Of a stretch of DNA of 64,000 nt, positions 1 to 64,000 are shown in pieces. Numbering within the stretch: position 1 is the first letter of the stretch; each line of letters opens with the position of its first letter. The position numbers and the translations under genes were made by a program. Source of the DNA: Guyparkeria hydrothermalis (GTDB lineage Bacteria; Pseudomonadota; Gammaproteobacteria; Halothiobacillales; Halothiobacillaceae); contig NZ_JAJSED010000001.1 of the NCBI RefSeq assembly GCF_023555385.1, positions 2,276,311 through 2,340,310 of the forward strand, in the 5' to 3' direction. The notes under the pieces are model-generated. The model saw only the letters and a list, made by a program, of their open reading frames with translations. It searched no databases and was not told the DNA's origin.

Positions 1-1
1 G

Positions 2-88
2 GAGTTCTCGCGCAACTACTGCCGCGACAGCACGCCGATGCACGACCTGGAGGTCATCCAGCACACCGCCAACGGCGAGGAAGCCTGA
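2..88 (+). CDS. 3' end of an unidentified protein-coding gene
   Basis: An open frame enters from the left edge and ends at a TGA at 86-88, giving the last 28 residues of a protein. The tail contains one cysteine and ends in an acidic run (GEEA). It is followed 32 bases later by a strong intrinsic terminator, which supports it being the true 3' end of a transcription unit. The fragment is too short for me to assign a family. Confidence 0.6.
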   Translation, partial: EFSRNYCRDSTPMHDLEVIQHTANGEEA

Positions 89-120
89 CAGGCAGGCGCA
101 CGCCGGTTCGTTTTCCCTCA

Positions 121-152
121 GACGCCCGCCGATCCGGCGGGCGTCTTGCGTT
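121..152 (+). terminator. intrinsic terminator after the left-edge gene
   Basis: A 10-bp perfect GC stem (gacgcccgcc 121-130 with ggcgggcgtc 136-145) closes a short loop and is followed by a T-containing tail (ttgcgtt). It lies just downstream of the stop codon at 88. Confidence 0.7.
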
Positions 153-195
153 GAGCTGCGGGTTTTCCGTTGTGCGTCGGGCGGGTGGCCGGTCG

Positions 196-234
196 GCAAA
201 AAGAAAACCCGGCGCGGGTGACCCCGGCCGGGTT
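196..234 (-). terminator. intrinsic terminator after the DUF302 lipoprotein gene
   Basis: An 8-bp stem (aacccggc 206-213 with gccgggtt 227-234) lies 45 bases beyond the stop of the minus-strand gene. Read on the minus strand it is followed by a T-rich run (complement of the A-rich stretch 198-207), the normal order for a Rho-independent terminator. Confidence 0.7.
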
Positions 235-278
235 CTTTGCTGGGCCGCCGGTTGAGCGGCCCGGGAGGCGTGGCGGGC

Positions 279-848
279 TTAGAAGCCGCCGGACGCGCCT
301 GCCTTCATCATCTTGTAGATGGTGTCGCGAACATGCTGAGCGTTCTTCTTGAACTCCGGCGGCATTTCCTTACCACCGTGAACGAACATGTCCATGTTCA
401 GGCCGTACAGCCAGTAGTTGCCTTCCTCGTCCTCGACCACCGAGATACGGCACGGCAGGTAGGCGGAGAAGTACGGGCTGAAGTCGACCGCCTGACGAGC
501 GATGGACGGGCTGCAGTACTGATAGATCATCAGGTAGCGCTGCTCTTCACCGGTCTCCAGCTCGAGCTGCTTGGACAGCGGCATCTCGCCGACGTTCTTG
601 AGACCGCTGCCGACCGCTGCCGACTCGATGCTCACCTTGATGTCTTCCGGGGTGAGGCCTTCGTCGACCTTCATCCGCCAGACGGTAGCGGCACCCAGGT
701 CGCCGCCGCTTTCAACGAACTTGCCGTACATCTCCTTGTAGATGTCCATGGCCTGCGGATCGAGGTCGTCCTTAATGGAAAGGAAGCCGCAGCCTGACAA
801 CGACAGGATGGCAACGCCGAGAATGGCTGTCTTGAGGAAATTACGCAT
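279..848 (-). CDS. DUF302-family lipoprotein
   Basis: 189 residues. The N-terminus is a lipoprotein signal peptide with lipobox LSGC (lipidated Cys about residue 20), so the mature protein should be membrane-anchored in the periplasm. The C-terminal half resembles the DUF302 domain: a block around YCSPSIARQAVDFSP, a Cys in the LPCRISV block, and a final segment with NMDMFVHGGKEMPPE. DUF302 proteins are common in sulfur-oxidising and respiratory bacteria, but no biochemical activity is established. The gene has its own sigma-70-like promoter and terminator, so it is probably monocistronic. The start is supported by an AGGGAGAG ribosome site 7 bases upstream. Confidence 0.8.
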   Translation of the reverse strand: MRNFLKTAILGVAILSLSGCGFLSIKDDLDPQAMDIYKEMYGKFVESGGDLGAATVWRMKVDEGLTPEDIKVSIESAAVGSGLKNVGEMPLSKQLELETGEEQRYLMIYQYCSPSIARQAVDFSPYFSAYLPCRISVVEDEEGNYWLYGLNMDMFVHGGKEMPPEFKKNAQHVRDTIYKMMKAGASGGF

Positions 849-906
849 GTGTGACTCTCCCTGTGTAATTTTTCGCCTTGAGGTCCTTATGCCTCGAGCG
901 GTCCTG

Positions 907-935
907 ATTATCTGCGCATTAGTACATGCTTACAA
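907..935 (-). promoter_or_regulatory. sigma-70-like promoter for the DUF302 gene
   Basis: On the minus strand TTGTAA (930-935) is followed after exactly 17 bases by GATAAT (907-912). These match the -35 and -10 consensus at 4/6 and 5/6. It lies about 60 bases upstream of the DUF302 start codon at 848. The surrounding AT-richness stands out from the GC-rich neighbourhood. Confidence 0.55.
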
Positions 936-1058
936 ACTGGATTAATTTACCTCTGATAAAGGGGGTTAATCTGGCTATCGATGAATACCGCTGCAAACGA
1001 TGGGGTGATTGCCACCGGATGGCCGCGTGCCAAGCTCATCCGGTTTTCGGCATGTGTG

Positions 1059-2483
1059 CTAGAGGACCTCGGCGGCGAATTCCGCCAGCCGTGAACGCTC
1101 GCCGCGGGCCAGTGTGACGTGCGCACCGTGTGCCCAGCCGCGGAAACGGTCGACCACGAAGGTCAGCCCCGAACTGGTCTCGGTCAGGTAGGGTGTGTCG
1201 ATCTGTGCGACGTTGCCGAGGCAGACCATCTTGGTGCCGGGGCCGGCACGGGTGATCAGGGTGCGCATCTGCTTGGCGGTGAGGTTCTGCGCCTCGTCGA
1301 TGATGATGAACTTGTTCTGGAAGGTCCGGCCGCGCATGAAGTTCAGCGAGCGGATCTTGATGCGTGACTGCAGCAGGTCGTTGGTGGCCGCCCGTTCCCA
1401 GGAGCCGCCCCCGCCGTCGGTCTTGGCCAGCACCTCCAGGTTGTCCATCAGCGCCCCCATCCAGGGCGTCATCTTTTCCTCTTCGGTGCCTGGCAGGTAG
1501 CCGATGTCCTCGCCCACCGGGATGGTTACGCGCGTCATCACGATTTCGGTGAACTGCTTCTGCTCGAGCACTTGCGTCAGGGCGGCGGCGAGGGTGAGCA
1601 GTGTCTTGCCGGTGCCCGCCTGGCCGAGCAGGCTGACGAAATCGATGTCCGGATCCATCAGCGCATTGAGCGCGAAGCTCTGCTCCGGGTTGCGGGCGGT
1701 GATGCCCCACACCGAGTGACGTTCCTGCTCGTAGCCGGTGATGCTCTCGAGTACGGCGGTGCCGTCACCATGGACTTCGCGGACCACCGCCGCGAAGGGG
1801 GCCGGTGCCTCGAGCCGCAGGTAGAGATTGGGGTACCACTCCTCGGTGTCGGCGCCGTGGACCCGGTAGAAGATGCGTCCTTCGTCCTGCCACGACTCCA
1901 GTGACTGGCCGTGCGCTTCCCAGAAATCGGGACCGAGCGTTTCGTAGCCGGTATGCAGCAACGAGACGTCGTCGAGGACCTGATCGTTCTGATAATCCTC
2001 CGCCTTCAGGCCGACCGCGGTGGCCTTGATGCGCAGGTTGATGTCCTTGGAGACCAGGATCACCTCGCGATCGGTGATCTTTTCCTTAAGGGCGAGGGTG
2101 ATCCCCAGTATCTGGTTGTCTGCCCGGCTGCCCGGCAGGTTGACCGGCAGGTCACTGTTTTCCTCGTGCGTCTGCAGGAACAGCTTCCCGGTCGGCGTGA
2201 CGGCGTGCTCGGCCTTGCCGTGCAGGGTCGTGTGGATCGGCAGCCCGTCGTCGAGGGTGGCGATGTCCACGTCGGCCAGCATCTCGTCGAGAAAGCGGCT
2301 CACCTGGCGGACGTTGCGAGCGGTTTCCGACTGGCCCTTCTTGCCGTTGTCGAGCTCCTCGATCACGATCATCGGCAGATAGATGTCGTGTTCCATGAAG
2401 CGGTAGAGGGCAGTCGGGTCGTGCATCAGCACGTTGGTGTCGAGAACGAACAGGCAGCGGGTCTGACGGGTCGTGTTGATCAT
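1059..2483 (-). CDS. PIN domain-PhoH family ATPase/RNA helicase-nuclease
   Basis: 474 residues. The N-terminal PIN nuclease domain (about 10-150) starts with FVLDTNVLMHD, carrying the first catalytic Asp, and includes ADNQILG with a second acidic residue. The C-terminal PhoH ATPase domain (about 255-474) has Walker A GQAGTGKT at 287-294 and Walker B FIIIDEAQN. This is the PhoH2 architecture, whose members act as sequence-linked RNA unwinding and cleaving enzymes; in single organisms the role is usually unknown. It lies 52 bases downstream of the bcp gene in the same direction and may be cotranscribed with it. Confidence 0.88.
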   Translation of the reverse strand: MINTTRQTRCLFVLDTNVLMHDPTALYRFMEHDIYLPMIVIEELDNGKKGQSETARNVRQVSRFLDEMLADVDIATLDDGLPIHTTLHGKAEHAVTPTGKLFLQTHEENSDLPVNLPGSRADNQILGITLALKEKITDREVILVSKDINLRIKATAVGLKAEDYQNDQVLDDVSLLHTGYETLGPDFWEAHGQSLESWQDEGRIFYRVHGADTEEWYPNLYLRLEAPAPFAAVVREVHGDGTAVLESITGYEQERHSVWGITARNPEQSFALNALMDPDIDFVSLLGQAGTGKTLLTLAAALTQVLEQKQFTEIVMTRVTIPVGEDIGYLPGTEEEKMTPWMGALMDNLEVLAKTDGGGGSWERAATNDLLQSRIKIRSLNFMRGRTFQNKFIIIDEAQNLTAKQMRTLITRAGPGTKMVCLGNVAQIDTPYLTETSSGLTFVVDRFRGWAHGAHVTLARGERSRLAEFAAEVL

Positions 2484-2535
2484 CGATGCAGGGATCCCCG
2501 GTGGTTTAACGGTGGCCGTTGTCGGGCAACGGTCC

Positions 2536-3030
2536 TCAGAGTGCCTTGATGGCCTCCAGCACCTCGTCGACGTGGCCGGGGACCTTGACCTTTCGCCAGG
2601 TCTGCCGGATCACGCCGTCGGCGTCGATCAGGAAGGTGCTGCGCTCGATGCCCTCGAAGCGCTTGCCGAACATGTTCTTCATCCGCAGGACATTGAATGC
2701 CGTGCTGACCGAGCGGTCCGTGTCCGCGATCAGCGGGAAGGTGATGCCCTGCTTGTCGCAAAACTTGCGATGGCTGGCTGCATCGTCGTTGGACACGCCC
2801 ACCACCCGGACGCCGGCCGCCTCGAACTCGGCCAGGCGGGCCTGGAAATCGCGTGCCTCGGTGGTGCAGCCCGGCGTGTTGTCGCGGGGGTAGAAGTAGA
2901 GCACCAGCGGGGTGCCCTTGAGATCAACCATCGACAGCTGCTGGCCGTCGGTGGTCTCACCGCTGAATGATGGGGCCGGTTGGCCCGTGGTCGGTTCGAC
3001 AGCCTGCTTCGCGGTGGTCTGCTTGCTCAT
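2536..3030 (-). CDS. bcp: thioredoxin-dependent thiol peroxidase (BCP/PrxQ type)
   Basis: 164 residues, cytoplasmic peroxiredoxin that reduces hydrogen peroxide and organic peroxides using thioredoxin. The peroxidatic motif FYPRDNTPGCTTEA places the active Cys at residue 55. The resolving Cys found five residues later in E. coli BCP is absent (CTTEAR), and the only other Cys in the neighbouring region is C91 (HRKFCDKQ), which would make this an alpha-3 type atypical 2-Cys or a 1-Cys enzyme. A 16-residue polar extension precedes the core. It is divergent from dapA, the E. coli-like arrangement of bcp near dapA-bamC. Confidence 0.92.
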   Translation of the reverse strand: MSKQTTAKQAVEPTTGQPAPSFSGETTDGQQLSMVDLKGTPLVLYFYPRDNTPGCTTEARDFQARLAEFEAAGVRVVGVSNDDAASHRKFCDKQGITFPLIADTDRSVSTAFNVLRMKNMFGKRFEGIERSTFLIDADGVIRQTWRKVKVPGHVDEVLEAIKAL

Positions 3031-3276
3031 GGGTGGCTATGTTGCTCCTTGTGTGTTCAACCCGGGTGAAACTCGCCGGGTCAATGCCATCCTGACATGA
3101 AATATAGCAGTCGCCGAGTGCGGCGCGAGCAGGCATTTGCGGTTCGCGGAACGCCTTGCTGCTCGGCTTGTCACTAGCCGATATCTGCCGGTACTATGCG
3201 AGTTTGGTCCCGCTTCGACCGCGCAGGCACGGGACGGTCACGATCACCCTTTGGCGACACTTACACGCGAGGCGAC

Positions 3277-4173
3277 ATGGCGGCGAAGACGATTACCGGC
3301 AGCATGGTGGCCCTGGTCACCCCATTGCACGATGACGGCGCAGTGGATTATGTCGGTCTCAAACGCCTGATCGAGTGGCATGTCGCTGCCGGGACCCACG
3401 CGATCGTCGCCGTCGGCACCACCGGCGAGTCGGCCACCCTGGATTACGAGGAACACATTGCCGTGATCCGGGCGACCGTGGACCTGGCGGCCGGCCGCCT
3501 GCCGGTGATCGCCGGCACCGGCGCGAACTCCACCCGCGAAGCGCTGGCGCTGGCACGTGGTGCCCGCTCGGCGGGTGCTGACGCCCACCTGTCGGTCACG
3601 CCGTACTACAACAAGCCCACTCAGGAAGGCCTCAAGCAGCACTTCCGGGCGATTGCCGATACGGTGGACCTGCCGATGATCCTCTACAACGTGCCGGGCC
3701 GCACGGCGGTCGACATGGCGCCGGACACCACCCTCGATCTGGCCGGGCATCCGCGCATCGTCGGCATCAAGGAGGCCGCCGGCTCGATCGAGCGGATGCG
3801 TGACCTGATCGGGCGTGGCCCGGCGGATTTCGCCGTTTACAGCGGCGAGGACAACCTCGGCGCGGCCTGCATGCTGGCGGGCGGCCAGGGCAGCATCTCC
3901 GTGACCGCCAATGTGGCGCCCCAGCTGATGGCGCGCATGGCCGAGGCCGCGCTCGCCGGCGACGAGGCGGCGACCGAGGAGCTCGACGCGCGCCTCGCCC
4001 CGCTGCACCGCGAACTCTTCTGTCAGACCAATCCGATCCCGGTCAAATGGGCCCTGCACCGCATGGGCTTGATCGGGCCAACCCTGCGCCTTCCCCTGAC
4101 CGAGCTCGACGATTTCTGTCACGCCGGTCTCGAGGAGGCGCTCGACGCGGCCGGCTGCCTGCAGCCGGCCTGA
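3277..4173 (+). CDS. dapA: 4-hydroxy-tetrahydrodipicolinate synthase
   Basis: 298 residues. Condenses pyruvate with aspartate semialdehyde in the first step of the lysine/diaminopimelate pathway. Catalytic residues are visible: GTTGES (Thr 48/49), ILYNVPGRT (Tyr 137) and GIKEA with Schiff-base Lys 165, all offset by 4 from E. coli numbering. I chose ATG 3277, preceded by GAGG, because it gives the usual family length. An upstream ATG at 3196 would add 27 non-conserved residues. bamC follows 39 bases downstream as in E. coli. Confidence 0.96.
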   Translation: MAAKTITGSMVALVTPLHDDGAVDYVGLKRLIEWHVAAGTHAIVAVGTTGESATLDYEEHIAVIRATVDLAAGRLPVIAGTGANSTREALALARGARSAGADAHLSVTPYYNKPTQEGLKQHFRAIADTVDLPMILYNVPGRTAVDMAPDTTLDLAGHPRIVGIKEAAGSIERMRDLIGRGPADFAVYSGEDNLGAACMLAGGQGSISVTANVAPQLMARMAEAALAGDEAATEELDARLAPLHRELFCQTNPIPVKWALHRMGLIGPTLRLPLTELDDFCHAGLEEALDAAGCLQPA

Positions 4174-4212
4174 CGGCCACCCATTCATTCAAGACACTGG
4201 AACCGAACCGGC

Positions 4213-5331
4213 ATGCGAAACCCCACCCAATACCGGATGTTGACCTTCGCCGCACTGGCGGCCACCGGCCTGATCAGCGGTTGCTCCAGCCTTCCCTTCG
4301 TCGGTGACGACGATGATGATCGGAAGGCGAATCGTGCCGCCCAGCTGGAAGTGCCGCCGGCCTTTTCCGGCCCGGCCGCTGGTGGCTCGGTCGCGCTGCC
4401 CGAGGTCGCTTCCGCCCGCGCCGAGGCGCAGGCGCGCGAAGAAGAGTCCGGAGTGCTGGCCACCGGCACCGACATCGAGGTCGCCGGCGAGCCGGGCAGC
4501 CGCTACCTGGTGGTGGGTACCGACCCCGACACCGTCTGGCCGAAGCTGCAGGGCTTCCTGCGTGACGAGGGCTACAACATCCGTCGGCTCGAGCCCAACG
4601 TCGGTCTGATCGAGACGGACTGGACCGGTGTTGCCAGCAACGAGGGGCCCGGTTTCTCGATCATGCGCATCCTCAAGATCGCGCAGGACACGATCTTCAA
4701 GCCCGATTCGATCGAAAAGGTCCGCCTGCGCATCGAGCAGGGCGAGGACAAGAACGAGACGCTCGTGTTCGTCACCGGCCAGAAGCGTGAACTGACCGGC
4801 GACGAACCGCTGGTCCCGGGTGAGGAGAGCACCACCTTCAAGTACAGCAACGAGACGGACTCCTCGGCCCTGACCGCCGAGACCATGTCGCGGCTCGCCG
4901 CCTACCTGTCCGGTGGCACTGCCGAGGAATCGCGCGCCATGGTGGGTGCGAAGTTCCAGGCCCGCTCGAAGGTCGTCACCGGCGACGAGCCGGAGGACCG
5001 CTTCATCCAGGTCAGCCAGTCCTATCCGCGTGCCTGGAATCGTCTGGGGCTGGCGCTCGATCGCCTCGGCTTCGATCCGGTCTCGCGTGAGCGCGATGAC
5101 GGCGAGATCGAGGTCAAGCACAGCTACCCGCAGTCGCTCTATGAGGGCATCGTCATGCGTGGCGTGACCGTCGACAAGGAAGCCGAAATCACGCTGCACC
5201 TGACGCTGAAGGTCGAGACGCGCCGCGATGGTGGCACCGACATTCGCATCGATCGGATCAACGTCGCCGGCGGCACGCTGCCGCAGGACCGCGCCGTTAT
5301 CCTCTCGCGGATCAATGCCGAGCTCGAGTAA
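4213..5331 (+). CDS. bamC: outer membrane protein assembly factor BamC (NlpB)
   Basis: 372 residues. A lipoprotein signal peptide ends in LISGC (Cys 24). The mature part begins with an unusually acidic stretch (GDDDDD), then the family's long N-terminal linker and two helix-grip domains, the second at about 255-372. BamC is an accessory lipoprotein of the beta-barrel assembly machine. The gene follows dapA, its conserved partner, and is ended by a strong bidirectional terminator. Confidence 0.9.
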   Translation: MRNPTQYRMLTFAALAATGLISGCSSLPFVGDDDDDRKANRAAQLEVPPAFSGPAAGGSVALPEVASARAEAQAREEESGVLATGTDIEVAGEPGSRYLVVGTDPDTVWPKLQGFLRDEGYNIRRLEPNVGLIETDWTGVASNEGPGFSIMRILKIAQDTIFKPDSIEKVRLRIEQGEDKNETLVFVTGQKRELTGDEPLVPGEESTTFKYSNETDSSALTAETMSRLAAYLSGGTAEESRAMVGAKFQARSKVVTGDEPEDRFIQVSQSYPRAWNRLGLALDRLGFDPVSRERDDGEIEVKHSYPQSLYEGIVMRGVTVDKEAEITLHLTLKVETRRDGGTDIRIDRINVAGGTLPQDRAVILSRINAELE

Positions 5332-5376
5332 GGCCGATCGTCCCCGGCCGTGATCGACACGGCCGAGGTGGCCATG

Positions 5377-5410
5377 AAAAAGGCCCCGTCGTAATGACGG
5401 GGCCTTTTTT
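5377..5410. terminator. bidirectional intrinsic terminator between bamC and folE2
   Basis: A 14-bp stem, aaaaaggccccgtc (5377-5390) with its complement ending in a T-run (5396-5410), closes a 5-base loop. A-run on one side and T-run on the other serve both convergent genes. Confidence 0.92.
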
Positions 5411-5438
5411 TGTATGCCGATAACCGAGAGGGCGGTTG

Positions 5439-6227
5439 TCAGCGCCCCGGGCGGTGGATCACGGCCCAGGCCGAGTGGTTATGGATCGACTCGAAGTTCT
5501 CGACGCTGATCGAGAAGCCGTTGAGGCCCGGGTAGTCCTCCAGGGCGTTGGCGACATCGCGCACCATGTCCTCGACGAACTTCGGATTGTCGAAGGCGTA
5601 TTCGGTGATGTACTTCTCGTCCGGGCGCTTCAGGAGTCCCCATAGCGGGCACGACCCCTGTGCCTCGACCGCACCGATCAGCGCCCGCAACGACAGTCCC
5701 GGATCGCTGATCTCGCCCTCCACCGTGATGTGCGAGCGCTGGTTGTGCGCGCCGTAGGCCGAGATCTCCTTGGAGCAGGGGCACAGGCTGGTCACCGGGA
5801 TCACGAGCTTCAGGCCGATGTGGGCTCGGCCGTGCTCGATGCGCCCGATCAGGGTGACGTCGTAGTCCATCATCGCCCCCTGGCCGCTGACCGGCGCGTC
5901 CTTGGCGACGAAGTAGGGGAAGGTGAAATGCGCCTCGCCGGACTGCGCCTCGAGCCGTTCGATCATTGCGTGCGTCCAGTCACCCAGTGTGTCGACGGAT
6001 AGTGTCAGCGGCGCCTCGTTGAGCAGGGCGACGAAGCGCGACATGTGGGTGCCTTTCTTGTCTGCCGGCAGGCCGACGGTCAGCTGGCACTCGGCGACGC
6101 TCGCCTGCTCCTGGCCGCCGTCGCGGATGGTCACGGGGTGACGAATCGCCTTGATGCCCACCTGGTCGATGGCGATATCACGCGCATCGTGGCTGGATTG
6201 GACATCGGGCATTTCGTGGCTGTTCAT
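5439..6227 (-). CDS. folE2: GTP cyclohydrolase FolE2 (type IB)
   Basis: 262 residues. Converts GTP to 7,8-dihydroneopterin triphosphate, the entry to folate and to queuosine. The family hallmarks are present: N-terminal MPDVQSS, TSLCPCSKEIS (catalytic Cys about 149) and CPLWGLLKRPDE near the C-terminus. FolE2 is the metal-promiscuous isozyme used by many bacteria in place of, or besides, zinc-dependent FolE. The second Met (residue 6, just before PDVQ) is an alternative start; neither has a clear ribosome site. It lies downstream of queD, whose product consumes the FolE2 product. Confidence 0.93.
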   Translation of the reverse strand: MNSHEMPDVQSSHDARDIAIDQVGIKAIRHPVTIRDGGQEQASVAECQLTVGLPADKKGTHMSRFVALLNEAPLTLSVDTLGDWTHAMIERLEAQSGEAHFTFPYFVAKDAPVSGQGAMMDYDVTLIGRIEHGRAHIGLKLVIPVTSLCPCSKEISAYGAHNQRSHITVEGEISDPGLSLRALIGAVEAQGSCPLWGLLKRPDEKYITEYAFDNPKFVEDMVRDVANALEDYPGLNGFSISVENFESIHNHSAWAVIHRPGR

Positions 6228-6291
6228 GGGCAGATCAAACGTCGTGTTGGGTGAGGGTCCGGTCGGACACGGGGCCCGACTCTAGCACGTC

Positions 6292-6312
6292 GCCGCCGGT
6301 CTCGCCGGCGGC
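6292..6312 (-). other. GC hairpin between queD and folE2
   Basis: An 8-bp perfect stem (6292-6299 with 6305-6312) lies directly after the queD stop codon on the minus strand. There is no T-run, so it is not a canonical intrinsic terminator. It could attenuate or protect the queD mRNA end. Confidence 0.4.
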
Positions 6313-6313
6313 C

Positions 6314-6715
6314 TTACGGGCGGAAGGTGGCCGCCGAGCGGGCGTTCTCCCATACCGTGACGGCAGAGACGTGGTAGGCGTCGGCGTCGAGGGTCGTCGC
6401 CAGCGCCTGATGGAAATAGGCTGCGATATGTTCGGCGGTCGGGTTGACCGCATCGAACGGCGGCACCTCGTTGAGGTAGGCGTGGTCGAGCCGCTTGGCG
6501 ATCTCACGGGCCCGGCTACGGATGAGCTTGAAGTCGACCACCATGCCGACGTCGTCAAGCTTGCTCCCGGTGACCTCGATCACCACGCGCCAGTTGTGGC
6601 CGTGCAGACGGGCACAATTGCCCTCGTAGCCGTGGAGCTGGTGCGCCGCGGCGAACTCTACCTCGGTGGTCAGGGTGTAGCTGCCCCCTGTCGGCAGGGA
6701 AGTCGGGATGCTCAT
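6314..6715 (-). CDS. queD: 6-carboxy-5,6,7,8-tetrahydropterin synthase
   Basis: 133 residues, the size of QueD. Converts dihydroneopterin triphosphate to 6-carboxytetrahydropterin in queuosine synthesis. Zinc ligands are seen as FAAAHQL (His 25) and CARLHGHNW (His 38, His 40); Cys 34 is the catalytic Cys of the CxxxHGH motif. The ATG overlaps the dxs stop in an ATGA, showing translational coupling to the xseB-ispA-dxs operon. folE2 follows, so substrate supply and use are adjacent. Confidence 0.93.
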   Translation of the reverse strand: MSIPTSLPTGGSYTLTTEVEFAAAHQLHGYEGNCARLHGHNWRVVIEVTGSKLDDVGMVVDFKLIRSRAREIAKRLDHAYLNEVPPFDAVNPTAEHIAAYFHQALATTLDADAYHVSAVTVWENARSAATFRP

Positions 6716-8610
6716 GTGGCGCTCACCTGGTCTGCAAATGCGGCGATAGTATCCGCGATCGATCGAGAATCAAGTCCGGTGTCGGCCAGACACTCCTCGC
6801 GGGTCCCATGCTCGATGAAGCGATCCTCCAGCCCGAGTCGCAACGCGGGGCGTTGGATGCCTTGTTCGGCGAGGGCATGCAGCAGCTCGCTGCCGACCCC
6901 GCCGATGCGGCTGCCTTCCTCGACGGTAACCACCACGTCGTGCTCGCCGGCCAGGTCCGCGAGCATGTCGATCGACCACGGCTTGGCCCAGCGCAGGTCG
7001 ATCAGGGTGGCGTCGATCTCGTCGCACACTCCGACCAGCCGCTCGACCATCGCACCGATGCCGATGACCAGCACCGAGCGCCCTTGTCGCAGCCGCCGCG
7101 GGGCTGTCGGTTCGTCACCGAGCAGCTCGCCGCCGAGATCCGCCGGACAGCGGTCGCGCGGGTAGCGGATCAGCACCGGCCTGTCGTGCCCGAGCGCCCA
7201 GTCCATCGCCGCCTCGAGGTCGCGCCGGTCGGCGGGGACCGCGACCGCCAGGTTGGGCACGCTCATGCCCAGTGCCAGGTCGAAGCTGCCGGCGTGAGTA
7301 GGGCCGTCCGGACCGACCAGACCCGCACGGTCGACCAGAAAGGTGACTGGCAGGTGCTGCAGGGCGATGTCGTGGATGACCTGGTCCCAGGCGCGCTGCA
7401 GGAAGGTCGAATAGATCGCGACCACCGGGCGCAGCCCCTCAGTGGCAAGGCCCCCGGCCAGCGTCACGGCATGCTGCTCGGCGATGCCGACGTCGAAGAG
7501 TCGTTCCGGAAAGCGCGACTGGAAGCCCTTGAGACCCGAGCCCTCGACCATTGCCGGCGTGATGGCGACCACGCGACCATCCGCCTCGGCCTTCTCGCAC
7601 AGGTAGTCGGCTGCCGCCTCGGTCCAGCTGGGCGGCTTGGGCGCCTTGGCGGGGGATTGAGCTGTCTCGGCCGCCTGGCTGACCCCGTTACGAGCCACGC
7701 CATGAAAGCCGACCGGATCACGTTCGGCCGGCGCCAGGCCTCGTCCCTTCTGGGTGACCACGTGCAGCAGCTTGGGGCCGCGCTGTTCGCGCAGGTTGCC
7801 GAGCGTATCGATGAGCGTGTCGAGATCGTGACCGTCGATCGGCCCGTAGTAGCGAAACCCCAGTTCCTCGAACAGGCTCGAGGTGCCGAGCAGGTGGCGC
7901 ACGCCGTCACGGAGCCCGGCACGGGTCGAGCCAAGCAGCTCGCCCAGTGGGCCCGCTTGCGCGAGGATTTCTTCGCCGGAGTGGCGAAAGCGTTCGACCA
8001 GCGGGTTGCTGCGCAGGCGGGTGAGGTGCTGGTTGAGGGCGCCGACGTTGGGCGAGATGCTCATCTCGTTGTCGTTGAGGATCACCAGCAGGTTGGCCTG
8101 CCGGTCGCCGGCGTGGTTGAGCGCCTCGAACGCCTGCCCTGCGGTCATCGCACCGTCGCCGATGATCGCCACCGCCTGGCGGTCTTCTCCCTTCTGTTCG
8201 GCGGCCAGCGCCATGCCCAGCGCCGCGCTGACCGAGGTGCTGGAGTGGCCGGCACCGAACGGGTCGTGCTCGCTCTCCTCGCGGCGGGTGAAGCCGGCCG
8301 GCCCGCCGCGCTGGCGCAATTTCGCCATCCAGCCGCGTCGGCCGGTCAGCATCTTGTGCAGATAGGCCTGATGGCCGACGTCCCAGACGAGACGGTCGTA
8401 GGGGGTGTCGAACACCCGGTGCAGCGCCAGGGTGAGTTCGACAACGCCGAGATTGGCGGCCAGGTGACCGCCGGTCTCCTCGACCTGGGCCAGCAGGGCG
8501 TGGCGCATTTCCTCGACCAGGGCCGGCAGCGAGCCGCGCGACAGGGCCCGAAGATCGGCCGGTTGCTCGATCAGGTCGAGCAGGTGGGTGTGGCGTGGTG
8601 TCAGCGACAT
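6712..8610 (-). CDS. dxs: 1-deoxy-D-xylulose-5-phosphate synthase
   Basis: 632 residues. Thiamine-diphosphate enzyme that condenses pyruvate and glyceraldehyde 3-phosphate, the first step of the MEP isoprenoid pathway. Catalytic His 49 (GGHLAANLG), the ThDP motif GDGAMTAGQAFEALN starting at 151 and NDN at 179-181 are visible. The reading frame is open 159 bases further upstream, but ATG 8610 sits in a TGATG overlap with the ispA stop and matches the family N-terminus, so I take it as the start. Its C-terminus overlaps queD by 4 bases. Confidence 0.95.
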   Translation of the reverse strand: MSLTPRHTHLLDLIEQPADLRALSRGSLPALVEEMRHALLAQVEETGGHLAANLGVVELTLALHRVFDTPYDRLVWDVGHQAYLHKMLTGRRGWMAKLRQRGGPAGFTRREESEHDPFGAGHSSTSVSAALGMALAAEQKGEDRQAVAIIGDGAMTAGQAFEALNHAGDRQANLLVILNDNEMSISPNVGALNQHLTRLRSNPLVERFRHSGEEILAQAGPLGELLGSTRAGLRDGVRHLLGTSSLFEELGFRYYGPIDGHDLDTLIDTLGNLREQRGPKLLHVVTQKGRGLAPAERDPVGFHGVARNGVSQAAETAQSPAKAPKPPSWTEAAADYLCEKAEADGRVVAITPAMVEGSGLKGFQSRFPERLFDVGIAEQHAVTLAGGLATEGLRPVVAIYSTFLQRAWDQVIHDIALQHLPVTFLVDRAGLVGPDGPTHAGSFDLALGMSVPNLAVAVPADRRDLEAAMDWALGHDRPVLIRYPRDRCPADLGGELLGDEPTAPRRLRQGRSVLVIGIGAMVERLVGVCDEIDATLIDLRWAKPWSIDMLADLAGEHDVVVTVEEGSRIGGVGSELLHALAEQGIQRPALRLGLEDRFIEHGTREECLADTGLDSRSIADTIAAFADQVSAT

Positions 8611-9569
8611 CAGTGCTGGCGCTGGGTGACGAATTCGAGGCAGGCACTCAAGGCCTGCGGGTCGGCTCCGAGCGTGGCCAGCTCCCACAGGGCAGCATGT
8701 GCATGCCGCACCGTGTCGTCGAGTTCGCGACGGGCGCCGTCGAGCCCGGCGACCGTGACGTAGGAGCACTTGTCCGCGGCGGCGTCCTTGCCCGGCGTCT
8801 TGCCCAGGGCTTCGGCCGAGCCGGTGACGTCGAGAATGTCGTCCTGGATCTGAAAGGCACGTCCCAGCAGGCGACCGAAATCCTCGACCAGCCGGGTTTC
8901 CCGGGCAGGAAGTCCGGCCCAGCGCGCCCCGAGGGCTAGAGAGGTGCGGATCAGGGCGCCGGTCTTGCGGTCGTGCAGATCGGCGAGCGTAGCCAGGTCC
9001 GGGTGGTCCTCCGTCCGCCCGGCCAACGACAGGTCGATCGTCTGGCCGCCGACCATGCCCAGCGGTCCGGCCGCCTCGGCCAGTCGTCGAATCCAGTCGA
9101 GGCGGACGGCGGGGTCGGCGCTTGAGGCGGCCAGCTCACCGAAGGCGAGTGTCTGCAGGGCGTCGCCGGCGAGGATGGCGGTCGCCTCGTCGAAGGCGCG
9201 ATGCAGGGTGGGGCGGCCCCGGCGCAGGTCGTCGTCATCCATGCTCGGCAGGTCGTCGTGGACCAGCGAGTAGACGTGGATCAGTTCGACTGCGGCCGCG
9301 GCAGACCAGAGACTCTCGAGGCGCTCATCCTCGCTGTCCGGCCAAGGGTGGCCAACGAGGCTGCCGAGAAAGACCAGTGCCGGGCGCAGGCGCTTGCCGC
9401 CGTCGAGCGTGGCGTGGCGCAGGGCATCGGCCAACCGAGGCTGGGCGCCGGCAAGCCGGCGGTCGAGTACGTCGGCCAGCCGGCTTTCCACCTGCTCGCG
9501 GAAGGACTGCAACCAGTCCTCGAAACCGGACGGGGCGGCAAATGGGGCCTTGGGGGCGGTGTTGGTCAC
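8610..9569 (-). CDS. ispA: (2E,6E)-farnesyl diphosphate synthase
   Basis: 319 residues. Chain-elongating prenyltransferase making C15 farnesyl diphosphate for ubiquinone and undecaprenyl phosphate. The first Asp-rich motif HDDLPSMDDDDLRRG begins at 104 and the second, QDDILD, at about 242-247. It stands between xseB (4 bases upstream) and dxs (TGATG overlap), the classic xseB-ispA-dxs operon. The N-terminus is about 15-20 residues longer than in E. coli. Confidence 0.94.
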   Translation of the reverse strand: MTNTAPKAPFAAPSGFEDWLQSFREQVESRLADVLDRRLAGAQPRLADALRHATLDGGKRLRPALVFLGSLVGHPWPDSEDERLESLWSAAAAVELIHVYSLVHDDLPSMDDDDLRRGRPTLHRAFDEATAILAGDALQTLAFGELAASSADPAVRLDWIRRLAEAAGPLGMVGGQTIDLSLAGRTEDHPDLATLADLHDRKTGALIRTSLALGARWAGLPARETRLVEDFGRLLGRAFQIQDDILDVTGSAEALGKTPGKDAAADKCSYVTVAGLDGARRELDDTVRHAHAALWELATLGADPQALSACLEFVTQRQH

Positions 9570-9573
9570 GAAC

Positions 9574-9855
9574 TCAGGCGGACGGGCTGCTGTCGCCGCT
9601 GTCGTCCACCGGCGGTTCGTTGATCGCGGCCACGCGGCGCTCGGCCTCGTCGAGGGCGCGCTGGCACTGGCGTTCGAGTTCCACGCCGCGTTCGTAGTCC
9701 TTGAGCGACTGTTCGAGGCTCTGTTCGCCGCTTTCCAGTCGGGCCACGATCTGCTCGAGTTCTGCCAGTGCCTTCTCGTAACGGGCGATCGCGGACGGAT
9801 CGCCGGCGTCGACGGTCTGGGCCGGGATGGGCTGGGACGGGGTCGGAGAATCCAT
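9574..9855 (-). CDS. xseB: exodeoxyribonuclease VII small subunit
   Basis: 93 residues. XseB core (ARYEKALAELEQIVARLESG, then LEQSLKDYERGVEL) is a helical hairpin that binds XseA to form ExoVII, which degrades single-stranded DNA. I use ATG 9855, with AAGAGG upstream. The frame is open further upstream but the extra residues are not family-like. Short disordered tails flank the core at both ends. It is the first gene of the operon with ispA-dxs-queD. Confidence 0.92.
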   Translation of the reverse strand: MDSPTPSQPIPAQTVDAGDPSAIARYEKALAELEQIVARLESGEQSLEQSLKDYERGVELERQCQRALDEAERRVAAINEPPVDDSGDSSPSA

Positions 9856-9938
9856 GGGAGGCCTCTTGGATAAGTGGCATGGATTATATCGTCGCGGGGC
9901 GAAGGCGGCCAAAAGCCGCCGGGACGGAAGACCCCCGG

Positions 9939-11321
9939 TCAGAACGTGTCGACGGCTTCGATCGCCTCGTCGAGGTGGCCGACACCGATTACCTCCAGTC
10001 CCTCGACCGGTTTGGGAGGTCGGTTTCCGCGCGGCACGATCGCGCGGGTGAAACCGTGCTTGGCCGCCTCGGCCAGTCGCTCGGGGCCACCGGGCACCGG
10101 TCGGATCTCGCCGGCCAGTCCTACCTCGCCGAAGATCACCAGCCCCTGCGGCAGCGGCCGGTCGCGGAAGCTCGACAGCATCGCGATCAGGCTGGCCAGG
10201 TCGGCGGCCGTCTCGGCGACGCGCACGCCGCCGACCACGTTGAGGAACACGTCCTGGTCGAACAGGGCGACCTGGCCATGGCGATGCAGTACGGCCAGCA
10301 GCATCGCCAACCGGTTCTGGTCGAGGCCGACGGTCAGGCGGCGCGAACCGCCGCCGGGGTGGTCGGCGACCAGCGCCTGGACCTCGACCAGCATCGGCCG
10401 AGTGCCTTCGCGGGTCACCATCACCACGCTGCCGGGGACCGGCTTCTCGTGGCGGGAGAGGAAGATGGCCGAGGGGTTGGAGACGGGTTTGAGGCCGTGG
10501 TCGGTCATGCCGAACACACCCACCTCGTTGGCCGCGCCGAAGCGGTTCTTGACGGCGCGGATCACCCGGAAGCGCGCGCCCGGATCGCCCTCGAAGTAGA
10601 GCACCGTGTCGACCATGTGCTCGAGCACGCGCGGACCTGCCAGCGCGCCCTCCTTGGTGACATGACCGACGATCAGCACGATCACGTCATGGCGCTTGGC
10701 GAAGCGCACCAGTTGGGCGGTCGCCTCGCGCAGTTGCGAGACCGAACCGGGGGCGGCCGAGAGCTCCTCGGTGTAGAGGGTCTGGATCGAGTCGACCACC
10801 ATCAGCCCCGGCAGGGATTTGGCGCAGGCGGCGAGGATCGACTCGATGCGAGTCTCGGAGAGCAGCGTCAGCTCGCCGGCGCGCCCGGCCAGATCCGTGC
10901 CCAGCCGCCGGCCACGCAGGGCGACCTGCTGTAGGGATTCCTCGCCGGTGACGTACAGGCACTCGATACGGTCCTGCAGGCCGAGCACCGTCTGCAGCAG
11001 CAGGGTGGACTTGCCGATGCCCGGATCGCCGCCGAGGAGTACAACCGAGCCGGGCACCAGCCCGCCGCCGAGCACGCGGTCGAGCTCGCCAAGACCGCTC
11101 GATTCGCGCGGCGTGTCGCTGACTTCCACCTCGCCGATCGCGGTGATCTTCGGCGCCTCGCCGGCGTAGCCCGCTGCCTCGCGGGCGGGCGACTTGCCAC
11201 CGGGCAGGCGCATCTCGGCCAGGCTGTTCCAGGCACCGCACTCGTTGCAGCGTCCGGCCCACTTGGGATGATCGGCGCCACACTCGCGGCAGACGAAGGC
11301 GGTCTGGCTCTTCTTCGCCAC
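9939..11321 (-). CDS. radA: DNA repair protein RadA
   Basis: 460 residues. Branch-migration helicase acting with RecA in recombinational repair. Domains in order: N-terminal C4 zinc finger (Cys 11, 14, 25, 28), RecA-like ATPase with Walker A GDPGIGKST at 98-106, the diagnostic KNRFG motif at 258-262, and a Lon-like C-terminal domain. The gene sits 83 bases upstream of xseB and 3 bases downstream of the CBS transporter gene, in the same direction. Confidence 0.96.
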   Translation of the reverse strand: MAKKSQTAFVCRECGADHPKWAGRCNECGAWNSLAEMRLPGGKSPAREAAGYAGEAPKITAIGEVEVSDTPRESSGLGELDRVLGGGLVPGSVVLLGGDPGIGKSTLLLQTVLGLQDRIECLYVTGEESLQQVALRGRRLGTDLAGRAGELTLLSETRIESILAACAKSLPGLMVVDSIQTLYTEELSAAPGSVSQLREATAQLVRFAKRHDVIVLIVGHVTKEGALAGPRVLEHMVDTVLYFEGDPGARFRVIRAVKNRFGAANEVGVFGMTDHGLKPVSNPSAIFLSRHEKPVPGSVVMVTREGTRPMLVEVQALVADHPGGGSRRLTVGLDQNRLAMLLAVLHRHGQVALFDQDVFLNVVGGVRVAETAADLASLIAMLSSFRDRPLPQGLVIFGEVGLAGEIRPVPGGPERLAEAAKHGFTRAIVPRGNRPPKPVEGLEVIGVGHLDEAIEAVDTF

Positions 11322-11324
11322 GGG

Positions 11325-12599
11325 CTAGACCTCGGTTTCCTCGGCCGGGAAGGTGGTGATCAGGGCGGTGTCGACGGCGCGCTTTCTGACCGTGCGCACC
11401 TCGATGTGTGCCTCGGGCAGTTCCACGGTCGCGCCGACCGTGGGCAGGGATTCGAGCTGTTCGATCACAAGCCCGTTGAGCGTACTGACCTCGTGAGTGG
11501 GCAGATCGATCTTGAGCTCGCGGTTGATCTCGCGGATGGGCAGATTGCCGCGGACGATGTAGCGACCGTCATCCTGCAGCGTGATGCCCTCGTGGTCGGA
11601 CTCCGGCGAGGTCGTGAATTCGCCGACGATCTCCTCGAGGATGTCTTCGAGCGTGACCAGCCCCTGGATGTCGCCGTACTCGTCGACCACCAGCGCGGAG
11701 CGACGCTCCTGGCGCTGGAAGTTGAGCAGCTGCGTGGTCAGCGGGGTGCCTTCCGGCGTGTAGTAGGGCTCGGCCAGGCGGCGCTTGAGGCGCGAAAGCG
11801 TCAGGCTTTCGTCGATCAACGGGCCGATCAAGCGACGGACGTTGATGATGCCGATGGTGTGTTCCACCGAGCCCTCGAACACCGGCAGGCGGGAGTACTG
11901 CGCGTGGATCAGTTGGTCGAGGATGTCGTCCCAGTCCTGGGTGATGTCGATGCCGACGATTTCGGCCCGCGGGATCATGATGTCCTCGACATTGGCCTGG
12001 CCGAGTTCGAGTACCGACAGCAGCATGGTCTGGTCGAGATCGGGCAGGCGCTGGCCCGATTCGCGCACCACGGTGTGCAGCTCGGCGCGGGTCAGGGCAT
12101 TCGAGCCGCGGTCCTTCGGGTGCAGCCCGAACAGCGACAAGAGACCGTTGGCCATCCAGTTGATCAGCCAGACCACCGGGCGCAGCGGGCGGATGAGCAG
12201 CGTGTAGATGAACGAGGCCGGGAAGGCGAAACGTTCCGGGTAGACCGCGGCGGCCGTCTTGGGGGCGACCTCGCCGAAGATCAGCAGCAGGAACGTCATC
12301 GCACCGGTGGCAATCGCGATCCCCGAGTCGCCGAACATCCGCAGGCCGATGACCGTGGCGATCGACGAGGCCAGGATGTTGATGAAGTTGTTGCCCAGCA
12401 GGATCAGGCCGATCAGGCGGTCGGGCGTGTCCAGCAGCTTGGTCGCACGCAGGGCGCCGCGATGGCCCTGCTTTGCCAGGTGGCGCAACCGATAGCGGTT
12501 GAGCGCCATCAGGGCGGTCTCCGAGCTGGAGAAGAAGGCGGACAGCACGATGAGCACGGCCAGGGCCGTGAACAGAAAACCGAGGGGGATTTCGTTCAA
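11325..12599 (-). CDS. HlyC/CorC (CorB/CNNM) family transporter with CBS pair
   Basis: 424 residues. An N-terminal DUF21/CNNM membrane domain (about 1-175, with the SSSETALMALN motif after the first helix) is followed by a tandem CBS domain (about 195-320) and a C-terminal CorC_HlyC domain (about 330-415). Members of this family move or regulate Mg2+ and other divalent cations. It begins with a TTG codon without an obvious ribosome site; no better start preserves the first helix. The YpjD-like gene lies 88 bases upstream, an association also seen in E. coli (ypjD-yfjD). Confidence 0.88.
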   Translation of the reverse strand: MNEIPLGFLFTALAVLIVLSAFFSSSETALMALNRYRLRHLAKQGHRGALRATKLLDTPDRLIGLILLGNNFINILASSIATVIGLRMFGDSGIAIATGAMTFLLLIFGEVAPKTAAAVYPERFAFPASFIYTLLIRPLRPVVWLINWMANGLLSLFGLHPKDRGSNALTRAELHTVVRESGQRLPDLDQTMLLSVLELGQANVEDIMIPRAEIVGIDITQDWDDILDQLIHAQYSRLPVFEGSVEHTIGIINVRRLIGPLIDESLTLSRLKRRLAEPYYTPEGTPLTTQLLNFQRQERRSALVVDEYGDIQGLVTLEDILEEIVGEFTTSPESDHEGITLQDDGRYIVRGNLPIREINRELKIDLPTHEVSTLNGLVIEQLESLPTVGATVELPEAHIEVRTVRKRAVDTALITTFPAEETEV

Positions 12600-12687
12600 G
12601 AGAGTGGTGCTTGCGATTGAACCAGCGGGAAGTGTACGGCGAAGGCCCGGCTATTTCGAGTCGGGCGGCTTCGACAAGGAGGATGGG

Positions 12688-13509
12688 TCAGCCGAGGTCG
12701 AGTATCCACTCGAGCACGATCTTGGTGCCGAAGTAGGCCAGCCCCATCAGGATGAAGCCAGCCAGCGTCCACTGCACCGCGGTCCGTCCTCGCCAGCCGG
12801 CGACGTGACGACCGACCAGCAACACGGCGAATACCAGCCAGGCGATCACCGACAGCACGGTCTTGTGGACCAGGTGTTGGGCGAAGATGTTCTCCAGGAA
12901 CAGAAAGCCGGTGACCAGCGCCAGGGTGAGCAGCAGAAAGCCGATCACGATGAAGCGGAACATCAGCTGTTCGACCGATTCCATCGGCGGCAATCGACGG
13001 ATCCACCCTGCCGGATGGTGGCCGTGCAGGGCCTGGTGCTGGATCAGCAGCATCACGCCCTGCAGGGCGGCGAGTGTGAGCAGGGCGTAGGCCGTCAGCG
13101 AGATCAGGATGTGCCCGTCAAGAGCGAGGTCGCCCGTACGGATGGGCACGTTCGACTCCGGGACGAACACGGTCAGGAACACGGTCAGCGCCGTGATCGG
13201 CAGCAGGATGACCGCGATGCCCTCGAGCCGCTCGCGAAAGGTGCTCACCACGGTGATCGCGCTGGCCAGCCAGAAGACCGTGGCCAGCGCGTTGAGCACG
13301 GAGAGATTCAGCGCCGGCGGATCGGTGCGTACGCCCAGCTGGTAGAGCAGGGCCCCCTGGCCGATCAGTGCGGCGACCGCGATCAGCAGGCCAGGCAGTC
13401 GGAACGAGAATCGCTCCAGCCGCTGCCATTGGTCCACCAGCAGCAGGATGGTGGCCAGGACAAAGCCGGTGATGGTCGCGCTGGCGAGAAAGGTCACGCT
13501 GTGGTCCAC
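12688..13509 (-). CDS. ypjD: YpjD-like inner membrane protein of the CcsA/HemX family
   Basis: 273 residues with about eight hydrophobic helices. Similar to the cytochrome c assembly/HemX superfamily and to E. coli YpjD, including the C-terminal HKTVLSVIAWLVFA and VQWTLAGFILMGLAYFGTK segments with conserved His. A role in haem handling is known for the superfamily but not for YpjD itself. The GTG start is set by an AGGAGGAG ribosome site 8 bases upstream. It precedes the CorB-like gene. Confidence 0.85.
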   Translation of the reverse strand: MDHSVTFLASATITGFVLATILLLVDQWQRLERFSFRLPGLLIAVAALIGQGALLYQLGVRTDPPALNLSVLNALATVFWLASAITVVSTFRERLEGIAVILLPITALTVFLTVFVPESNVPIRTGDLALDGHILISLTAYALLTLAALQGVMLLIQHQALHGHHPAGWIRRLPPMESVEQLMFRFIVIGFLLLTLALVTGFLFLENIFAQHLVHKTVLSVIAWLVFAVLLVGRHVAGWRGRTAVQWTLAGFILMGLAYFGTKIVLEWILDLG

Positions 13510-13582
13510 CTGGGACGCTCCTCCTGGAATTGGGTCCGCGGGCTGCGAATGGTTTCAGTTGATCGCACAGTCTGCCACAGAC

Positions 13583-14986
13583 TCAGCGCGTCGAATCCGG
13601 CGCGGCCGGGTCGGGCAGCTTCTTGTGCGGATTGAGAATGCCGAGCGGGTCGAACACCGCCTTGATGCCCCGCATCAGCGCGAGCGAGTCGGGCGGGATT
13701 TCCCGGTCGATGAAACCACGCTTGACGTAGCCGATGCCGTGCTCGCCGGACAGCGTGCCGTCGAGTGCCAGCACGGCCGAGAACACCTCGTCGAGAGCCT
13801 TTTCCGCGCCGGCCATCTGCGCCGGGTCGTCCGGGTCGACCAGCAGATTGACGTGGATGTTGCCGTTGCCGGCGTGGCCGAAGCTGACGATGGTGATCGC
13901 GTGGCGCGCGGCGATGGCATCGAGGGTCTCGATCAGCCGCGGGATGCGCGAGACCGGCACCACCACGTCTTCGTTGATCTTCTTCGGCGCGACCTGGCGC
14001 AGGGTGGGTGAGAGCGCCTTGCGCGCCGCCCAGAGCGCCTTCTGCTCCTCGGTCGTCTCGGCCACCGCGATATCCGCCCGGTCGTCACCGGCGGCAGCCA
14101 CCACGCGTTGGACCAGTCCGTCGATACCGGTCTCGTCGCCGTCGATCTCGATCATCAGCATCGCGCCGGCCGCATCGGGGATGGTCGCCTGCGAGTTGCG
14201 GCGCAGCAGGTCGAGCGCATTGCCGTCGATGAACTCGATCGCCGCCGGCGTGGCCGGCTGGGCCATCACCCGCGAGACTGCCTCGGAGGCGGTATGCATG
14301 TCCGGGTAGAAGGCGCGCAGCAGGCGACGGGTTTCGGGCAGGGGGGTGAGCTTGAGCGTCGCCTCGGTGATCACCCCCAGGGTGCCTTCCGAGCCGATCA
14401 TCAGCCGGGTCAGGTCGTGGCCGACCACGCCCTTGGTGGTCTGCGAGCCGGCCTTGATGGTATGTCCCTGACCATCGACGGCACGCAGGCCCAGCACGTT
14501 CTCGCGCGTGGTGCCGTACTTGACGGCGTGCGGCCCGGCGGCATTGCAGCCCAGGTTGCCGCCAACGGTGCACAGGGCGTTGCTGGTCGGGTCCGGCGGC
14601 CAGAAAAAGCCCTTCTCGGCGACGATGCGCTGCAGCTCGGCATTGATCAGACCGGCCTCGACCACGATCAGCCGGTCCTCGGGACGGAAGTCGAGCACGC
14701 GGGTCATGCGGTCGGTCACCAGCACCACGCCGCCCTCGACCGGCACCGAGCCGCCCGCCGTCCCCGTGCCGCGGCCGCGGGTGGTCACCGGGATTCGGCA
14801 CTCGGCGGCCAGGCGCATGACCTCGACCACCTCGTCGTGGTTCTCCGGGAAGACCACCACATCGGCGGCATGATGGACCCGGCTGTTGTCCATGCCGTAG
14901 GCCCAGGTCGAGCCGGCATCGGTCATGATCCGGTCGGCGGGCAGCGCCGCGCCCAATTGCTGGGTGAAGGTTGCCAGGGCCGTCAT
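13583..14986 (-). CDS. FAD-binding oxidase of the GlcD/D-lactate dehydrogenase family
   Basis: 467 residues. The N-terminal PCMH-type FAD-binding domain shows PENHDEVVEVMRLA and TTRGRGTGTAGGSVP; the C-terminal FAD oxidase domain ends with the metal-site block HAGNGNIHVNLL and SGEHGIGYVKRGFI. Such enzymes oxidise D-2-hydroxyacids (glycolate, D-lactate) and pass electrons to quinones. The exact substrate cannot be told. I use ATG 14986, 5 bases after the diaA stop; the frame is open 63 bases further upstream with non-family residues. Confidence 0.88.
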   Translation of the reverse strand: MTALATFTQQLGAALPADRIMTDAGSTWAYGMDNSRVHHAADVVVFPENHDEVVEVMRLAAECRIPVTTRGRGTGTAGGSVPVEGGVVLVTDRMTRVLDFRPEDRLIVVEAGLINAELQRIVAEKGFFWPPDPTSNALCTVGGNLGCNAAGPHAVKYGTTRENVLGLRAVDGQGHTIKAGSQTTKGVVGHDLTRLMIGSEGTLGVITEATLKLTPLPETRRLLRAFYPDMHTASEAVSRVMAQPATPAAIEFIDGNALDLLRRNSQATIPDAAGAMLMIEIDGDETGIDGLVQRVVAAAGDDRADIAVAETTEEQKALWAARKALSPTLRQVAPKKINEDVVVPVSRIPRLIETLDAIAARHAITIVSFGHAGNGNIHVNLLVDPDDPAQMAGAEKALDEVFSAVLALDGTLSGEHGIGYVKRGFIDREIPPDSLALMRGIKAVFDPLGILNPHKKLPDPAAPDSTR

Positions 14987-14991
14987 CGCAT

Positions 14992-15555
14992 TCAGTCGGT
15001 AAGGCCAAGCAGTTGGCGGTCGACCAGATCGACGAGGATATGCAGGCAACGGACCTGCGCTTCGTAGGCGAGTCCGCGATGCTCGGTGGCGATGCAGATC
15101 AGGCGGTCCTGGCTTTCCAGGTGCGGGGCGATCACGTCTTCGGAGCCGGCGGACAGCAGGACCACCTGCATGTCGCGCTCGTGGGCCGCCCGCAGCGCCG
15201 GCAGCACCCCGTCGACGGCGTTGCAGCTCACGGCGAACAGCACATCGTGCTGCGCGCCCAGTGCACGAATGGCGCGCACGAAGGGTTCCTTGCCGCCGGG
15301 ATATTCCGACAGTGCCATGACCGGCAGGCCGGGGCGGGGATGCTCCAGTTGGCCGGTCATCAGGCGAGCGAAGTAATGGGCGAGGTCGCTGCGCTCGCGG
15401 GCACCGCAGCTCAGGACGCGCTGGCCGTTGAGCACGGCGGTGAGGATGACCCCGGCGGCCTCCAGCGCTTGTGGGGCGGTGTCGTCGACCAGCCGGCCCA
15501 TCTCGGCCAGGTCCCGGTCGAGCCGTCGTCTCAGTCCATCAAGAATGTCGCTCAT
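14992..15555 (-). CDS. diaA: SIS-domain protein DiaA/GmhA-like
   Basis: 187 residues with one SIS (phosphosugar isomerase) fold: GQRVLSCGARERSDLAHYF, then LSEYPG and FAVSCNAVDGVLPAL. Neighbourhood decides the assignment: lpoA-yraN-diaA is conserved in gammaproteobacteria, and DiaA binds DnaA to promote timely replication initiation. A sedoheptulose-7-phosphate isomerase activity is the alternative. ATG 15555 is chosen over a longer open frame because the extra 48 residues are not SIS-like. Confidence 0.85.
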   Translation of the reverse strand: MSDILDGLRRRLDRDLAEMGRLVDDTAPQALEAAGVILTAVLNGQRVLSCGARERSDLAHYFARLMTGQLEHPRPGLPVMALSEYPGGKEPFVRAIRALGAQHDVLFAVSCNAVDGVLPALRAAHERDMQVVLLSAGSEDVIAPHLESQDRLICIATEHRGLAYEAQVRCLHILVDLVDRQLLGLTD

Positions 15556-15589
15556 TCGTGTCTCTCGGGGTCCGGATTGCTCGCGCGAT

Positions 15590-16000
15590 TCAGAAGGCGT
15601 CGCGCAACCACTGTATCTCGGGTGTCTGGTTTGCGGTGGCGGTGACGGCAACGACATCGAAGCGGCAATAGAACGCCTGCCAGTCCGGGCGGGCGGCAAT
15701 CAGCCGCTCGGCCGTCTCGCGCACCTTGGCGCACTTGCGGGCGGATAGGCTTTCGGCGGCCGATACCAGGGCGCCATCGGCACGGGCACGCACCTCGACG
15801 AATACCAGCGTGTCGCCGTCGCGGAGGATCAGGTCGATCTCGCCGCGACCGGCGCGCACGTTGCGGTCGAGTCGTGACAACCCCGCCCGTTCCAGGTGGG
15901 CGAGAGCCAGTTCCTCGGCCGCCCGGCCCAGTTGCCGACGGTCGGCCGGTCGGAAACCGGTCCGGCGTCGAGCGGGCCACCAGCGTCGCAGGGCGTCCAT
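15590..16000 (-). CDS. yraN: YraN family (UPF0102) endonuclease-like protein
   Basis: 136 residues. Core motif GRAAEELALAHLERAG followed by GRGEIDLILRDGDTLVFVEVRARADG has the acidic/Glu/Lys-type nuclease-fold residues (E..E-ID..FVEVR) of the Holliday-junction-resolvase-like UPF0102 family. The biochemical function is not established. The gene sits between lpoA and diaA as in E. coli. Confidence 0.93.
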   Translation of the reverse strand: MDALRRWWPARRRTGFRPADRRQLGRAAEELALAHLERAGLSRLDRNVRAGRGEIDLILRDGDTLVFVEVRARADGALVSAAESLSARKCAKVRETAERLIAARPDWQAFYCRFDVVAVTATANQTPEIQWLRDAF

Positions 16001-16024
16001 GCCGCGCGCCTCCCTGTTTGGTGT

Positions 16025-17965
16025 CTAGAAGCCGGTCGTCGGAACGTTGCCGGTCGTCCCGTCCGTCGAGCCCGAATTCATATCGGAGCTGATGGTGTCG
16101 CCGAGCTCCGGCAGCGGCTTCAGCAGCCCGTTGCGGAACTGGCCCCAGCGCGGCTGGCGCTGGATCACACCCGTGGGCGTGAGGGACAGCTCGCCGGTCA
16201 GACCACTGACCGTCCCGCCCTGCAGCAGGGCATCGATCCGACCGGCAACGCGGGCCGCATCGGCGCCGAACGCGAACAGGCGCGGCAGCGAGCCGGCGAG
16301 CTGCGCCTGCTCGTAGGCGGGGCGCATCGGGTGATCGGGGCCCGCCGGGCCGGCCAGCAGCATCGGCGCGACCGGGATCTTGACCTTGTCCTTGTCGCCA
16401 TCGGCCCGCTTGTCGACATTGCCGGAGTAGGCCAGTCCCAGGCCGTAACGCGGCAATTCCTCGGCGCCGAAGTAATCGAGTTGCGGCGTGATCAGCGCGA
16501 GTTCGTCGCCGCTGGCGGCGAGGAAGATGGCGTCCAGGTCGTTGCGGATTACCGGCTGGAACGGCCCGTCATCCTCGGCTTCGTCCCGCACCTGCAGCAG
16601 GTTGCGCAGTTCGCTGGAGAAGTCGGTCTGGCCGGGGTTGAAGCTGGCCCGGTCGACCACATCGCCGCCCATCAGGGTGAACTCCTCGGCGAAGGCGTCG
16701 CGGGTTCGCTCGCCGAGCTGTTGCCCGGCCGAGAAGATCGCCACCCGCCGATGGCCCTCGGCCCACATGCGACGGGCGGCGGCCTGGGCATCCTGCTCCG
16801 GCGAGAGCGAGAAGCTCACCACGCCCATGGGCATGGATTCGCCCGGCGCCGGCGAATTCAGCGCGATGGCCAGCGGGCCATTCGGGCCGATCGCCCCGAG
16901 TGCGGGCAGCTGCGACTTGAGCAGTGGCCCGATAACCACGGCTGCCCCGGCCGCCTCGGCCTCCTCGAGAGCGGCACGGACGCCGAGTCGGCCGGTGCCG
17001 GAGTCGATGAAGCGCAACTCGCGGCCCCCGAGGGCGCCATTCTGGGCAGCGTATTCGATCCCCTGGCGGATGGCCTGGCTGATGCCCTCGTACTGTTTGG
17101 AGTGGGGCAGCAGTACGGCCACCGGTCCCTGCTGGCTCGGGGTGCGGATCGACTCGAGGCTGCCGGCCGAGTCGAGCATGTCGACGAACCCACTCTCGAC
17201 CGAGGGGTGGTCCGGGTGGTTGGTGACCCAGTCTTCCACGCCGGCGGGGCGCTGGCGGTAGGTCAGAGCCAGGTCGAGCCAGTCGGCGAAGCGCGAGTCG
17301 CCGGCATTGGCCGCCGCGTCACGGAGCTGCTCGGTCGGGATCTCGAGCAGCAGGTTCCAGATGCGGGCGTGATTCGGTTCGCGCTGCTTGGGCGGCAGCA
17401 GGTCGTTGGCGGCATGATAGTAGCGCGCCGCACGCAACGGGTCGCCGGCTTCCGCTTCCATGGCACCCAGCAGGAACAGGCGGCGCCCTTCGATGTTCGG
17501 TTCGAGCGGCAGCGGGATACGGTGAATGGTGCGCATGGCCCCGCTGCGATCGCCTTCGGCCCACTGGCCAAGGCCGCGCGCGATGGCCGCTCGCCGGGGG
17601 TTGATGCGCGGCCAGAGCGATTGGGTGTCGACCTGCTGATAGAGTTCGCGTGCCAGTTGGAGATCGTGGGCATCAATGGCCGTTTCCAGCGCGAGAAGTT
17701 GCTGCTCTGCTCGCTCGGTGCCGGAGAGGTCCTGCGACATGGCCAGCCGAGCGCGGGCAATTCCGGCCGGGTCGGAGGCCTGTACCGCCTGTTGCAGTTG
17801 CGTCTGCGCCGGGGAGGCGGGTGCCGGTTTTCCCGAGCTTGGCATCTGGGCGCAGCCGCCGAGCGTCAGCAGAGCGGCGGCAAACAGTCCTAGGCGGACA
17901 CGAGCGACAGTGCGGGGGAAGGCCTGCTGGCGCCGGCGGGTGAGCGGGCGTTTGCTGGTCGGCAT
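16025..17965 (-). CDS. lpoA: penicillin-binding protein activator LpoA
   Basis: 646 residues. A lipoprotein signal peptide with lipobox TLGGC (Cys 38) precedes an N-terminal TPR-like domain (about 60-270) and a C-terminal periplasmic-binding-protein-like domain (about 285-620). LpoA is the outer membrane lipoprotein that activates PBP1A. ATG 17965 is preferred over one 27 bases upstream because it has GGAGA at proper spacing. Its neighbour across the divergent promoter region is rsmI, the conserved arrangement. Confidence 0.9.
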   Translation of the reverse strand: MPTSKRPLTRRRQQAFPRTVARVRLGLFAAALLTLGGCAQMPSSGKPAPASPAQTQLQQAVQASDPAGIARARLAMSQDLSGTERAEQQLLALETAIDAHDLQLARELYQQVDTQSLWPRINPRRAAIARGLGQWAEGDRSGAMRTIHRIPLPLEPNIEGRRLFLLGAMEAEAGDPLRAARYYHAANDLLPPKQREPNHARIWNLLLEIPTEQLRDAAANAGDSRFADWLDLALTYRQRPAGVEDWVTNHPDHPSVESGFVDMLDSAGSLESIRTPSQQGPVAVLLPHSKQYEGISQAIRQGIEYAAQNGALGGRELRFIDSGTGRLGVRAALEEAEAAGAAVVIGPLLKSQLPALGAIGPNGPLAIALNSPAPGESMPMGVVSFSLSPEQDAQAAARRMWAEGHRRVAIFSAGQQLGERTRDAFAEEFTLMGGDVVDRASFNPGQTDFSSELRNLLQVRDEAEDDGPFQPVIRNDLDAIFLAASGDELALITPQLDYFGAEELPRYGLGLAYSGNVDKRADGDKDKVKIPVAPMLLAGPAGPDHPMRPAYEQAQLAGSLPRLFAFGADAARVAGRIDALLQGGTVSGLTGELSLTPTGVIQRQPRWGQFRNGLLKPLPELGDTISSDMNSGSTDGTTGNVPTTGF

Positions 17966-18111
17966 GCGATCCGTCTCCGGTAACGTGGGCAAAATGGCAG
18001 TCCCGGTCAGGGTACTGATGGTCCCTGGTCAACGTGGACCCGCCTGCGCGGCGGATGGTTTCGTCGCCAAGTGACCATAAGAAAGTGAAAACCGTGAGTG
18101 AGTATAACCAA

Positions 18112-19014
18112 ATGTCCAGTTCGAATGCGGGGCGCGAGGCGGTATCCCCCGGTCGCTGGGTAGTGGCGGGCCATTGCTATGTGGTCGCCACTCCCATCGG
18201 CAACCTGGCCGACATCAGCGAGCGGGCCATCCTGGTGCTGCGCGGCGTGGATTTCATCGCCTGCGAGGACACCCGTCATGCCCGGGTCCTGTTGAACCAT
18301 CTCGGCGTGCAGAAGGAACTGGTCGCGTTGCACGAGCACAACGAGCGCGGGGCGAGTGAGGCGATTCGTCGTCGGCTCGAGGCCGGTGAATCGGTTGCGC
18401 TGATCAGTGACGCCGGCACGCCGGCCATCAGTGATCCGGGCGAGGTGCTGGTGCGCGTGCTGGCGGATGGCGAGGTGCCGGTCGTCCCCATCCCCGGCGC
18501 ATCAGCGGTGATCGCTGCCCTGTCCGCCTCCGGACTGCCGGGGCGCCCGTTCTGGTTCGAGGGGTTTCTGCCGCCTCAGGGCAAGGCGAGGCGTGAACGT
18601 CTCGCCGAGTTGGCGGAAGTCGAGGCGACCCTGGCGTTCTACGAGGCGCCGCACCGCATCGTCAAGAGCGTGGCGGCATGCGCCGAGGGCCTCGGTGGTT
18701 CTCGTCCGGCCGTTCTCGCCCGCGAGCTCACCAAGCGCTTCGAGCAGATCGCACGTGGCTCGCTGGCCGAGTTGGCCGAACAGCTGGCGTCTGGCGAGAT
18801 CCCCGCCCGGGGAGAGTTCGTCGTTCTGGTCGGGCCGGGCGAGGCCGGGGAGGCTGGCGACGCCGTTGACGCGGATGTCCTGATCGGGTTGCTGGTCGAC
18901 GAAGGCGTGGCGCCGAAGACCATTGCCCGGGTCGTTTCGCGAACGACCTCACGCTCGCGCAACGCGGTCTACGCCGAGGTGCTCGCACGGCGGGAGGATG
19001 CCCCCAACTCCTGA
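18112..19014 (+). CDS. rsmI: 16S rRNA (cytidine(1402)-2'-O)-methyltransferase
   Basis: About 300 residues. SAM-dependent tetrapyrrole-methylase fold: VATPIGNLADISERA near residue 25, FIACEDTRHARVLL, ISDAGTPAISDPG and PGASAVIAALSASGLP are all RsmI signatures. It methylates the ribose of C1402 in the decoding centre. The start is uncertain: the frame is open to 18034 with further ATG/GTG codons, and I picked 18112 as the ATG closest to the conserved core. A sigma-54-type promoter begins 2 bases after its stop codon. Confidence 0.93.
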   Translation: MSSSNAGREAVSPGRWVVAGHCYVVATPIGNLADISERAILVLRGVDFIACEDTRHARVLLNHLGVQKELVALHEHNERGASEAIRRRLEAGESVALISDAGTPAISDPGEVLVRVLADGEVPVVPIPGASAVIAALSASGLPGRPFWFEGFLPPQGKARRERLAELAEVEATLAFYEAPHRIVKSVAACAEGLGGSRPAVLARELTKRFEQIARGSLAELAEQLASGEIPARGEFVVLVGPGEAGEAGDAVDADVLIGLLVDEGVAPKTIARVVSRTTSRSRNAVYAEVLARREDAPNS

Positions 19015-19015
19015 T

Positions 19016-19031
19016 TGGCACACATGCTGCA
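19016..19031 (+). promoter_or_regulatory. sigma-54 (RpoN) promoter upstream of the diguanylate cyclase gene
   Basis: The sequence TGGCACACATGCTGCA matches TGGCAC-N5-TTGCA at all but one position. The invariant GG (19017-19018) and GC (19029-19030) are exactly 10 bases apart. Predicted transcription start is near 19041, about 60 bases before the ATG at 19102. Confidence 0.75.
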
Positions 19032-19101
19032 TTACCCATCGCAACGGCGCGGATGCTTGACGCTAACGACCGCGACAACCATTAGCCAGAAGGGTTTCGG
19101 C

Positions 19102-20046
19102 ATGGCCTGCTACCTCAACACGGACGAATCATATGGCGACCCGGCGGCCTCGGGGCCGGAGCGGGGATCGGCCTGTTGCTATCCGGCGACGCCGGGGGCG
19201 ACGCCCGAGGAATGGAACGAGCGCGGTGCGGCGTTGCTACGGTCGCTGGTGCGCTGCGTCAGCGTCGCGGTGGCGCTCGACAGCATCCGCGAGCACCTCG
19301 AGGTATTTCTGTCGATAACGTCAATTTCCTGGCAGCTGGGCGAAGAGCGCTACTGCTGCAACGAGGCGAACCCGTCGGAGCACACCATCCCGATAGCGCT
19401 GTCGCTGGATGATGGTTCCTTTGGTCGCCTTCTCCTGCACAGCCGATATCCAGTCGAGAACTTCGATCTGGGGCCGCTGCGCCGGATGCTGGCAGTGGTC
19501 GCCTATCCGCTGCGCAATCTGCGGATGCTCGAGCACGCTCTGATCGCGGCCGAACACGATGCGCTGACCGGACTGAAGAATCGCCGTGCCTTCGACATGG
19601 ACCTGCAGGAGGTGCATGCGCGCTTCCAGCGTTACGGTGGGCAGGCGAGCCTGCTGCTCCTGGACATGTCGCGGTTCAAGTCGATCAACGACACCTACGG
19701 GCATGACGTTGGTGATCGGGCGCTGACGCGTGTGGCCGAGGGGCTGGATCGCTGTCTGCGGCAGACTGACAGCGCCTACCGGCTCGGTGGCGACGAGTTT
19801 GCGGTCATTCTTCCCGAGACGCCGTATCACGGTGCCCGCCGGCTCGCGGCCCGACTGATCGAGTGGTTGCAGGAGTATCCGCTGCGCGATACCGGTGACG
19901 AGATCATCCCTCTTAGGGCGAGCATCGGGATGGCGCAGTGGCGCGAGGACGAGGATCGCGACGAGTGGTTTCGTCGCGCCGACCAGGCCCTGTACGGCCG
20001 TCACGGTGACCATGCCGGCGGCGAACCGCTGGGGCGACTGGCCTGA
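19102..20046 (+). CDS. GGDEF diguanylate cyclase with GAF-like sensor region
   Basis: 314 residues. The C-terminal GGDEF domain (about 150-314) opens with EHDALTGLKNRRAF and has an intact GGDEF motif at 229-233, so it should make cyclic di-GMP. An RQTD inhibitory I-site lies exactly five residues before GGDEF (220-223), predicting product inhibition. The N-terminal 145 residues look like a GAF-type sensor and contain two CC pairs (near 25 and 85). I chose ATG 19102, with GAAGGG upstream; the frame opens earlier at 19015, but that would start upstream of the predicted transcript. The position, between rsmI and fliL, suggests a link to motility control. Confidence 0.88.
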   Translation: MACYLNTDESYGDPAASGPERGSACCYPATPGATPEEWNERGAALLRSLVRCVSVAVALDSIREHLEVFLSITSISWQLGEERYCCNEANPSEHTIPIALSLDDGSFGRLLLHSRYPVENFDLGPLRRMLAVVAYPLRNLRMLEHALIAAEHDALTGLKNRRAFDMDLQEVHARFQRYGGQASLLLLDMSRFKSINDTYGHDVGDRALTRVAEGLDRCLRQTDSAYRLGGDEFAVILPETPYHGARRLAARLIEWLQEYPLRDTGDEIIPLRASIGMAQWREDEDRDEWFRRADQALYGRHGDHAGGEPLGRLA

Positions 20047-20060
20047 GCCTGCGACGGTAG

Positions 20061-20076
20061 TGGCAAAACCAATGCA
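20061..20076 (+). promoter_or_regulatory. candidate sigma-54 promoter upstream of fliL
   Basis: TGGCAAAACCAATGCA has GG (20062-20063) and GC (20074-20075) at the required 10-base spacing, with weaker agreement at other positions than the site at 19016. It lies 79 bases upstream of the fliL ATG, in the only gap before the 18-kb flagellar/chemotaxis gene run. Confidence 0.55.
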
Positions 20077-20154
20077 AACGCGTGAGAATCGCGGACATTT
20101 GCGTTTCCGGTTGTTTCGGAAGGGCAGTGCACAAGAACAAGCGAGGAGTCGGTG

Positions 20155-20673
20155 ATGGCCGAAGGAGACGAGGCAACTCAAGAGAAGAAGGGCGGTAGCA
20201 AGCTGGTGGTGATCCTGCTGGTGGTGCTGATCGTGGTGATTCTCGCCGTTGGGGCGGTGGTGGCCACGCTTCTCCTGACCGGTGGCGACAAGGAGCCGGC
20301 CGGCGACGAGGTTGCCCAGGAACAGGTAGAGGAGGTCGAGGCACCCAAGGGGCCGCCGATCACCATCCCGCTCGGCGAGCCGATCACGGTCAATCTGAGC
20401 AAGCCGAACGACGCCAACGTGCTGCAGGTGCAGCTGGACATGGTGACCCGCGACCCGAAGGTCCAGGAGCACGTCAAGGCGCTGCGTTCGCGGATCATCA
20501 ACGACGTCATGCTGTCGCTGAGCGAAGTCGATGCCGCCGAGTTGCGCACCCGCGAGGGCAAGGAGGCGCTGCAGCAGACGCTGACCGAGGACATCAACCG
20601 CATCCTCGAGGACGGGACCGAGCTCGAGAAGCCGGTCGAGAACGTCTATTTCACCCGGCTTCTGATGCAGTGA
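20155..20673 (+). CDS. fliL: flagellar basal body-associated protein FliL
   Basis: 172 residues. A short cytoplasmic N-terminus rich in charged residues is followed by one membrane helix (about 16-42), then an acidic linker and the periplasmic SPFH-like FliL domain ending in YFTRLLMQ. FliL supports stator function at the motor. ATG 20155 has GAGGAG 7 bases upstream; the in-frame GTG at 20152 is less well spaced. First gene of the flagellar operon. Confidence 0.95.
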   Translation: MAEGDEATQEKKGGSKLVVILLVVLIVVILAVGAVVATLLLTGGDKEPAGDEVAQEQVEEVEAPKGPPITIPLGEPITVNLSKPNDANVLQVQLDMVTRDPKVQEHVKALRSRIINDVMLSLSEVDAAELRTREGKEALQQTLTEDINRILEDGTELEKPVENVYFTRLLMQ

Positions 20674-20719
20674 TGCCGGTCGGGAACCGGGTTCGGCGCA
20701 ATGGGGGCGCGAGCGAGTT

Positions 20720-21772
20720 ATGACTGACGCAGACATTCTCTCCCAGGACGAGATCGACGCGCTGCTCAATGGCGTGGACGAAGGCGACGTCGAGACCGAA
20801 CAGGGCGTCGGCGACCCGCAACAGGCCATCTCCTACGATCTCACCACCCAGGAGCGTATCGTCCGGGGGCGCCTGCCGACCCTGGAGATGCTCAACGAGC
20901 GCTTCGCTCGCAGCCTGCGCATCCGGCTGGTCTCCATGCTGCGCCGTTCGGTCGAGATCTCGATCGAAGGCGTGGAGATGAGCAAGTTCTCGGATTACAT
21001 CCACACCCTGTTCGTGCCCACCTCGATGACGCTGATGCACGTGCGTCCGCTCAAGGGTCTGGGCATGTTCATGATGGAGTCGCGGCTGGTGTTTTCGCTG
21101 GTCGACAACTTCTTCGGCGGTTTCGGCATGCACGCCAAGATCGAGGGGCGCGATTTCACGCCCACCGAGCTGCGCGTGATCAAGCGGGTACTGGAGCAGG
21201 CCACCGAGGAAATGCAGAACTCCTGGGCGCCGATCTACCCGATCATGTTCGAGACCGTGAGCCACGAGATGAACCCGCAGCTCGCCAACATCGTCTCGGC
21301 GACCGAGGTGGTGGTTGTCTCGAGCTTTCGCATCGAGGTCGAGGGCGGGTCCGGCAAGTTCGACTTCGTCGTGCCGTACTCGATGATCGAGCCGATCCGC
21401 GATCTGCTCGACGGCGGCATGCAGGGCGACCGGCTCGAGGTGGACGAGCGCTGGACCAAGGCGCTCAAGCGCGAGCTGGGGTTTGCCGAGGTCGATCTGA
21501 GCGCGCACCTGGCCGACGTGCGCATGTCGCTCAAGGACGTGGCCAACCTCGAGGTCGGTCAGGTGATTCCCTTCGAGATGCCCGAATGCTCCACGCTGGT
21601 CAGCGACGGGCTGCCGCTGTTCCGCGGCAAGATGGGTAACTACAAAGGCAACAAGGCAATACGGGTGGAGGAGGCCGTTCCGGAACGACTGGAACGGGCG
21701 GCACACCCCAACGAGATCCTGCGGGCGCAGATCCCCGGGCTGAAGCAATCAGGAGAAAATGACGATGGCTGA
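20720..21772 (+). CDS. fliM: flagellar motor switch protein FliM
   Basis: 350 residues. The N-terminal CheY-P-binding peptide ILSQDEIDALLNGV is intact, followed by the CheC-like middle domain (about 50-230) and the C-terminal SpoA domain that packs against FliN. Forms the C-ring. Its 3' end overlaps the fliN start. Confidence 0.97.
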   Translation: MTDADILSQDEIDALLNGVDEGDVETEQGVGDPQQAISYDLTTQERIVRGRLPTLEMLNERFARSLRIRLVSMLRRSVEISIEGVEMSKFSDYIHTLFVPTSMTLMHVRPLKGLGMFMMESRLVFSLVDNFFGGFGMHAKIEGRDFTPTELRVIKRVLEQATEEMQNSWAPIYPIMFETVSHEMNPQLANIVSATEVVVVSSFRIEVEGGSGKFDFVVPYSMIEPIRDLLDGGMQGDRLEVDERWTKALKRELGFAEVDLSAHLADVRMSLKDVANLEVGQVIPFEMPECSTLVSDGLPLFRGKMGNYKGNKAIRVEEAVPERLERAAHPNEILRAQIPGLKQSGENDDG

Positions 21773-22178
21773 TGAATCCGACAAGTCCGTCGAGGACGAT
21801 TGGGCGGCGGCCATGGCCGAACAGGCCGAGACCGAGGCCGGCGGGGGCAGCGATGATGCCTCGCAGGTCCACATGGAACAGTTCCATGATGGCGGTCAGC
21901 CGGACGACGACGAGAACCCGGTCAACTTCGACGTCATCATGGACGTGCCGGTCACCATCTCGATGGAGATCGGGCGCACCTCGATCAACATCCGCAACCT
22001 GCTGCAGCTCAACCAGGGGTCGATCGTCGAGCTAGACCGGCTGGCCGGCGAGCCGCTGGACGTGCTGGTCAACGGCACGCTCATCGCCCGCGGCGAAGTG
22101 GTGGTGATCAACGAGAAGTTCGGCATCCGCCTGACCGACGTCATCAGCCCGGCCGAGCGCCTGCGCAAGCTGCGTTGA
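21765..22178 (+). CDS. fliN: flagellar motor switch protein FliN
   Basis: 137 residues. An acidic N-terminal extension (about 1-50) precedes the SpoA domain (NFDVIMDVPVTISMEIGRT and LVNGTLIARGEVVVINEKFGIRLTDVIS). Part of the C-ring. Two ATGs are possible (21759 and 21765); the second has better spacing from AGGAG at 21751 and matches the usual MADE... start. It overlaps fliM by 8 bases. Confidence 0.96.
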   Translation: MADESDKSVEDDWAAAMAEQAETEAGGGSDDASQVHMEQFHDGGQPDDDENPVNFDVIMDVPVTISMEIGRTSINIRNLLQLNQGSIVELDRLAGEPLDVLVNGTLIARGEVVVINEKFGIRLTDVISPAERLRKLR

Positions 22179-22618
22179 TGGGCATGCGGGCACTGGTTTT
22201 CCTTTCGATGCTCGCGATGGCGGCCCCGGCCGCCGCGGCCGAGACGATCGATCCGCTGGCGCCGAGCTACCTGGTCAAGCTGGTGATCAGCCTGTTGCTG
22301 GTGCTGATCCTGATGTTCGCGCTGGTGTGGGCGGTCAAGCGATTCGGTCGGCTCGACGCCCGGGCGGGCAACTACCCGATGCAGGTGCTCACCCAGATGT
22401 CGATCGGCCCGCGCGAGCGCATCCTGCTGGTGGCGGTCGGCGATCGGCAGATGCTGGTCGGGGTCAGCCAGGGCGCGATCGAGTCGCTCGGCTGGGTCGA
22501 TCCGCCGCTCGACCCTGTCAAGCGCGAGGGTGGCCATCCGAGCTTCGGCGAGGCCTTCCAGGAACAGCTTGCTGCCCGCTTCGGCCGGCGCGGCAAGGGA
22601 GGTTCGAATGACGGCTAG
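22178..22618 (+). CDS. fliO: flagellar biosynthetic protein FliO
   Basis: 146 residues. Signal-like N-terminus, then one membrane helix (about 30-50) and the cytoplasmic FliO domain ([30 protein letters not shown]). FliO helps assemble the FliP ring of the export gate. The ATG forms a TGATG junction with the fliN stop; an ATG two codons later is an alternative. Length is standard. Confidence 0.92.
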
Positions 22619-23369
22619 GCGCCTGCTTGCAGCCCTGCTGCTGGCGTTCGGTCTGTTCTCGGTCAGCCTGCCTGTGCTGGCCGAGCCCGGCCTGCCGGCA
22701 GTGACGCTGACCGAGGGCGAGAACGGCGAGACGCAGTACAGCCTCACGCTGCAGATCCTCGCCCTGATGACGGTGCTCACCCTGCTGCCGTCGATGCTGC
22801 TGATGATGACCTCGTTCACGCGGATCATCATCGTGCTGGCCCTGCTGCGCCAGGCGCTCGGGACGGTGCAGACGCCGTCGAACCAGATCCTGCTGGGGCT
22901 GGCCCTGTTCCTGACGCTGTTCATCATGGCGCCGGTGTTCCAGAAGGCCTACGACGAGGGCGTCGGGCCCTACATGGCCGAAGAAATCACCGCCACCGAG
23001 GCGATCGACCGAGCCGCCCAGCCGTTGCGCACCTTCATGCTCAACCAGACGCGCGAAACCGACATCGCGCTGTACCAGGGGATCGGTGACTACCCGGAGT
23101 TCGAGACGCCCGAAGACGTGCCGCTGACGGTGCTGATGGCCGCCTTCGTCACCTCCGAGCTGAAGACGGCCTTCCAGATCGGCTTCATGATCTTCATCCC
23201 GTTTCTGATCATCGACCTGGTGGTGGCTTCGGTACTGATGTCGATGGGCATGATGATGCTCTCGCCGATGATCGTGTCGCTGCCGTTCAAGATCATGCTG
23301 TTCGTGCTGGTCGACGGCTGGGCGCTGCTGATGGGCACGCTCGCATCCAGCTTCTACATGGGGGGCTAG
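22608..23369 (+). CDS. fliP: flagellar type III export gate protein FliP
   Basis: 253 residues. Cleavable signal peptide followed by the FliP core: [31 protein letters not shown] and the C-terminal [21 protein letters not shown]. FliP forms the pentameric core of the export gate with FliR and FliQ. ATG 22608 has AGGGAGG upstream and overlaps fliO by 11 bases. Confidence 0.97.
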
Positions 23370-23372
23370 GTC

Positions 23373-23642
23373 ATGAGTCCGGATACGGTTATCGAGCTGA
23401 CCCGCCAGGCGCTGACGGTCATCCTGTATCTGTCGATGCCAATCCTGCTCACCGCGCTGGCCGTGGGCCTGCTGATCGGCATGTTCCAGGCGGCCACGCA
23501 GATCAACGAGATGACGCTGAGCTTCATCCCCAAGATGATCGCGGTGGTGTTCGCCATCCTCTTGGCCGCGCCCTGGATGCTCCAGGTCATCGTCGACTTC
23601 ACCGAGCGGCTGTTCCACAACATCCCGTCGCTGATCTCCTAG
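23373..23642 (+). CDS. fliQ: flagellar export gate protein FliQ
   Basis: 89 residues with two membrane helices, the normal size. Contains the family pattern LLIGMFQAATQINEMTLSFIPKM. Four copies surround FliP/FliR in the gate. Starts 3 bases after fliP. Confidence 0.96.
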   Translation: MSPDTVIELTRQALTVILYLSMPILLTALAVGLLIGMFQAATQINEMTLSFIPKMIAVVFAILLAAPWMLQVIVDFTERLFHNIPSLIS

Positions 23643-23653
23643 GCCGGGCCTGA

Positions 23654-24424
23654 ATGGAACTGGCGATCGACCAGATCCTCGGCTGGGCCGTCAGCTACCT
23701 GTGGGTACTGATCCGGGTCGGGGCCATGCTGATGGTCGCGCCGATCTTCGGTTCGCAGACGCTCCCCATGCGGGTTCGCCTCTTGATCGCGCTGGTGATT
23801 TCGGTGGTGATCACGCCCATGGTGCCCGACATCCCGACCGTCGATCCGCTCTCGGTCGCCGGGTTCGTGATGATCGTCCAGCAGATCCTGATCGGCGTGG
23901 CGATGGGTTTCGTACTCAACCTGGTGCTGGCGGCCTTCGTCATCGCCGGGGAGTCGATCGCCATGAGCATGGGCCTGGGCTTCGCCCAGACCGTCGATCC
24001 GCAGAACGGGGTCAGCGTGCCGCTGGTGTCCCAGTTTCTCACCATCGTCGTCACGCTGCTGATGGTCACGCTCAACGTGCCGGCGATGATCGTCAAGATG
24101 CTGGCGGACTCGTTCACGATTCTGCCGATCTCGCCCATCGGCCTGACGCCCGAGGATTTCCGAGCCATTGCCGACTTCGGCCAGCAGATGTACATCAACG
24201 CGGTGCTCGTGGCCTTGCCGATCGTCACCACGCTGCTGATGGTCAACCTCGCGATGGGCGTGATCACGCGCGCCGCGCCGCAGATGAACATCTTCTCGGT
24301 AGGCTTCCCCGCCACGCTGATGATCGGCTTCTTCCTGCTCTTCCTCGCCGCTCCCCTCTGGTTCCCGAACGTGGAACAGTTCGTGCAACAGGCGTTCGTC
24401 CTGATCACGGAAATCCTGAGGTAA
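23654..24424 (+). CDS. fliR: flagellar export gate protein FliR
   Basis: 256 residues, six or more membrane helices. The IRVGAMLMVAPIFGSQTLPMR start and the ARAAPQMNIFSVGFP-like motif (RAAPQMNIFSVGFP) are typical. One copy completes the FliP5FliQ4FliR1 gate. It lies 11 bases after fliQ and 4 before flhB. Confidence 0.96.
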   Translation: MELAIDQILGWAVSYLWVLIRVGAMLMVAPIFGSQTLPMRVRLLIALVISVVITPMVPDIPTVDPLSVAGFVMIVQQILIGVAMGFVLNLVLAAFVIAGESIAMSMGLGFAQTVDPQNGVSVPLVSQFLTIVVTLLMVTLNVPAMIVKMLADSFTILPISPIGLTPEDFRAIADFGQQMYINAVLVALPIVTTLLMVNLAMGVITRAAPQMNIFSVGFPATLMIGFFLLFLAAPLWFPNVEQFVQQAFVLITEILR

Positions 24425-24428
24425 GACG

Positions 24429-25568
24429 GTGGCCGAGAACGAGAACGGTCAGGAGAAAACCGAAGAACCTACCGAGAAACGCCTTCGCGATGCCCGTGAA
24501 AAGGGGCAGGTGGCGCGTTCGCGCGAGCTTAACTCCTTCGTGCTGACGACCGGTTCGGCAGCGGTGTTTCTGGTCTTCGGCGGCCAGATGATGCTGGGGC
24601 TCTCCGAGGTGGTTCGGGAGTCGTTCATCATCTCGCGGGCCGACGTCTTCGATCAGGCGGCGATGTTCAGCCGCCTGGCCAACGCGTTCGCCGACGGCTT
24701 TCTCGCCTTCGCGCCGCTGTTCCTCGCCACCATCGTCCTGGCGGTGATCGCGACCCTGGCGGTGGGCGGCTGGAACTTCTCCACCCAGGCCATGGCGCCG
24801 AAGCTGTCCAAGATGAATCCCCTCTCCGGGTTCAAGCGCATCTTCGGTGTCCAGGCGCTGATGGAGCTGGCCAAGACCTTCGCCAAGTTCACCTTGATCG
24901 CGGCCATCGGCATCGCGGTGTTCTTCGCCTTCGAACCGGAATTCCTCAGTCTCGGCCTGCAGCCGTTCGATGCGGCGCTCGCCCACGCCGGCTGGCTGAT
25001 TGCCTGGGGGTTCCTGGCGGTCTCGCTCGGTCTGCTGCTGGTGGCGTTGATCGACGTGCCGTTCCAGATCTGGCAGCACCACAAGCAGCAGCGCATGACA
25101 CTCCAGGAGGTCAAGGACGAGCACAAGGACACCGAGGGCCGGCCCGAGATCAAGCAGCGCATCCGCCAGACCCAGATGCAGATGTCGCAGCGGCGCATGA
25201 TGGAGGCAGTGCCCGAGGCCGACGTGGTGGTCACCAACCCGACGCACTTCGCCGTTGCCCTGAAGTACGACGCCGAGGGCGTCGGCGCGCCGATGGTGGT
25301 CGCCAAGGGCGTCGACGAGATGGCCATGAACCTGCGCAAGATCGCCCAGGCCCATGGCGTGGAACTGTTCGAGGCACCGCCGTTGGCACGGGCCTTGTAT
25401 ACGCACGTCGAGATCGACGAGGTGATACCGGCGGCGCTCTATACCGCGGTGGCCCAGGTGCTTGCCTACGTCTATCAGCTCAAGGAAGCCGCGCGCGGCG
25501 CCGGGCCGTCTCCGGGCCGCCCGGACCCTGAGGTGCCGCAGGAATTCGATGTGCCGCCAAACGCCTGA
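24429..25568 (+). CDS. flhB: flagellar export switch protein FlhB
   Basis: 379 residues, GTG start. Four membrane helices are followed by a cytoplasmic domain with the NPTH autocleavage motif at 270-273. Cleavage between Asn and Pro normally switches export specificity from hook to filament. The C-terminal tail is Pro-rich. No fliK gene for its partner lies in the window. Confidence 0.96.
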   Translation: MAENENGQEKTEEPTEKRLRDAREKGQVARSRELNSFVLTTGSAAVFLVFGGQMMLGLSEVVRESFIISRADVFDQAAMFSRLANAFADGFLAFAPLFLATIVLAVIATLAVGGWNFSTQAMAPKLSKMNPLSGFKRIFGVQALMELAKTFAKFTLIAAIGIAVFFAFEPEFLSLGLQPFDAALAHAGWLIAWGFLAVSLGLLLVALIDVPFQIWQHHKQQRMTLQEVKDEHKDTEGRPEIKQRIRQTQMQMSQRRMMEAVPEADVVVTNPTHFAVALKYDAEGVGAPMVVAKGVDEMAMNLRKIAQAHGVELFEAPPLARALYTHVEIDEVIPAALYTAVAQVLAYVYQLKEAARGAGPSPGRPDPEVPQEFDVPPNA

Positions 25569-25607
25569 CGCCCTGAACCGAACTGATTGCGAGAAGAACG
25601 CCAGACC

Positions 25608-27725
25608 ATGAAATCCAGCCTCAACAACCTCGGCCTGTCCCGACTCGGCGGCAGCCTGCGCCAGTACCGCGGGCAGGGACTCGGTCCGCCGATCATGATC
25701 GTCATGTTGTTGGCGATGGTGATCGTGCCGCTGCCACCGTTGGGCTTGGACGCGCTGTTCACCTTCAACATCACCCTGTCGCTGATCATCCTGATGGTGG
25801 TGCTCTACGTCGGGCGGCCGCTGGATTTCGCCATCTTCCCGACGGTGATCCTGGTCGCCACGCTGTTGCGTCTGGCGCTGAACGTGGCCTCGACCCGGGT
25901 GGTGCTGCTCAACGGCCACGAGGGGACCGGCGCGGCCGGCAACGTGATCGAGGCGTTCGGCAACTTCGTCATCGGCGGCAACTATGCCGTCGGTCTGGTG
26001 GTGTTCATCATCCTGATGGTGATCAACTTCGTGGTCATCACGAAGGGCGCGGGACGCGTCTCCGAGGTCTCCGCCCGCTTCACCCTCGACTCGCTGCCCG
26101 GCAAGCAGATGGCGATCGACGCCGACCTCAACGCCGGCATCCTCAATCAGGAACAGGCGCGCGCACGTCGAGAGGAGATCGCCTCCGAGGCCGACTTCTA
26201 CGGCTCGATGGACGGTGCCTCCAAGTTCGTCCGCGGGGACGCGATCGCCGGCATCCTGATCGTGTTCATCAACGTGATCGGCGGATTGCTGATCGGTGTC
26301 GCCCAGCACGGCATGCCCTTCGGCACCGCCGCCGAAACCTATGTCCTGCTGACCATCGGCGACGGCCTGGTCGCGACCATTCCCTCGCTGCTGATCTCGA
26401 CCGCCACCGCGATCATCGTCACCCGCGTGACCGCCTCCAAGGAGGACATGGGTGCACAGGTAAGCCGGCAGATGTTCTCCGACCCGCGGGTGCTGGGGGT
26501 TGCCGCGGGCCTGATGGCCGGGCTGGGCCTGGTGCCGGGCATGCCCAACGTGGCGTTCCTGGGGCTGGCCGCCCTGGCGGGTGCCGGCGCGTGGATGATC
26601 GCGCGCCGCAATGCGACCGAGGCGGCGGAGCAGGCCGCGGCCGAAGCGGCTCCGGCGGAGGCCAAGCCCGAGGTGAAGGAACTGACCTGGGACGACGTGC
26701 CGCCGGTCGACCTGATCGGGCTGGAAGTCGGTTACGGCCTGATCCCGCTGGTCGACCGCAACCAGGGCGGCCAGCTGATGCCGCGGATCAAGGGCGTGCG
26801 CAAGAAGCTCTCGCAGGATCTGGGCTTCCTGATCTCGACGGTCCACATCCGCGACAACCTGGATCTCAAGCCCAACGAGTACCGCATCAGTCTCAACGGC
26901 GTGCCGATCGGCAATGCCGAGATCTTCCCGGACCGCGACATGGCCATCAATCCGGGGCAGGTCTCCGGTGACATCAAGGGCATCCAGACCACTGACCCGG
27001 CCTTCGGCCTGAAGGCGTACTGGATCGATCGCAACCAGAAGGAAGAGGCGCAGGCGCTCGGCTATACCGTGGTCGACCCGGCCACCGTGGTCGCCACGCA
27101 CCTGTCGCAGATCCTGGGCGACAACGCCGCCGACCTGTTCGGCTACGAGCAGGCTCAGCAGCTGCTCGACACCCTCAAGCAGAACAGTCCGAAACTGGTC
27201 GAGGATCTGGTGCCCAAGACCCTGCCGATGACAACCATCGTCGAGGTGCTGGGGCAGCTGCTGGCCGAGCGGATTCCGATCCGCGATATCCGCACGATTG
27301 CCGAAACCTTGACGATCCAGGGGCAGCGCATCCAGGACGTCGGGGAATTGACGGAGAGCGTGCGCATGGCGCTCGGGCGCATGATCGTTCAGTACATCAA
27401 CGGCTTGGCGCCGACCGTGCCGGTCATCACGCTGGATCCGCAGTTGGAACAGCTCTTGCTAAACAGTACCCAGCGCGGGAATCAGGCCCCCGGAATCGAG
27501 CCCGGCCTGGCCGAACGACTGCACAAGTCGCTTCGGGATGCGGCCGAGCGTCAGGAGCAGAGTGGCAAGCCGGCCATCCTCCTGGTGGCTCCGCAGATTC
27601 GCAGCTGGCTCTCGCGCATGGTCCGGCACTCGATCCCGACGCTCAGCGTGCTGAGCTATCACGAGATCCCGGACAACAAGGAAATACGCGTGGTGGCGAG
27701 CGTCGGTAACCAGAACGACGGCTGA
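25608..27725 (+). CDS. flhA: flagellar export protein FlhA
   Basis: 705 residues. Eight membrane helices (about 25-320), the conserved FHIPEP-region linker and a large cytoplasmic chaperone-docking domain (about 360-700). Conserved block PGKQMAIDADLNAGI is present. ATG 25608 has GAGAAG upstream; a TTG seven codons earlier is less likely. Confidence 0.97.
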   Translation: MKSSLNNLGLSRLGGSLRQYRGQGLGPPIMIVMLLAMVIVPLPPLGLDALFTFNITLSLIILMVVLYVGRPLDFAIFPTVILVATLLRLALNVASTRVVLLNGHEGTGAAGNVIEAFGNFVIGGNYAVGLVVFIILMVINFVVITKGAGRVSEVSARFTLDSLPGKQMAIDADLNAGILNQEQARARREEIASEADFYGSMDGASKFVRGDAIAGILIVFINVIGGLLIGVAQHGMPFGTAAETYVLLTIGDGLVATIPSLLISTATAIIVTRVTASKEDMGAQVSRQMFSDPRVLGVAAGLMAGLGLVPGMPNVAFLGLAALAGAGAWMIARRNATEAAEQAAAEAAPAEAKPEVKELTWDDVPPVDLIGLEVGYGLIPLVDRNQGGQLMPRIKGVRKKLSQDLGFLISTVHIRDNLDLKPNEYRISLNGVPIGNAEIFPDRDMAINPGQVSGDIKGIQTTDPAFGLKAYWIDRNQKEEAQALGYTVVDPATVVATHLSQILGDNAADLFGYEQAQQLLDTLKQNSPKLVEDLVPKTLPMTTIVEVLGQLLAERIPIRDIRTIAETLTIQGQRIQDVGELTESVRMALGRMIVQYINGLAPTVPVITLDPQLEQLLLNSTQRGNQAPGIEPGLAERLHKSLRDAAERQEQSGKPAILLVAPQIRSWLSRMVRHSIPTLSVLSYHEIPDNKEIRVVASVGNQNDG

Positions 27726-27769
27726 CGACTCGACCGGACAACCCAACCGCCCCAAGGGTCTGGTGACAC

Positions 27770-29296
27770 ATGAAAATCAAACGAATCATCGCCAGTGATA
27801 TGCGTGAGGCCATGCGCCAGGTACGGCGCGTGTTCGGAGACGACGCCGTCATCCTCTCCAACAAGCCGGTTTCCGGCGGGGTCGAGGTGATCGCGGCCAT
27901 GGATTTCGACGAGAAGGCGATCCAGCTGGCAGCCGCCCAGCAGTCGGCCTCCCGCATCGCCGGTGCCACAGATCGCCCGGCGGCAGCAGCCGAGCGTGCG
28001 CCGCGTGCAGAACACCAGGAGCCGACCCGTCCGGCGCCGGCCTCCACGGCCGAAGCGGAGCGAGAGGAGCAGCCGGCTGCCGCCGAGAGCGAGGCGCCGA
28101 AGACAACCGCCGAGATGCTTGCCGAACGGTGCCGCCGTGCCGAGGCCGAGGAGCCGGCCGAAACGGCGGGATCGGCCGAGACCGAGGACGACCGGGCCGC
28201 GTTCACCGAGGCGCTGGCCGCCTGGAACGAGCAGCTGGCCGGCGAGCCGGCCGAGTCGACCGCTCCGGTCGCCGAAGAGCCCGTCGGCCGGTCGTCGGAC
28301 CGCACGCCGTCCCACTGGGACTGGCTGGTCGAGGACCAGGGGGCCGCCGAAGGACGCCTGTCGACCCTGACCGAGGAGGTCGCCCAGCTGCGCGATCTGT
28401 TCGAGCGACAGCTGTCGGTCATGGAATGGCACCGGTTCAGCCAGGCCCATCCGGCCGAGGTCTCGACTGTCCAGCGCCTGCAGGACCTGGGGTTGCCGAT
28501 CGGGCTGGCCCGGGAGCTCGGCCGGGCCGCCGCCACGGCGAAACCGGAGCGGGCCTTTGTCGAGGCGCTCAAGATGCTGGGCGACCAGCTCGAGCATCGC
28601 GCCGAGGATCCGGTCGAGGCCGGGGGCACGTACGCCTTCGTCGGCCCGACCGGGGTGGGCAAGACCACCACGCTCGCCAAGCTGGCGGCTCGTGCGGTGC
28701 TGCACCGTGGCCGCGACTCGGTCGCGCTGATTACCACCGACCGCTTCCGTATCGGGGCTCAGGAGCAGTTGCGCAACTACGCCCGTATCCTTAATGTGCC
28801 ACTGCACATCGCGCGAGACGAGACGCACCTGGCGCAGTTGCTCGAGGCGGTCGCCGATCGCCACCTGGTGTTGATCGATACCTCGGGGATGTCGCAGCGC
28901 GATTTCCGCATGATGCAGAAGCTCGAGGCGCTGATGGGCGCGGGCGAGTCAGTCAAGCTTCTGCTGGTCCTGTCGGCGAATGCGCAGTATCCGGCCCTCG
29001 AGGACGTCAAGAAACGCTTCGCCGGCCTGCCGTTGCATGGCACGGTATTGACCAAGCTCGACGAGACCGTGCTGCTCGGCGGCGGGCTGGCCGCGTTGGT
29101 CCGCCCCCTGGCAGGGGTCGATGGTGCGCCGCGGCGTCTGCCGCTCGTCTGCGCCGGCGTCGGTCAGCGGGTCCCGGAGGATCTCTGGTTCCCCAAGGCG
29201 GCCGACCTGATCAAGCAGGCCCTCGAGATGGGGCAGTCGCAACTCGAACATACCGACAGGGATGATCCGCTGTGGATGCTCAAGCAAGCCGGATGA
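27770..29296 (+). CDS. flhF: flagellar biosynthesis GTPase FlhF
   Basis: 508 residues. An N-terminal B domain (1-55) is joined by a long Ala/Glu-rich linker (about 56-200) to the SRP-type NG GTPase, with P-loop GPTGVGKTTT at 292-301 and TTDRFRIGAQEQL. FlhF sets the number and polar position of flagella, together with FlhG. The linker is low-complexity and unlikely to be conserved. Overlaps flhG by 4 bases (ATGA). Confidence 0.96.
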   Translation: MKIKRIIASDMREAMRQVRRVFGDDAVILSNKPVSGGVEVIAAMDFDEKAIQLAAAQQSASRIAGATDRPAAAAERAPRAEHQEPTRPAPASTAEAEREEQPAAAESEAPKTTAEMLAERCRRAEAEEPAETAGSAETEDDRAAFTEALAAWNEQLAGEPAESTAPVAEEPVGRSSDRTPSHWDWLVEDQGAAEGRLSTLTEEVAQLRDLFERQLSVMEWHRFSQAHPAEVSTVQRLQDLGLPIGLARELGRAAATAKPERAFVEALKMLGDQLEHRAEDPVEAGGTYAFVGPTGVGKTTTLAKLAARAVLHRGRDSVALITTDRFRIGAQEQLRNYARILNVPLHIARDETHLAQLLEAVADRHLVLIDTSGMSQRDFRMMQKLEALMGAGESVKLLLVLSANAQYPALEDVKKRFAGLPLHGTVLTKLDETVLLGGGLAALVRPLAGVDGAPRRLPLVCAGVGQRVPEDLWFPKAADLIKQALEMGQSQLEHTDRDDPLWMLKQAG

Positions 29297-30183
29297 CAAA
29301 CGCGCCCTGGGGCGGCCACGACCAGGCCGACGGCGCCCGCCACGCCACCGGCAGTCGGCCGGTGCGGGTGATCGCCGTGACCAGTGGCAAGGGCGGGGTG
29401 GGCAAGACCAACGTCTCGCTCAACCTGTCGGTCGCCCTCGCGCGTACCGGTGACCGCGTGGTGCTCATGGACGCCGACCTCGGACTGGGCAATGTCGACG
29501 TGCTGCTTGGTCTACAGTCGCGGGGCAACCTGTCCCATGTGCTGGAAGGCACGGCGAGTCTGGACGAGATCATGCTCGAGGGCCCCGAGGGCATCGGCAT
29601 CCTGCCGGCATCCAGCGGCGTGGCGCACATGGCTGCGCTGACGCCCGCCGAGAACGCCGGTCTGATCTCGGCATTCTCCGAGATGCGCTGGCCGGTCGAC
29701 ACGCTCATCGTGGATTCGGCCGCCGGCATCGCCGACTCGGTGGTGCGTTTCGCCGAGGCGGCCAACGAGGTGGTGGTCGTGGTCTGCGACGAGCCGGCCT
29801 CGATCACCGATGCCTATGCCGTGATCAAGGTGCTTTCCCGTGAGCATGACGTGACCCGTTTCCACGTCGTGGCGAACATGGTTCGCGACGCCGCGGAAGG
29901 GCGGCGGCTGTTCGAGAAACTCTCGGTGGCTGCCAAGCGCTTTCTCGACGTCACCCTGACGCACATGGGGTCGGTGCCGTTCGACGACTATCTCCGTCGA
30001 GCCGTGCAGCGCCAGAAGACCGTCGTGCAGCTCTACGGCGGGGCCAAGTCGGCCCGGGCCTTCACCTCCATGGCCGACCGTGTCAACCACTGGCCGGCCC
30101 CCCGCGGTCCGCAGGGTCAGCTGCAGTTCTTCGTCGAACGGCTGGTGAACAACGTCGAGCTGGATCCCGAGAATCTGCTATGA
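29293..30183 (+). CDS. flhG: flagellar number regulator FlhG/FleN (MinD-type ATPase)
   Basis: 296 residues. Deviant Walker A SGKGGVGKTN at 31-40 and the MinD/ParA fold define it. FlhG/FleN restrains flagellar number by acting on FlhF and on the FleQ/FlrA-type regulator. The N-terminal 20 residues carry a polar segment that in homologues holds the DQAxxLR FlhF-activating helix; here only DQADGAR is visible, a degenerate form. ATGA overlap with flhF and with fliA. Confidence 0.94.
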   Translation: MTNAPWGGHDQADGARHATGSRPVRVIAVTSGKGGVGKTNVSLNLSVALARTGDRVVLMDADLGLGNVDVLLGLQSRGNLSHVLEGTASLDEIMLEGPEGIGILPASSGVAHMAALTPAENAGLISAFSEMRWPVDTLIVDSAAGIADSVVRFAEAANEVVVVVCDEPASITDAYAVIKVLSREHDVTRFHVVANMVRDAAEGRRLFEKLSVAAKRFLDVTLTHMGSVPFDDYLRRAVQRQKTVVQLYGGAKSARAFTSMADRVNHWPAPRGPQGQLQFFVERLVNNVELDPENLL

Positions 30184-30902
30184 ACGCTCGTGCCATGTAT
30201 CAGAACGTTCAGGCCGGATCGACCGAGGCACTGGTCACTAAGCACGCCGGCCTGGTCAAGCGTGTTGCCTTCCATCTGCTCGGCCGTCTGCCCTCCCACA
30301 TCCAGGCCGAGGATCTGATCCAGGCCGGCATGGTGGGGCTGCTCGATGCCGCCCGCCTGTTCGACGGCGACAAGGGCGCTTCCTTCGAGACGTATGCCGG
30401 GCTGCGTATTCGCGGGGCGATGCTCGACGAGGTCCGTCGCAATGACTGGGCGCCGCGTTCGGTCTACCGCCGTCAGCGCGAGATCGCCCAGACGGTCGCC
30501 GAGATCGAATCCGAGACCGGCCGCGAGGCGCGGGATGCCGAGGTCTGCGAGCGCATGGGCCTGACGCTCGACGAGTATCACGCCGCGATGAGCGATGCCT
30601 CGACAGTGCACGTCACCTCGCTGGACCACGCCGGCGAAGGCGAGAACGAGACCTACGACGTCGCCGACCCGCACAGCCAGCAGCCCGACGAGGCGCTCGC
30701 CGAGAACCACTTCCAGCGCGATCTGGCGGGCTATATCGACGAGCTGCCCGAGCGCGAGAGACTGGTCATGTCGCTGTACTATGTCGACGAACTGAACCAG
30801 AAGGAGATCGGTGCCGTGCTCGGCGTCAGCGAATCGCGCGTGTGCCAGATCCACAACAAGGCAATCATGCGGCTCAAGACCGCCATGAACGCCTGGAAAT
30901 AG
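30180..30902 (+). CDS. fliA: RNA polymerase sigma factor FliA (sigma-28)
   Basis: 240 residues. Sigma regions 2 ([20 protein letters not shown]), 3 ([17 protein letters not shown]) and 4 ([24 protein letters not shown]) are intact. It directs late flagellar and chemotaxis genes. The gene overlaps flhG by 4 bases and a FliA-type promoter lies immediately downstream, in front of cheY. Confidence 0.97.
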
Positions 30903-30912
30903 GCTGCCGATC

Positions 30913-30937
30913 GCGGAAAGGGCTCAATCTTTTCCGC
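30913..30937 (+). other. inverted repeat overlapping the -35 of the cheY promoter
   Basis: A 7-bp perfect inverted repeat, gcggaaa (30913-30919) with tttccgc (30931-30937), surrounds the TCAA of the FliA promoter just after the fliA stop. No T-run follows, so it is a weak terminator at best. It could bind a regulator or be chance. Confidence 0.35.
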
Positions 30938-30950
30938 TTGGCGCCGATAG
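30924..30950 (+). promoter_or_regulatory. FliA (sigma-28) promoter for the chemotaxis genes
   Basis: TCAA (30924-30927), a spacer of exactly 15 bases, then GCCGATAG (30943-30950). This matches the flagellar sigma-28 pattern TCAA/TAAA-N15-GCCGATAA at all but the last base. It lies 65 bases upstream of cheY and in the only gap over 100 bases between fliA and cheW. Confidence 0.75.
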
Positions 30951-31014
30951 ACCCTCTTACCCACGTTCTAACAAGGCAACCTGCCTGGTACTGACAACCA
31001 TTCCAGGGGCGAAA

Positions 31015-31401
31015 ATGGACCGAAACATGAAGATCCTCGTGGTGGACGACTTCTCCACGATGCGCCGGATCATCAAGAACCTTCTCAAAGAGCTCGGCTT
31101 CACCAATATCGAGGAGGCCGACGATGGCCAGACGGCGCTGCCGCTGCTCAAGCAGGGCAACTTCGATTTCCTGGTCACCGACTGGAACATGCCGGGCATG
31201 ACCGGCATCGACCTGCTGCGCAATGTGCGTGCCGATCCGGGACTGGCCGGCCTGCCGGTACTGATGGTGACCGCCGAGGCCAAGCGCGAGCAGATCGTCC
31301 TCGCCGCCCAGGAGGGCGTGAACGGTTACATCGTCAAGCCTTTCAACGGGGCCACACTCAAGGAGAAGATCGACAAGATCTTCGAGCGCGTCGAATCGTA
31401 G
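31015..31401 (+). CDS. cheY: chemotaxis response regulator CheY
   Basis: 128 residues, a single receiver domain. Acid pocket Asp 11 and 12, phosphoacceptor Asp 56 ([12 protein letters not shown]), Thr 86 and Lys 108 are all present. Binds FliM to reverse the motor. The ATG has AGGGGCG upstream; an ATG at 31027 is an alternative. First gene after the FliA promoter. Confidence 0.97.
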
Positions 31402-31414
31402 GGGCGCGCGAGAC

Positions 31415-32185
31415 ATGAGTGGAGCAGACGAACAGGACTTCCAACCGCTGGTCGACCGCGACAAGCGACTGGCCGACGCCCGTGCACTGGTGGCAGCGAT
31501 CGAGAACGAGGATGTCGCCGGCGAGGCGCGTCTGATCGGCGATCTCACCGCCGCCTATTCCGGCAACATTTTCGACGAAGTCGGGCGCATGACCCGCGAG
31601 GTGCACGACACCCTGCGGAGTTTTGCCGAGGACGAGCGCCTCGGTGCCCTGGCCCAGGACGAGATGCCCGATGCGCGTGACCGGCTGCGTTACGTGATTA
31701 CCCTGACCGAACAGGCGGCGACCCGCACCCTCTCGATCACCGAAGAGGCCTCGCCCATGGCCGACAAGATCATCGATCGATCTCAACGGCTGAAGGACGA
31801 GCTGGCTAAAGTCGCGGCCAGCGAGGCCGATAACTCCCGACTGGAGAGCGTGGTCGAATCGATGACCCGCTACCTGGACTCGGCGACCGGCAGTGGCGAG
31901 CGTCTCAGGGGGCAACTGACCGAAATCATGATGGCCCAGGAGTTCCAGGATCTGTCCGGGCAGCTGTTGATGCGGGTGATCGACCTGCTCGAGCAGCTCG
32001 AGGAGAAACTGGTGGGACTGCTGCAGATCACCGCCCCGGTGTGCGGCAGCAAGGCCGACGGCGCCAAGGGCGGCAAGACCGAGAGTGCCGAGGACGGCGT
32101 CGGGCCGCAGCTGCCCAATGCCGGCGACAACGTGGTGAAGAACCAGGACGACGTCGACGATCTCCTGGCCAGCCTGGGGTTCTGA
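31415..32185 (+). CDS. cheZ: protein phosphatase CheZ
   Basis: 256 residues. Long helical hairpin with the catalytic QEFQDLSGQ motif (Asp 179, Gln 183). The C-terminal CheY-binding peptide DDVDDLLASLGF is intact after a flexible linker. Dephosphorylates CheY-P. Confidence 0.96.
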   Translation: MSGADEQDFQPLVDRDKRLADARALVAAIENEDVAGEARLIGDLTAAYSGNIFDEVGRMTREVHDTLRSFAEDERLGALAQDEMPDARDRLRYVITLTEQAATRTLSITEEASPMADKIIDRSQRLKDELAKVAASEADNSRLESVVESMTRYLDSATGSGERLRGQLTEIMMAQEFQDLSGQLLMRVIDLLEQLEEKLVGLLQITAPVCGSKADGAKGGKTESAEDGVGPQLPNAGDNVVKNQDDVDDLLASLGF

Positions 32186-32278
32186 CTCCGGCCGGACAGG
32201 AGGCAGCCCGCCGAGCGCGGTCGGGCAGGACACGTGGCCGCGGCATGAGCCGCGCCACAGAGTGAATGAGAGGCAATC

Positions 32279-34357
32279 ATGGCATTCGAACCCGACAACG
32301 AGCTGCTGCAGGACTTCCTGATTGAGGCCGGCGAGCTGCTCAATGGACTGGATCAGCAACTGATCGAGCTCGAGCAGTCGCCTGATGACGCGGACAGGCT
32401 CAACTCGGTGTTCCGTGCCTTCCATACCGTCAAGGGCGGGGCCGGCTTCCTCGAAGTGCATCCGTTGGTGGAGGTCTGCCACCGCGCCGAGGACATCTTC
32501 AACCTGCTGCGCAATCACGAGATCGCCATGAACAGCCGCATCATGGACGTGATGCTGCAGGTGATCGACGTGCTCAACGGCATGTTCGACGACCTTCGAG
32601 CCGGTCAGTATCCCGAGGCCGTCTCGCCTGCTTTCCTCGACGAGATCGAGGGCCTGGCTCGTCAAAGCGATGAGCCGGCACCCGGCGAAGCGCCGGCGGC
32701 CGAGCCTGCCGCCGAGGACGAAGCGGTCGTGGCAGAAGATGACGCCTTCGACCGGATGCTGGCCGATCTCGATGCCGCCGAGTCCGACCAGGCCCCGGCT
32801 GCGGAGTCGAGTGGCGCTGCCGACGATGACCTGATTACCGACGACGAGTTCGAAAGCCTGCTCGACGAGCTACACGGCAAGGGCCAATTCCAGGCCCCGA
32901 CGCCAGCTGCCGCGCCCGAGTCCGAGGCCAAGGCATCGGCGGCGGCCGATTCCGACGAGATCACCGACGAGGAGTTCGAAGCGGTTCTCGACGAGCTTTA
33001 CGGCAAGGGCAAGGCGCCCACGGCAGCGGTCAAACCCGCCGAGGCCGTCCCGCAGCCCAAGGTCGAGCCGGCGCCGAAACCGGCGGCGTCCACTGCAAGC
33101 GCGTCCGGGTCAGGCAAGCCGGCGGCCAAGGCTAAGCCGGCCGAATCCGCCAAGGCGGCGGAGACCACCGTGCGGGTGGATACCGAGCGACTCGACGGCA
33201 TCATGAACCTGGTCGGCGAGCTGGTGCTGGTGCGCAACCGCATGAACACGCTCAAGACCAGCTTCGAGAACGAGGAGATCGCCTCGGTGATTGCCACCCT
33301 GGATATGGTCACCTCCGACCTTCAGGGCGCGGTCATGAAGACCCGCATGCAGCCGGTGAAGAAGGTCTTCGGCCGCTTCCCGCGCGTGGTGCGCGACACT
33401 GCCCGGACCCTCGGCAAGGAGGTCAACCTGGAGCTCGAGGGCGAGGACACCGACCTCGACAAGAACCTGGTCGAGGCGCTTGCCGATCCCCTGATCCACC
33501 TGGTGCGTAACGCCGTCGATCACGGCATCGAGATGCCAGACGACCGCGAGACCAACGGCAAGCCCAGGGCGGGTACCGTGCTGCTGTCGGCCGCTCAGGA
33601 AGGGGATCACATTCGCCTTGCCATCCAGGATGACGGTTCGGGGATGGATGCCGACGTGCTGCGCCGCAAGGGCGTGGAGAAAGGCATCGTCGACCCGGAC
33701 AGCGCCGAGCGCCTGACGGACCAGGAGTGCTTTGAGCTCATCCTGCATCCGGGCTTCTCCACCAAGGAGCAGATCTCCGACATTTCCGGTCGCGGCGTCG
33801 GCATGGACGTGGTCAAGACCGCGATCACTAAGCTGTCCGGGACGATCAGCATCGACTCGGAGCCTGGGCTGGGCACCCAGATCAACATCAAGGTGCCGCT
33901 GACGCTGGCGATTCTGCCGACGCTGATGGTCATCGTCAGTGGCCGCAAATACGCCATTCCGCTGTCGGTGGTCAACGAGATCTTCGAGATGGCGGACAAG
34001 GAGGTGAACGTCGTCGACGGCCAGGCAACGATCACCGTGCGCGACCGTGCCGTGCCGCTGTTCCGCATGACCGACTGGCTCGCCCTGCGCGGCGAGTCGC
34101 CGGGGCAGCGTGCCGAGACCGACCAGGTGGTCATGGTTCAGCACGGCGCGCAGCTGATGGCGTTGGTGGTCGACTCGGTGATCGGTCAGGAGGAAGTGGT
34201 GATCAAGCCGCTGGGCGAGCTGCTGCGCGTGGTCGAGGGCTTCGCCGGCGCGACCATCACCGGCGACGGTCACATCGCGCTGATCCTCGACCTGCCGGGC
34301 ATGGTCCGTCGACATGCCGGCAGTCGTGGGCGGAACCGTCTGCGTTCGGTGGCCTGA
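32279..34357 (+). CDS. cheA: chemotaxis histidine kinase CheA
   Basis: 692 residues. One N-terminal Hpt domain (His 49 in FHTVKGGAGF), a long linker (about 130-297), dimerisation helices (from TTVRVDTERLDGIMNLVGELV, about 296), HATPase (NAVDHGIE) and a C-terminal CheW-like domain. No folded P2 domain can be recognised; instead the linker holds two near-identical motifs, ITDDEFESLLDELHGKG (186-202) and ITDEEFEAVLDELYGKG (228-244), plus a degenerate DAFDRMLADLD (155-165). Such repeats are candidates for docking CheY/CheB or the ParP protein encoded downstream. Confidence 0.96.
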   Translation: MAFEPDNELLQDFLIEAGELLNGLDQQLIELEQSPDDADRLNSVFRAFHTVKGGAGFLEVHPLVEVCHRAEDIFNLLRNHEIAMNSRIMDVMLQVIDVLNGMFDDLRAGQYPEAVSPAFLDEIEGLARQSDEPAPGEAPAAEPAAEDEAVVAEDDAFDRMLADLDAAESDQAPAAESSGAADDDLITDDEFESLLDELHGKGQFQAPTPAAAPESEAKASAAADSDEITDEEFEAVLDELYGKGKAPTAAVKPAEAVPQPKVEPAPKPAASTASASGSGKPAAKAKPAESAKAAETTVRVDTERLDGIMNLVGELVLVRNRMNTLKTSFENEEIASVIATLDMVTSDLQGAVMKTRMQPVKKVFGRFPRVVRDTARTLGKEVNLELEGEDTDLDKNLVEALADPLIHLVRNAVDHGIEMPDDRETNGKPRAGTVLLSAAQEGDHIRLAIQDDGSGMDADVLRRKGVEKGIVDPDSAERLTDQECFELILHPGFSTKEQISDISGRGVGMDVVKTAITKLSGTISIDSEPGLGTQINIKVPLTLAILPTLMVIVSGRKYAIPLSVVNEIFEMADKEVNVVDGQATITVRDRAVPLFRMTDWLALRGESPGQRAETDQVVMVQHGAQLMALVVDSVIGQEEVVIKPLGELLRVVEGFAGATITGDGHIALILDLPGMVRRHAGSRGRNRLRSVA

Positions 34358-34360
34358 TCC

Positions 34361-35434
34361 ATGCCGATTCGTGTCCTGATCGTCGATGATTCGCTGTTTT
34401 TCCGCCGCGCCCTGCGCGAGGTGTTTGCCGGCGACGAACGCCTGGAAGTGATCGGCGAGGCCTCGAACGGTCGGCAGGCCGTGCTCAAGGCCTGCGAGCT
34501 CAAGCCCGACATCATCACCATGGATGTCGAGATGCCGATCATGGACGGCATTTCGGCGGTGCGTCGTATTGCCGAGCGCTGCCCGACACCGATCCTGATG
34601 CTCTCGGCGCTGACCAAGGCCGGTGCCGAGGCGACGCTCGATGCACTGGATGCCGGCGCGGTCGACTTCTTTCCCAAGAACGGCGATGACCCCGAGGATA
34701 CGCTGGCGCGCTCCGGGCGGCGGCTGTGCTCGCGCGTACGTATGCTCGCGCTCCGCGCACAGCGCGAGAACGGCGGCACACTGGCCTCGGCGCGCCCCGA
34801 GCCGGCAGCGCGGCCCTCGGGCAGTGCTCGTTCCGGGCAAGGGGCGCCAAGTGGCTTTCTCTCACGGCAGGGGCTGGTGGTGATCGGCGCCTCCACCGGC
34901 GGGCCCGCTGCGGTGCCGGCGGTGCTCGGCAAGTTGCCGACCGACTTCCCCGTGCCGATCGTGATCGCCCAGCACATGCCGGGCGCGTTTACCGGGCCGT
35001 TCGCCCAGCGCCTGAACGATTCCATGCCGATCCGGGTGGTCGAGGCCGGCGACGGCGACCTGCTGCGGCCGGGCACCGCCTACGTGATTCCCGGCGGCAA
35101 GCACGGTGAGGTGGGCGGTCGGCACGGTTCCTACAAGCTCAACCTGCGGGACCCGGTTGCCGACGAACACTATCGCCCCAGTGTCAGCCTGGCGTTCTCC
35201 TCGGCTGCCCGCGTGGCCGCCGACGACCTGCTCACCGTGGTCCTGACCGGGATGGGCGACGACGGGGCCGAGGGCGCGCGACAGGTAGTCGCGGCGCGTG
35301 GTCACGTCTGGGCCCAGGATCAGGCCAGCAGTGTGATCTACGGCATGCCGGCGGCGGTGGCCAAGGCCAATTTGGCCGAATCGGTTTTGCCCCTGGGGCA
35401 GATCGGTGCGGCCATCGGAGGAGCATTGCGATGA
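34361..35434 (+). CDS. cheB: protein-glutamate methylesterase/glutaminase CheB
   Basis: 357 residues. Receiver domain (DIITMDVEMPIMDG) plus CheB methylesterase domain with catalytic IGASTGGP (Ser), AQHM (His) and GMGDDGAEG (Asp). Removes methyl groups from chemoreceptors. Starts 3 bases after cheA and overlaps parC by 4 bases. Confidence 0.96.
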   Translation: MPIRVLIVDDSLFFRRALREVFAGDERLEVIGEASNGRQAVLKACELKPDIITMDVEMPIMDGISAVRRIAERCPTPILMLSALTKAGAEATLDALDAGAVDFFPKNGDDPEDTLARSGRRLCSRVRMLALRAQRENGGTLASARPEPAARPSGSARSGQGAPSGFLSRQGLVVIGASTGGPAAVPAVLGKLPTDFPVPIVIAQHMPGAFTGPFAQRLNDSMPIRVVEAGDGDLLRPGTAYVIPGGKHGEVGGRHGSYKLNLRDPVADEHYRPSVSLAFSSAARVAADDLLTVVLTGMGDDGAEGARQVVAARGHVWAQDQASSVIYGMPAAVAKANLAESVLPLGQIGAAIGGALR

Positions 35435-36267
35435 AGATCTGGGCCGTAGCCAATCAGAAGGGCGGGGTCGGCAAGACGACCACCAGCGTCAGTCTCGCCG
35501 GTCACCTGGCCCGGGACGGCAAGCGCGTGCTGCTCGTCGATCTCGATCCTCACGGGTCGATGACGGTCTACTTCGGCATGGAGCCCGAGGCGCCCGGCGC
35601 CAGCGTCTACTCGCTGTTCAAGTCGGCCGCCGACGGTCAGCCGCTCGACCCGGCGCGCGTGGTGCATCCGACCGCCTTTGATGGCATCAGCCTGATGCCG
35701 GCGTCCACCGCTCTGGCGACGTTGGACCGTCAGCTGGGCATGCGTGATGGCATGGGCCTGGTGCTCAAGCGGGCGGTCGAACGCATCCGCGACGATTACG
35801 ACTACGTGTTGATCGACTGCCCGCCGATCCTCGGCGTGACCATGGTCAATGCGCTGGCGCTGGCCGAATTCCTGATCGTGCCCGTGCAGACCGAGTTCCT
35901 CGCGCTCAAGGGGCTCGAGCGGATGCTGCGCACCCTGGCGATGGTGCAGCGCTCGCGTCGCGAACGGCTCGAGTACGTCATTTTGCCGACGATGTTTGAC
36001 CGTCGCACGCGGGCGTCGCACGACACGCTGCGCATTCTGCACGACCGCTATGACGACGATGTCTGGACCGAGGTGATCCCGGTCGATACCCAGTTCCGCG
36101 AGGCCAGTCGGCAGGGCAAGCCGTTGCCGCTGATCCAGGCGGATGCCCGCGGCAGCAAGGCGTACCACCAGTTTCTGCAATGGCTGGAGACCCATGTCGG
36201 CCAGCAGGCGATGGCGCCGGCGCCCGACGTGGCCTCCAGCGGTACCCGCCTGCAGGAGTCACGCTGA
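35431..36267 (+). CDS. parC: ParA-like ATPase ParC for chemotaxis array positioning
   Basis: 278 residues. Deviant Walker A NQKGGVGKTT near residue 8 and LIDCPPILG define a ParA/Soj-type ATPase. Location inside the che operon, between cheB and a CheW-like ParP gene, identifies it as the array-positioning ParC known from Vibrio rather than a chromosome-partition ParA. It is unrelated to topoisomerase IV subunit ParC. ATGA overlap with cheB and TGATG with the next gene. Confidence 0.87.
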   Translation: MKIWAVANQKGGVGKTTTSVSLAGHLARDGKRVLLVDLDPHGSMTVYFGMEPEAPGASVYSLFKSAADGQPLDPARVVHPTAFDGISLMPASTALATLDRQLGMRDGMGLVLKRAVERIRDDYDYVLIDCPPILGVTMVNALALAEFLIVPVQTEFLALKGLERMLRTLAMVQRSRRERLEYVILPTMFDRRTRASHDTLRILHDRYDDDVWTEVIPVDTQFREASRQGKPLPLIQADARGSKAYHQFLQWLETHVGQQAMAPAPDVASSGTRLQESR

Positions 36268-37178
36268 TGGCCGCCGAGAAGCGCAATCCCTCCGGAAGCC
36301 AGTCGATCGTCGACCAGGATGCGGCGATCACCGCCTACCTCGATGGTCTGCTCCGGGACCCCGAACAGGACGAGGCCCCCGAGTCGTCGCGGTCACGCAA
36401 GTCGCCGGGGCTGACGGTGGTCAACAACGTCGAGGCGGCGGAGTCCGTCGTTGCCGACGAGCCGGTGGTGGACACCCCGGCCGAGTCGGCAGAAGAGGAA
36501 GCTCCGACGGCTGCGGAAGCTCCCGCCGATCCGGTTGTTGCTGATGAGCCGGAGTCGTTCGCCGAAGAGACAGGCTCTCGGGAAGCGGACGACGAAGACG
36601 AAGCGACTGACATGGCCGCCGTTGTGGCGTCCGAAGACGAGGGGAATGCCGAACCGGTGGCCGAGGAGGCCGCGGCAACCGATGAGTCGGCATCGCTCGA
36701 TACGGCGACCCCCGTAGCGGCCATTGGGCAAGAGTCCATGGCGCTCGACGAACCTGCCGAGGCCTCGCCGTGGGCCTGGCTGCGCGTCGGTGGCATGACC
36801 CTCGCGCTTCCGGCCGAGGCGGTGGTCTCGCGTCACGTCGATGCCACGCTCGAACCGGTGCCGGGTGCCCCGGAGCAGGTGGCCGGGGCGTTGACGGTCG
36901 ATGGCCGGCCGCGGCTGATCCTGTCGCTGTCGACCGTTACCGGCGCGCGCTGCCGCGGGGATGCCACCGAGGTGCTGTTGCTCGGCAACGGCGGCCTGTG
37001 GGGCGTGGTGGCCGAGCCGGTCAGCGAGGCGCCTTCGTTCGATGAAGACGCTGTGCAATGGCGCAGCGAGGCGCAGAAGAATGAGCGGCGTGGCTGGCTG
37101 GCGGGCACTGCGCCGTCGGCCGGAGTGGCGGTGCTCGATGTGGCCGGACTGAGAGCGGCACTGAAAGGATCCCGATAA
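36267..37178 (+). CDS. parP: CheW-domain protein ParP-like
   Basis: 303 residues. The N-terminal 160 residues are low-complexity and rich in Ala, Glu and Asp after a short conserved start. The C-terminal 140 residues form a CheW-like (AIF) domain: WLRVGGMTLALPAEAV and QVAGALTVDGRPRLILSLS. In Vibrio, ParP links ParC to CheA and keeps arrays at the pole. The frame is open 87 bases upstream, but ATG 36267 has AGGAG and sits in a TGATG overlap with parC. Confidence 0.82.
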   Translation: MAAEKRNPSGSQSIVDQDAAITAYLDGLLRDPEQDEAPESSRSRKSPGLTVVNNVEAAESVVADEPVVDTPAESAEEEAPTAAEAPADPVVADEPESFAEETGSREADDEDEATDMAAVVASEDEGNAEPVAEEAAATDESASLDTATPVAAIGQESMALDEPAEASPWAWLRVGGMTLALPAEAVVSRHVDATLEPVPGAPEQVAGALTVDGRPRLILSLSTVTGARCRGDATEVLLLGNGGLWGVVAEPVSEAPSFDEDAVQWRSEAQKNERRGWLAGTAPSAGVAVLDVAGLRAALKGSR

Positions 37179-37217
37179 GGTGCGTGCCCCGACGAGGGGC
37201 CGCGGACGAGGTGAGAG

Positions 37218-37724
37218 ATGACGAATCAAGCGTTGGAAACGACACACGCCCCCGAGCAGTACGACGACGAGCTCGAGGCACAGGACCAGGGCCCCCTGTC
37301 GCGCTGGGTCAGCTTCACCGTCGATGACGAGACCTATGCCCTGAACGTCCTCGACGTGCAGGAAGTGCTGCGTGATGCCGAGATCACCCCGATCCCGGGG
37401 GCGCCGGATGCGATTCTCGGCATCATCAACCTGCGCGGCAACGTCGTCACGGTGGTCGATGCGCGCACATTCTTCGGCCTGGAGGCCAAGGAGTGGGACG
37501 AGAACAGCCGCATCATGGTGATCGAGGTCGCCTCCGGCGAAATCGTGGGTCTGGTGGTCGACAGCGTCGCCGAGGTGATCGTGTTGCCGCAGTCGGTGGT
37601 GGACAGGGCAACGCTGTCGGTGGCGGATGATCGGGCGCGCCATATTCTTGGAATCGTGCCTCAGGATGAGAAACTGATTATCCTTGTCGATATGAAAAGC
37701 CTCTCCGACCTCGCTACTCCATGA
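37218..37724 (+). CDS. cheW: chemotaxis adaptor CheW
   Basis: 168 residues, a complete CheW fold: SRWVSFTVDDETYALNVLDVQEVLR, IPGAPDAILGIINLRGNVVTVVD and GLVVDSVAEVI. Couples receptors to CheA. An acidic N-terminal extension of about 30 residues precedes the domain. Overlaps the DUF2802 gene by 4 bases. Confidence 0.96.
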   Translation: MTNQALETTHAPEQYDDELEAQDQGPLSRWVSFTVDDETYALNVLDVQEVLRDAEITPIPGAPDAILGIINLRGNVVTVVDARTFFGLEAKEWDENSRIMVIEVASGEIVGLVVDSVAEVIVLPQSVVDRATLSVADDRARHILGIVPQDEKLIILVDMKSLSDLATP

Positions 37725-38155
37725 CGATACCGCCGCTCTGGCTCGCTGCCGCTGCTCTGATTCTTGCCCTGATCGCCCTGCTGGTCAGCCTGTCGCTCCA
37801 CCGGAGCGCCAGGAACGCCCGGCTGACCCGCGAGCGCTGGTTTCAGAGCCAGATGGAGCGACTCGAGCGCGAAAACCGCGGTCTCGAGTCGGCGCTAGCC
37901 GGATTCGGGCGGCACATCGATCAGCTGGACGAGCAGGGGAGGGAGACGCTGGAGCGTCTGACGCAGCTCAATGCCCGGATCGACGCCGTGGCAGCGGACG
38001 ACGACCAGCCCGGATTCGGGCATGCCCTGCGTCTCGCCTCGCAGGGGCGGGTCAGCGTGGAGGAGCTGATCGAGGACTTCGGGCTGTCCGAGAGCGAGGC
38101 TCGGCTGCTGATGCGGGTCAACCGCCCGGACGAGGATCGTCGCCCGCCACGGTAA
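37721..38155 (+). CDS. DUF2802 membrane-anchored coiled-coil protein
   Basis: 144 residues. One N-terminal membrane helix (about 5-25), a basic segment, a coiled coil (about 45-90) and a C-terminal helix-turn-helix-like DUF2802 region (RVSVEELIEDFGLSESEARLL). Genes of this family close flagellar/che operons in Pseudomonas and Vibrio; function unknown. ATGA overlap with cheW shows it belongs to the operon. Confidence 0.82.
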   Translation: MTIPPLWLAAAALILALIALLVSLSLHRSARNARLTRERWFQSQMERLERENRGLESALAGFGRHIDQLDEQGRETLERLTQLNARIDAVAADDDQPGFGHALRLASQGRVSVEELIEDFGLSESEARLLMRVNRPDEDRRPPR

Positions 38156-38188
38156 TCACGTGTACTCACGGCAGGCTGGCTGGAAACC

Positions 38189-38222
38189 AAAGAGGCCCGC
38201 GCCAATCGGCGCGGGCCTCTTT
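38189..38222. terminator. bidirectional terminator ending the flagellar/che operon
   Basis: A 15-bp perfect stem (38189-38203 with 38208-38222) closes an AATC loop, with AAA on the left and TTT on the right. It separates the convergent DUF2802 and aroE genes. Confidence 0.93.
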
Positions 38223-38241
38223 GCGTGCGTGGGCCTTGTGG

Positions 38242-39114
38242 TCAGTCCGTCTCGGCGGATTCGGCAGCCAGACGGATATCCTCACGCAGCAGTTCGCGTA
38301 CCGGGGCCGTGTCCGGACGTTGACCGTGCCACAGGGCGAAGCTCTCGGCCGCCTGCTCGACCAGCATGCCCAGCCCGTCGAGGGCGCGGGCGCCGCGTTC
38401 CTCGGCCCACTGCATGAAGACGGTCGGCTCGGCGCCATAGGCCATGTCGTAGGCCACGGTCCGCGCCCCGACCAGTGCATCCGGCAGGGGAGGGAGCTGC
38501 GCGGAAAGGCTGGCGGGGGTGGCATTGATGATCAGGTCGAACAGGCTGTCCTCGATGCCGGCGAGCGGGCAGCCGGACAGCCGGCATTCGCCTGCCGCGT
38601 CGCTGAATTCCTCGACCAGGCCGTAGGCCCGCTCGGGGTTGCGGTTGGCGATCAGGATCTCCTGCGGATTCTGCCCGAGCAGCGGCGCGAGAACGCCGCG
38701 AGTGGCCCCGCCGGCGCCCAGTATCAGGACGCGCTTGCCCTCAAGCTTTAGGCCGTGGAAGGCAAGATCGTTGACCAGCCCGACGCCGTCGGTGTTGTCG
38801 GCAAAGATCGGCTCGTCCACCGACTCCGGGAACGCCAGCGTATTGGCGGCCAACGCCCGCTTGGCGCGTTCGCTGTGACGGCCGGCGAGGTCGAATGCCT
38901 CGAGCTTGAAGGGGACCGTGACGTTCATGCCGCGACCGCCCGCCTCGCGGAACGCGTTGATCGCCTCGTCGAAGCCATCGATCGGCGCCCAAAGCTTCTC
39001 GTAGGTCAGGTCGATACCCAGCTGACGGGCGAAGGCCTGATGAATCAGGGGAGAGCGTGAGTGTTCGATCGGGTTGCCGATGACGGCGTAGCGCTGAGGC
39101 ATGGCGTGAGTCAC
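38242..39114 (-). CDS. aroE: shikimate dehydrogenase
   Basis: 290 residues. Reduces 3-dehydroshikimate with NADPH. Substrate motif NPIEHSRSPLIHQ, catalytic Lys in NVTVPFKLEAF and nucleotide motif GAGGATRGVLAP are seen. The GTG at 39114 overlaps the ATP-grasp gene stop by 4 bases; the ATG four codons downstream (39102) gives the more usual N-terminus and is equally possible. Last gene of the protease/7TM/ATP-grasp group. Confidence 0.95.
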   Translation of the reverse strand: MTHAMPQRYAVIGNPIEHSRSPLIHQAFARQLGIDLTYEKLWAPIDGFDEAINAFREAGGRGMNVTVPFKLEAFDLAGRHSERAKRALAANTLAFPESVDEPIFADNTDGVGLVNDLAFHGLKLEGKRVLILGAGGATRGVLAPLLGQNPQEILIANRNPERAYGLVEEFSDAAGECRLSGCPLAGIEDSLFDLIINATPASLSAQLPPLPDALVGARTVAYDMAYGAEPTVFMQWAEERGARALDGLGMLVEQAAESFALWHGQRPDTAPVRELLREDIRLAAESAETD

Positions 39115-40091
39115 AGGTTCATGGGGGCGAGATTCGCGCGGGACCAGGCGGCTCGTTCGGCGGCGTTCTCGTGGCCGTCGAGGTATGCCATGTGCCGGTC
39201 GATGCGCTCGATACGGTGACGCAAACCCTCACCGTTTGCAACCTGGATGGAAAGCCCCGGGCGGGCGTTGAGCTCGAGGATCAGCGGGCCGAGATCGTGG
39301 TCGAGAACCACGTCGACACCGATGTAGCCAAGGCCGGTGATGTCGCTGCACTTCGCCGCCATTTCCAGCAGCGACTGCCACTGCGGGATCGCCACGCCGT
39401 TGATGGGTTCGTGGGTATCGGGGTGGTGGGTGACGTGGGCATTGTGGGCGACGCCGTCGAGCGTCTTGCCGCTCGACATGTCCACGCCCGCACCGATTGC
39501 CCCCTGGTGGAGGTTTGCCTTGCCGTCCGACTGGCTGGTCGGCAGGCGCACCATCGCCATCACCGGATAGCCGCGATAGACGACGGTGCGGATGTCCGGA
39601 ACCCCCTGGAAACTGATCTTGGCGAACAGAGGCGAGAACTTGACCCGGTATTCGATCATCGCCACGTCGGGGCGCCCGCCGAGACTGTAGGCGCCGGCGA
39701 GGATGTTGGAGATGTGCAGGGCGATCGCGTCGATGTCGATCGGTCGCCCCGAACTGCGCCGATAGACCAGCGGTCGATCGGACTGCTTGCCGTCGATCAC
39801 CAGGATGCCGTCCCCGCCGGCGCCGTTGGCCGGCTTGATCACGAATTCCTCGTGCTGCCCGACCAGCTCAGCGAGCCCCTTGATCTCGTGTGTGGTGCGG
39901 ATCACGCCGTAGAGCTGGGGCACGGTCAGGCCGGCTTCCTCGGCCAATTCCTTGCTCAGCATCTTGTCGTCAACCAGCGGGTAGTAGCGACGGGCATTCA
40001 TCTGGGCGATGAACTCGCCGTTGCGCTGGTTCATGCCCAGCACCCCGAGCTCACGCAGTCGACGCGGCGAGATGGGCCAGTTGATGCCCAT
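39111..40091 (-). CDS. RimK-like ATP-grasp ligase of the transglutaminase-associated cassette
   Basis: 326 residues. ATP-grasp fold: EFVIKPANGAGGDGILVI for nucleotide binding, MIEYRVKFSPLF, and VDVVLDHDLGPLILELNARPG carrying metal-binding Asp, Glu and Asn. Related to alpha-L-glutamate ligases such as RimK, so it probably joins an amino acid to a peptide or protein carboxylate; the target is unknown. It overlaps the 7TM gene (TGATG) and aroE (GTGA). The ligase, 7TM protein and retropepsin-like protease co-occur in many proteobacteria. Confidence 0.85.
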   Translation of the reverse strand: MGINWPISPRRLRELGVLGMNQRNGEFIAQMNARRYYPLVDDKMLSKELAEEAGLTVPQLYGVIRTTHEIKGLAELVGQHEEFVIKPANGAGGDGILVIDGKQSDRPLVYRRSSGRPIDIDAIALHISNILAGAYSLGGRPDVAMIEYRVKFSPLFAKISFQGVPDIRTVVYRGYPVMAMVRLPTSQSDGKANLHQGAIGAGVDMSSGKTLDGVAHNAHVTHHPDTHEPINGVAIPQWQSLLEMAAKCSDITGLGYIGVDVVLDHDLGPLILELNARPGLSIQVANGEGLRHRIERIDRHMAYLDGHENAAERAAWSRANLAPMNL

Positions 40092-41650
40092 CAGCGCGAA
40101 TCCTCGGGCGGGTTGGGACGCCGGGCATGTGCCAACGTCTTGAACGCGCGGAAGCGGAACAGTTCGGTCAGGCGGTAACCGGTGTAGCGGCCCAGCAGCA
40201 GGGTCAGCGCGAGCACGACCAGCAGCAGTTCCGGGAAGACGAAGAACAGGTGCGTGACGTAGGTGTTGACCATCACCAGGTAGGCCAGTGCCGCCACGGC
40301 CAGCGAGCCGGCCCCCTGGGCGAGTGCATCACCCGGGCCATGCTCCTCCCAGACGATCGATACGCGCTCGATGGTCATGGCGAGGATGACCATCGGGAAC
40401 AACCCAACGGACAGGCCGATCTGCAGTCCGAGTCGGTGGGAGACGATGCTGATCAGCGCCATGAGCAGGATCACCACGATCACGACCGAGGCCAGCCTGG
40501 GCACGAGCAGCAGTTTCAGGTGCTCGAGATAGAAGCGGATCGCCAGCCCGAGGGCCACGATCAGGGTGAACATCACCACGCCGCCGACCAGTTGCGTTTC
40601 CCGGAACGACAGGGCGATCAGCACCGGCATGAAGGTGCCGAAGGTGCGGATGCCGATGATGTTCCGCAACAGCACGATGATCAGCGCACCCAGCGGCACG
40701 AGCAGCAACACCCGGTAGGTGTTCTGCACGTCGATCGGCAGCTCCAGCAGGGAGAAGTCGAGCAGTCGCGACTGGGCGATGGTCGATTGCAGCTCGGCGG
40801 TCTCGACGGCGTCGCGCAGCGTGCGGGTGGTGGCGAAGGTTACCTCCCAGCCCTTCAGCCCGGATGCCTCGATGGGCGGGCGGTCACCATGCCACCAGAC
40901 CAGGAAGTCGCGCGGGTAGCCCACCTTGCCGGAACGTGGGTCGATCGGGACCCAGCGCCGCGAATTGTGCACCTCGAGCCAGGTGGTGGGGTGCAGGTTG
41001 CGGCCTTCGTCCTCGAGCATGACGCCGTGGGTCATCCGTGCCGGAATGCGGGCGATGGCCAGCAGGCGGATCGCCAGACGCGTGCGCTCGACGTCGTTCG
41101 CGTTCGGCTTGAGGTAGGCGGCCATGTTCTCGTGCGGATTTGCGGCGTTGATCTCCTTGACCAGCAGGGTGGCGAAGGTCTGGATGTCGGCCGAGCCGGC
41201 ACGGATTTCCTCGATAAACGCCTCGGCAGCCGACTTGAGCGGTTCCTCGAGTTCCGGCGGCTCGGCCGGTCCCGGATAGGGGGAGGGCTCGATCTCGTCA
41301 TCCGCCCGGTAGACCGTGGACTGGTAGTAGAGCGTCTGGTCGCCTTCCGGGTTGCGCTTGGTCCAGATCGCCTCCTGCTGCTTGTCGGTCGACTGCGTGG
41401 TCAGGCCCCAGCCTCGCGAGACAAAACTCTCGTCGAGAACCGAATAGTGGGGCGGGTCGGTCGGCAGGGCGAAACGCACCGACACCGGTGCCGTGCCGGT
41501 GTCCATCGCGATCTGTGCCTCGACCGTCCAGGTCTCGGTCTCGCGGTCCGGCGTGAGCGGAAAGCCCAGAGCGCTGTGCTTGTAGTACGCCACCGAGAGG
41601 CCCACCAGGGTCAGCAGGAAAACAACGGACAGCAGGTGGATTTGTCTCAT
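40091..41650 (-). CDS. inactive transglutaminase fused to seven-helix membrane domain
   Basis: 519 residues. An N-terminal signal-anchor helix (about 5-23) precedes a periplasmic transglutaminase-like domain (about 130-290). In the segment where active enzymes have a catalytic Cys this protein shows no Cys (the sequence here has no Cys at all), so it is predicted to be a binding rather than catalytic domain. Residues from about 300 form seven hydrophobic helices. Gene fusions and neighbours link this family to ATP-grasp ligases and aspartic proteases. Function unknown. Confidence 0.83.
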   Translation of the reverse strand: MRQIHLLSVVFLLTLVGLSVAYYKHSALGFPLTPDRETETWTVEAQIAMDTGTAPVSVRFALPTDPPHYSVLDESFVSRGWGLTTQSTDKQQEAIWTKRNPEGDQTLYYQSTVYRADDEIEPSPYPGPAEPPELEEPLKSAAEAFIEEIRAGSADIQTFATLLVKEINAANPHENMAAYLKPNANDVERTRLAIRLLAIARIPARMTHGVMLEDEGRNLHPTTWLEVHNSRRWVPIDPRSGKVGYPRDFLVWWHGDRPPIEASGLKGWEVTFATTRTLRDAVETAELQSTIAQSRLLDFSLLELPIDVQNTYRVLLLVPLGALIIVLLRNIIGIRTFGTFMPVLIALSFRETQLVGGVVMFTLIVALGLAIRFYLEHLKLLLVPRLASVVIVVILLMALISIVSHRLGLQIGLSVGLFPMVILAMTIERVSIVWEEHGPGDALAQGAGSLAVAALAYLVMVNTYVTHLFFVFPELLLVVLALTLLLGRYTGYRLTELFRFRAFKTLAHARRPNPPEDSR

Positions 41651-41705
41651 GATGGCGTGTTTTGCTCCGGTGGGTAGGACGGCAAAACCGGGCGGTCATG
41701 CGCCC

Positions 41706-41734
41706 GGAATAAAGCGGCCGGCGACATGCCGGCC
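41706..41734 (-). terminator. weak hairpin after the retropepsin-like protease gene
   Basis: A 7-bp GC stem (41716-41722 with 41728-41734) follows the protease stop codon on the minus strand and is followed by a short T-rich tail (complement of the AATAAA region). May reduce read-through into the 7TM gene. Confidence 0.45.
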
Positions 41735-41748
41735 GGGTGGATCTGGCG

Positions 41749-42270
41749 TTACTTGCAGTCCGGGTCGTCGGTGAAACGTTCTTCCGGGTCGACGATGATT
41801 CGTCCTGCCATGTGGTTGCGACCGACCAGTACCGGGTAGTTGAACCCGTCACGGTTGTTGAGGGTAACCTCTTCCTCGATCTCCGTGCTGTCGACGCAGA
41901 TGGTCAGGTTGACCACGTAGCGGGTATCCGGTTTGCCTTCGTGGCGCTTGATCTTGACCGTGCGCTCGACCTCGCGCTCCAGCCAGGCTTCGGTGCCGGT
42001 GTCCCGATCGACGACCTTGAAGCGAACCCACTCCTCGTCGTCTTTCTCGAAGGTTTCGATCTCGCGGGCGTCGATCGAGGAGGTGGTGGCTCCCGTGTCG
42101 AGCTTGGCTTCCATTATCCAGCCGAGTTCCATGACCTTGACGTCCTCGACGTACCCGAAGATTTCCTTGTCGTCCGCCTGAACCGGCGCGACGAAGGAGA
42201 AGGTCAGCAACGCGGCCGTCAAGAGATGGCCTGTGCGGGTCAAGAGTTTGACTGCATGCATAGAGAACAT
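41749..42270 (-). CDS. retropepsin-like aspartic protease (RimB/DUF785-like), secreted
   Basis: 173 residues. A signal peptide (about 1-32, ending VQADD) exports it, then a single retropepsin-like domain with active-site motif AKLDTGATTSSIDA (Asp 58), a basic middle block and the flap-like PVLVGRNHMAGRIIVDPEE. Usually annotated as ATP-dependent zinc protease, a misnomer. Its Met start overlaps the rpiA stop (TAATG). A much longer open frame upstream on this strand runs antisense-frame through rpiA and is not coding. Predicted partner of the 7TM protein and ATP-grasp ligase downstream. Confidence 0.84.
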   Translation of the reverse strand: MFSMHAVKLLTRTGHLLTAALLTFSFVAPVQADDKEIFGYVEDVKVMELGWIMEAKLDTGATTSSIDAREIETFEKDDEEWVRFKVVDRDTGTEAWLEREVERTVKIKRHEGKPDTRYVVNLTICVDSTEIEEEVTLNNRDGFNYPVLVGRNHMAGRIIVDPEERFTDDPDCK

Positions 42271-42935
42271 TACCCGTCGATTTTGCGGATGTCGCCGTCC
42301 GCCGTGCCCAGGATCAGGACGTCGGCCGGACGCAGGGCGAAAATACCGACGGTTACGACGCCGGGAAGGTCGTTGAGTTCCGCCTCGAGTTTCGCCGGTT
42401 CCATGATGCGCAGATTGTGCACGTCGAGGATCTGGTTGCCGTTGTCGGTGACGAAGCCGTCGCGGTAGACCGGCTGGCCGCCGTGCTTGACCAGTTCGCG
42501 GGCGATCATGCTGCGCGCCATCGGGATGACCTCGACCGGCAGCGGGAAGGCGCCGAGTACGTCGACGAGCTTGGTCTCGTCGGCGATGCAGACGAACTTG
42601 TCGGCCATCTGCGCGATGATCTTCTCGCGGGTCAGGGCACCGCCGCCGCCCTTGATCAGCTGCAGGTTCTCGTTGGACTCGTCCGCCCCGTCGATGTAGA
42701 CCGGCACGGAGTCGACGCTGTTGAGGTCGAAGACCTCGATGCCGTGATCCTTGAGGCGCTGGGTGCTGGCCTCGGAGCTGGAGACCGCGCCTTCGATGCG
42801 GTTCTTGATCTTGGCGAGTTCGTCGATGAAGTAGTTGACCGTCGAGCCGGTGCCCACGCCGACGACGCTGCCGGCCGGGACGTATTCGATCGCGGCCTGG
42901 GCGGCCAGTTTCTTGCCTTGTTCGGTGTTGCTCAT
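42270..42935 (-). CDS. rpiA: ribose-5-phosphate isomerase A
   Basis: 221 residues. Interconverts ribose 5-phosphate and ribulose 5-phosphate. Motifs [38 protein letters not shown] (split across the active site) and KLVD are present. ATG 42935 has GAAGG six bases upstream; the in-frame GTG at 42947 is not needed. Divergent from ilvA, as in several gammaproteobacteria. Confidence 0.96.
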
Positions 42936-43081
42936 TCTTGCCTTCACTCTGTACTCGATAGGCCCCGTCAGGATGGCGCGACGCCGCGGGGGCTCGGGTT
43001 TCTGGTAATCTCCTATCGTATATCACTACCACGGTTTGGCGGGCAAACGTGCCCGCGATCCATCGATGACGAGGTGCGGAT

Positions 43082-44605
43082 TTGACGCCCCTGCTGCGTG
43101 ACTATCTCGAGGAGATCCTCAAGGCCCGGGTCTATGACGTGGCCATCGAGTCCCCGCTGGAACCGGCCGTCCAGCTGTCCGAACGCATCGGCAACCGGGT
43201 GCTCTTGAAGCGCGAGGACATGCAGCCGGTGTTCTCCTTCAAACTGCGTGGGGCGTATCACAAGATCCACAAGCTCTGGCGCGAAGGGCGCATCGGTGGC
43301 GGGGTGATTGCCGCCTCGGCCGGCAACCACGCCCAGGGCGTGGCCCTGGCCGCACAGACGCTCGGCCTGCGCGCGGTGATCGTGATGCCCGAGACCACCC
43401 CGGCGATCAAGGTCGACGCGGTTCGGCGTCGTGGCGCCGAGGCGGTGCTGGTTGGCGATGCCTTCGACGATGCCTTCGCCCACGCCACCACCCTGATCGA
43501 GTCCGAGGGGCTGACCTACATCCCGCCCTACGACGATCCGGATATCATCGCCGGCCAGGGCACCGTCGGCGCGGAAATCCTGCGGCACCATCCCGATCCG
43601 ATCCACGCGATCTTTGTCCCCGTCGGCGGGGGCGGGCTGATCGCCGGCGTGGCCGCCTACGTCAAGGCGCTGCGCCCCGAGATCCGTGTGATCGGCGTCG
43701 AGCCGGCGGATGCCGCCTGCCTGGCCGCCGCCATGGCCGCCGACGAGCGGGTAGTGCTCGAGCAGGTCGGGCTGTTCGCCGATGGCGTGGCCGTGCGCCA
43801 GATCGGCGAGCATTCGTTCAAGGTCGCCCGCGAGGCGGTCGACGAGGTGATCACCGTCGATACCGACGAGATGGCCGCGGCGATCAAGGACATCTTCGAC
43901 GACACCCGCAGCATCAACGAGGCCGCCGGAGCACTCGCCACTGCGGGACTCAAGCGCTATGCCCGCGAGCGAGGCCTGGCCGACGAGACCCTGGTGGCAA
44001 TCGCTTCCGGGGCGAACATGAACTTCGACCGGCTGCGTTTCGTCGCCGAGCGTGCCGAGATCGGCGAGCACCGCGAGGCGCTCTACGCGGTGACCATTCC
44101 GGAGCGCCCGGGTGCCTTCCTCGCATTCTGCGAGTTGCTGGGGCGCCGACAAATCACCGAGTTCAACTACCGCTATGCGGACGCCGATCGGGCGCACATC
44201 TTCGTCGGCATCAAGCTTGCCGAGCAGGCCGATCGAGCGCGGGTGTTCGAGCAACTCAAGGCCGCTGACTACCCCGTCATCGATCTCACCGACAACGAGA
44301 TGGCCAAGCTCCACGGGCGGCACATGGTAGGCGGACACGCCGGCGATATCGCCGACGAGCGGCTGTTCCGCTTCGAGTTTCCCGAGCGTCCCGGCGCGCT
44401 GCTGAAATTCCTCTCGCATCTGGGTGCGCGCTGGAACATCAGCCTGTTCCACTACCGCAATCACGGCGCCGACTACGGCCGGGTGCTGGTCGGCATCCAG
44501 GTGCCGGAGGGCGAGGTCGCCGAGCTCACCGCTTACCTGGAGCGATTGCGCTACCCCTACTGGGCCGAGAGCGACAACCCGGTCTATCCGCTGTTCCTGG
44601 CGTAA
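43082..44605 (+). CDS. ilvA: threonine ammonia-lyase, biosynthetic
   Basis: 507 residues. Catalytic PLP domain (1-325) with Schiff-base Lys 54 (FSFKLRGAY), SAGNHAQG and PVGGGGLIAG; two C-terminal ACT-like regulatory domains (about 330-420 and 425-507), the long isoleucine-inhibited form. The TTG start at 43082 has GAGG seven bases before it and is the only start that keeps the N-terminal helix. Convergent with the EVE gene. Confidence 0.96.
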   Translation: MTPLLRDYLEEILKARVYDVAIESPLEPAVQLSERIGNRVLLKREDMQPVFSFKLRGAYHKIHKLWREGRIGGGVIAASAGNHAQGVALAAQTLGLRAVIVMPETTPAIKVDAVRRRGAEAVLVGDAFDDAFAHATTLIESEGLTYIPPYDDPDIIAGQGTVGAEILRHHPDPIHAIFVPVGGGGLIAGVAAYVKALRPEIRVIGVEPADAACLAAAMAADERVVLEQVGLFADGVAVRQIGEHSFKVAREAVDEVITVDTDEMAAAIKDIFDDTRSINEAAGALATAGLKRYARERGLADETLVAIASGANMNFDRLRFVAERAEIGEHREALYAVTIPERPGAFLAFCELLGRRQITEFNYRYADADRAHIFVGIKLAEQADRARVFEQLKAADYPVIDLTDNEMAKLHGRHMVGGHAGDIADERLFRFEFPERPGALLKFLSHLGARWNISLFHYRNHGADYGRVLVGIQVPEGEVAELTAYLERLRYPYWAESDNPVYPLFLA

Positions 44606-44633
44606 CCGGGATCCTTGGTTCTTGCTCCATCAA

Positions 44634-44657
44634 AAAACCGCGCCTCGGCGCGGTTTT
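44634..44657. terminator. bidirectional terminator after ilvA
   Basis: An 11-base arm AAAACCGCGCC (44634-44644) pairs with GGCGCGGTTTT (44647-44657), with A-run and T-run at the two ends. Lies between ilvA and the convergent EVE-domain gene. Confidence 0.9.
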
Positions 44658-44683
44658 CTCGTTGGCGCGTTCGCCGGGCGTTC

Positions 44684-45145
44684 TCAGCCCTGATCCTCGA
44701 TCGAGAGGATGTGCTCCCACTGGTCTTCGGTCACCGGCATGATCGACAGCCGGTTGCCGCGGCGTACCAGCGGCATCTCCTCGAGCGCCGGATCCGCCTT
44801 CAGTTCGGGCAGCGGGATCACGCGCTTGGTATGACGGACGTACTTGACGTCGACCAGCAACCAGCGCGGCTTGTCCGGATCCGATTTCGGGTCGTAGTAC
44901 TTCTCGTCCGGGTCGAAGGCGGTAGGGTCCGGGCGCGCCTCGCTGACGATGTCCATGATGCCGACGATGCCCGGGACCTTGGTGTTCGAGTGATAGAAGA
45001 AGGCGCGGTCGCCCGGCTTCATCTCGTCTCGGATCATGTTGCGCACCTGGTAGTTGCGTATGCCGTCCCAGGGTTCGGTTCCGACGCGCTCGAGGTCGTC
45101 GATGGAGAAGGCGTCGGGTTCGGATTTCATCAGCCAGTAGGCCAT
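44684..45145 (-). CDS. EVE domain-containing protein
   Basis: 153 residues, a single EVE (PUA-like) domain: YWLMKSEPDAFSIDDL, WDGIRNYQVRNMIRDEMKPGD and FFYHSNTKVPGIVGIMDIV. EVE domains read modified bases in DNA or RNA; the small stand-alone form is widespread and of unclear role. It sits next to the 5-formyl-THF cyclo-ligase, 30 bases downstream. Confidence 0.9.
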   Translation of the reverse strand: MAYWLMKSEPDAFSIDDLERVGTEPWDGIRNYQVRNMIRDEMKPGDRAFFYHSNTKVPGIVGIMDIVSEARPDPTAFDPDEKYYDPKSDPDKPRWLLVDVKYVRHTKRVIPLPELKADPALEEMPLVRRGNRLSIMPVTEDQWEHILSIEDQG

Positions 45146-45175
45146 GAGTATCTCCTGTGCGTCGTGATAGGCGAG

Positions 45176-45790
45176 TCAGTCCGAGGCCGCGGGGCCGGCC
45201 GAGCGGCGGGCATCGATGATGCCGCTGTCGGTGACGACGTAATCCAGCGGCTGGTCCCAGGGGTCGACCGGCAGGCTGTCGACCTCCTGGCAGCCGAAGG
45301 CCACGCCGATGGCCAGGGGGCGCCGGCCGTGGCGCTTGGTCAGTGCGCGGTCGTAGAAGCCGGCTCCCATGCCGAGTCGGTTGCCGCGCGCATCGAAACC
45401 GACCAGCGGGATCAGCAGGGCATCGAGGCTGTTGATACCCCGCCGACGCGGATCGCTGGATTCGATGATGCCGAAGCGGTTGGTGCGCCGGCGTGGCATG
45501 CGTCGGTGCGAGCAGGCGGTCAGCGGGTCGGCATGATGGAAGGCCAGCCGGTAGTCCGGCAGTACCCGTGGCAGCCAGATATGGCCTCGATGACGCTGCA
45601 GCCAGCCGTCGAGCTCGGGTTCGCCGTCGAAGGCGCAGTAGGCAGCGACGGCATGCAGCGAGAGCCCGCGGGTCAGGCGCTCAAGCCGGGCCTCCAGACG
45701 GCGGATGGCCTGGAATCGCTGAAAGCCGCCCAACGCCTTGCGGCGGGCGCGGAGCGCTTTTCTCAGGGCGGCTTTGTCAGGCTTGAGCAT
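45176..45790 (-). CDS. fthC: 5-formyltetrahydrofolate cyclo-ligase
   Basis: 204 residues. Converts 5-formyl-THF to 5,10-methenyl-THF with ATP. Basic N-terminus KAALRKALRARRKAL, the LIPLVGFDARGNRLGMGAGFYDRAL core and a C-terminal DQPLDYVVTD are family hallmarks (E. coli YgfA). It lies just downstream of the 6S RNA gene, the conserved ssrS-ygfA arrangement. Confidence 0.92.
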   Translation of the reverse strand: MLKPDKAALRKALRARRKALGGFQRFQAIRRLEARLERLTRGLSLHAVAAYCAFDGEPELDGWLQRHRGHIWLPRVLPDYRLAFHHADPLTACSHRRMPRRRTNRFGIIESSDPRRRGINSLDALLIPLVGFDARGNRLGMGAGFYDRALTKRHGRRPLAIGVAFGCQEVDSLPVDPWDQPLDYVVTDSGIIDARRSAGPAASD

Positions 45791-45799
45791 CAGAATGAG

Positions 45800-45990
45800 G
45801 TGTCTTCCAGGGCGCCGCTGGCGACGCTACGACCTTGAACCGGTAGGGTTCAAGTCGGGGGCCACGCCCGGCTCATTAGGCTTTCCGCGCTGGGCGCGGA
45901 CATGCACACAGAACCGTTTTGCCGCCCCCTGTGTCGCAAATTAAGGCTCAAGGGATTGAGCGCCACCTGGCGAACGTCCCAGAAGACTGT
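45800..45990 (-). ncRNA. ssrS: 6S RNA
   Basis: No protein fits this 268-base gap between zapA and fthC, the conserved home of ssrS. On the minus strand the 5' part (GTCTTCTGGG, from 45987) pairs with the 3' part (CCTGGAAGAC, ending 45802) to form a terminal stem, giving about 186 nt, the size of E. coli 6S (184). A CTTGAACC...GGTTCAAG hairpin near the 3' end matches the same element in E. coli 6S. Purine-rich and pyrimidine-rich segments flank a central open region. Ends are approximate. 6S binds sigma-70 RNA polymerase in stationary phase. Confidence 0.82.
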
Positions 45991-46058
45991 CTTCATGCTA
46001 GGGGCGGTGGTCCGGGCTTTCAAGCGGTGTCGTGTGGCACGGCGATCTGTTCGCCGGC

Positions 46059-46355
46059 TTAGTGTTGCTCCATGGCCGTCAGCAATCGGTCGATCCGGCC
46101 GGCCAGCTCGCCGTTCTCCAGATCATCCGGCAGTTCGAGCTCCCGGCCTTCCAGCAACTGGCGGGTGATGTTGAGCGCAGCAAGCACGGCGATCCGTTCG
46201 GTACTCAGCACCTTGCTCGTGCGCCGGATCTCCGCCATCTCGTCGTTGAGATATTCCGCCGTGCGCAGCAACATGCCCTGTTCTTCGGCTGGGCAGACGA
46301 TGCGGTAGTCCTTTTCCATCACCCGCACGGTCACGGGATGCGTCGGCTGGCTCAT
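46059..46355 (-). CDS. zapA: cell division protein ZapA
   Basis: 98 residues. N-terminal beta part VTVRVMEKDYRIVCPAEEQG and a C-terminal coiled coil (AVLAALNITRQLLEGRELE). Binds and bundles FtsZ. A stop lies 268 bases before fthC with 6S RNA between, and the TIGR02449 gene is 3 bases upstream. Confidence 0.94.
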   Translation of the reverse strand: MSQPTHPVTVRVMEKDYRIVCPAEEQGMLLRTAEYLNDEMAEIRRTSKVLSTERIAVLAALNITRQLLEGRELELPDDLENGELAGRIDRLLTAMEQH

Positions 46356-46358
46356 GGA

Positions 46359-46577
46359 TCAATCCTCGGGTTGGGAGTGGACGGCCTCGTCTTCCAGACG
46401 CCGCAACTGGCCGGCCAGTTCCTCGATGCGGGCATGGCTGTGTTGAATCAGCCGGCGCAACTCCTGATTTTCCTCGGCCAGCGCGGCGGCCTGTTCGCGC
46501 AGCGCGCTGCGTTCGTCGTGGGCCCGCTCTGCGGCGGCAATCAGTCGTTCGATCTTGTCGGCAAGCCGTTCGGCCAT
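46359..46577 (-). CDS. TIGR02449-family small coiled-coil protein
   Basis: 72 residues, almost entirely one heptad-repeat helix (LADKIERLIAAAERAHDERS to IEELAGQLRRLEDE). Proteins like this sit immediately upstream of zapA in many gammaproteobacteria and resemble ZapB in size and form. A division-related role is inferred from context only. Divergent from ygfB. Confidence 0.8.
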   Translation of the reverse strand: MAERLADKIERLIAAAERAHDERSALREQAAALAEENQELRRLIQHSHARIEELAGQLRRLEDEAVHSQPED

Positions 46578-46714
46578 GGTTGCGAATCTCCGCGTGTGGC
46601 GCCCCTCGGGTCACGGGCGGGGCGGCGCCCGACCCGCTGGAGTCTATCATTTGCCTGGCATAGCGGTGACAATGTGTCCCGCGACGATCCATGCAGAATG
46701 CCAACGGGGAGCCA

Positions 46715-47266
46715 ATGACCGAATACCAACGACTCCAGCAGGCGCTCGACTCGATCGGGGCGCTGGCGAATCCGGCCGAAGCACACGGGGTGCTGATCGG
46801 CATGTGGGTCGGCGGCGGGCCGGCCGAGCAGTCGCGCTGGCTGGCTGAACTGGTCGAGGAGGACGAAGAGCCGCAGGCCGTGCCGGCAGAGCTTTCCGGT
46901 CTGTACCGGCAGTTCGTCGAGCAGGTCACCACGGCCGACAATCTGGGTCTCGATTTGGTGCTTCCCGACGATGACGCCAGCCCCCGCGACCAGGTCGAGG
47001 GGCTGATCGACTTCGCGCAGGGCGTGCTTTACGGCTATGCGATCGAGAACGGGCCGGCACGCCGCGCGTTGACCGACGAGGCACGCGAGGTATTCGACGA
47101 TCTCGGCGACATCGCGCAACTCGACCCCGAGTCGGTCGGTCGCAGTGAGGACGATGCCTTCGATCTCCACCAGATCGAGGAGTACCTCAGCTCGGCGCTG
47201 TTGGTCATGTACCTGCAACTGCATCCGCCGGTGCCGGAGAGTGCCGGCTCCAATCGGCTGCAGTAG
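46715..47266 (+). CDS. ygfB: YgfB family (UPF0149) protein
   Basis: 183 residues, all-helical. Contains PAEAHGVLIGMWVGG, DDASPRDQVEGLIDFAQGVLYG and EVFDDLGDIAQLD as in UPF0149. Function is not firmly known; in Pseudomonas a homologue influences ampD transcription. ATG 46715 has GGGGAG upstream; an ATG at 46691 is not supported. First gene of the ygfB-pepP-ubiH-ubiI group. Confidence 0.93.
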   Translation: MTEYQRLQQALDSIGALANPAEAHGVLIGMWVGGGPAEQSRWLAELVEEDEEPQAVPAELSGLYRQFVEQVTTADNLGLDLVLPDDDASPRDQVEGLIDFAQGVLYGYAIENGPARRALTDEAREVFDDLGDIAQLDPESVGRSEDDAFDLHQIEEYLSSALLVMYLQLHPPVPESAGSNRLQ

Positions 47267-47306
47267 GCAACGTCGGGCTCCACGAACTTTCGACACGAGA
47301 GACGAG

Positions 47307-48659
47307 ATGCAGACGATCGGTCCCTCAGCCACCGAGCGGCGGGAATACCAACGCCGCCGCAAACACTTGCTCAAACGGATCGGGAAGCGTGGGGCGGCGA
47401 TCGTCACCGCAGCCTGCGAGCAGCAGCGCAATCACGACAATCCCTGGCCGTTCCGGCAGTCGAGCGACTTCTACTACCTCACCGGTCTCGCCGAACCGGA
47501 CGCCCTGCTGGTGCTCTGCTCGAAGCGCGAGGCCGGCGAGGTGATTGCCTTCGTCAGCCCGCGCGACCCGGAGCGCGAGCGTTGGGAAGGCCCGCAGCTG
47601 GGCGTGGAGCAGGCACCCGCGGTGCTGGGCGTGGACCAGGCCTTTCCCATCGACGAAATCGACGAGCGGCTCCCCGAGCTGCTGCGCGGTTACACCAAGT
47701 GCTACCTGCCGTTCGCCGAGCATGACCTGGTCATGCAGGCGCTGGGGTGGTTCGACGCATTGCGTCGCGGGGCGCGGGCCGGTGTTCAGCCGCCGGAGAC
47801 GCTCAAGGACGTCACCGTGCCGCTGCACGAACTGCGTCTGATCAAGTCGGCCCACGAGATCGACCGGCTGCGCCGGGCTGCCGCGGTTTCCGCCGAGGCA
47901 CACCTCGCGGCGGCCCGTGGCGTGCACGGTGGCCTGTTCGAATACGAGATTGCCGCGATCCTGCAGAAGGTGTTCGCCAGCGCTCACGGCGAGCCGTCGT
48001 TCGCGCCGATCGTGGCCGGCGGGTCGAATGCCTGTGTGCTGCACTATCGTGCCAACGCCGCCGAGCTCAAGGACGGCGATCTGGTCCTGATCGACGCCGG
48101 TGCGGAAGTCGACTACTACGCCGGCGACATCACGCGCACCTGGCCGGTCAGCGGCCACTTCTCCGAACCGCAACGCGAGCTCTACCAGCTGGTGCTCGAT
48201 GCGCAGATCGCCGCGATCGAGACCATCGCTCCGGGCGTGTCCTTCGATGCCCCCCACCAGGCTGCCGTGCGCGTGATCGCGGAAGGGCTGATCTCGCTCG
48301 GCCTGATCGACGGGCCGGTCGAGGAAGCGATCGAGGAGGGCCGTTACCGGACGTTCTTCATGCACCGCACCGGCCACTGGCTGGGTTCGGACGTGCACGA
48401 CGTCGGCCGCTATCGCGTCGACGGCGAATGGCGCCAACTCGAGCCCGGCATGGTGATGACGGTCGAGCCGGGCATCTACGTCGATCCGCAGTCGAATGCA
48501 CCCGAGGCCTACCGTGGCATCGGCATCCGTATCGAGGACGACGTGCTGGTCACCGAGGAGGGGCACGAGGTGCTCACCCGAGAGGTGCCCAAACGGATCG
48601 ACGAGATCGAGGCGCTTTTCGCCGGCCGGCGCGATCCGGTCAGCCTGCCGCTGGAGTGA
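47307..48659 (+). CDS. pepP: Xaa-Pro aminopeptidase
   Basis: 450 residues. N-terminal AMP_N domain (about 1-135) with FYYLTGLAEPDALLVL, then the pita-bread peptidase domain. Metal ligands appear as LIDAGAEVDYYAGDITRTWP (two Asp), MHRTGHWLG (His), TVEPGIY (Glu) and IRIEDDV (Glu). ATG 47307 with GACGAG upstream; the frame extends upstream but in non-family sequence. Confidence 0.95.
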   Translation: MQTIGPSATERREYQRRRKHLLKRIGKRGAAIVTAACEQQRNHDNPWPFRQSSDFYYLTGLAEPDALLVLCSKREAGEVIAFVSPRDPERERWEGPQLGVEQAPAVLGVDQAFPIDEIDERLPELLRGYTKCYLPFAEHDLVMQALGWFDALRRGARAGVQPPETLKDVTVPLHELRLIKSAHEIDRLRRAAAVSAEAHLAAARGVHGGLFEYEIAAILQKVFASAHGEPSFAPIVAGGSNACVLHYRANAAELKDGDLVLIDAGAEVDYYAGDITRTWPVSGHFSEPQRELYQLVLDAQIAAIETIAPGVSFDAPHQAAVRVIAEGLISLGLIDGPVEEAIEEGRYRTFFMHRTGHWLGSDVHDVGRYRVDGEWRQLEPGMVMTVEPGIYVDPQSNAPEAYRGIGIRIEDDVLVTEEGHEVLTREVPKRIDEIEALFAGRRDPVSLPLE

Positions 48660-48666
48660 ATCGCCC

Positions 48667-49893
48667 ATGAGCCGAGCCATCGACGACAGCCAGATGCCAT
48701 TCGACACCGACGTGATCATCGTCGGCGGCGGCATGGTCGGCGGTGTGCTGGCGCGGGCGCTGGCGGCCGACGGTTGGCGCGTCGAGGTGGTCGAGCCCCG
48801 TCCGCCCGGTGAGTCGGCCAGCTTCGACCGCCGGCTGACGGCGGTAGCCGACGCGGGTTGGCAGTACCTCGACACCCTCGGGCTGGTGGATGCATCGCTC
48901 TCCGCTGCCGCCGAGCGCATTCGCGAGGTGCGGGTCTTCGATCGCGGCCATTTCGGCCTGACGCGCATCACCGCCCGCTCCGCCGGTGTCGAGGCGCTCG
49001 GTTACGTCATGCCCAACCGGGCACTGGGCGACCGTCTCGAGGCGCTGCTCGCCGAGCCGCCGTCGGGCGACGCCCCGGTGACGTATCGCCGTCCGGCCCG
49101 TTACGAGCACCACGAAACCGATGCCGACGGGGTGACCGTCACCCTGAGCGAGGGAGCCGATGAGCAGCGTGTCTCCCGCCATGCCCGATTGGTGGTCGCG
49201 GCCGACGGGGCCGAATCGGCGGTACGCGAGCAGGCCGAGATGGGCGTCAAGCGGCGCGAGTACGAGCAGGTAGCGACCGTGGCGACCGCCATGCCGTCGC
49301 GTCCACACGGGGGCGTCGCCTTCGAGTGCTTCACCACCGGCGGGCCGCTGGCCGTGCTGCCGGCGGCAGATGACCGGGTCTCGCTGGTCTGGGTCGCGCG
49401 CCGCGAGGAGGCCGAGCGCCTCGGCGGACTCGACGACGCGGCCTTCGCCCGGGCCGTCGACGAGGCCTTCGGTCATCGTCTGGGCGGCTTCTCGGCGGTC
49501 AGCCCGCGGGGGCAATATCCCCTGAGCCTGGTGACTGCCACCGAGCCGGTCGACGAGCGGCTGGTGGTGTTGGGCAACGCCGCCCACGCCCTGCACCCGG
49601 TGGCGGGGCAGGGCTTCAATCTCTGCCTGCGCGACATTCGTGATCTCGCCCGGGTGTTGCGTGCCGATCGGGGTGCGGCGGTCGACCCGGGCGATCCCGA
49701 GCGCCTCGAGCGATATCGCTCACTGCGCAAGGCCGACTACCGCCGCACCATCGGCCTGACCGACGGGCTGGTGCGCGGTTTCTCGCTCGACCTGCCGGGG
49801 CTGGGACACCTGCGCGGCAGCACGCTGTCGCTGTTCGACGGCCTGCTGCCGCTTAAGAACCGCCTGGTGCGGGCCACGCGGGGGATTGCCTGA
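48667..49893 (+). CDS. ubiH: 2-octaprenyl-6-methoxyphenol hydroxylase UbiH
   Basis: 408 residues. Class A flavin monooxygenase: Rossmann GGGMVGG near residue 20 and GNAAHALHPVAGQGFNLCLRD for FAD ribityl binding. Ring hydroxylase of ubiquinone synthesis. It is the first of two tandem paralogues, in the E. coli order pepP-ubiH-ubiI, so UbiH is the likely identity. Starts 7 bases after pepP. Confidence 0.91.
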   Translation: MSRAIDDSQMPFDTDVIIVGGGMVGGVLARALAADGWRVEVVEPRPPGESASFDRRLTAVADAGWQYLDTLGLVDASLSAAAERIREVRVFDRGHFGLTRITARSAGVEALGYVMPNRALGDRLEALLAEPPSGDAPVTYRRPARYEHHETDADGVTVTLSEGADEQRVSRHARLVVAADGAESAVREQAEMGVKRREYEQVATVATAMPSRPHGGVAFECFTTGGPLAVLPAADDRVSLVWVARREEAERLGGLDDAAFARAVDEAFGHRLGGFSAVSPRGQYPLSLVTATEPVDERLVVLGNAAHALHPVAGQGFNLCLRDIRDLARVLRADRGAAVDPGDPERLERYRSLRKADYRRTIGLTDGLVRGFSLDLPGLGHLRGSTLSLFDGLLPLKNRLVRATRGIA

Positions 49894-51083
49894 TGGCCGC
49901 GGCGCATCACGCCGACGTGATCGTGGTCGGTGGCGGCATGGTCGGTGCTGCCGCGGCGCTTGCTCTGGCGCGGCGCGATTTCGAGGTGGTGCTAGTCGAG
50001 CGCGAGCCGCCCGCCCCACTGGCTGGTGACGATCCCTTCGACCTGCGGGTCTCGGCGCTCGCGCCGGCGAGCATTGCGCTGCTCGATCGACTGGGTGCCT
50101 GGCCCGCCATTCGCGCCGAGCGCGCCGCCCTCTATCGGCGCATGCGGGTCTTCGATGCCGTCGCCCCGGGCGATCTGACCTACGAGGCGGCCGAGATTGG
50201 CCGTCCGTATCTGGGCTACATCGTCGAGAACCGGCGCGTGCAGCTGGCCTTGTGGGAACAGCTGGCCGGCTGCGACAACGTCGAGTGCCTGACCGGCAGC
50301 GTCCCGCAACAGCTTGAAGTCGGCGAGCGCAACGCCAGGGTGACGCTGTCCGATGGACGGGCCGTGACTGCCGATCTCGTTATCGGTGCCGACGGTCAGC
50401 GTTCCTGGATACGCGAGGCGGCCGGTATCGGCGCGAGCAGCCGTGATTATGCCGTGGCCGCGCAGATCCTGTCGGTGGAGACCGCCTACCCGCAGCAGGA
50501 CATTACCTGGCAACGTTTCACCCCGGACGGCCCGCAGGCCTTCCTGCCGCTGGCCGGCTCGCGGGGGTCGCTGGTCTGGTACGACGCGCCGGAGCGCGTG
50601 CGAGCGCGCCACGCTCTGTCGCCGACCGAACTGCGTGATGAAGCGATCCGCCACTTCCCCGAGGAGCTGGGCGAGATCGACCGGGTGGCCGGCCAGGCCT
50701 GGTTCCCGATCCGGCGCCTGCACGCTCATCGCTATTGGGCCGAGCGGGTCATCCTGGTCGGCGACGCGGCCCACTCGATCCACCCGCTGGCGGGGCAGGG
50801 GGCGAACCTGGGGTTCGCCGATGTCGACGCGCTGGACGCGCTACTGGGCGAGTCGGATGGTCACGCGCCCGGCGCCGCGCGGCTGGGCCGCGCCTACGAG
50901 CGCCGCCGGCGGGCGGACAATCAACTGGTCCAGTCGCTCATGGATGCCTTCGACTGGGGCTATCGACGCCGCGATCCCGTGACGGTGGCGGCGCGCACCG
51001 CCGCGACGCAGCTGGTTGCCGGCGTGCCGCCTTTGCGCCGCTGGATGACGCGCATGGCGGGAGGGCAGCGCTTTGGCGGATAA
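49893..51083 (+). CDS. ubiI: UbiI/VisC family ubiquinone hydroxylase
   Basis: 396 residues. Same flavin monooxygenase fold as the previous gene, with VVGGGMVGAAAALAL near 12-26 and GDAAHSIHPLAGQGANLGFAD. In E. coli the second gene of this pair hydroxylates C5 of the ring. TGATG overlap with ubiH. UbiF-type specificity cannot be excluded. Confidence 0.88.
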   Translation: MAAAHHADVIVVGGGMVGAAAALALARRDFEVVLVEREPPAPLAGDDPFDLRVSALAPASIALLDRLGAWPAIRAERAALYRRMRVFDAVAPGDLTYEAAEIGRPYLGYIVENRRVQLALWEQLAGCDNVECLTGSVPQQLEVGERNARVTLSDGRAVTADLVIGADGQRSWIREAAGIGASSRDYAVAAQILSVETAYPQQDITWQRFTPDGPQAFLPLAGSRGSLVWYDAPERVRARHALSPTELRDEAIRHFPEELGEIDRVAGQAWFPIRRLHAHRYWAERVILVGDAAHSIHPLAGQGANLGFADVDALDALLGESDGHAPGAARLGRAYERRRRADNQLVQSLMDAFDWGYRRRDPVTVAARTAATQLVAGVPPLRRWMTRMAGGQRFGG

Positions 51084-51975
51084 GCCCTTCCTCGATCCAC
51101 CGGAAAAGCAGACCGCCCGGCGCATGATCTACTGGGGCGTGAAGCTCACGCGCGTTCTCGGCATCGCCGGGGTGGCGGACTATGAGGATCGGGCTGCCCA
51201 GCGATGGGCGTATCGGCTCGAACTGCCGCTGCTGCTGATTACCCTGTGGATTCCGTTTCAATGGTATCTGGCCCAGACGGGCCGGATCGAGTTCGGCCAG
51301 GGGTTCTGGATCGACCAGCTGATCTGGGGGTTCTTCCTGGTCGAACAGCTGATCCTGCTGGCCCTGGTCAAGGACAAGGTCTTCTACCTCAAGAGCAACT
51401 GGCTGCTGGTGAGTGTCGTCGCCATCGGCCTGCCGTTGATCCTGATCCAGGCCGTGGAGTTCCTGCTCGGGCTGCGCCTGTTGCGCGGGCTGCTGGTACT
51501 GATTACCGCCCTGCGACTGGGGCGGCGCTACTTCCGCGAGCTGGGCCGGCATGTCTTCTTCGCGATCGGTCTGATGACCGCCTTCCTGGTGATGCTCGGC
51601 GGCTCGCTGATGCCCCTGCTCGATCCGGAGACCTTCGAGGATTTCGGCGACGGCGTGTGGTGGGTCATGGTCACCCTGTCGACGGTCGGTTACGGCGACA
51701 TGGTGCCGCAGACCGAGGCCGGGCGATCGCTCGGCCTCCTCTATGTCGCGATCGCCGTGATTTGGCTGAGCCTGATCAGTGCGTCGATCGCGGCATTTCT
51801 GGTCGGCCTGAAGATGGAGGCGACCAGCGAGGATGAAGAGCGCGTCGAGACACGGATTCTCCATCGCCTCGACCGGATCGAGGCGTTACTTGAGCGTCAG
51901 CAGGATGCCCGCCGCTCGAACGAGGAATGGTCGGCGGGAAGCGAGGAAAGCGAACGCGAGCCGCCGGCGCGCTAG
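51073..51975 (+). CDS. voltage-gated-type ion (probably potassium) channel
   Basis: 300 residues. Six membrane helices; an S4-like helix has spaced Arg residues (LRLLRGLL to ALRLGRRYFRELG). The pore loop has TLSTVGYGD, the K+ selectivity filter. A C-terminal coiled coil (HRLDRIEALLERQQ) and acidic tail follow. The TTG start lies inside the end of ubiI (11-base overlap) with GAGGG 7 bases before it. Confidence 0.88.
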   Translation: MADKPFLDPPEKQTARRMIYWGVKLTRVLGIAGVADYEDRAAQRWAYRLELPLLLITLWIPFQWYLAQTGRIEFGQGFWIDQLIWGFFLVEQLILLALVKDKVFYLKSNWLLVSVVAIGLPLILIQAVEFLLGLRLLRGLLVLITALRLGRRYFRELGRHVFFAIGLMTAFLVMLGGSLMPLLDPETFEDFGDGVWWVMVTLSTVGYGDMVPQTEAGRSLGLLYVAIAVIWLSLISASIAAFLVGLKMEATSEDEERVETRILHRLDRIEALLERQQDARRSNEEWSAGSEESEREPPAR

Positions 51976-51992
51976 CAGCGCCGGGTTCGGCT

Positions 51993-52892
51993 TCAGGTCG
52001 GTCGGTGACCGGCCACCAGAGCCCAGTCGCCCAGTTCGCCGAACGTGTCCACCCGGCATCCGGCGGCCTGCCAGGCAGCAGCGACGGCGTCGGCCTGATG
52101 GGTCAGGATGCCCGACAGGACGAAGCGCGCACCCGGCTTGAGATGGCGGCTCAACATGGGCGCCAGTTCGATCAGCGTTGGTGCGAGGATGTTTGCCAGC
52201 AGGCCATCGACCTGCCGGTCGGCAGGGTAGTCGGCGGCCAGATACAGCGAGAAACGCGCCGGGTCGATGTCGTTGAGCTCGGCGTTACCACGACTGGCCG
52301 TCAGTGCCTGCGGGTCGATGTCCGTGCCGTCGACTTGGCCCGCACCAAGCCGCAGGGCGGCGATGGCAAGAATGCCCGAGCCGCAGCCGGCATCCAGCCA
52401 GTGCTGGCCGGCGATATCCTGCGTTTCCAGCCATTCGAGGCACAGGCGAGTGGTCTCGTGCTTGCCGGTGCCGAAGGCGAGCCCCGGGTCGAGCCGGATC
52501 GGCAGGCGGTCGCCTGTCGACTCGCTGTCGTCCCAGGCCGGTTCGATCATCAGGCGTTCGCCGATGGGCATCGCCTGGAAGTCCGCCTGGGTGCGCCGCA
52601 CCCAGTCTTCCTCGTCGAACACCGAGTGGCCAAGTCGATCCAGCAGGGCAGGGCGCAGTAGTCCGTGCAGGGTGCCGACGATCGTCGCCGGCGAGACGTC
52701 GCCCTCGAACAGGCCCACCACGCGGGTTTCGGCCCACAGCGGTGACTCGCCCGGTTGCGGTTCGAGCACCGGCTCGTCGCCGAGCTCCTCGAGTGTTACC
52801 GACAGGGCGCCGGCCGCCAGTAGGGCATCCTCGACCGCTTCGACGTCGTCACGCGGCACTTCCAGCCAGAGGTGCTGCCATTCCTGGGCCAT
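51993..52892 (-). CDS. prmA: ribosomal protein L11 methyltransferase
   Basis: 299 residues, near the E. coli length of 293. SAM motif LDAGCGSGILAIAALRLGA and the substrate loop LANILAPTL are seen. Trimethylates L11. ATG 52892 overlaps the accC stop (TGATG). The frame is open much further upstream, but that is a shadow in accC. Only 17 bases separate its end from the channel gene, without a terminator. Confidence 0.95.
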   Translation of the reverse strand: MAQEWQHLWLEVPRDDVEAVEDALLAAGALSVTLEELGDEPVLEPQPGESPLWAETRVVGLFEGDVSPATIVGTLHGLLRPALLDRLGHSVFDEEDWVRRTQADFQAMPIGERLMIEPAWDDSESTGDRLPIRLDPGLAFGTGKHETTRLCLEWLETQDIAGQHWLDAGCGSGILAIAALRLGAGQVDGTDIDPQALTASRGNAELNDIDPARFSLYLAADYPADRQVDGLLANILAPTLIELAPMLSRHLKPGARFVLSGILTHQADAVAAAWQAAGCRVDTFGELGDWALVAGHRPT

Positions 52893-54235
52893 CAGGTGAT
52901 CCCGAGGCGCTTGTGCAGGAAGTGGATGTCCATGCCGCCCTGGACGAAGCCGGCGTCGGCCATCAGGTCGCGATGCAGCGGGATATTGGTCTTGATGCCG
53001 TCGACCAGCATTTCCTCGAGCGCGCCGCGCATGCGACGGATGGTCGCGTCGCGGTCGCCGGCATGCGTGATCAGCTTGCCGATCATCGAGTCGTAGAACG
53101 GCGGCACCGAGTAGCCGTTGTAGACGTGCGTGTCGACCCGCACACCCAGTCCGCCCGGGATGTGCAGATTGGTGATCTTGCCCGGGCTGGGGGCGAAGGT
53201 CGTCGGGTCCTCGGCATTGATGCGGCACTCGAGCGCATGGCCGCGGAACTCGACATCGTCCTGGCTGAGCGTGAGCGGGATGCCGGCGGCGATGGCCAGC
53301 TGTTCCTTGACCAGGTCGATACCGGTGATCATCTCGGTGACCGGATGCTCGACCTGCAGACGGGTGTTCATCTCGATGAAGTAGAACTCGCCCTTCTCGT
53401 ACAGGAACTCGAAGGTGCCCGCACCGCGGTAGTTCATACGCTTGCAGGCCTCGACGCAGACCGCGCCGATCTGGGCGCGCTGCTCCGGCGTGATGCCGGG
53501 CGCCGGGGCCTCCTCGATCACCTTCTGGTGGCGGCGCTGCATCGAGCAGTCGCGCTCGCCCAGGTGAATGGCGTTGCCCTGGCCGTCGGAGAGTATCTGC
53601 ACCTCGATGTGACGTGGGTGCTCGAGGAACTTCTCCATGTAGACCTCGGGGTTACCGAAGGCCGCGCCCGCCTCGCTCTTGGTCATCTCGATGGCGTGGT
53701 GGAGATGGGCCTCGGTGTGCACGACGCGCATGCCGCGCCCGCCACCGCCGCCGGCCGCCTTGATGATCACCGGGTAGCCGACCTCGCGCGCCAGACGGTG
53801 ATTCTCGTCCGGGTCGTCGGACAGCGCACCTTCCGAGCCCGGCACGCAGGGCACGCCGGCCGCCCGCATGGTCTCCTTGGCGGTGACCTTGTCGCCCATC
53901 AGGCGGATCGACTCGGCGGTGGGGCCGATGAAGATGAAGCCGGACTCCTCGACGCGCTCGGCAAAGTCGGGGTTCTCGGAGAGAAAGCCGTAACCGGGGT
54001 GGATGGCCGACGAGTCGGTCAGCTCGGCGGCGGCGATCAGCGCCGGCACGTTGAGGTAGGACTCGTTGGAGCGCGCACCGCCGATGCAGACGGACTCGTC
54101 GGCGAGGCGCACGTGCTTGAGGTCGCGGTCGGCGGTGGAATGGACCGCCACGGTGCCGATGTCGAGTTCACGGCAGGCGCGCAGGATGCGCAGCGCGATC
54201 TCGCCGCGGTTGGCGATCAGAACCTTGTTCAGCAT
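52892..54235 (-). CDS. accC: acetyl-CoA carboxylase biotin carboxylase subunit
   Basis: 447 residues, the size of AccC. Biotin carboxylase domains: [20 protein letters not shown] loop [14 protein letters not shown] and [13 protein letters not shown] near the active site. Carboxylates biotin on AccB using ATP and bicarbonate. Downstream of accB in the conserved aroQ-accB-accC-prmA operon. Confidence 0.98.
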
Positions 54236-54293
54236 CTTGGGGAAACTCCTGGGAAGACGAAAGCGGCTGGACGTGTCGGGCGCAGGCGGTGCC

Positions 54294-54743
54294 TTACTCG
54301 ATCACGAACAGCGGCTGGTCGTATTCCACCGGCTGGCCGTTTTCCACCAGGATCGACTTGATGGTCCCGTCGACCTCGGCCTCGATCTGGTTGAACATTT
54401 TCATCGCTTCGATGATGCAGAGCGTGTCGCCCTTCTTCACCGTGGTGCCGACTTCGACGAACGGGCTGGCTTCGGGGGAGGACGCCCGGTAGAAGGTGCC
54501 GACCATCGGCGAGTTGATGGTTTCGCCAGCGGGCTCTGCCGGTGCCTCGCCACCCGTCTCCGCGGCCGCGACTGGTGCGGCTGGTGCCTGCGGGGCCGCA
54601 GCCGGCATCATCGCCGGTTGCTGGGGCGGCTGCTGGGAATTGCGCGAGATGCGCACCGACTCTTCGCCTTCCTTGATCTCGATCTCGGCGACGCCCGATT
54701 CCTCGAGCAGCTCAATCAGCTTCTTTACCTTGCGGATATCCAT
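54294..54743 (-). CDS. accB: biotin carboxyl carrier protein of acetyl-CoA carboxylase
   Basis: 149 residues. N-terminal [17 protein letters not shown], a Pro/Ala-rich linker (about 37-72) and a biotinyl domain with IEAMKMFN, biotinylated Lys 115. ATG 54743 is chosen over an in-frame upstream start because it matches the family N-terminus. Confidence 0.97.
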
Positions 54744-54771
54744 GGTGTGTCTCTTGCGTTTTTCGTGTCTA

Positions 54772-55221
54772 TCAGACGGACGCGGCGTCCAGGTGTTCAA
54801 TCAGGGCGGTCAGGCCGAGTTCGTAGCCCAGTGCGCCCAGCCCGACGATGCTGCCGACGGCGATGTCCGAGAAATAGGAGTGCTGTCGGAACGCCTCGCG
54901 GGCGTGAATGTTGGATAGATGGATCTCGACGAATGGCCGATCGATCGCGAGCAGGGCATCGCGCAACGCGATGCTGGTGTGGGTCCAGGCGCCGGGATTG
55001 ATCAGCACCCCGTCTAGCCCCTCGTCGGCGGCGCGATGCAGCCGGTCGATGGCCTCGCCCTCGTGGTTGCTCTGGAAGTGCTCCAGGGAAACACCACGGC
55101 CGTGAGCGGCCTCGTCAAGCCGCGTGCCGATGTCGGCGAGCGTCAGCCGGCCGTAGCGCTCCGGCTCGCGGCTGCCGAGACGATTGAGGTTGGGGCCGTT
55201 GAGTACCAGGATCCGTTTCAT
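54772..55221 (-). CDS. aroQ: type II 3-dehydroquinate dehydratase
   Basis: 149 residues. [17 protein letters not shown] (catalytic Tyr), [22 protein letters not shown] and [12 protein letters not shown] (His) are type II signatures. Shikimate pathway step three. First gene of the operon with accB-accC-prmA; ATG 55221 is preferred to an upstream ATG. Confidence 0.96.
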
Positions 55222-55334
55222 GGGAACTCGCTGCTTATCGCCGGTCGGGACGACCATGTCCCGGCTGGACCGTTGATTTTCCGGCATTGTGCCGGCTGGA
55301 AGCGGTTAAGTCACGTTTTCCTGCGCGTTTTTTT

Positions 55335-55354
55335 GCCAATCGCCGCCGATTGGC
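55335..55354. promoter_or_regulatory. dyad in the aroQ promoter region
   Basis: An 8-bp perfect inverted repeat, GCCAATCG (55335-55342) with CGATTGGC (55347-55354), separated by 4 bases, lies about 115 bases upstream of aroQ in an AT-rich stretch with T-runs on both sides. Likely an operator or DNA-bend site; identity unknown. The rest of the 55222-55491 gap shows no gene. Confidence 0.4.
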
Positions 55355-55454
55355 CGATTTTTCACGAACTTGTGCTTTTGTGGTCTGCGTGGGGATCTCG
55401 CCGATTACCGGCCGCCACCGCGGCGCGAGAATAGGTGGGTCATCGGCTCCCCCA

Positions 55455-55484
55455 AACGAAGAACGCCCCGCACGGGGCGGGGCG
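55455..55484 (-). terminator. terminator after dsbD
   Basis: Stem CGCCCCGC (55464-55471) with GCGGGGCG (55477-55484), followed on the minus strand by TTCTTCGTTT. Lies 7 bases beyond the dsbD stop. Confidence 0.75.
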
Positions 55485-55491
55485 TCGGGGG

Positions 55492-57852
55492 CTAGCGCTG
55501 GCTCACCCCTCGCACGTGGGTGAGGAATTCCTCCGGCGGCTGATAGCCCACCACCCAGTGCTCGCGGACCCGCTCGCCCTGGGCGTCCCAGAAGATGATG
55601 CCCGGCGGCCCGTAGAGGTCGAATCGCTTCAGCAGGGCCTTGTGCTCCTGATTGTTGGCCGTCACGTCGGCCTGCAGGACGAGAAAGCCGTCCAGTGCCT
55701 CGATCACGTCCGGATCGCTGAAGGTGTTGTGCTCCATCTCCTTGCAGGACACGCACCAGTCGGCGTAGAAGTCGAGCATCACCGGCTGGCCGGCGGCCTT
55801 GGCCTGGGCCAGGGCCTCGTCGAGCTCGGCCTCGTTGTCGATCTGGCGGAAGGTCAGTTCGTCCGGCGCGTTCGCGCCCCCGCCCACCGACAGCCCCGCG
55901 AGCGGAGCGAATACGGTGCCCTTGCCGCCACCGGCGACCCCGATCAGGATCAGGGCGCCCCACAGCAGCAGGACCACACCCAGCGCTTTCCACAGACGGC
56001 GCCAGCCGGAAGCCGCCTCCTTCAGCGACTCGGTCGCGCCCATATAGACCGCGGAGGCGATCAGCAGTACCGCCCACATCATCTGGGTGACGGTGATCGG
56101 CAGGAAGCGTTCGAGCATCCAGATCGCCACGCCCAGCAGCAGGACGCCGAAGACCGCCTTGACGGCATCCATCCAGCTGCCGGCCTTGGGCAGGTACTTG
56201 CCGCCGACCGTGCCTACGAGGATCAGGGGTAGCCCCATGCCGATCGACAGCGCGAACAGCGCCAGACCGCCGATCACCGCATCGCCGGTCTGGCCGATGT
56301 AGATCAGCGCGCCGGCCAGCGGCGGCGCCATGCAGGGGCCGACGATCAGTGCCGACAGGAAGCCCATCACCGCCACGCCAGTGAGCGTGCCGCCCTGCTG
56401 GCGGTTCTGTGCCTGCATGATGCGCGACTGGATCGACGAGGGCAGCTGCAGCTCATAGAAGCCGAACATCGACAGGGCGAGCAGGACGAACAGCACCGCG
56501 AAGCTCGACAGCACCCAGGGGTTCTGGAAGGCCGCCTGCAGGTTGGCGCCGAACACCCCGGCGAGCACCCCGGCCACGGTGTAGGTCACCGCCATGGCCA
56601 GCACGTACACCAGCGACAGCACGAAGGCCTTGCGCGTGGTGATGTGCTCGCCCTGACCGGCGATGATGCCCGAGAGGATCGGGATCATCGGGAACACGCA
56701 GGGCGTGAAGGCGAGCAGCAGGCCGAAGACCAGGAAGCCCAGCACGATCGCCCAGGGAGTGCCCTCGACCAGCCGCTGCGTGATCAGGTCGGTCTCCGAG
56801 CCGCCTGCCGCCGGCGTCGAGGCGGCGGGCGGCGGCGTGGTGCCGGTGCTCGACGGGCTCTCGTCGCTGGTCGTGTCGTCGAGGGCCGGCAGCTCCTTGA
56901 CGTTGGTCGGTTCACCGAGATCGTCCGGCACCTCGTCGAGGCGCTCGGCGGTGCCTTCGGCCGGATCGATGCGCCAGGCCTTTTCCATCGGCGGGTAGCA
57001 CAGCCCCATGTCCGCGCAGCCCTGATAGCCGATCACCAACGTGTACGGCGAGTCGGCGTCGATGCTCAGGCGGGTGTCGAGCTGGTCGTGGAAGACCCAC
57101 ACGGTGCCGAAGTTGGGATCGTCCTTGCGCTCGCCCTCGGCCAGCTCGGCGCCCTCGAGCGTTGCCCCGTCGCTGGTAGTCGCCTTGAGCCGGCCGCGGT
57201 AGAGGTAGTACTCGGGGACGATGTCGAAGCGGACGAACACCGAGTCGCCGTCGGCGGTGACCTCGGGGCGGAACGCCTCCTCAGGGTCCATCGGCTCGTC
57301 GCTGCCACCCAGACCGAAGCTGCCGAGGCTGATGCCGCCGTCACGGCTCGAGGCGCCTTGCGAGGCACCGTCGGATTCCGGCTCCGATGCGGCCGGCGCC
57401 TCGTCCGGCAACTGCACGGTCAGCTCGCGGGTTTCCGGCGGGTAGCAGACACCGTGGATATCGGAGCAGCCCTGGTAGTCGACCGTGATGAGCGCCTCGC
57501 CGCTGCCCTGCGTGACCGGCACCCGCGCGGAGAAGTCTTCCTTGTAGACCGGGGTCTTGCCGAAGACGGGGTCGTCGTCGATGACGGCCTCGGGCAGTTC
57601 CGGCTTGCCCAGCGAGATGCCCTTGCTGTCGCCGACCTTAAGCTTGTCCTGGTAGAGGTAGTAGCCGTCGGTGACCTCGAAATCGAGACGGATGTCGCCG
57701 TCGTCGTAGGCAGCCTCGACGCCGAATGCCTCCTCGCCGGAGAGCAGTTCGGGCTCGGCCATGACCGCGGTCTGCCAAAACAGGGCAAATGCCGCGAACA
57801 GGAGGGCGCCGAGGCGCGCCGGGTTGACGGTCAGTGAGCGGTTTGGACGCAT
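55492..57852 (-). CDS. dsbD: thiol:disulfide interchange protein DsbD with duplicated N-terminal domain
   Basis: 786 residues, against about 565 for E. coli DsbD. Signal peptide (1-31), then two nDsbD domains in tandem: the first with YQGCSDIHGVCYPP (Cys 129/136) and the second with YQGCADMGLCYPP (Cys 279/285). A Thr/Pro linker leads to the eight-helix core with AFTPCVFPM (Cys 385) and GPCMAPPLAG, and a C-terminal thioredoxin domain with ADWCVSCKEME. Passes electrons from cytoplasmic thioredoxin to the periplasm. An ATG four codons upstream (57864) is an alternative start. Overlaps cutA. Confidence 0.94.
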   Translation of the reverse strand: MRPNRSLTVNPARLGALLFAAFALFWQTAVMAEPELLSGEEAFGVEAAYDDGDIRLDFEVTDGYYLYQDKLKVGDSKGISLGKPELPEAVIDDDPVFGKTPVYKEDFSARVPVTQGSGEALITVDYQGCSDIHGVCYPPETRELTVQLPDEAPAASEPESDGASQGASSRDGGISLGSFGLGGSDEPMDPEEAFRPEVTADGDSVFVRFDIVPEYYLYRGRLKATTSDGATLEGAELAEGERKDDPNFGTVWVFHDQLDTRLSIDADSPYTLVIGYQGCADMGLCYPPMEKAWRIDPAEGTAERLDEVPDDLGEPTNVKELPALDDTTSDESPSSTGTTPPPAASTPAAGGSETDLITQRLVEGTPWAIVLGFLVFGLLLAFTPCVFPMIPILSGIIAGQGEHITTRKAFVLSLVYVLAMAVTYTVAGVLAGVFGANLQAAFQNPWVLSSFAVLFVLLALSMFGFYELQLPSSIQSRIMQAQNRQQGGTLTGVAVMGFLSALIVGPCMAPPLAGALIYIGQTGDAVIGGLALFALSIGMGLPLILVGTVGGKYLPKAGSWMDAVKAVFGVLLLGVAIWMLERFLPITVTQMMWAVLLIASAVYMGATESLKEAASGWRRLWKALGVVLLLWGALILIGVAGGGKGTVFAPLAGLSVGGGANAPDELTFRQIDNEAELDEALAQAKAAGQPVMLDFYADWCVSCKEMEHNTFSDPDVIEALDGFLVLQADVTANNQEHKALLKRFDLYGPPGIIFWDAQGERVREHWVVGYQPPEEFLTHVRGVSQR

Positions 57853-58166
57853 TGTTGAACCCATTCTGAGTAGGACTGGCTGCTTTCGGCCGACAGGATG
57901 ACCACCTCGGGGCAGTCGTACGGGTGGTAGCGCTCGATCGCGTCCTTGAGATCCTCGATGCGCTCGGGACTGGTTTTCATGTGGAGTTGGTATTCCTCGT
58001 CACGACACAGCTCGCCCTGCCAGTGATAGGCCGAGCGGACCGGACCGACGACATTGACGCATGCCACCAGGCCGTCGGCCAGCAGCCGGGCGCTGAAATC
58101 GTCGGCGGCCCGGGGGTCGTCCAGCGTCGTGATCACCAGTGCTATTGTGCTTTGCTCGATCGTCAT
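57831..58166 (-). CDS. cutA: divalent-cation tolerance protein CutA
   Basis: 111 residues, a complete CutA1 trimer subunit: LVACVNVVGPVRSAYHWQGEL and YHPYDCPEVVIL. Often next to dsbD, as in E. coli. Its real role is unsettled. Its 3' end overlaps the dsbD start by about 20 bases. Confidence 0.95.
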   Translation of the reverse strand: MTIEQSTIALVITTLDDPRAADDFSARLLADGLVACVNVVGPVRSAYHWQGELCRDEEYQLHMKTSPERIEDLKDAIERYHPYDCPEVVILSAESSQSYSEWVQQCVQTAH

Positions 58167-58298
58167 TACTGTCAGTCGGACGGGTTAAGTCGAAGGCGTG
58201 AGGGCCGTTGGTGACGGTCACACGTCGTTTGGTTCCGTCGAGAGACTAGCGTTCCAATCGTTAGTCGGCAAACAAATACATTCTGAGCACGAGTCGCC

Positions 58299-58808
58299 AT
58301 GCGAAAACTGTCCGGATTCATTCTGTTTCTGCCGCTGGTCGAGCTGGTCCTGCTGATCGCGATGGGCGCTGCCATGGGCTTTCTGACCACTCTGCTGTGG
58401 ATCGTGGCCACCGGGGTGTGGGGCGCATGGCTGATGCGCACCGCGGGACCCAATGCCATGGCCCGTGCCCAGCGGGAGATGGCGAGCACCGGTCGTGGCG
58501 AGATCGACAGCCTCGGCGTGGCGGCCAACTTCGTCGGTGGCCTGATGCTGCTGTTGCCCGGGCCGATGACCGACGTGCTGGGTCTGGTGCTGGTCACCCC
58601 GTTCCTGCGACGCCTGGCCTTCGGGGCCTGGCTCGCCGGTCGACTGCAGCAGGTCGTGGTGGAGCGGGGCGGTTTCGGCCCGGGGCGCGGCCCGTTCGGC
58701 CCCGGTGGCCCGGGAGGGGACGGCAACGTCTACGATGCCGATCCGGATGACGTCTCCCGCCGCGATTCCCACTCCTCAAGGCATCTCGACCACGACGATC
58801 GCGACTGA
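58299..58808 (+). CDS. fxsA: FxsA family membrane protein
   Basis: 169 residues. Four hydrophobic segments, beginning FILFLPLVELVLLIAMG, with the conserved LLPGPMTDVLGLVL and PFLRR. Gly-rich, acidic, His-containing cytoplasmic tail. In E. coli FxsA relieves F-plasmid exclusion of phage T7. Its stop codon lies 3 bases from the stop of the convergent protoporphyrinogen oxidase gene. Confidence 0.9.
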   Translation: MRKLSGFILFLPLVELVLLIAMGAAMGFLTTLLWIVATGVWGAWLMRTAGPNAMARAQREMASTGRGEIDSLGVAANFVGGLMLLLPGPMTDVLGLVLVTPFLRRLAFGAWLAGRLQQVVVERGGFGPGRGPFGPGGPGGDGNVYDADPDDVSRRDSHSSRHLDHDDRD

Positions 58809-58811
58809 GCC

Positions 58812-60245
58812 TCAGTCGTCGGCCAGCAGGCGTTCGCCCAGCGCTCGGCCGTTCTCCAGACAATCGCCTACGGCAATGCCGTCCCGCCAGTTGCCGATCA
58901 GCGACAGCTGCGAATGGGCGGCCAATGCCTGATCGAGTCGTTCGATGCGCGCCAGGTGGCCCAGTTCGTACTGCGGGATCGCCTTCGGCCAGCGGCTGAC
59001 GCGTTGCCAGACCGGCTCGCCCTCGATGCCGAGCAGGTCGCCCAGGTCCCGAGTCACCTGGCGCACCAGCTCCGCATCCGTCATGTCCACCGCCTCGGGG
59101 TCCTGCCGTCCGCCGATGAAGGCGGTGATCAACTTGTGTCCCGTCGGCGCGCGGTGGGGGAACAGGGTCGAGGAGAACAGGGCGCCGAGGGTGCGGCGTT
59201 TCTGATTGCGCGGCAGGAGTACACCGAAGCCGTCCAGCGGGTGGGCCAGCATGCCGGTGGGGAAGCCCAGCGCCACCGAGGCGACCGGCGGGTAGACGAT
59301 CTCGTCGAGTGGTTCGGCAAGCAGCGGGTCGACCGGGCGCAGCAACTCGGCGCTGACGTGTGCCGGCGTGGCGAGCACCAGATGGCGGGCCTGCCATTGC
59401 TGTCCCTCGGCATCGGTCACCCGCCAGCCACCGTCACCGCCGGTCACGGTCTCGATCCGCCGGCCGCAGACAATCTCGCCGCCGGGCGACGCCGTGATGC
59501 GCTCGGCAAGTCGGTCGGTCAGGGTCTGGATGCCGTCGGGAAAACTCAGCAGCTTGCCTCGCCACGCCGGTGGCAGCGAGTCGGTGCCGTCGCGCCGCTG
59601 CTGCCGGGCGTGTTTCATGGCAGCGAAGCCGCCGCGGATCAGTGAACCGTGCTCGCGCTCCATGGCGGCAAGTTTCGGCATGGCGGCCTGCACGGAGAGC
59701 CGGGCGGGATCGCCGGCATAGACGCCCGAGACGAACGGATCGACCAGGTTCTCGAGCACGTTACGGCCGAGACGGCGCTGGACGAAGTCGGCCAGGCTTT
59801 CCTCGTGGGCGGCGCGGCGGACCCAGGGTTCGCGCATCAGGCGAAGCAGGGTGCCCGGCCCGACGAGCGGGTTGAACGGTGCGGCCAGCGGGTTGCTCGG
59901 CAGGGCGATCAACTGCTTGCCCTGGGCGACGTAGCGCTTGCGGCCGGCCTCGCCGGCGAAGATGGCCGTTTCGGCCAGATCCAGTTCTTCGAGCAGCTCG
60001 AACAGCGGCTGCTTGACCATCAGCGTGTTCGGACCGATCTCAATCTGCCACTGGTCGTCGCGGTGGCTGCGGATGTTGCCGCCGGGCTGGTCGCCTGCCT
60101 CGAGGACGGTGACTCGCTTGCCCTCGCGCGCCAGGGCATAGGCGGTAGCCAGTCCGCTGGCACCGGCGCCGACAACCAATGTGTCCGTGGCCAGCGTGTC
60201 CGTGGATTGCGTCCCGGTGGAGTCGGGGTGGTCGCTTGCTGTCAT
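58812..60245 (-). CDS. hemG: protoporphyrinogen oxidase (oxygen-dependent, HemY type)
   Basis: 477 residues. FAD Rossmann motif VVGAGASGLATAYAL near 24-38, ERxGG-like EAGDQPGGNIRS, and the FVSGVYAGDPARLS segment are typical of the FAD-containing oxidase that forms protoporphyrin IX. This is the family called HemY in Bacillus and annotated hemG by many pipelines; it is not the flavodoxin HemG of E. coli. About 20 polar residues precede the fold. Confidence 0.9.
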   Translation of the reverse strand: MTASDHPDSTGTQSTDTLATDTLVVGAGASGLATAYALAREGKRVTVLEAGDQPGGNIRSHRDDQWQIEIGPNTLMVKQPLFELLEELDLAETAIFAGEAGRKRYVAQGKQLIALPSNPLAAPFNPLVGPGTLLRLMREPWVRRAAHEESLADFVQRRLGRNVLENLVDPFVSGVYAGDPARLSVQAAMPKLAAMEREHGSLIRGGFAAMKHARQQRRDGTDSLPPAWRGKLLSFPDGIQTLTDRLAERITASPGGEIVCGRRIETVTGGDGGWRVTDAEGQQWQARHLVLATPAHVSAELLRPVDPLLAEPLDEIVYPPVASVALGFPTGMLAHPLDGFGVLLPRNQKRRTLGALFSSTLFPHRAPTGHKLITAFIGGRQDPEAVDMTDAELVRQVTRDLGDLLGIEGEPVWQRVSRWPKAIPQYELGHLARIERLDQALAAHSQLSLIGNWRDGIAVGDCLENGRALGERLLADD

Positions 60246-60372
60246 GGCATCTCGTGACGTTGCCGGGCAAGTGCATGATCTTGCCGTGGTGGGGTAAGGC
60301 TATGTCTGTCCGCGGGGTCGAGTGTACTCTACCGGTCCGCTCATTTTCGGCAGTCGGACTGTCAGGGACGTT

Positions 60373-61365
60373 ATGGACGAATCACACGCCGTTGGTGGGA
60401 TTACCGACCCGCGGGGGCAGCGCCGCGCGGTCGTCCTGGGAGGAACCGGTTTCGTCGGCCGCCGGATCGTGCGCTTGCTGTCGGAAGCCGGCTGGGAAGT
60501 CGTCGTGCCTAGCCGTTTCGCGGCACGTCACAAGGACATGGGGTTGTGGCCGAGCGTCGTGCTGGTCGACATGAAGTCGGTGGCGCAGTCGGACCTGGCC
60601 ACGCATCGCGAGGCCCCCGGGCTGGCCGAGTTGCTCGATGGCGCCGATCTCCTGGTCAACCTGGTCGGCATCCTCAACGAGCGCGGCAACGATGGCCAGG
60701 GCTTCAAACGCGTCCATATCAAGCTCACCAAGGCGGCGCTGCGAGCGGCCGCCGACGCCGGCGTGCCCCGTTACCTGCACATGAGCGCGCTGGGTGCCGA
60801 CGAGGAGAACGGCGCCAGCCACTACCAGCGCACCAAGGGCAAGGCAGAGAACTGGGTGCACCGTTTCGGTCGCAAGCACGACATCGCGGTCACCAGCTTC
60901 CGCCCGTCGGTGATCTTCGGACCGGGCGACTCCTTTCTCAATCGCTTTGCCGGGCTGGCGAAGCTCATGCCGGGCATCTTCCCGCTGGCCTGCGCGGGCG
61001 CGCGCTTCTCGCCGGTCTACGTCGGCGACGTCGCCCGTCGCTACGTCGAGGCGATCAACGACCCGGCCACCTTTGGCGAAAGTTACGATCTCTGCGGTCC
61101 GCACGACTACTCGCTCGGCGAACTGGTCAGCTATGCCGCATCGACCAGCGGTCACCCGCGCTGGGTGATCGGCCTGCCCGGCTGGCTCGCCCGTCTGCAG
61201 GCGCGCGTGATGGAGTGGTTGCCGGGTAAGCCGTTCAGCCGCGACAACCTCGCCTCACTGCAGCGGCCCAATACCTGTGAGCCGGACTGTCAGCGCGAAC
61301 CCACCCGCCTGGAAGATATTGCGCCGTCCTATCTCGCGCCGGACGCCTGTCTGGCGCGGTGGTAG
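60373..61365 (+). CDS. NDUFA9-like atypical SDR, NAD(P)-dependent
   Basis: 330 residues. Rossmann motif VVLGGTGFVGRRIVRLL near 20-36, RPSVIFGPGDSFLNRF and PVYVGDVA identify the complex I NDUFA9-like branch of extended SDRs. Bacterial members are stand-alone and of unknown substrate; ubiquinone or lipid metabolism is a common suggestion. ATG 60373 has AGGGA upstream. Divergent from hemG. Confidence 0.88.
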   Translation: MDESHAVGGITDPRGQRRAVVLGGTGFVGRRIVRLLSEAGWEVVVPSRFAARHKDMGLWPSVVLVDMKSVAQSDLATHREAPGLAELLDGADLLVNLVGILNERGNDGQGFKRVHIKLTKAALRAAADAGVPRYLHMSALGADEENGASHYQRTKGKAENWVHRFGRKHDIAVTSFRPSVIFGPGDSFLNRFAGLAKLMPGIFPLACAGARFSPVYVGDVARRYVEAINDPATFGESYDLCGPHDYSLGELVSYAASTSGHPRWVIGLPGWLARLQARVMEWLPGKPFSRDNLASLQRPNTCEPDCQREPTRLEDIAPSYLAPDACLARW

Positions 61366-61424
61366 GATAAGCGGCCCCGTGCGCCCGCCCCGTCGCGAGC
61401 GGCCAGCGGGATATCGCCCGTCTG

Positions 61425-61988
61425 ATGTCTGAATCGAGGTCCACCGTGGAATCGGAAACCCCCAATCCTCCCGAGCGGCGTTCGAGCAACGCCGAGCACT
61501 ATTTCGAGCACTTTCTGTTCGGCAGCCGCTGGATCATGGCGCCGGTCTACCTGGGCCTGGTCGGCGCGATGCTGATCCTCCTGGTCAAGTTCGGCTCCGA
61601 GCTCTGGCATCTGCTCAGCCACGCTTTCAGCCTGAGCGAGTCCGAGATCATCATCGGCGTGCTGACGCTGGTGGACGTGGCGCTGATCATGAACCTGCTG
61701 ATCATCATCATCTTTTCGGGTTACGAGAACTTCGTCTCGAAGATGGAGGATCTGCACAGCCATCATGATCGACCCGAATGGATGGGGCATATCGGCTTCA
61801 CCGATCTAAAGATCAAGGTGATCGGCTCGATCGTCGCCATCTCGGGTATCGAGCTGCTGAAATCGTTCATGAACGTCGAGAACCTCAGCGATCGGGACAT
61901 GGCCTGGATGGTCGGTATCCACCTGACCTTTGTCGTCTCCGGTGTGCTCTACGCCGTGATGGACAGGTTGCAGGGCAAGGGACACTGA
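61425..61988 (+). CDS. yqhA: YqhA family (UPF0114) membrane protein
   Basis: 187 residues. Four helices with RWIMAPVYLGLVGAMLILL, TLVDVALIMNLLIIIIFSGYENFVS and FTDLKIKVIGSIVAISGIELL, all family signatures. Function unknown. Followed by a strong terminator. Confidence 0.92.
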   Translation: MSESRSTVESETPNPPERRSSNAEHYFEHFLFGSRWIMAPVYLGLVGAMLILLVKFGSELWHLLSHAFSLSESEIIIGVLTLVDVALIMNLLIIIIFSGYENFVSKMEDLHSHHDRPEWMGHIGFTDLKIKVIGSIVAISGIELLKSFMNVENLSDRDMAWMVGIHLTFVVSGVLYAVMDRLQGKGH

Positions 61989-62014
61989 CTGCCCCAATCG
62001 AGCCTGCGCATACG

Positions 62015-62043
62015 AAAACCCCGCCTGATGGCGGGGTTTTTTT
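62015..62043. terminator. bidirectional terminator between yqhA and nrsF
   Basis: An 11-bp stem AAAACCCCGCC (62015-62025) with GGCGGGGTTTT (62030-62040), TGAT loop, followed by more T residues. Serves both convergent genes. Confidence 0.93.
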
Positions 62044-62070
62044 CGTTGGGGATATGGCTCGGCGTTCAGG

Positions 62071-62715
62071 TCACCAGCGCAGCAGACGCGGACCGAACCA
62101 GGCACCCATGCCGGTCGGGATCAGTATGCCGAGCAGATACCACGTGGCGATGAAGGGAGCGCTCATCTCCGGGCAATGCACCGAATAGACTAGCGCGGCC
62201 AGCGATCCGGCGAACAGTCCGGCCGCGGCACCGGCCAGCCGCAGACGGGTGGGTGCCATGCCTCGCATCGCCCACAGGGAGCTCGCCAGCAGCGGCGCGG
62301 ACAGCAGGGCGATCAGGAAGGCGCAGCTACTCCAGGTCTCGCCCATCAGCAGAGTGGCGCGTTGAGACGGTGCCGCCTGGCTGAGCGAGGCGATGGCCAG
62401 CATCCACAGGAGCAGCACAGGAACGGCAGCGGCGGACGTCGGCAGCCGACCCAGCCGCAGGCCCGGGTGGCCCAGGCGCAACGTCGCCGCCAGTCCCGCC
62501 ACCGCTAGCAGGCCGGCAAAGCCGATCTTGATCCAGAACATCGGCGCCGCGGCGGCCTGGGACAGGTCCGGGCGGATTCCGAGCAGCCCGAGCATCAGGG
62601 CCAAGCTTGCGAGGAGGCCGGTGGCGGTGGCCATGGCCAGCCGGTTCGGTAGCGCGCGACGCGGCACGGCCACCTCGCCGGCGGCGAGTACGGATACGAG
62701 TTGCTCGGTCTTCAT
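62071..62715 (-). CDS. nrsF: NrsF family (DUF1109) anti-sigma factor
   Basis: 214 residues, six membrane helices. The start MKTEQLVSVLAAGEVAVPRR and the GETWSSCAFLIALLSAP block (with Cys) match DUF1109/NrsF. In Caulobacter NrsF holds SigF inactive at the membrane and depends on a conserved Cys pair; here Cys residues occur in helices 4 and 6 (SSCAF and HCPEM). ATGA overlap with the sigma-factor gene shows coexpression. Confidence 0.88.
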   Translation of the reverse strand: MKTEQLVSVLAAGEVAVPRRALPNRLAMATATGLLASLALMLGLLGIRPDLSQAAAAPMFWIKIGFAGLLAVAGLAATLRLGHPGLRLGRLPTSAAAVPVLLLWMLAIASLSQAAPSQRATLLMGETWSSCAFLIALLSAPLLASSLWAMRGMAPTRLRLAGAAAGLFAGSLAALVYSVHCPEMSAPFIATWYLLGILIPTGMGAWFGPRLLRW

Positions 62716-63251
62716 GTGTCCCCCCGAATGAGTCTGGCCAGTGTCTTGAGTCCGCGGTGGACGCCGACCTTGACCGCCGATTCCGACATGCCGGTGCGTT
62801 GTGCGGTTTCCATTACCGACAGACCTTCCAGCTTGGTGTGCCGGATCGACAGTTGCTGGCGTTTTGGCAGCAGGGAGAGCAGGTGCTCGAGATCCCGGCC
62901 CGCCATCTCGTCGTGTTCGGGGGCACGCGGCTCCCGGATGGCCGCCTGATCGAGCGAATCGGTGCGCTGTTCACGCCGTTTCCGTCGACGCAGCAGGTCG
63001 GCGAGCTTGTAGCGGGCGATCGCGTACAGCCAGGCGGTGACCGGCAGGGCCGGATCGTAGGTCTGGCGCTTGTCGTGGATCGCCAGCAGCGATTCCTGCA
63101 CCAGGTCCTCCACCTCGTCCGGCAGGCTGCCCAGTCGGCGGCGGAAATAGCGCCGTAGCAGGTCGCTGGTGGCCTGGAGGAAGGCGTGATAGGCACGGCT
63201 GTCCCCGGACAGTCCGTCCAGCAACCGCCCCCGCAGCTCTTCCTCGCTCAT
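62712..63251 (-). CDS. ECF RNA polymerase sigma factor of the SigF/NrsF type
   Basis: 179 residues. Region 2 (DEVEDLVQESLLAIHDKR, AWLYAIARYKLADLLRR) and region 4 (LEGLSVMETAQRTGMSESAVKVGVHRG) are intact. An in-frame ATG at 63275 lies inside the -10 element of the predicted promoter, so translation must start later; ATG 63251 fits a leader of about 17 bases. Cotranscribed with nrsF; divergent from the cytochrome b gene. Confidence 0.9.
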   Translation of the reverse strand: MSEEELRGRLLDGLSGDSRAYHAFLQATSDLLRRYFRRRLGSLPDEVEDLVQESLLAIHDKRQTYDPALPVTAWLYAIARYKLADLLRRRKRREQRTDSLDQAAIREPRAPEHDEMAGRDLEHLLSLLPKRQQLSIRHTKLEGLSVMETAQRTGMSESAVKVGVHRGLKTLARLIRGDT

Positions 63252-63274
63252 CTCTTGCCCACCATGCCCTGTCA

Positions 63275-63300
63275 TTCGTCCGGACCATGGATGTGGTTAC
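63275..63300 (-). promoter_or_regulatory. ECF-type promoter for the sigma-factor/nrsF operon
   Basis: On the minus strand GTAACC (63295-63300), a 16-base spacer and CGAA (63275-63278). This is the SigF-class pattern GTAACC-N16-CGAA and implies autoregulation. Confidence 0.75.
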
Positions 63301-63355
63301 AGCATTGATTGTAAGCGCGCCGAATGATGGTCGCCCTGCGAATTCGATCGCGGTT

Positions 63356-63381
63356 GTAACCGAGGAGCGTCCCGCGGCGAA
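63356..63381 (+). promoter_or_regulatory. ECF-type promoter for the cytochrome b gene
   Basis: GTAACC (63356-63361), a 16-base spacer and CGAA (63378-63381), identical in both boxes and spacing to the promoter on the opposite strand 60 bases away. Predicted start is about 60 bases before ATG 63447. Confidence 0.75.
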
Positions 63382-63446
63382 TGGATGGATATGCCTATCG
63401 TGATGCAGGTCGGTTGTTCGACCTTCGCCTTTCCAGGAGGCAGTCC

Positions 63447-64000
63447 ATGGATTCGCAGTCCGTCATGACCAGCAGGTTTCGGCGTGGCAGGTCCGGTGAC
63501 GGCATGTCGCCGGTGCACCCCTTGTGGCTGCGACTGACGCATTGGCTCAACGCCCTGGCGGTGGTGCTGATGGTGATGAGCGGTTGGCGGATCTACAACG
63601 CCTCGCCGCTGTTCGACTTTCGCTTTCCCGACGAGATCACGCTTGGCGGCTGGCTCGCCGGTGCGATCCTCTGGCACTTCGCGGCCATGTGGCTGCTGGT
63701 GGCCAACGGCCTGATCTATCTCGCGGTCAACGTCGGTACCGGCCGGCTGTGGTGGCGCTTTTTTCCGCTCTCGCCGCGCGGATTCGTGGCCGATCTGAAG
63801 GCCGCCTTTCACGGTCGGCTCTCGCATGCCGACCCGCGGCACTACAACTCGGTGCAGCGGGCGGCCTACCTGTTCGTGATTCTCGATCTGGTGCTGCTCG
63901 TGGTTTCCGGCCTGGTGCTGTGGAAGTCGGTGCAGTTCCCGCTGCTGCGTGAACTGATGGGCGGCTACGAGGCGGCGCGTTACGTCCACTTCTTCACCAT
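63447..64000 (+). CDS. cytochrome b/b6 domain membrane protein (3' truncated by window)
   Basis: 184 codons from ATG 63447 (AGGAGG seven bases upstream) run open to the window edge. Four hydrophobic helices are visible, with candidate haem His in MSPVHPLWLRLTHWLN (24, 32), ILWHFAAMW (77) and RYVHFF (181). This is the di-haem cytochrome b561/hydrogenase cytochrome b family that feeds electrons to periplasmic oxidoreductases, frequently a molybdopterin enzyme encoded next. Partner not visible here. Confidence 0.85.
   Translation, partial: MDSQSVMTSRFRRGRSGDGMSPVHPLWLRLTHWLNALAVVLMVMSGWRIYNASPLFDFRFPDEITLGGWLAGAILWHFAAMWLLVANGLIYLAVNVGTGRLWWRFFPLSPRGFVADLKAAFHGRLSHADPRHYNSVQRAAYLFVILDLVLLVVSGLVLWKSVQFPLLRELMGGYEAARYVHFFT

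Follow-up and report, generated by a model that had tools for sequence, protein, structure and literature searches.

Genes and features around the sigF/cytb gap

The window (i.e., the whole stretch of 64,000 nucleotides that was analyzed, from a genome of one contig of 2,392,942 bases) carries two divergent gene groups near its right-hand end. The first consists of sigF and nrsF, which overlap by 4 bases; the second is cytb-yedY-mrpX, the target operon discussed below, and the window end falls within its first gene (Table 1). The first-pass annotation had described the upstream operon as encoding an ECF sigma factor with NrsF and the downstream open reading frame (ORF) as a cytochrome b gene; profile matches to Sigma70_r2, Sigma70_r4_2, and PF06532, and to PF01292, respectively, bear out both assignments.

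Table 1. Coordinates of the genes and predicted promoters of the two divergent operons (window numbering)
Feature	Position	Strand	Basis
nrsF, NrsF/DUF1109 anti-sigma factor	62071..62715	-	PF06532, 236 bits, full length
sigF, ECF sigma factor, 179 aa	62712..63251	-	Sigma70_r2 and r4_2
SigF-type promoter (predicted) of sigF-nrsF, GTAACC-N16-CGAA(T)	63275-63300	-	Exact pattern; kept in relatives
SigF-type promoter (predicted) of cytb-yedY-mrpX, GTAACC-N16-CGAA(T)	63356-63381	+	Exact pattern; kept in relatives
cytb, b-type cytochrome, likely electron donor	63447..64000, continuing to 64088 outside the window	+	PF01292, 93 bits (whole gene)
yedY, molybdopterin enzyme, YedY/MsrP-like	64102-64851, outside the window	+	PF00174, 107 bits
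mrpX, small Met-rich MxKDx-type peptide	64926-65216, outside the window (L014:8237-8527)	+	TIGR02953, 40.6 bits (cut-off, 41)

Start codons were chosen with the promoters in view. For sigF, the ATG at 63251 was favored because the ATG of the longest frame (63275) sits on the -10 box. The longest cytb frame likewise begins on its own -10 box, and AGGAGG directly precedes the ATG at 63447, which was therefore preferred. A comparable clash between promoter and annotated start has been noted for ecfF of Bradyrhizobium (PMC3420878). With these starts, the gap measures 195 bases, as first reported.

NrsF also matched NF042994 (164 bits, under its equivalog cut-off of 300). It contains exactly two cysteines, Cys131 and Cys181, and the cysteines studied in Caulobacter NrsF are also numbered 131 and 181 (PMC3511200). 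Six membrane spans have been reported for the NrsF family (PMC8315932). Judged by sigma regions 2 and 4, the adjacent NrsF, the NrsF cysteine pair, and the promoter pattern, the SigF/NrsF pair is predicted to be of the ECF16 type. An inverted repeat followed by a T run at 62019-62043, between nrsF and a convergent UPF0114 gene, was seen by eye and is probably a shared terminator.

The top profile for YedY was MsrP, at 69 bits (below the equivalog cut-off of 207), with SorA at 55 bits; SorA/SoxC and sulfite oxidase structures were also matched, more weakly. Its best match among solved structures was 1xdq, which we take to be Escherichia coli YedY (deposited as a bacterial sulfite oxidase). The alignment places ICVEGWS of YedY opposite RCVEAWS of 1xdq; the Cys in this stretch is presumably the molybdenum-binding Cys of YedY and would therefore be retained. 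The Tat signal scored 21.5 bits with TAT_signal, just under the cut-off of 22.7. MsrQ, the membrane subunit of E. coli MsrPQ, is ferric reductase-like; no subunit of this type was found at the locus, where cytb matched PF01292 and, below cut-off, DUF4405 only.

MrpX consists of approximately 18% Met, most often spaced by five residues, with the lysine of the repeat often replaced and a signal peptide recognizable by eye. Because its score falls just under the NCBIfam cut-off, the gene may go unannotated in this genome. The gene 3' of mrpX on the opposite strand is presumably groEL.

Two SigF-type boxes in the gap

The claim that GTAACC-N16-CGAA occurs on both strands of the gap with equal spacing held: the 64,000-nt window contains these two exact matches and no third, and 100 dinucleotide shuffles of the window produced none. 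A chance pair had been called unlikely, in agreement with the expectation of 0.00018 ten-base matches in 195 bases (expected counts here and below were computed from the base composition of the window). Over the whole genome, the exact 10-base pattern was observed 4 times, 2 of them in the gap (approximately 2.2 expected). When a spacer of 15 to 17 was allowed, there were 13 matches, 4 of which had a spacer of 16, and the reversed control gave 7. The longer form GTAACC-N16-CGAAT was found exactly twice in the genome, both times in the gap (0.39 expected; 1 in the reversed control).

This pattern had been equated with that of Caulobacter SigF, itself paired with NrsF, and both the published pattern (PMC3511200) and the PF06532 match at this locus agree with that identification. 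A divergent pair of the same boxes is known from Brucella melitensis, where the offset from start to start is 64 bases, versus 81 here.

Conservation within the order

Of the 27 genomes of the order, 14 encode NrsF, and these same 14 also encode YedY relatives with E values of <1e-100. Of the 13 genomes lacking NrsF, four are 64 to 85% complete; two (G004 and G010) encode only one distant YedY relative each (32% identity). Such an overlap would arise by chance once in 20 million if the genomes were independent, which related genomes are not.

Loci were counted once per genome (n = 14); the genomes represented by L112, L113, and L114 each have a further piece (L048, L053, and L054), which was not counted again. 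Divergent N16 boxes with at most one mismatch each were present in 11 of the 14. Two others (L050 and L112) have an exact sigF-side box together with an operon-side box that has an N15 spacer and CGTA, and at L113 a contig end truncates the locus, with the operon-side box present. In all counts of pairs, including those at the named loci below, we disregarded the weaker of two pairs in L151 (8392/8453) and, in L049, an alternative box that overlaps the one counted. The mrpX gene lies 3' of yedY at all 14 loci.

One of these loci shows an insertion: in genome G012, which is a single contig, a Tn3-family transposon (L112:4589-13685) splits sigF and carries genes for MerT, MerR, and a MerA-like reductase, as identified by Pfam. 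The neighboring genes persist despite the split: nrsF is present, as is cytb-yedY-mrpX, preceded by the N15 box.

Co-occurrence of the operon-side box with SigF

A scan with the YedY alignment of the order returned at least 594 relatives, of which the best 80 (the named loci) were compared; all counts for named loci refer to these best 80. They come mostly from Betaproteobacteria and Pseudomonas, with some from Enterobacterales and other groups. SigF was found at 18 of them, 17 with NrsF and one truncated by a contig end. An exact operon-side box preceded cytb at 17 of the 18 loci with SigF and at 0 of the 59 without it (Fisher test, 4e-16 with relatedness ignored). Here, "without SigF" means none within the flanks examined, 6 kb at most. 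Boxes were counted up to approximately 1.2 kb upstream of cytb because some loci carry an extra gene before it. One-mismatch operon-side boxes occurred at 3 of the 59 loci (L144, L159, and L171). One of the 59, L132, was scored as lacking SigF, its sigma match being on the other strand with no NrsF; among the other 58, 3 had at most 1.3 kb of sequence upstream of cytb. Three loci at which the rule did not find cytb beside yedY were dropped: L148 and L180 (contig starts within yedY), together with L194, which has cytb and neither SigF nor a box. Since the named loci, like the genomes of the order, are related to one another, none of these counts are independent.

The divergent pair was present at 15 of the 18 SigF loci. 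At L192, the sigF-side box has two mismatches; at L198, sigF-nrsF is relocated downstream and the box before cytb is retained; at L178, the eighteenth SigF locus, the exact box precedes msrA, followed by a DUF1223 gene and cytb. By a downstream-of-yedY rule, mrpX follows yedY at 75 of the 80 loci; the box table gives 73, omitting the three dropped loci and including L190, where MrpX is encoded upstream.

Further variation in gene content was noted. An ORF containing SEGCSSCPP lies between the box and cytb in some betaproteobacterial SigF gene runs (L139, L143, L156, L178, and L201); it is DUF1223 in the three cases tested (L143, L178, and L201), and the other two appear alike by eye. OmpR-type response regulators stand beside cytb-yedY-mrpX in place of SigF-NrsF at L172, L202, and L205, with a histidine kinase at L172 and L205. 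In Pseudomonas (L146 and L168), a methyltransferase gene lies upstream of the module, and Bordetella genomosp. 2 (L129) carries two cytb-yedY-mrpX copies approximately 4.8 kb apart.

In a sample of 370 genomes of the class, NrsF matches were found in 18, and 14 of these scored above cut-off, including the window's own and that of one congener. Scanning the remaining 12 NrsF loci with the window's proteins yielded no cytb, yedY, or mrpX match. SigF/NrsF is thus not always tied to the methionine module and must have different partners at these loci. Boxes do occur at four of the 12, which belong to other families of the class: an exact N16 box at L062, L064, and L065 and a divergent pair with one mismatch in each box at L060.

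Size of the SigF regulon

The first-pass annotation had presented the cytochrome b gene as the first target of an ECF sigma regulon and had raised the question of whether further copies of the pattern precede redox or methionine-sulfoxide genes. It does not look like the first of many targets: both exact GTAACC-N16-CGAAT sites of the genome lie in the gap, and a comparable N16 box is missing from msrA and from the DUF692 gene over the stretches examined. Around msrA (L209; 3.4 kb examined), no box with fewer than two mismatches was found. Around the DUF692 gene (L210; 3.8 kb examined), there was no N16 box with at most one mismatch; a single N17 match with one mismatch falls within the region of the gene, on the other strand, and is unlike a SigF promoter.

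When one mismatch was tolerated in GTAACC-N16-CGAAT, the genome contained 16 sites, 14 of them beyond the gap pair (reversed control, 9). All 14 overlap an ORF of at least 120 aa, which alone is weak evidence because the DNA has 66% GC and both gap sites overlap spurious ORFs too; for 10 of them, the overlapped ORF has a Pfam domain above cut-off, leaving 4 (L120, L121, L122, and L123). A wide regulon was thus looked for and not found, and msrA and the DUF692 gene lack a convincing box. On the simplest reading, the regulon looks like two operons, with the box pair accounting for most or all of it. Additional, more diverged SigF promoters may exist in the genome. SigF would thus have an apparently minimal regulon of two promoters and two operons with one job.

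Proposed function of the locus and alternatives

It had been proposed that SigF autoregulates and switches on the cytochrome b operon. This prediction is supported by the conservation of both boxes at loci with SigF beside the operon and by the finding that loci with no SigF in the flanks examined have no exact operon-side box. The associated suggestion of redox or metal stress can be narrowed: since the operon runs on into yedY and mrpX, hypochlorite or another methionine oxidant is a more likely signal than metal. The operon probably serves methionine-sulfoxide repair. We consider it highly probable that divergent SigF promoters drive sigF-nrsF and cytb-yedY-mrpX as an oxidant-responsive methionine recycling system.

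The model rests on what is described above: the sequences of the promoters, the order and families of the genes, their conservation, and their co-occurrence; the signal, release mechanism, reduction of methionine sulfoxide, and electron path we infer from homologues. At rest, SigF would be held by the membrane anti-sigma factor NrsF. An oxidant such as hypochlorite, probably acting via Cys131 and Cys181 of NrsF, would release SigF, and the free sigma factor would transcribe both sigF-nrsF, which encodes it, and the divergent cytb-yedY-mrpX. Exported MrpX would then offer many methionines to be oxidized in place of those of other envelope proteins, and exported YedY would reduce the resulting methionine sulfoxide again, with electrons passing from the quinone pool via the membrane cytochrome b to YedY.

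Defenses of this type against bleach or other oxidants have already been described in other bacteria, and the present locus would be a new example. In the B. melitensis BcrS/AbcS-BcrXQP system, the sigma and target operons likewise diverge, and two GTAACC-N16-CGAA boxes are present (PMC8315932). The bcrS operon is reported to be HOCl inducible and autoregulated (5'-RACE), and BcrS/AbcS controls the adjacent bcrXQP, encoding a Met-rich peptide and MsrQP homologues (PMC8315932). It differs in gene order (X-Q-P there versus cytb-yedY-mrpX here) and in that the BcrS regulon is reported to extend to other genes (PMC8315932). The hypochlorite system of Azospira suillum combines an ECF sigma factor, NrsF, YedY1, the membrane partner YedZ1, and MrpX (PMC5748585, PMC4623255), a likeness drawn by kind of component from secondary accounts. 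Bradyrhizobium EcfF/OsrA is of the ECF16 type, is autoregulated, and has methionine sulfoxide reductase genes in its regulon and two conserved anti-sigma cysteines at positions 129 and 179; unlike the present system, it has the consensus GTAAC(g,a)-N14-15-(t,c)CG(t,a) and a wider regulon (PMC3420878). The c3566-c3568 operon of uropathogenic E. coli (UPEC) likewise encodes a cytochrome B, an MsrP-like protein, and a Met-rich peptide, but it is controlled by the two-component system C3564/C3565 instead of an ECF sigma factor (PMC8550376); this fits the response regulators seen beside the module at three named loci (L172, L202, and L205). Taken with the relatives under SigF or two-component control, with or without msrA and DUF1223 genes, these cases suggest a stable repair module with exchangeable control.

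The same sigma factor and promoters might instead govern a metal-stress module. In that case, binding of Cu, Ag, Cd, or Cr would fall to the acidic, Met-rich peptide, with the cytochrome and molybdoenzyme in a secondary role. Caulobacter SigF shares the promoter pattern, Cys131/Cys181 of NrsF, and a YedY gene in its regulon with the present system, yet the signals tested for it were Cr and Cd, and its further targets are DUF2282, DUF692, and DUF2063 operons (PMC3511200). Its response to chromate and cadmium is reported to be independent of oxidative stress, and its sigF was judged not strongly autoregulated (PMC3511200). Promoter fusions for RpoE7, an ECF16 sigma factor of Sinorhizobium meliloti, are reported to show no response to H2O2, Cd, or chromate (PMC6180224). 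The Caulobacter and S. meliloti findings speak against a simple oxidant model. The MrpX peptides of the window's genus are rich in Met, Asp, and Glu; however, mature MrpX of the window genome contains no Cys and only 3 His, no N16 box within one mismatch was found in the 3.8 kb examined around the DUF692 gene, and mrpX follows a methionine-sulfoxide-type reductase gene at 75 of the 80 named loci (the best 80 of at least 594). The tested homologues, moreover, protect against HOCl (PMC8315932) or peroxides (PMC8550376). We regard a metal-stress module as improbable.

Less probable still is that the oxidoreductase placed under SigF is a respiratory enzyme, for instance a sulfite dehydrogenase, beside which the repeat peptide is incidental. 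Membership in the PF00174 family and the weaker matches to SorA/SoxC and sulfite oxidase structures would suit such an enzyme, but the best profile is MsrP and the best structure is 1xdq. The position of mrpX after yedY (14 of 14 loci of the order and 75 of the 80 named loci, again the best 80 of at least 594) and the msrA gene in the SigF gene run of L178 also argue against it. A chance origin of the boxes, with transcription of the genes from promoters elsewhere, is scarcely credible and was rejected on the basis of the shuffles, the genome-wide uniqueness of the CGAAT form, and the expected counts: ten specified bases are expected about twice per genome by composition, but only 0.00018 times in the gap. 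Relatives, moreover, keep the position and strand of the boxes even though the sequence of the spacer varies, and 0 of the 59 loci without SigF (from the best 80 of at least 594) have an exact operon-side box.

An acidic form of MrpX in the window's genus

Under the preferred reading of oxidant-responsive methionine recycling, one feature sets the genus of the window apart. At its seven loci (L014, the window genome, and L049, L051, L052, L055, L058, and L059), the net charge of MrpX after residue 22 is -20 to -29, versus -2 to +7 elsewhere, values that are approximate because starts were picked by a crude rule. Lys and Arg together make up 2 to 8% of the peptide in the genus, versus 15 to 35% at the 82 other loci with MrpX (7 of the order and 75 named, the latter from the best 80 of at least 594). 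Met content is 17 to 19% in the genus and 14 to 26% at those 82 loci. The last 200 residues of YedY in the genus have charges of -1 to +4 and are not acidic; the charge of MrpX is therefore not explained by the module as a whole having become more acidic. Among the papers listed in a literature search, none pointed to the acidic form in its title or abstract opening.

These sequences hint, tentatively and with considerable doubt on our part, that in this genus an acidic M-x-x-(D/E)-(D/E) type of repeat has taken the place of the lysine-rich MxKDx repeat, with the Met content and the commonest spacing of five preserved. If the acidic form is functional, the recycling enzyme would need the spacing of Met and not positive charge, and the acidic residues may help to bind cations or be of use in a periplasm with much salt; the genus would then offer a natural test of which peptide features matter. 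A Met spacing of 5 is the commonest in the two MrpX peptides of the genus that were listed, but the spacing is less strict there: the median share of Met spacings equal to 5 is 0.60 in the genus, 0.65 at the other loci of the order, and 0.91 at the named loci (the best 80 of at least 594).
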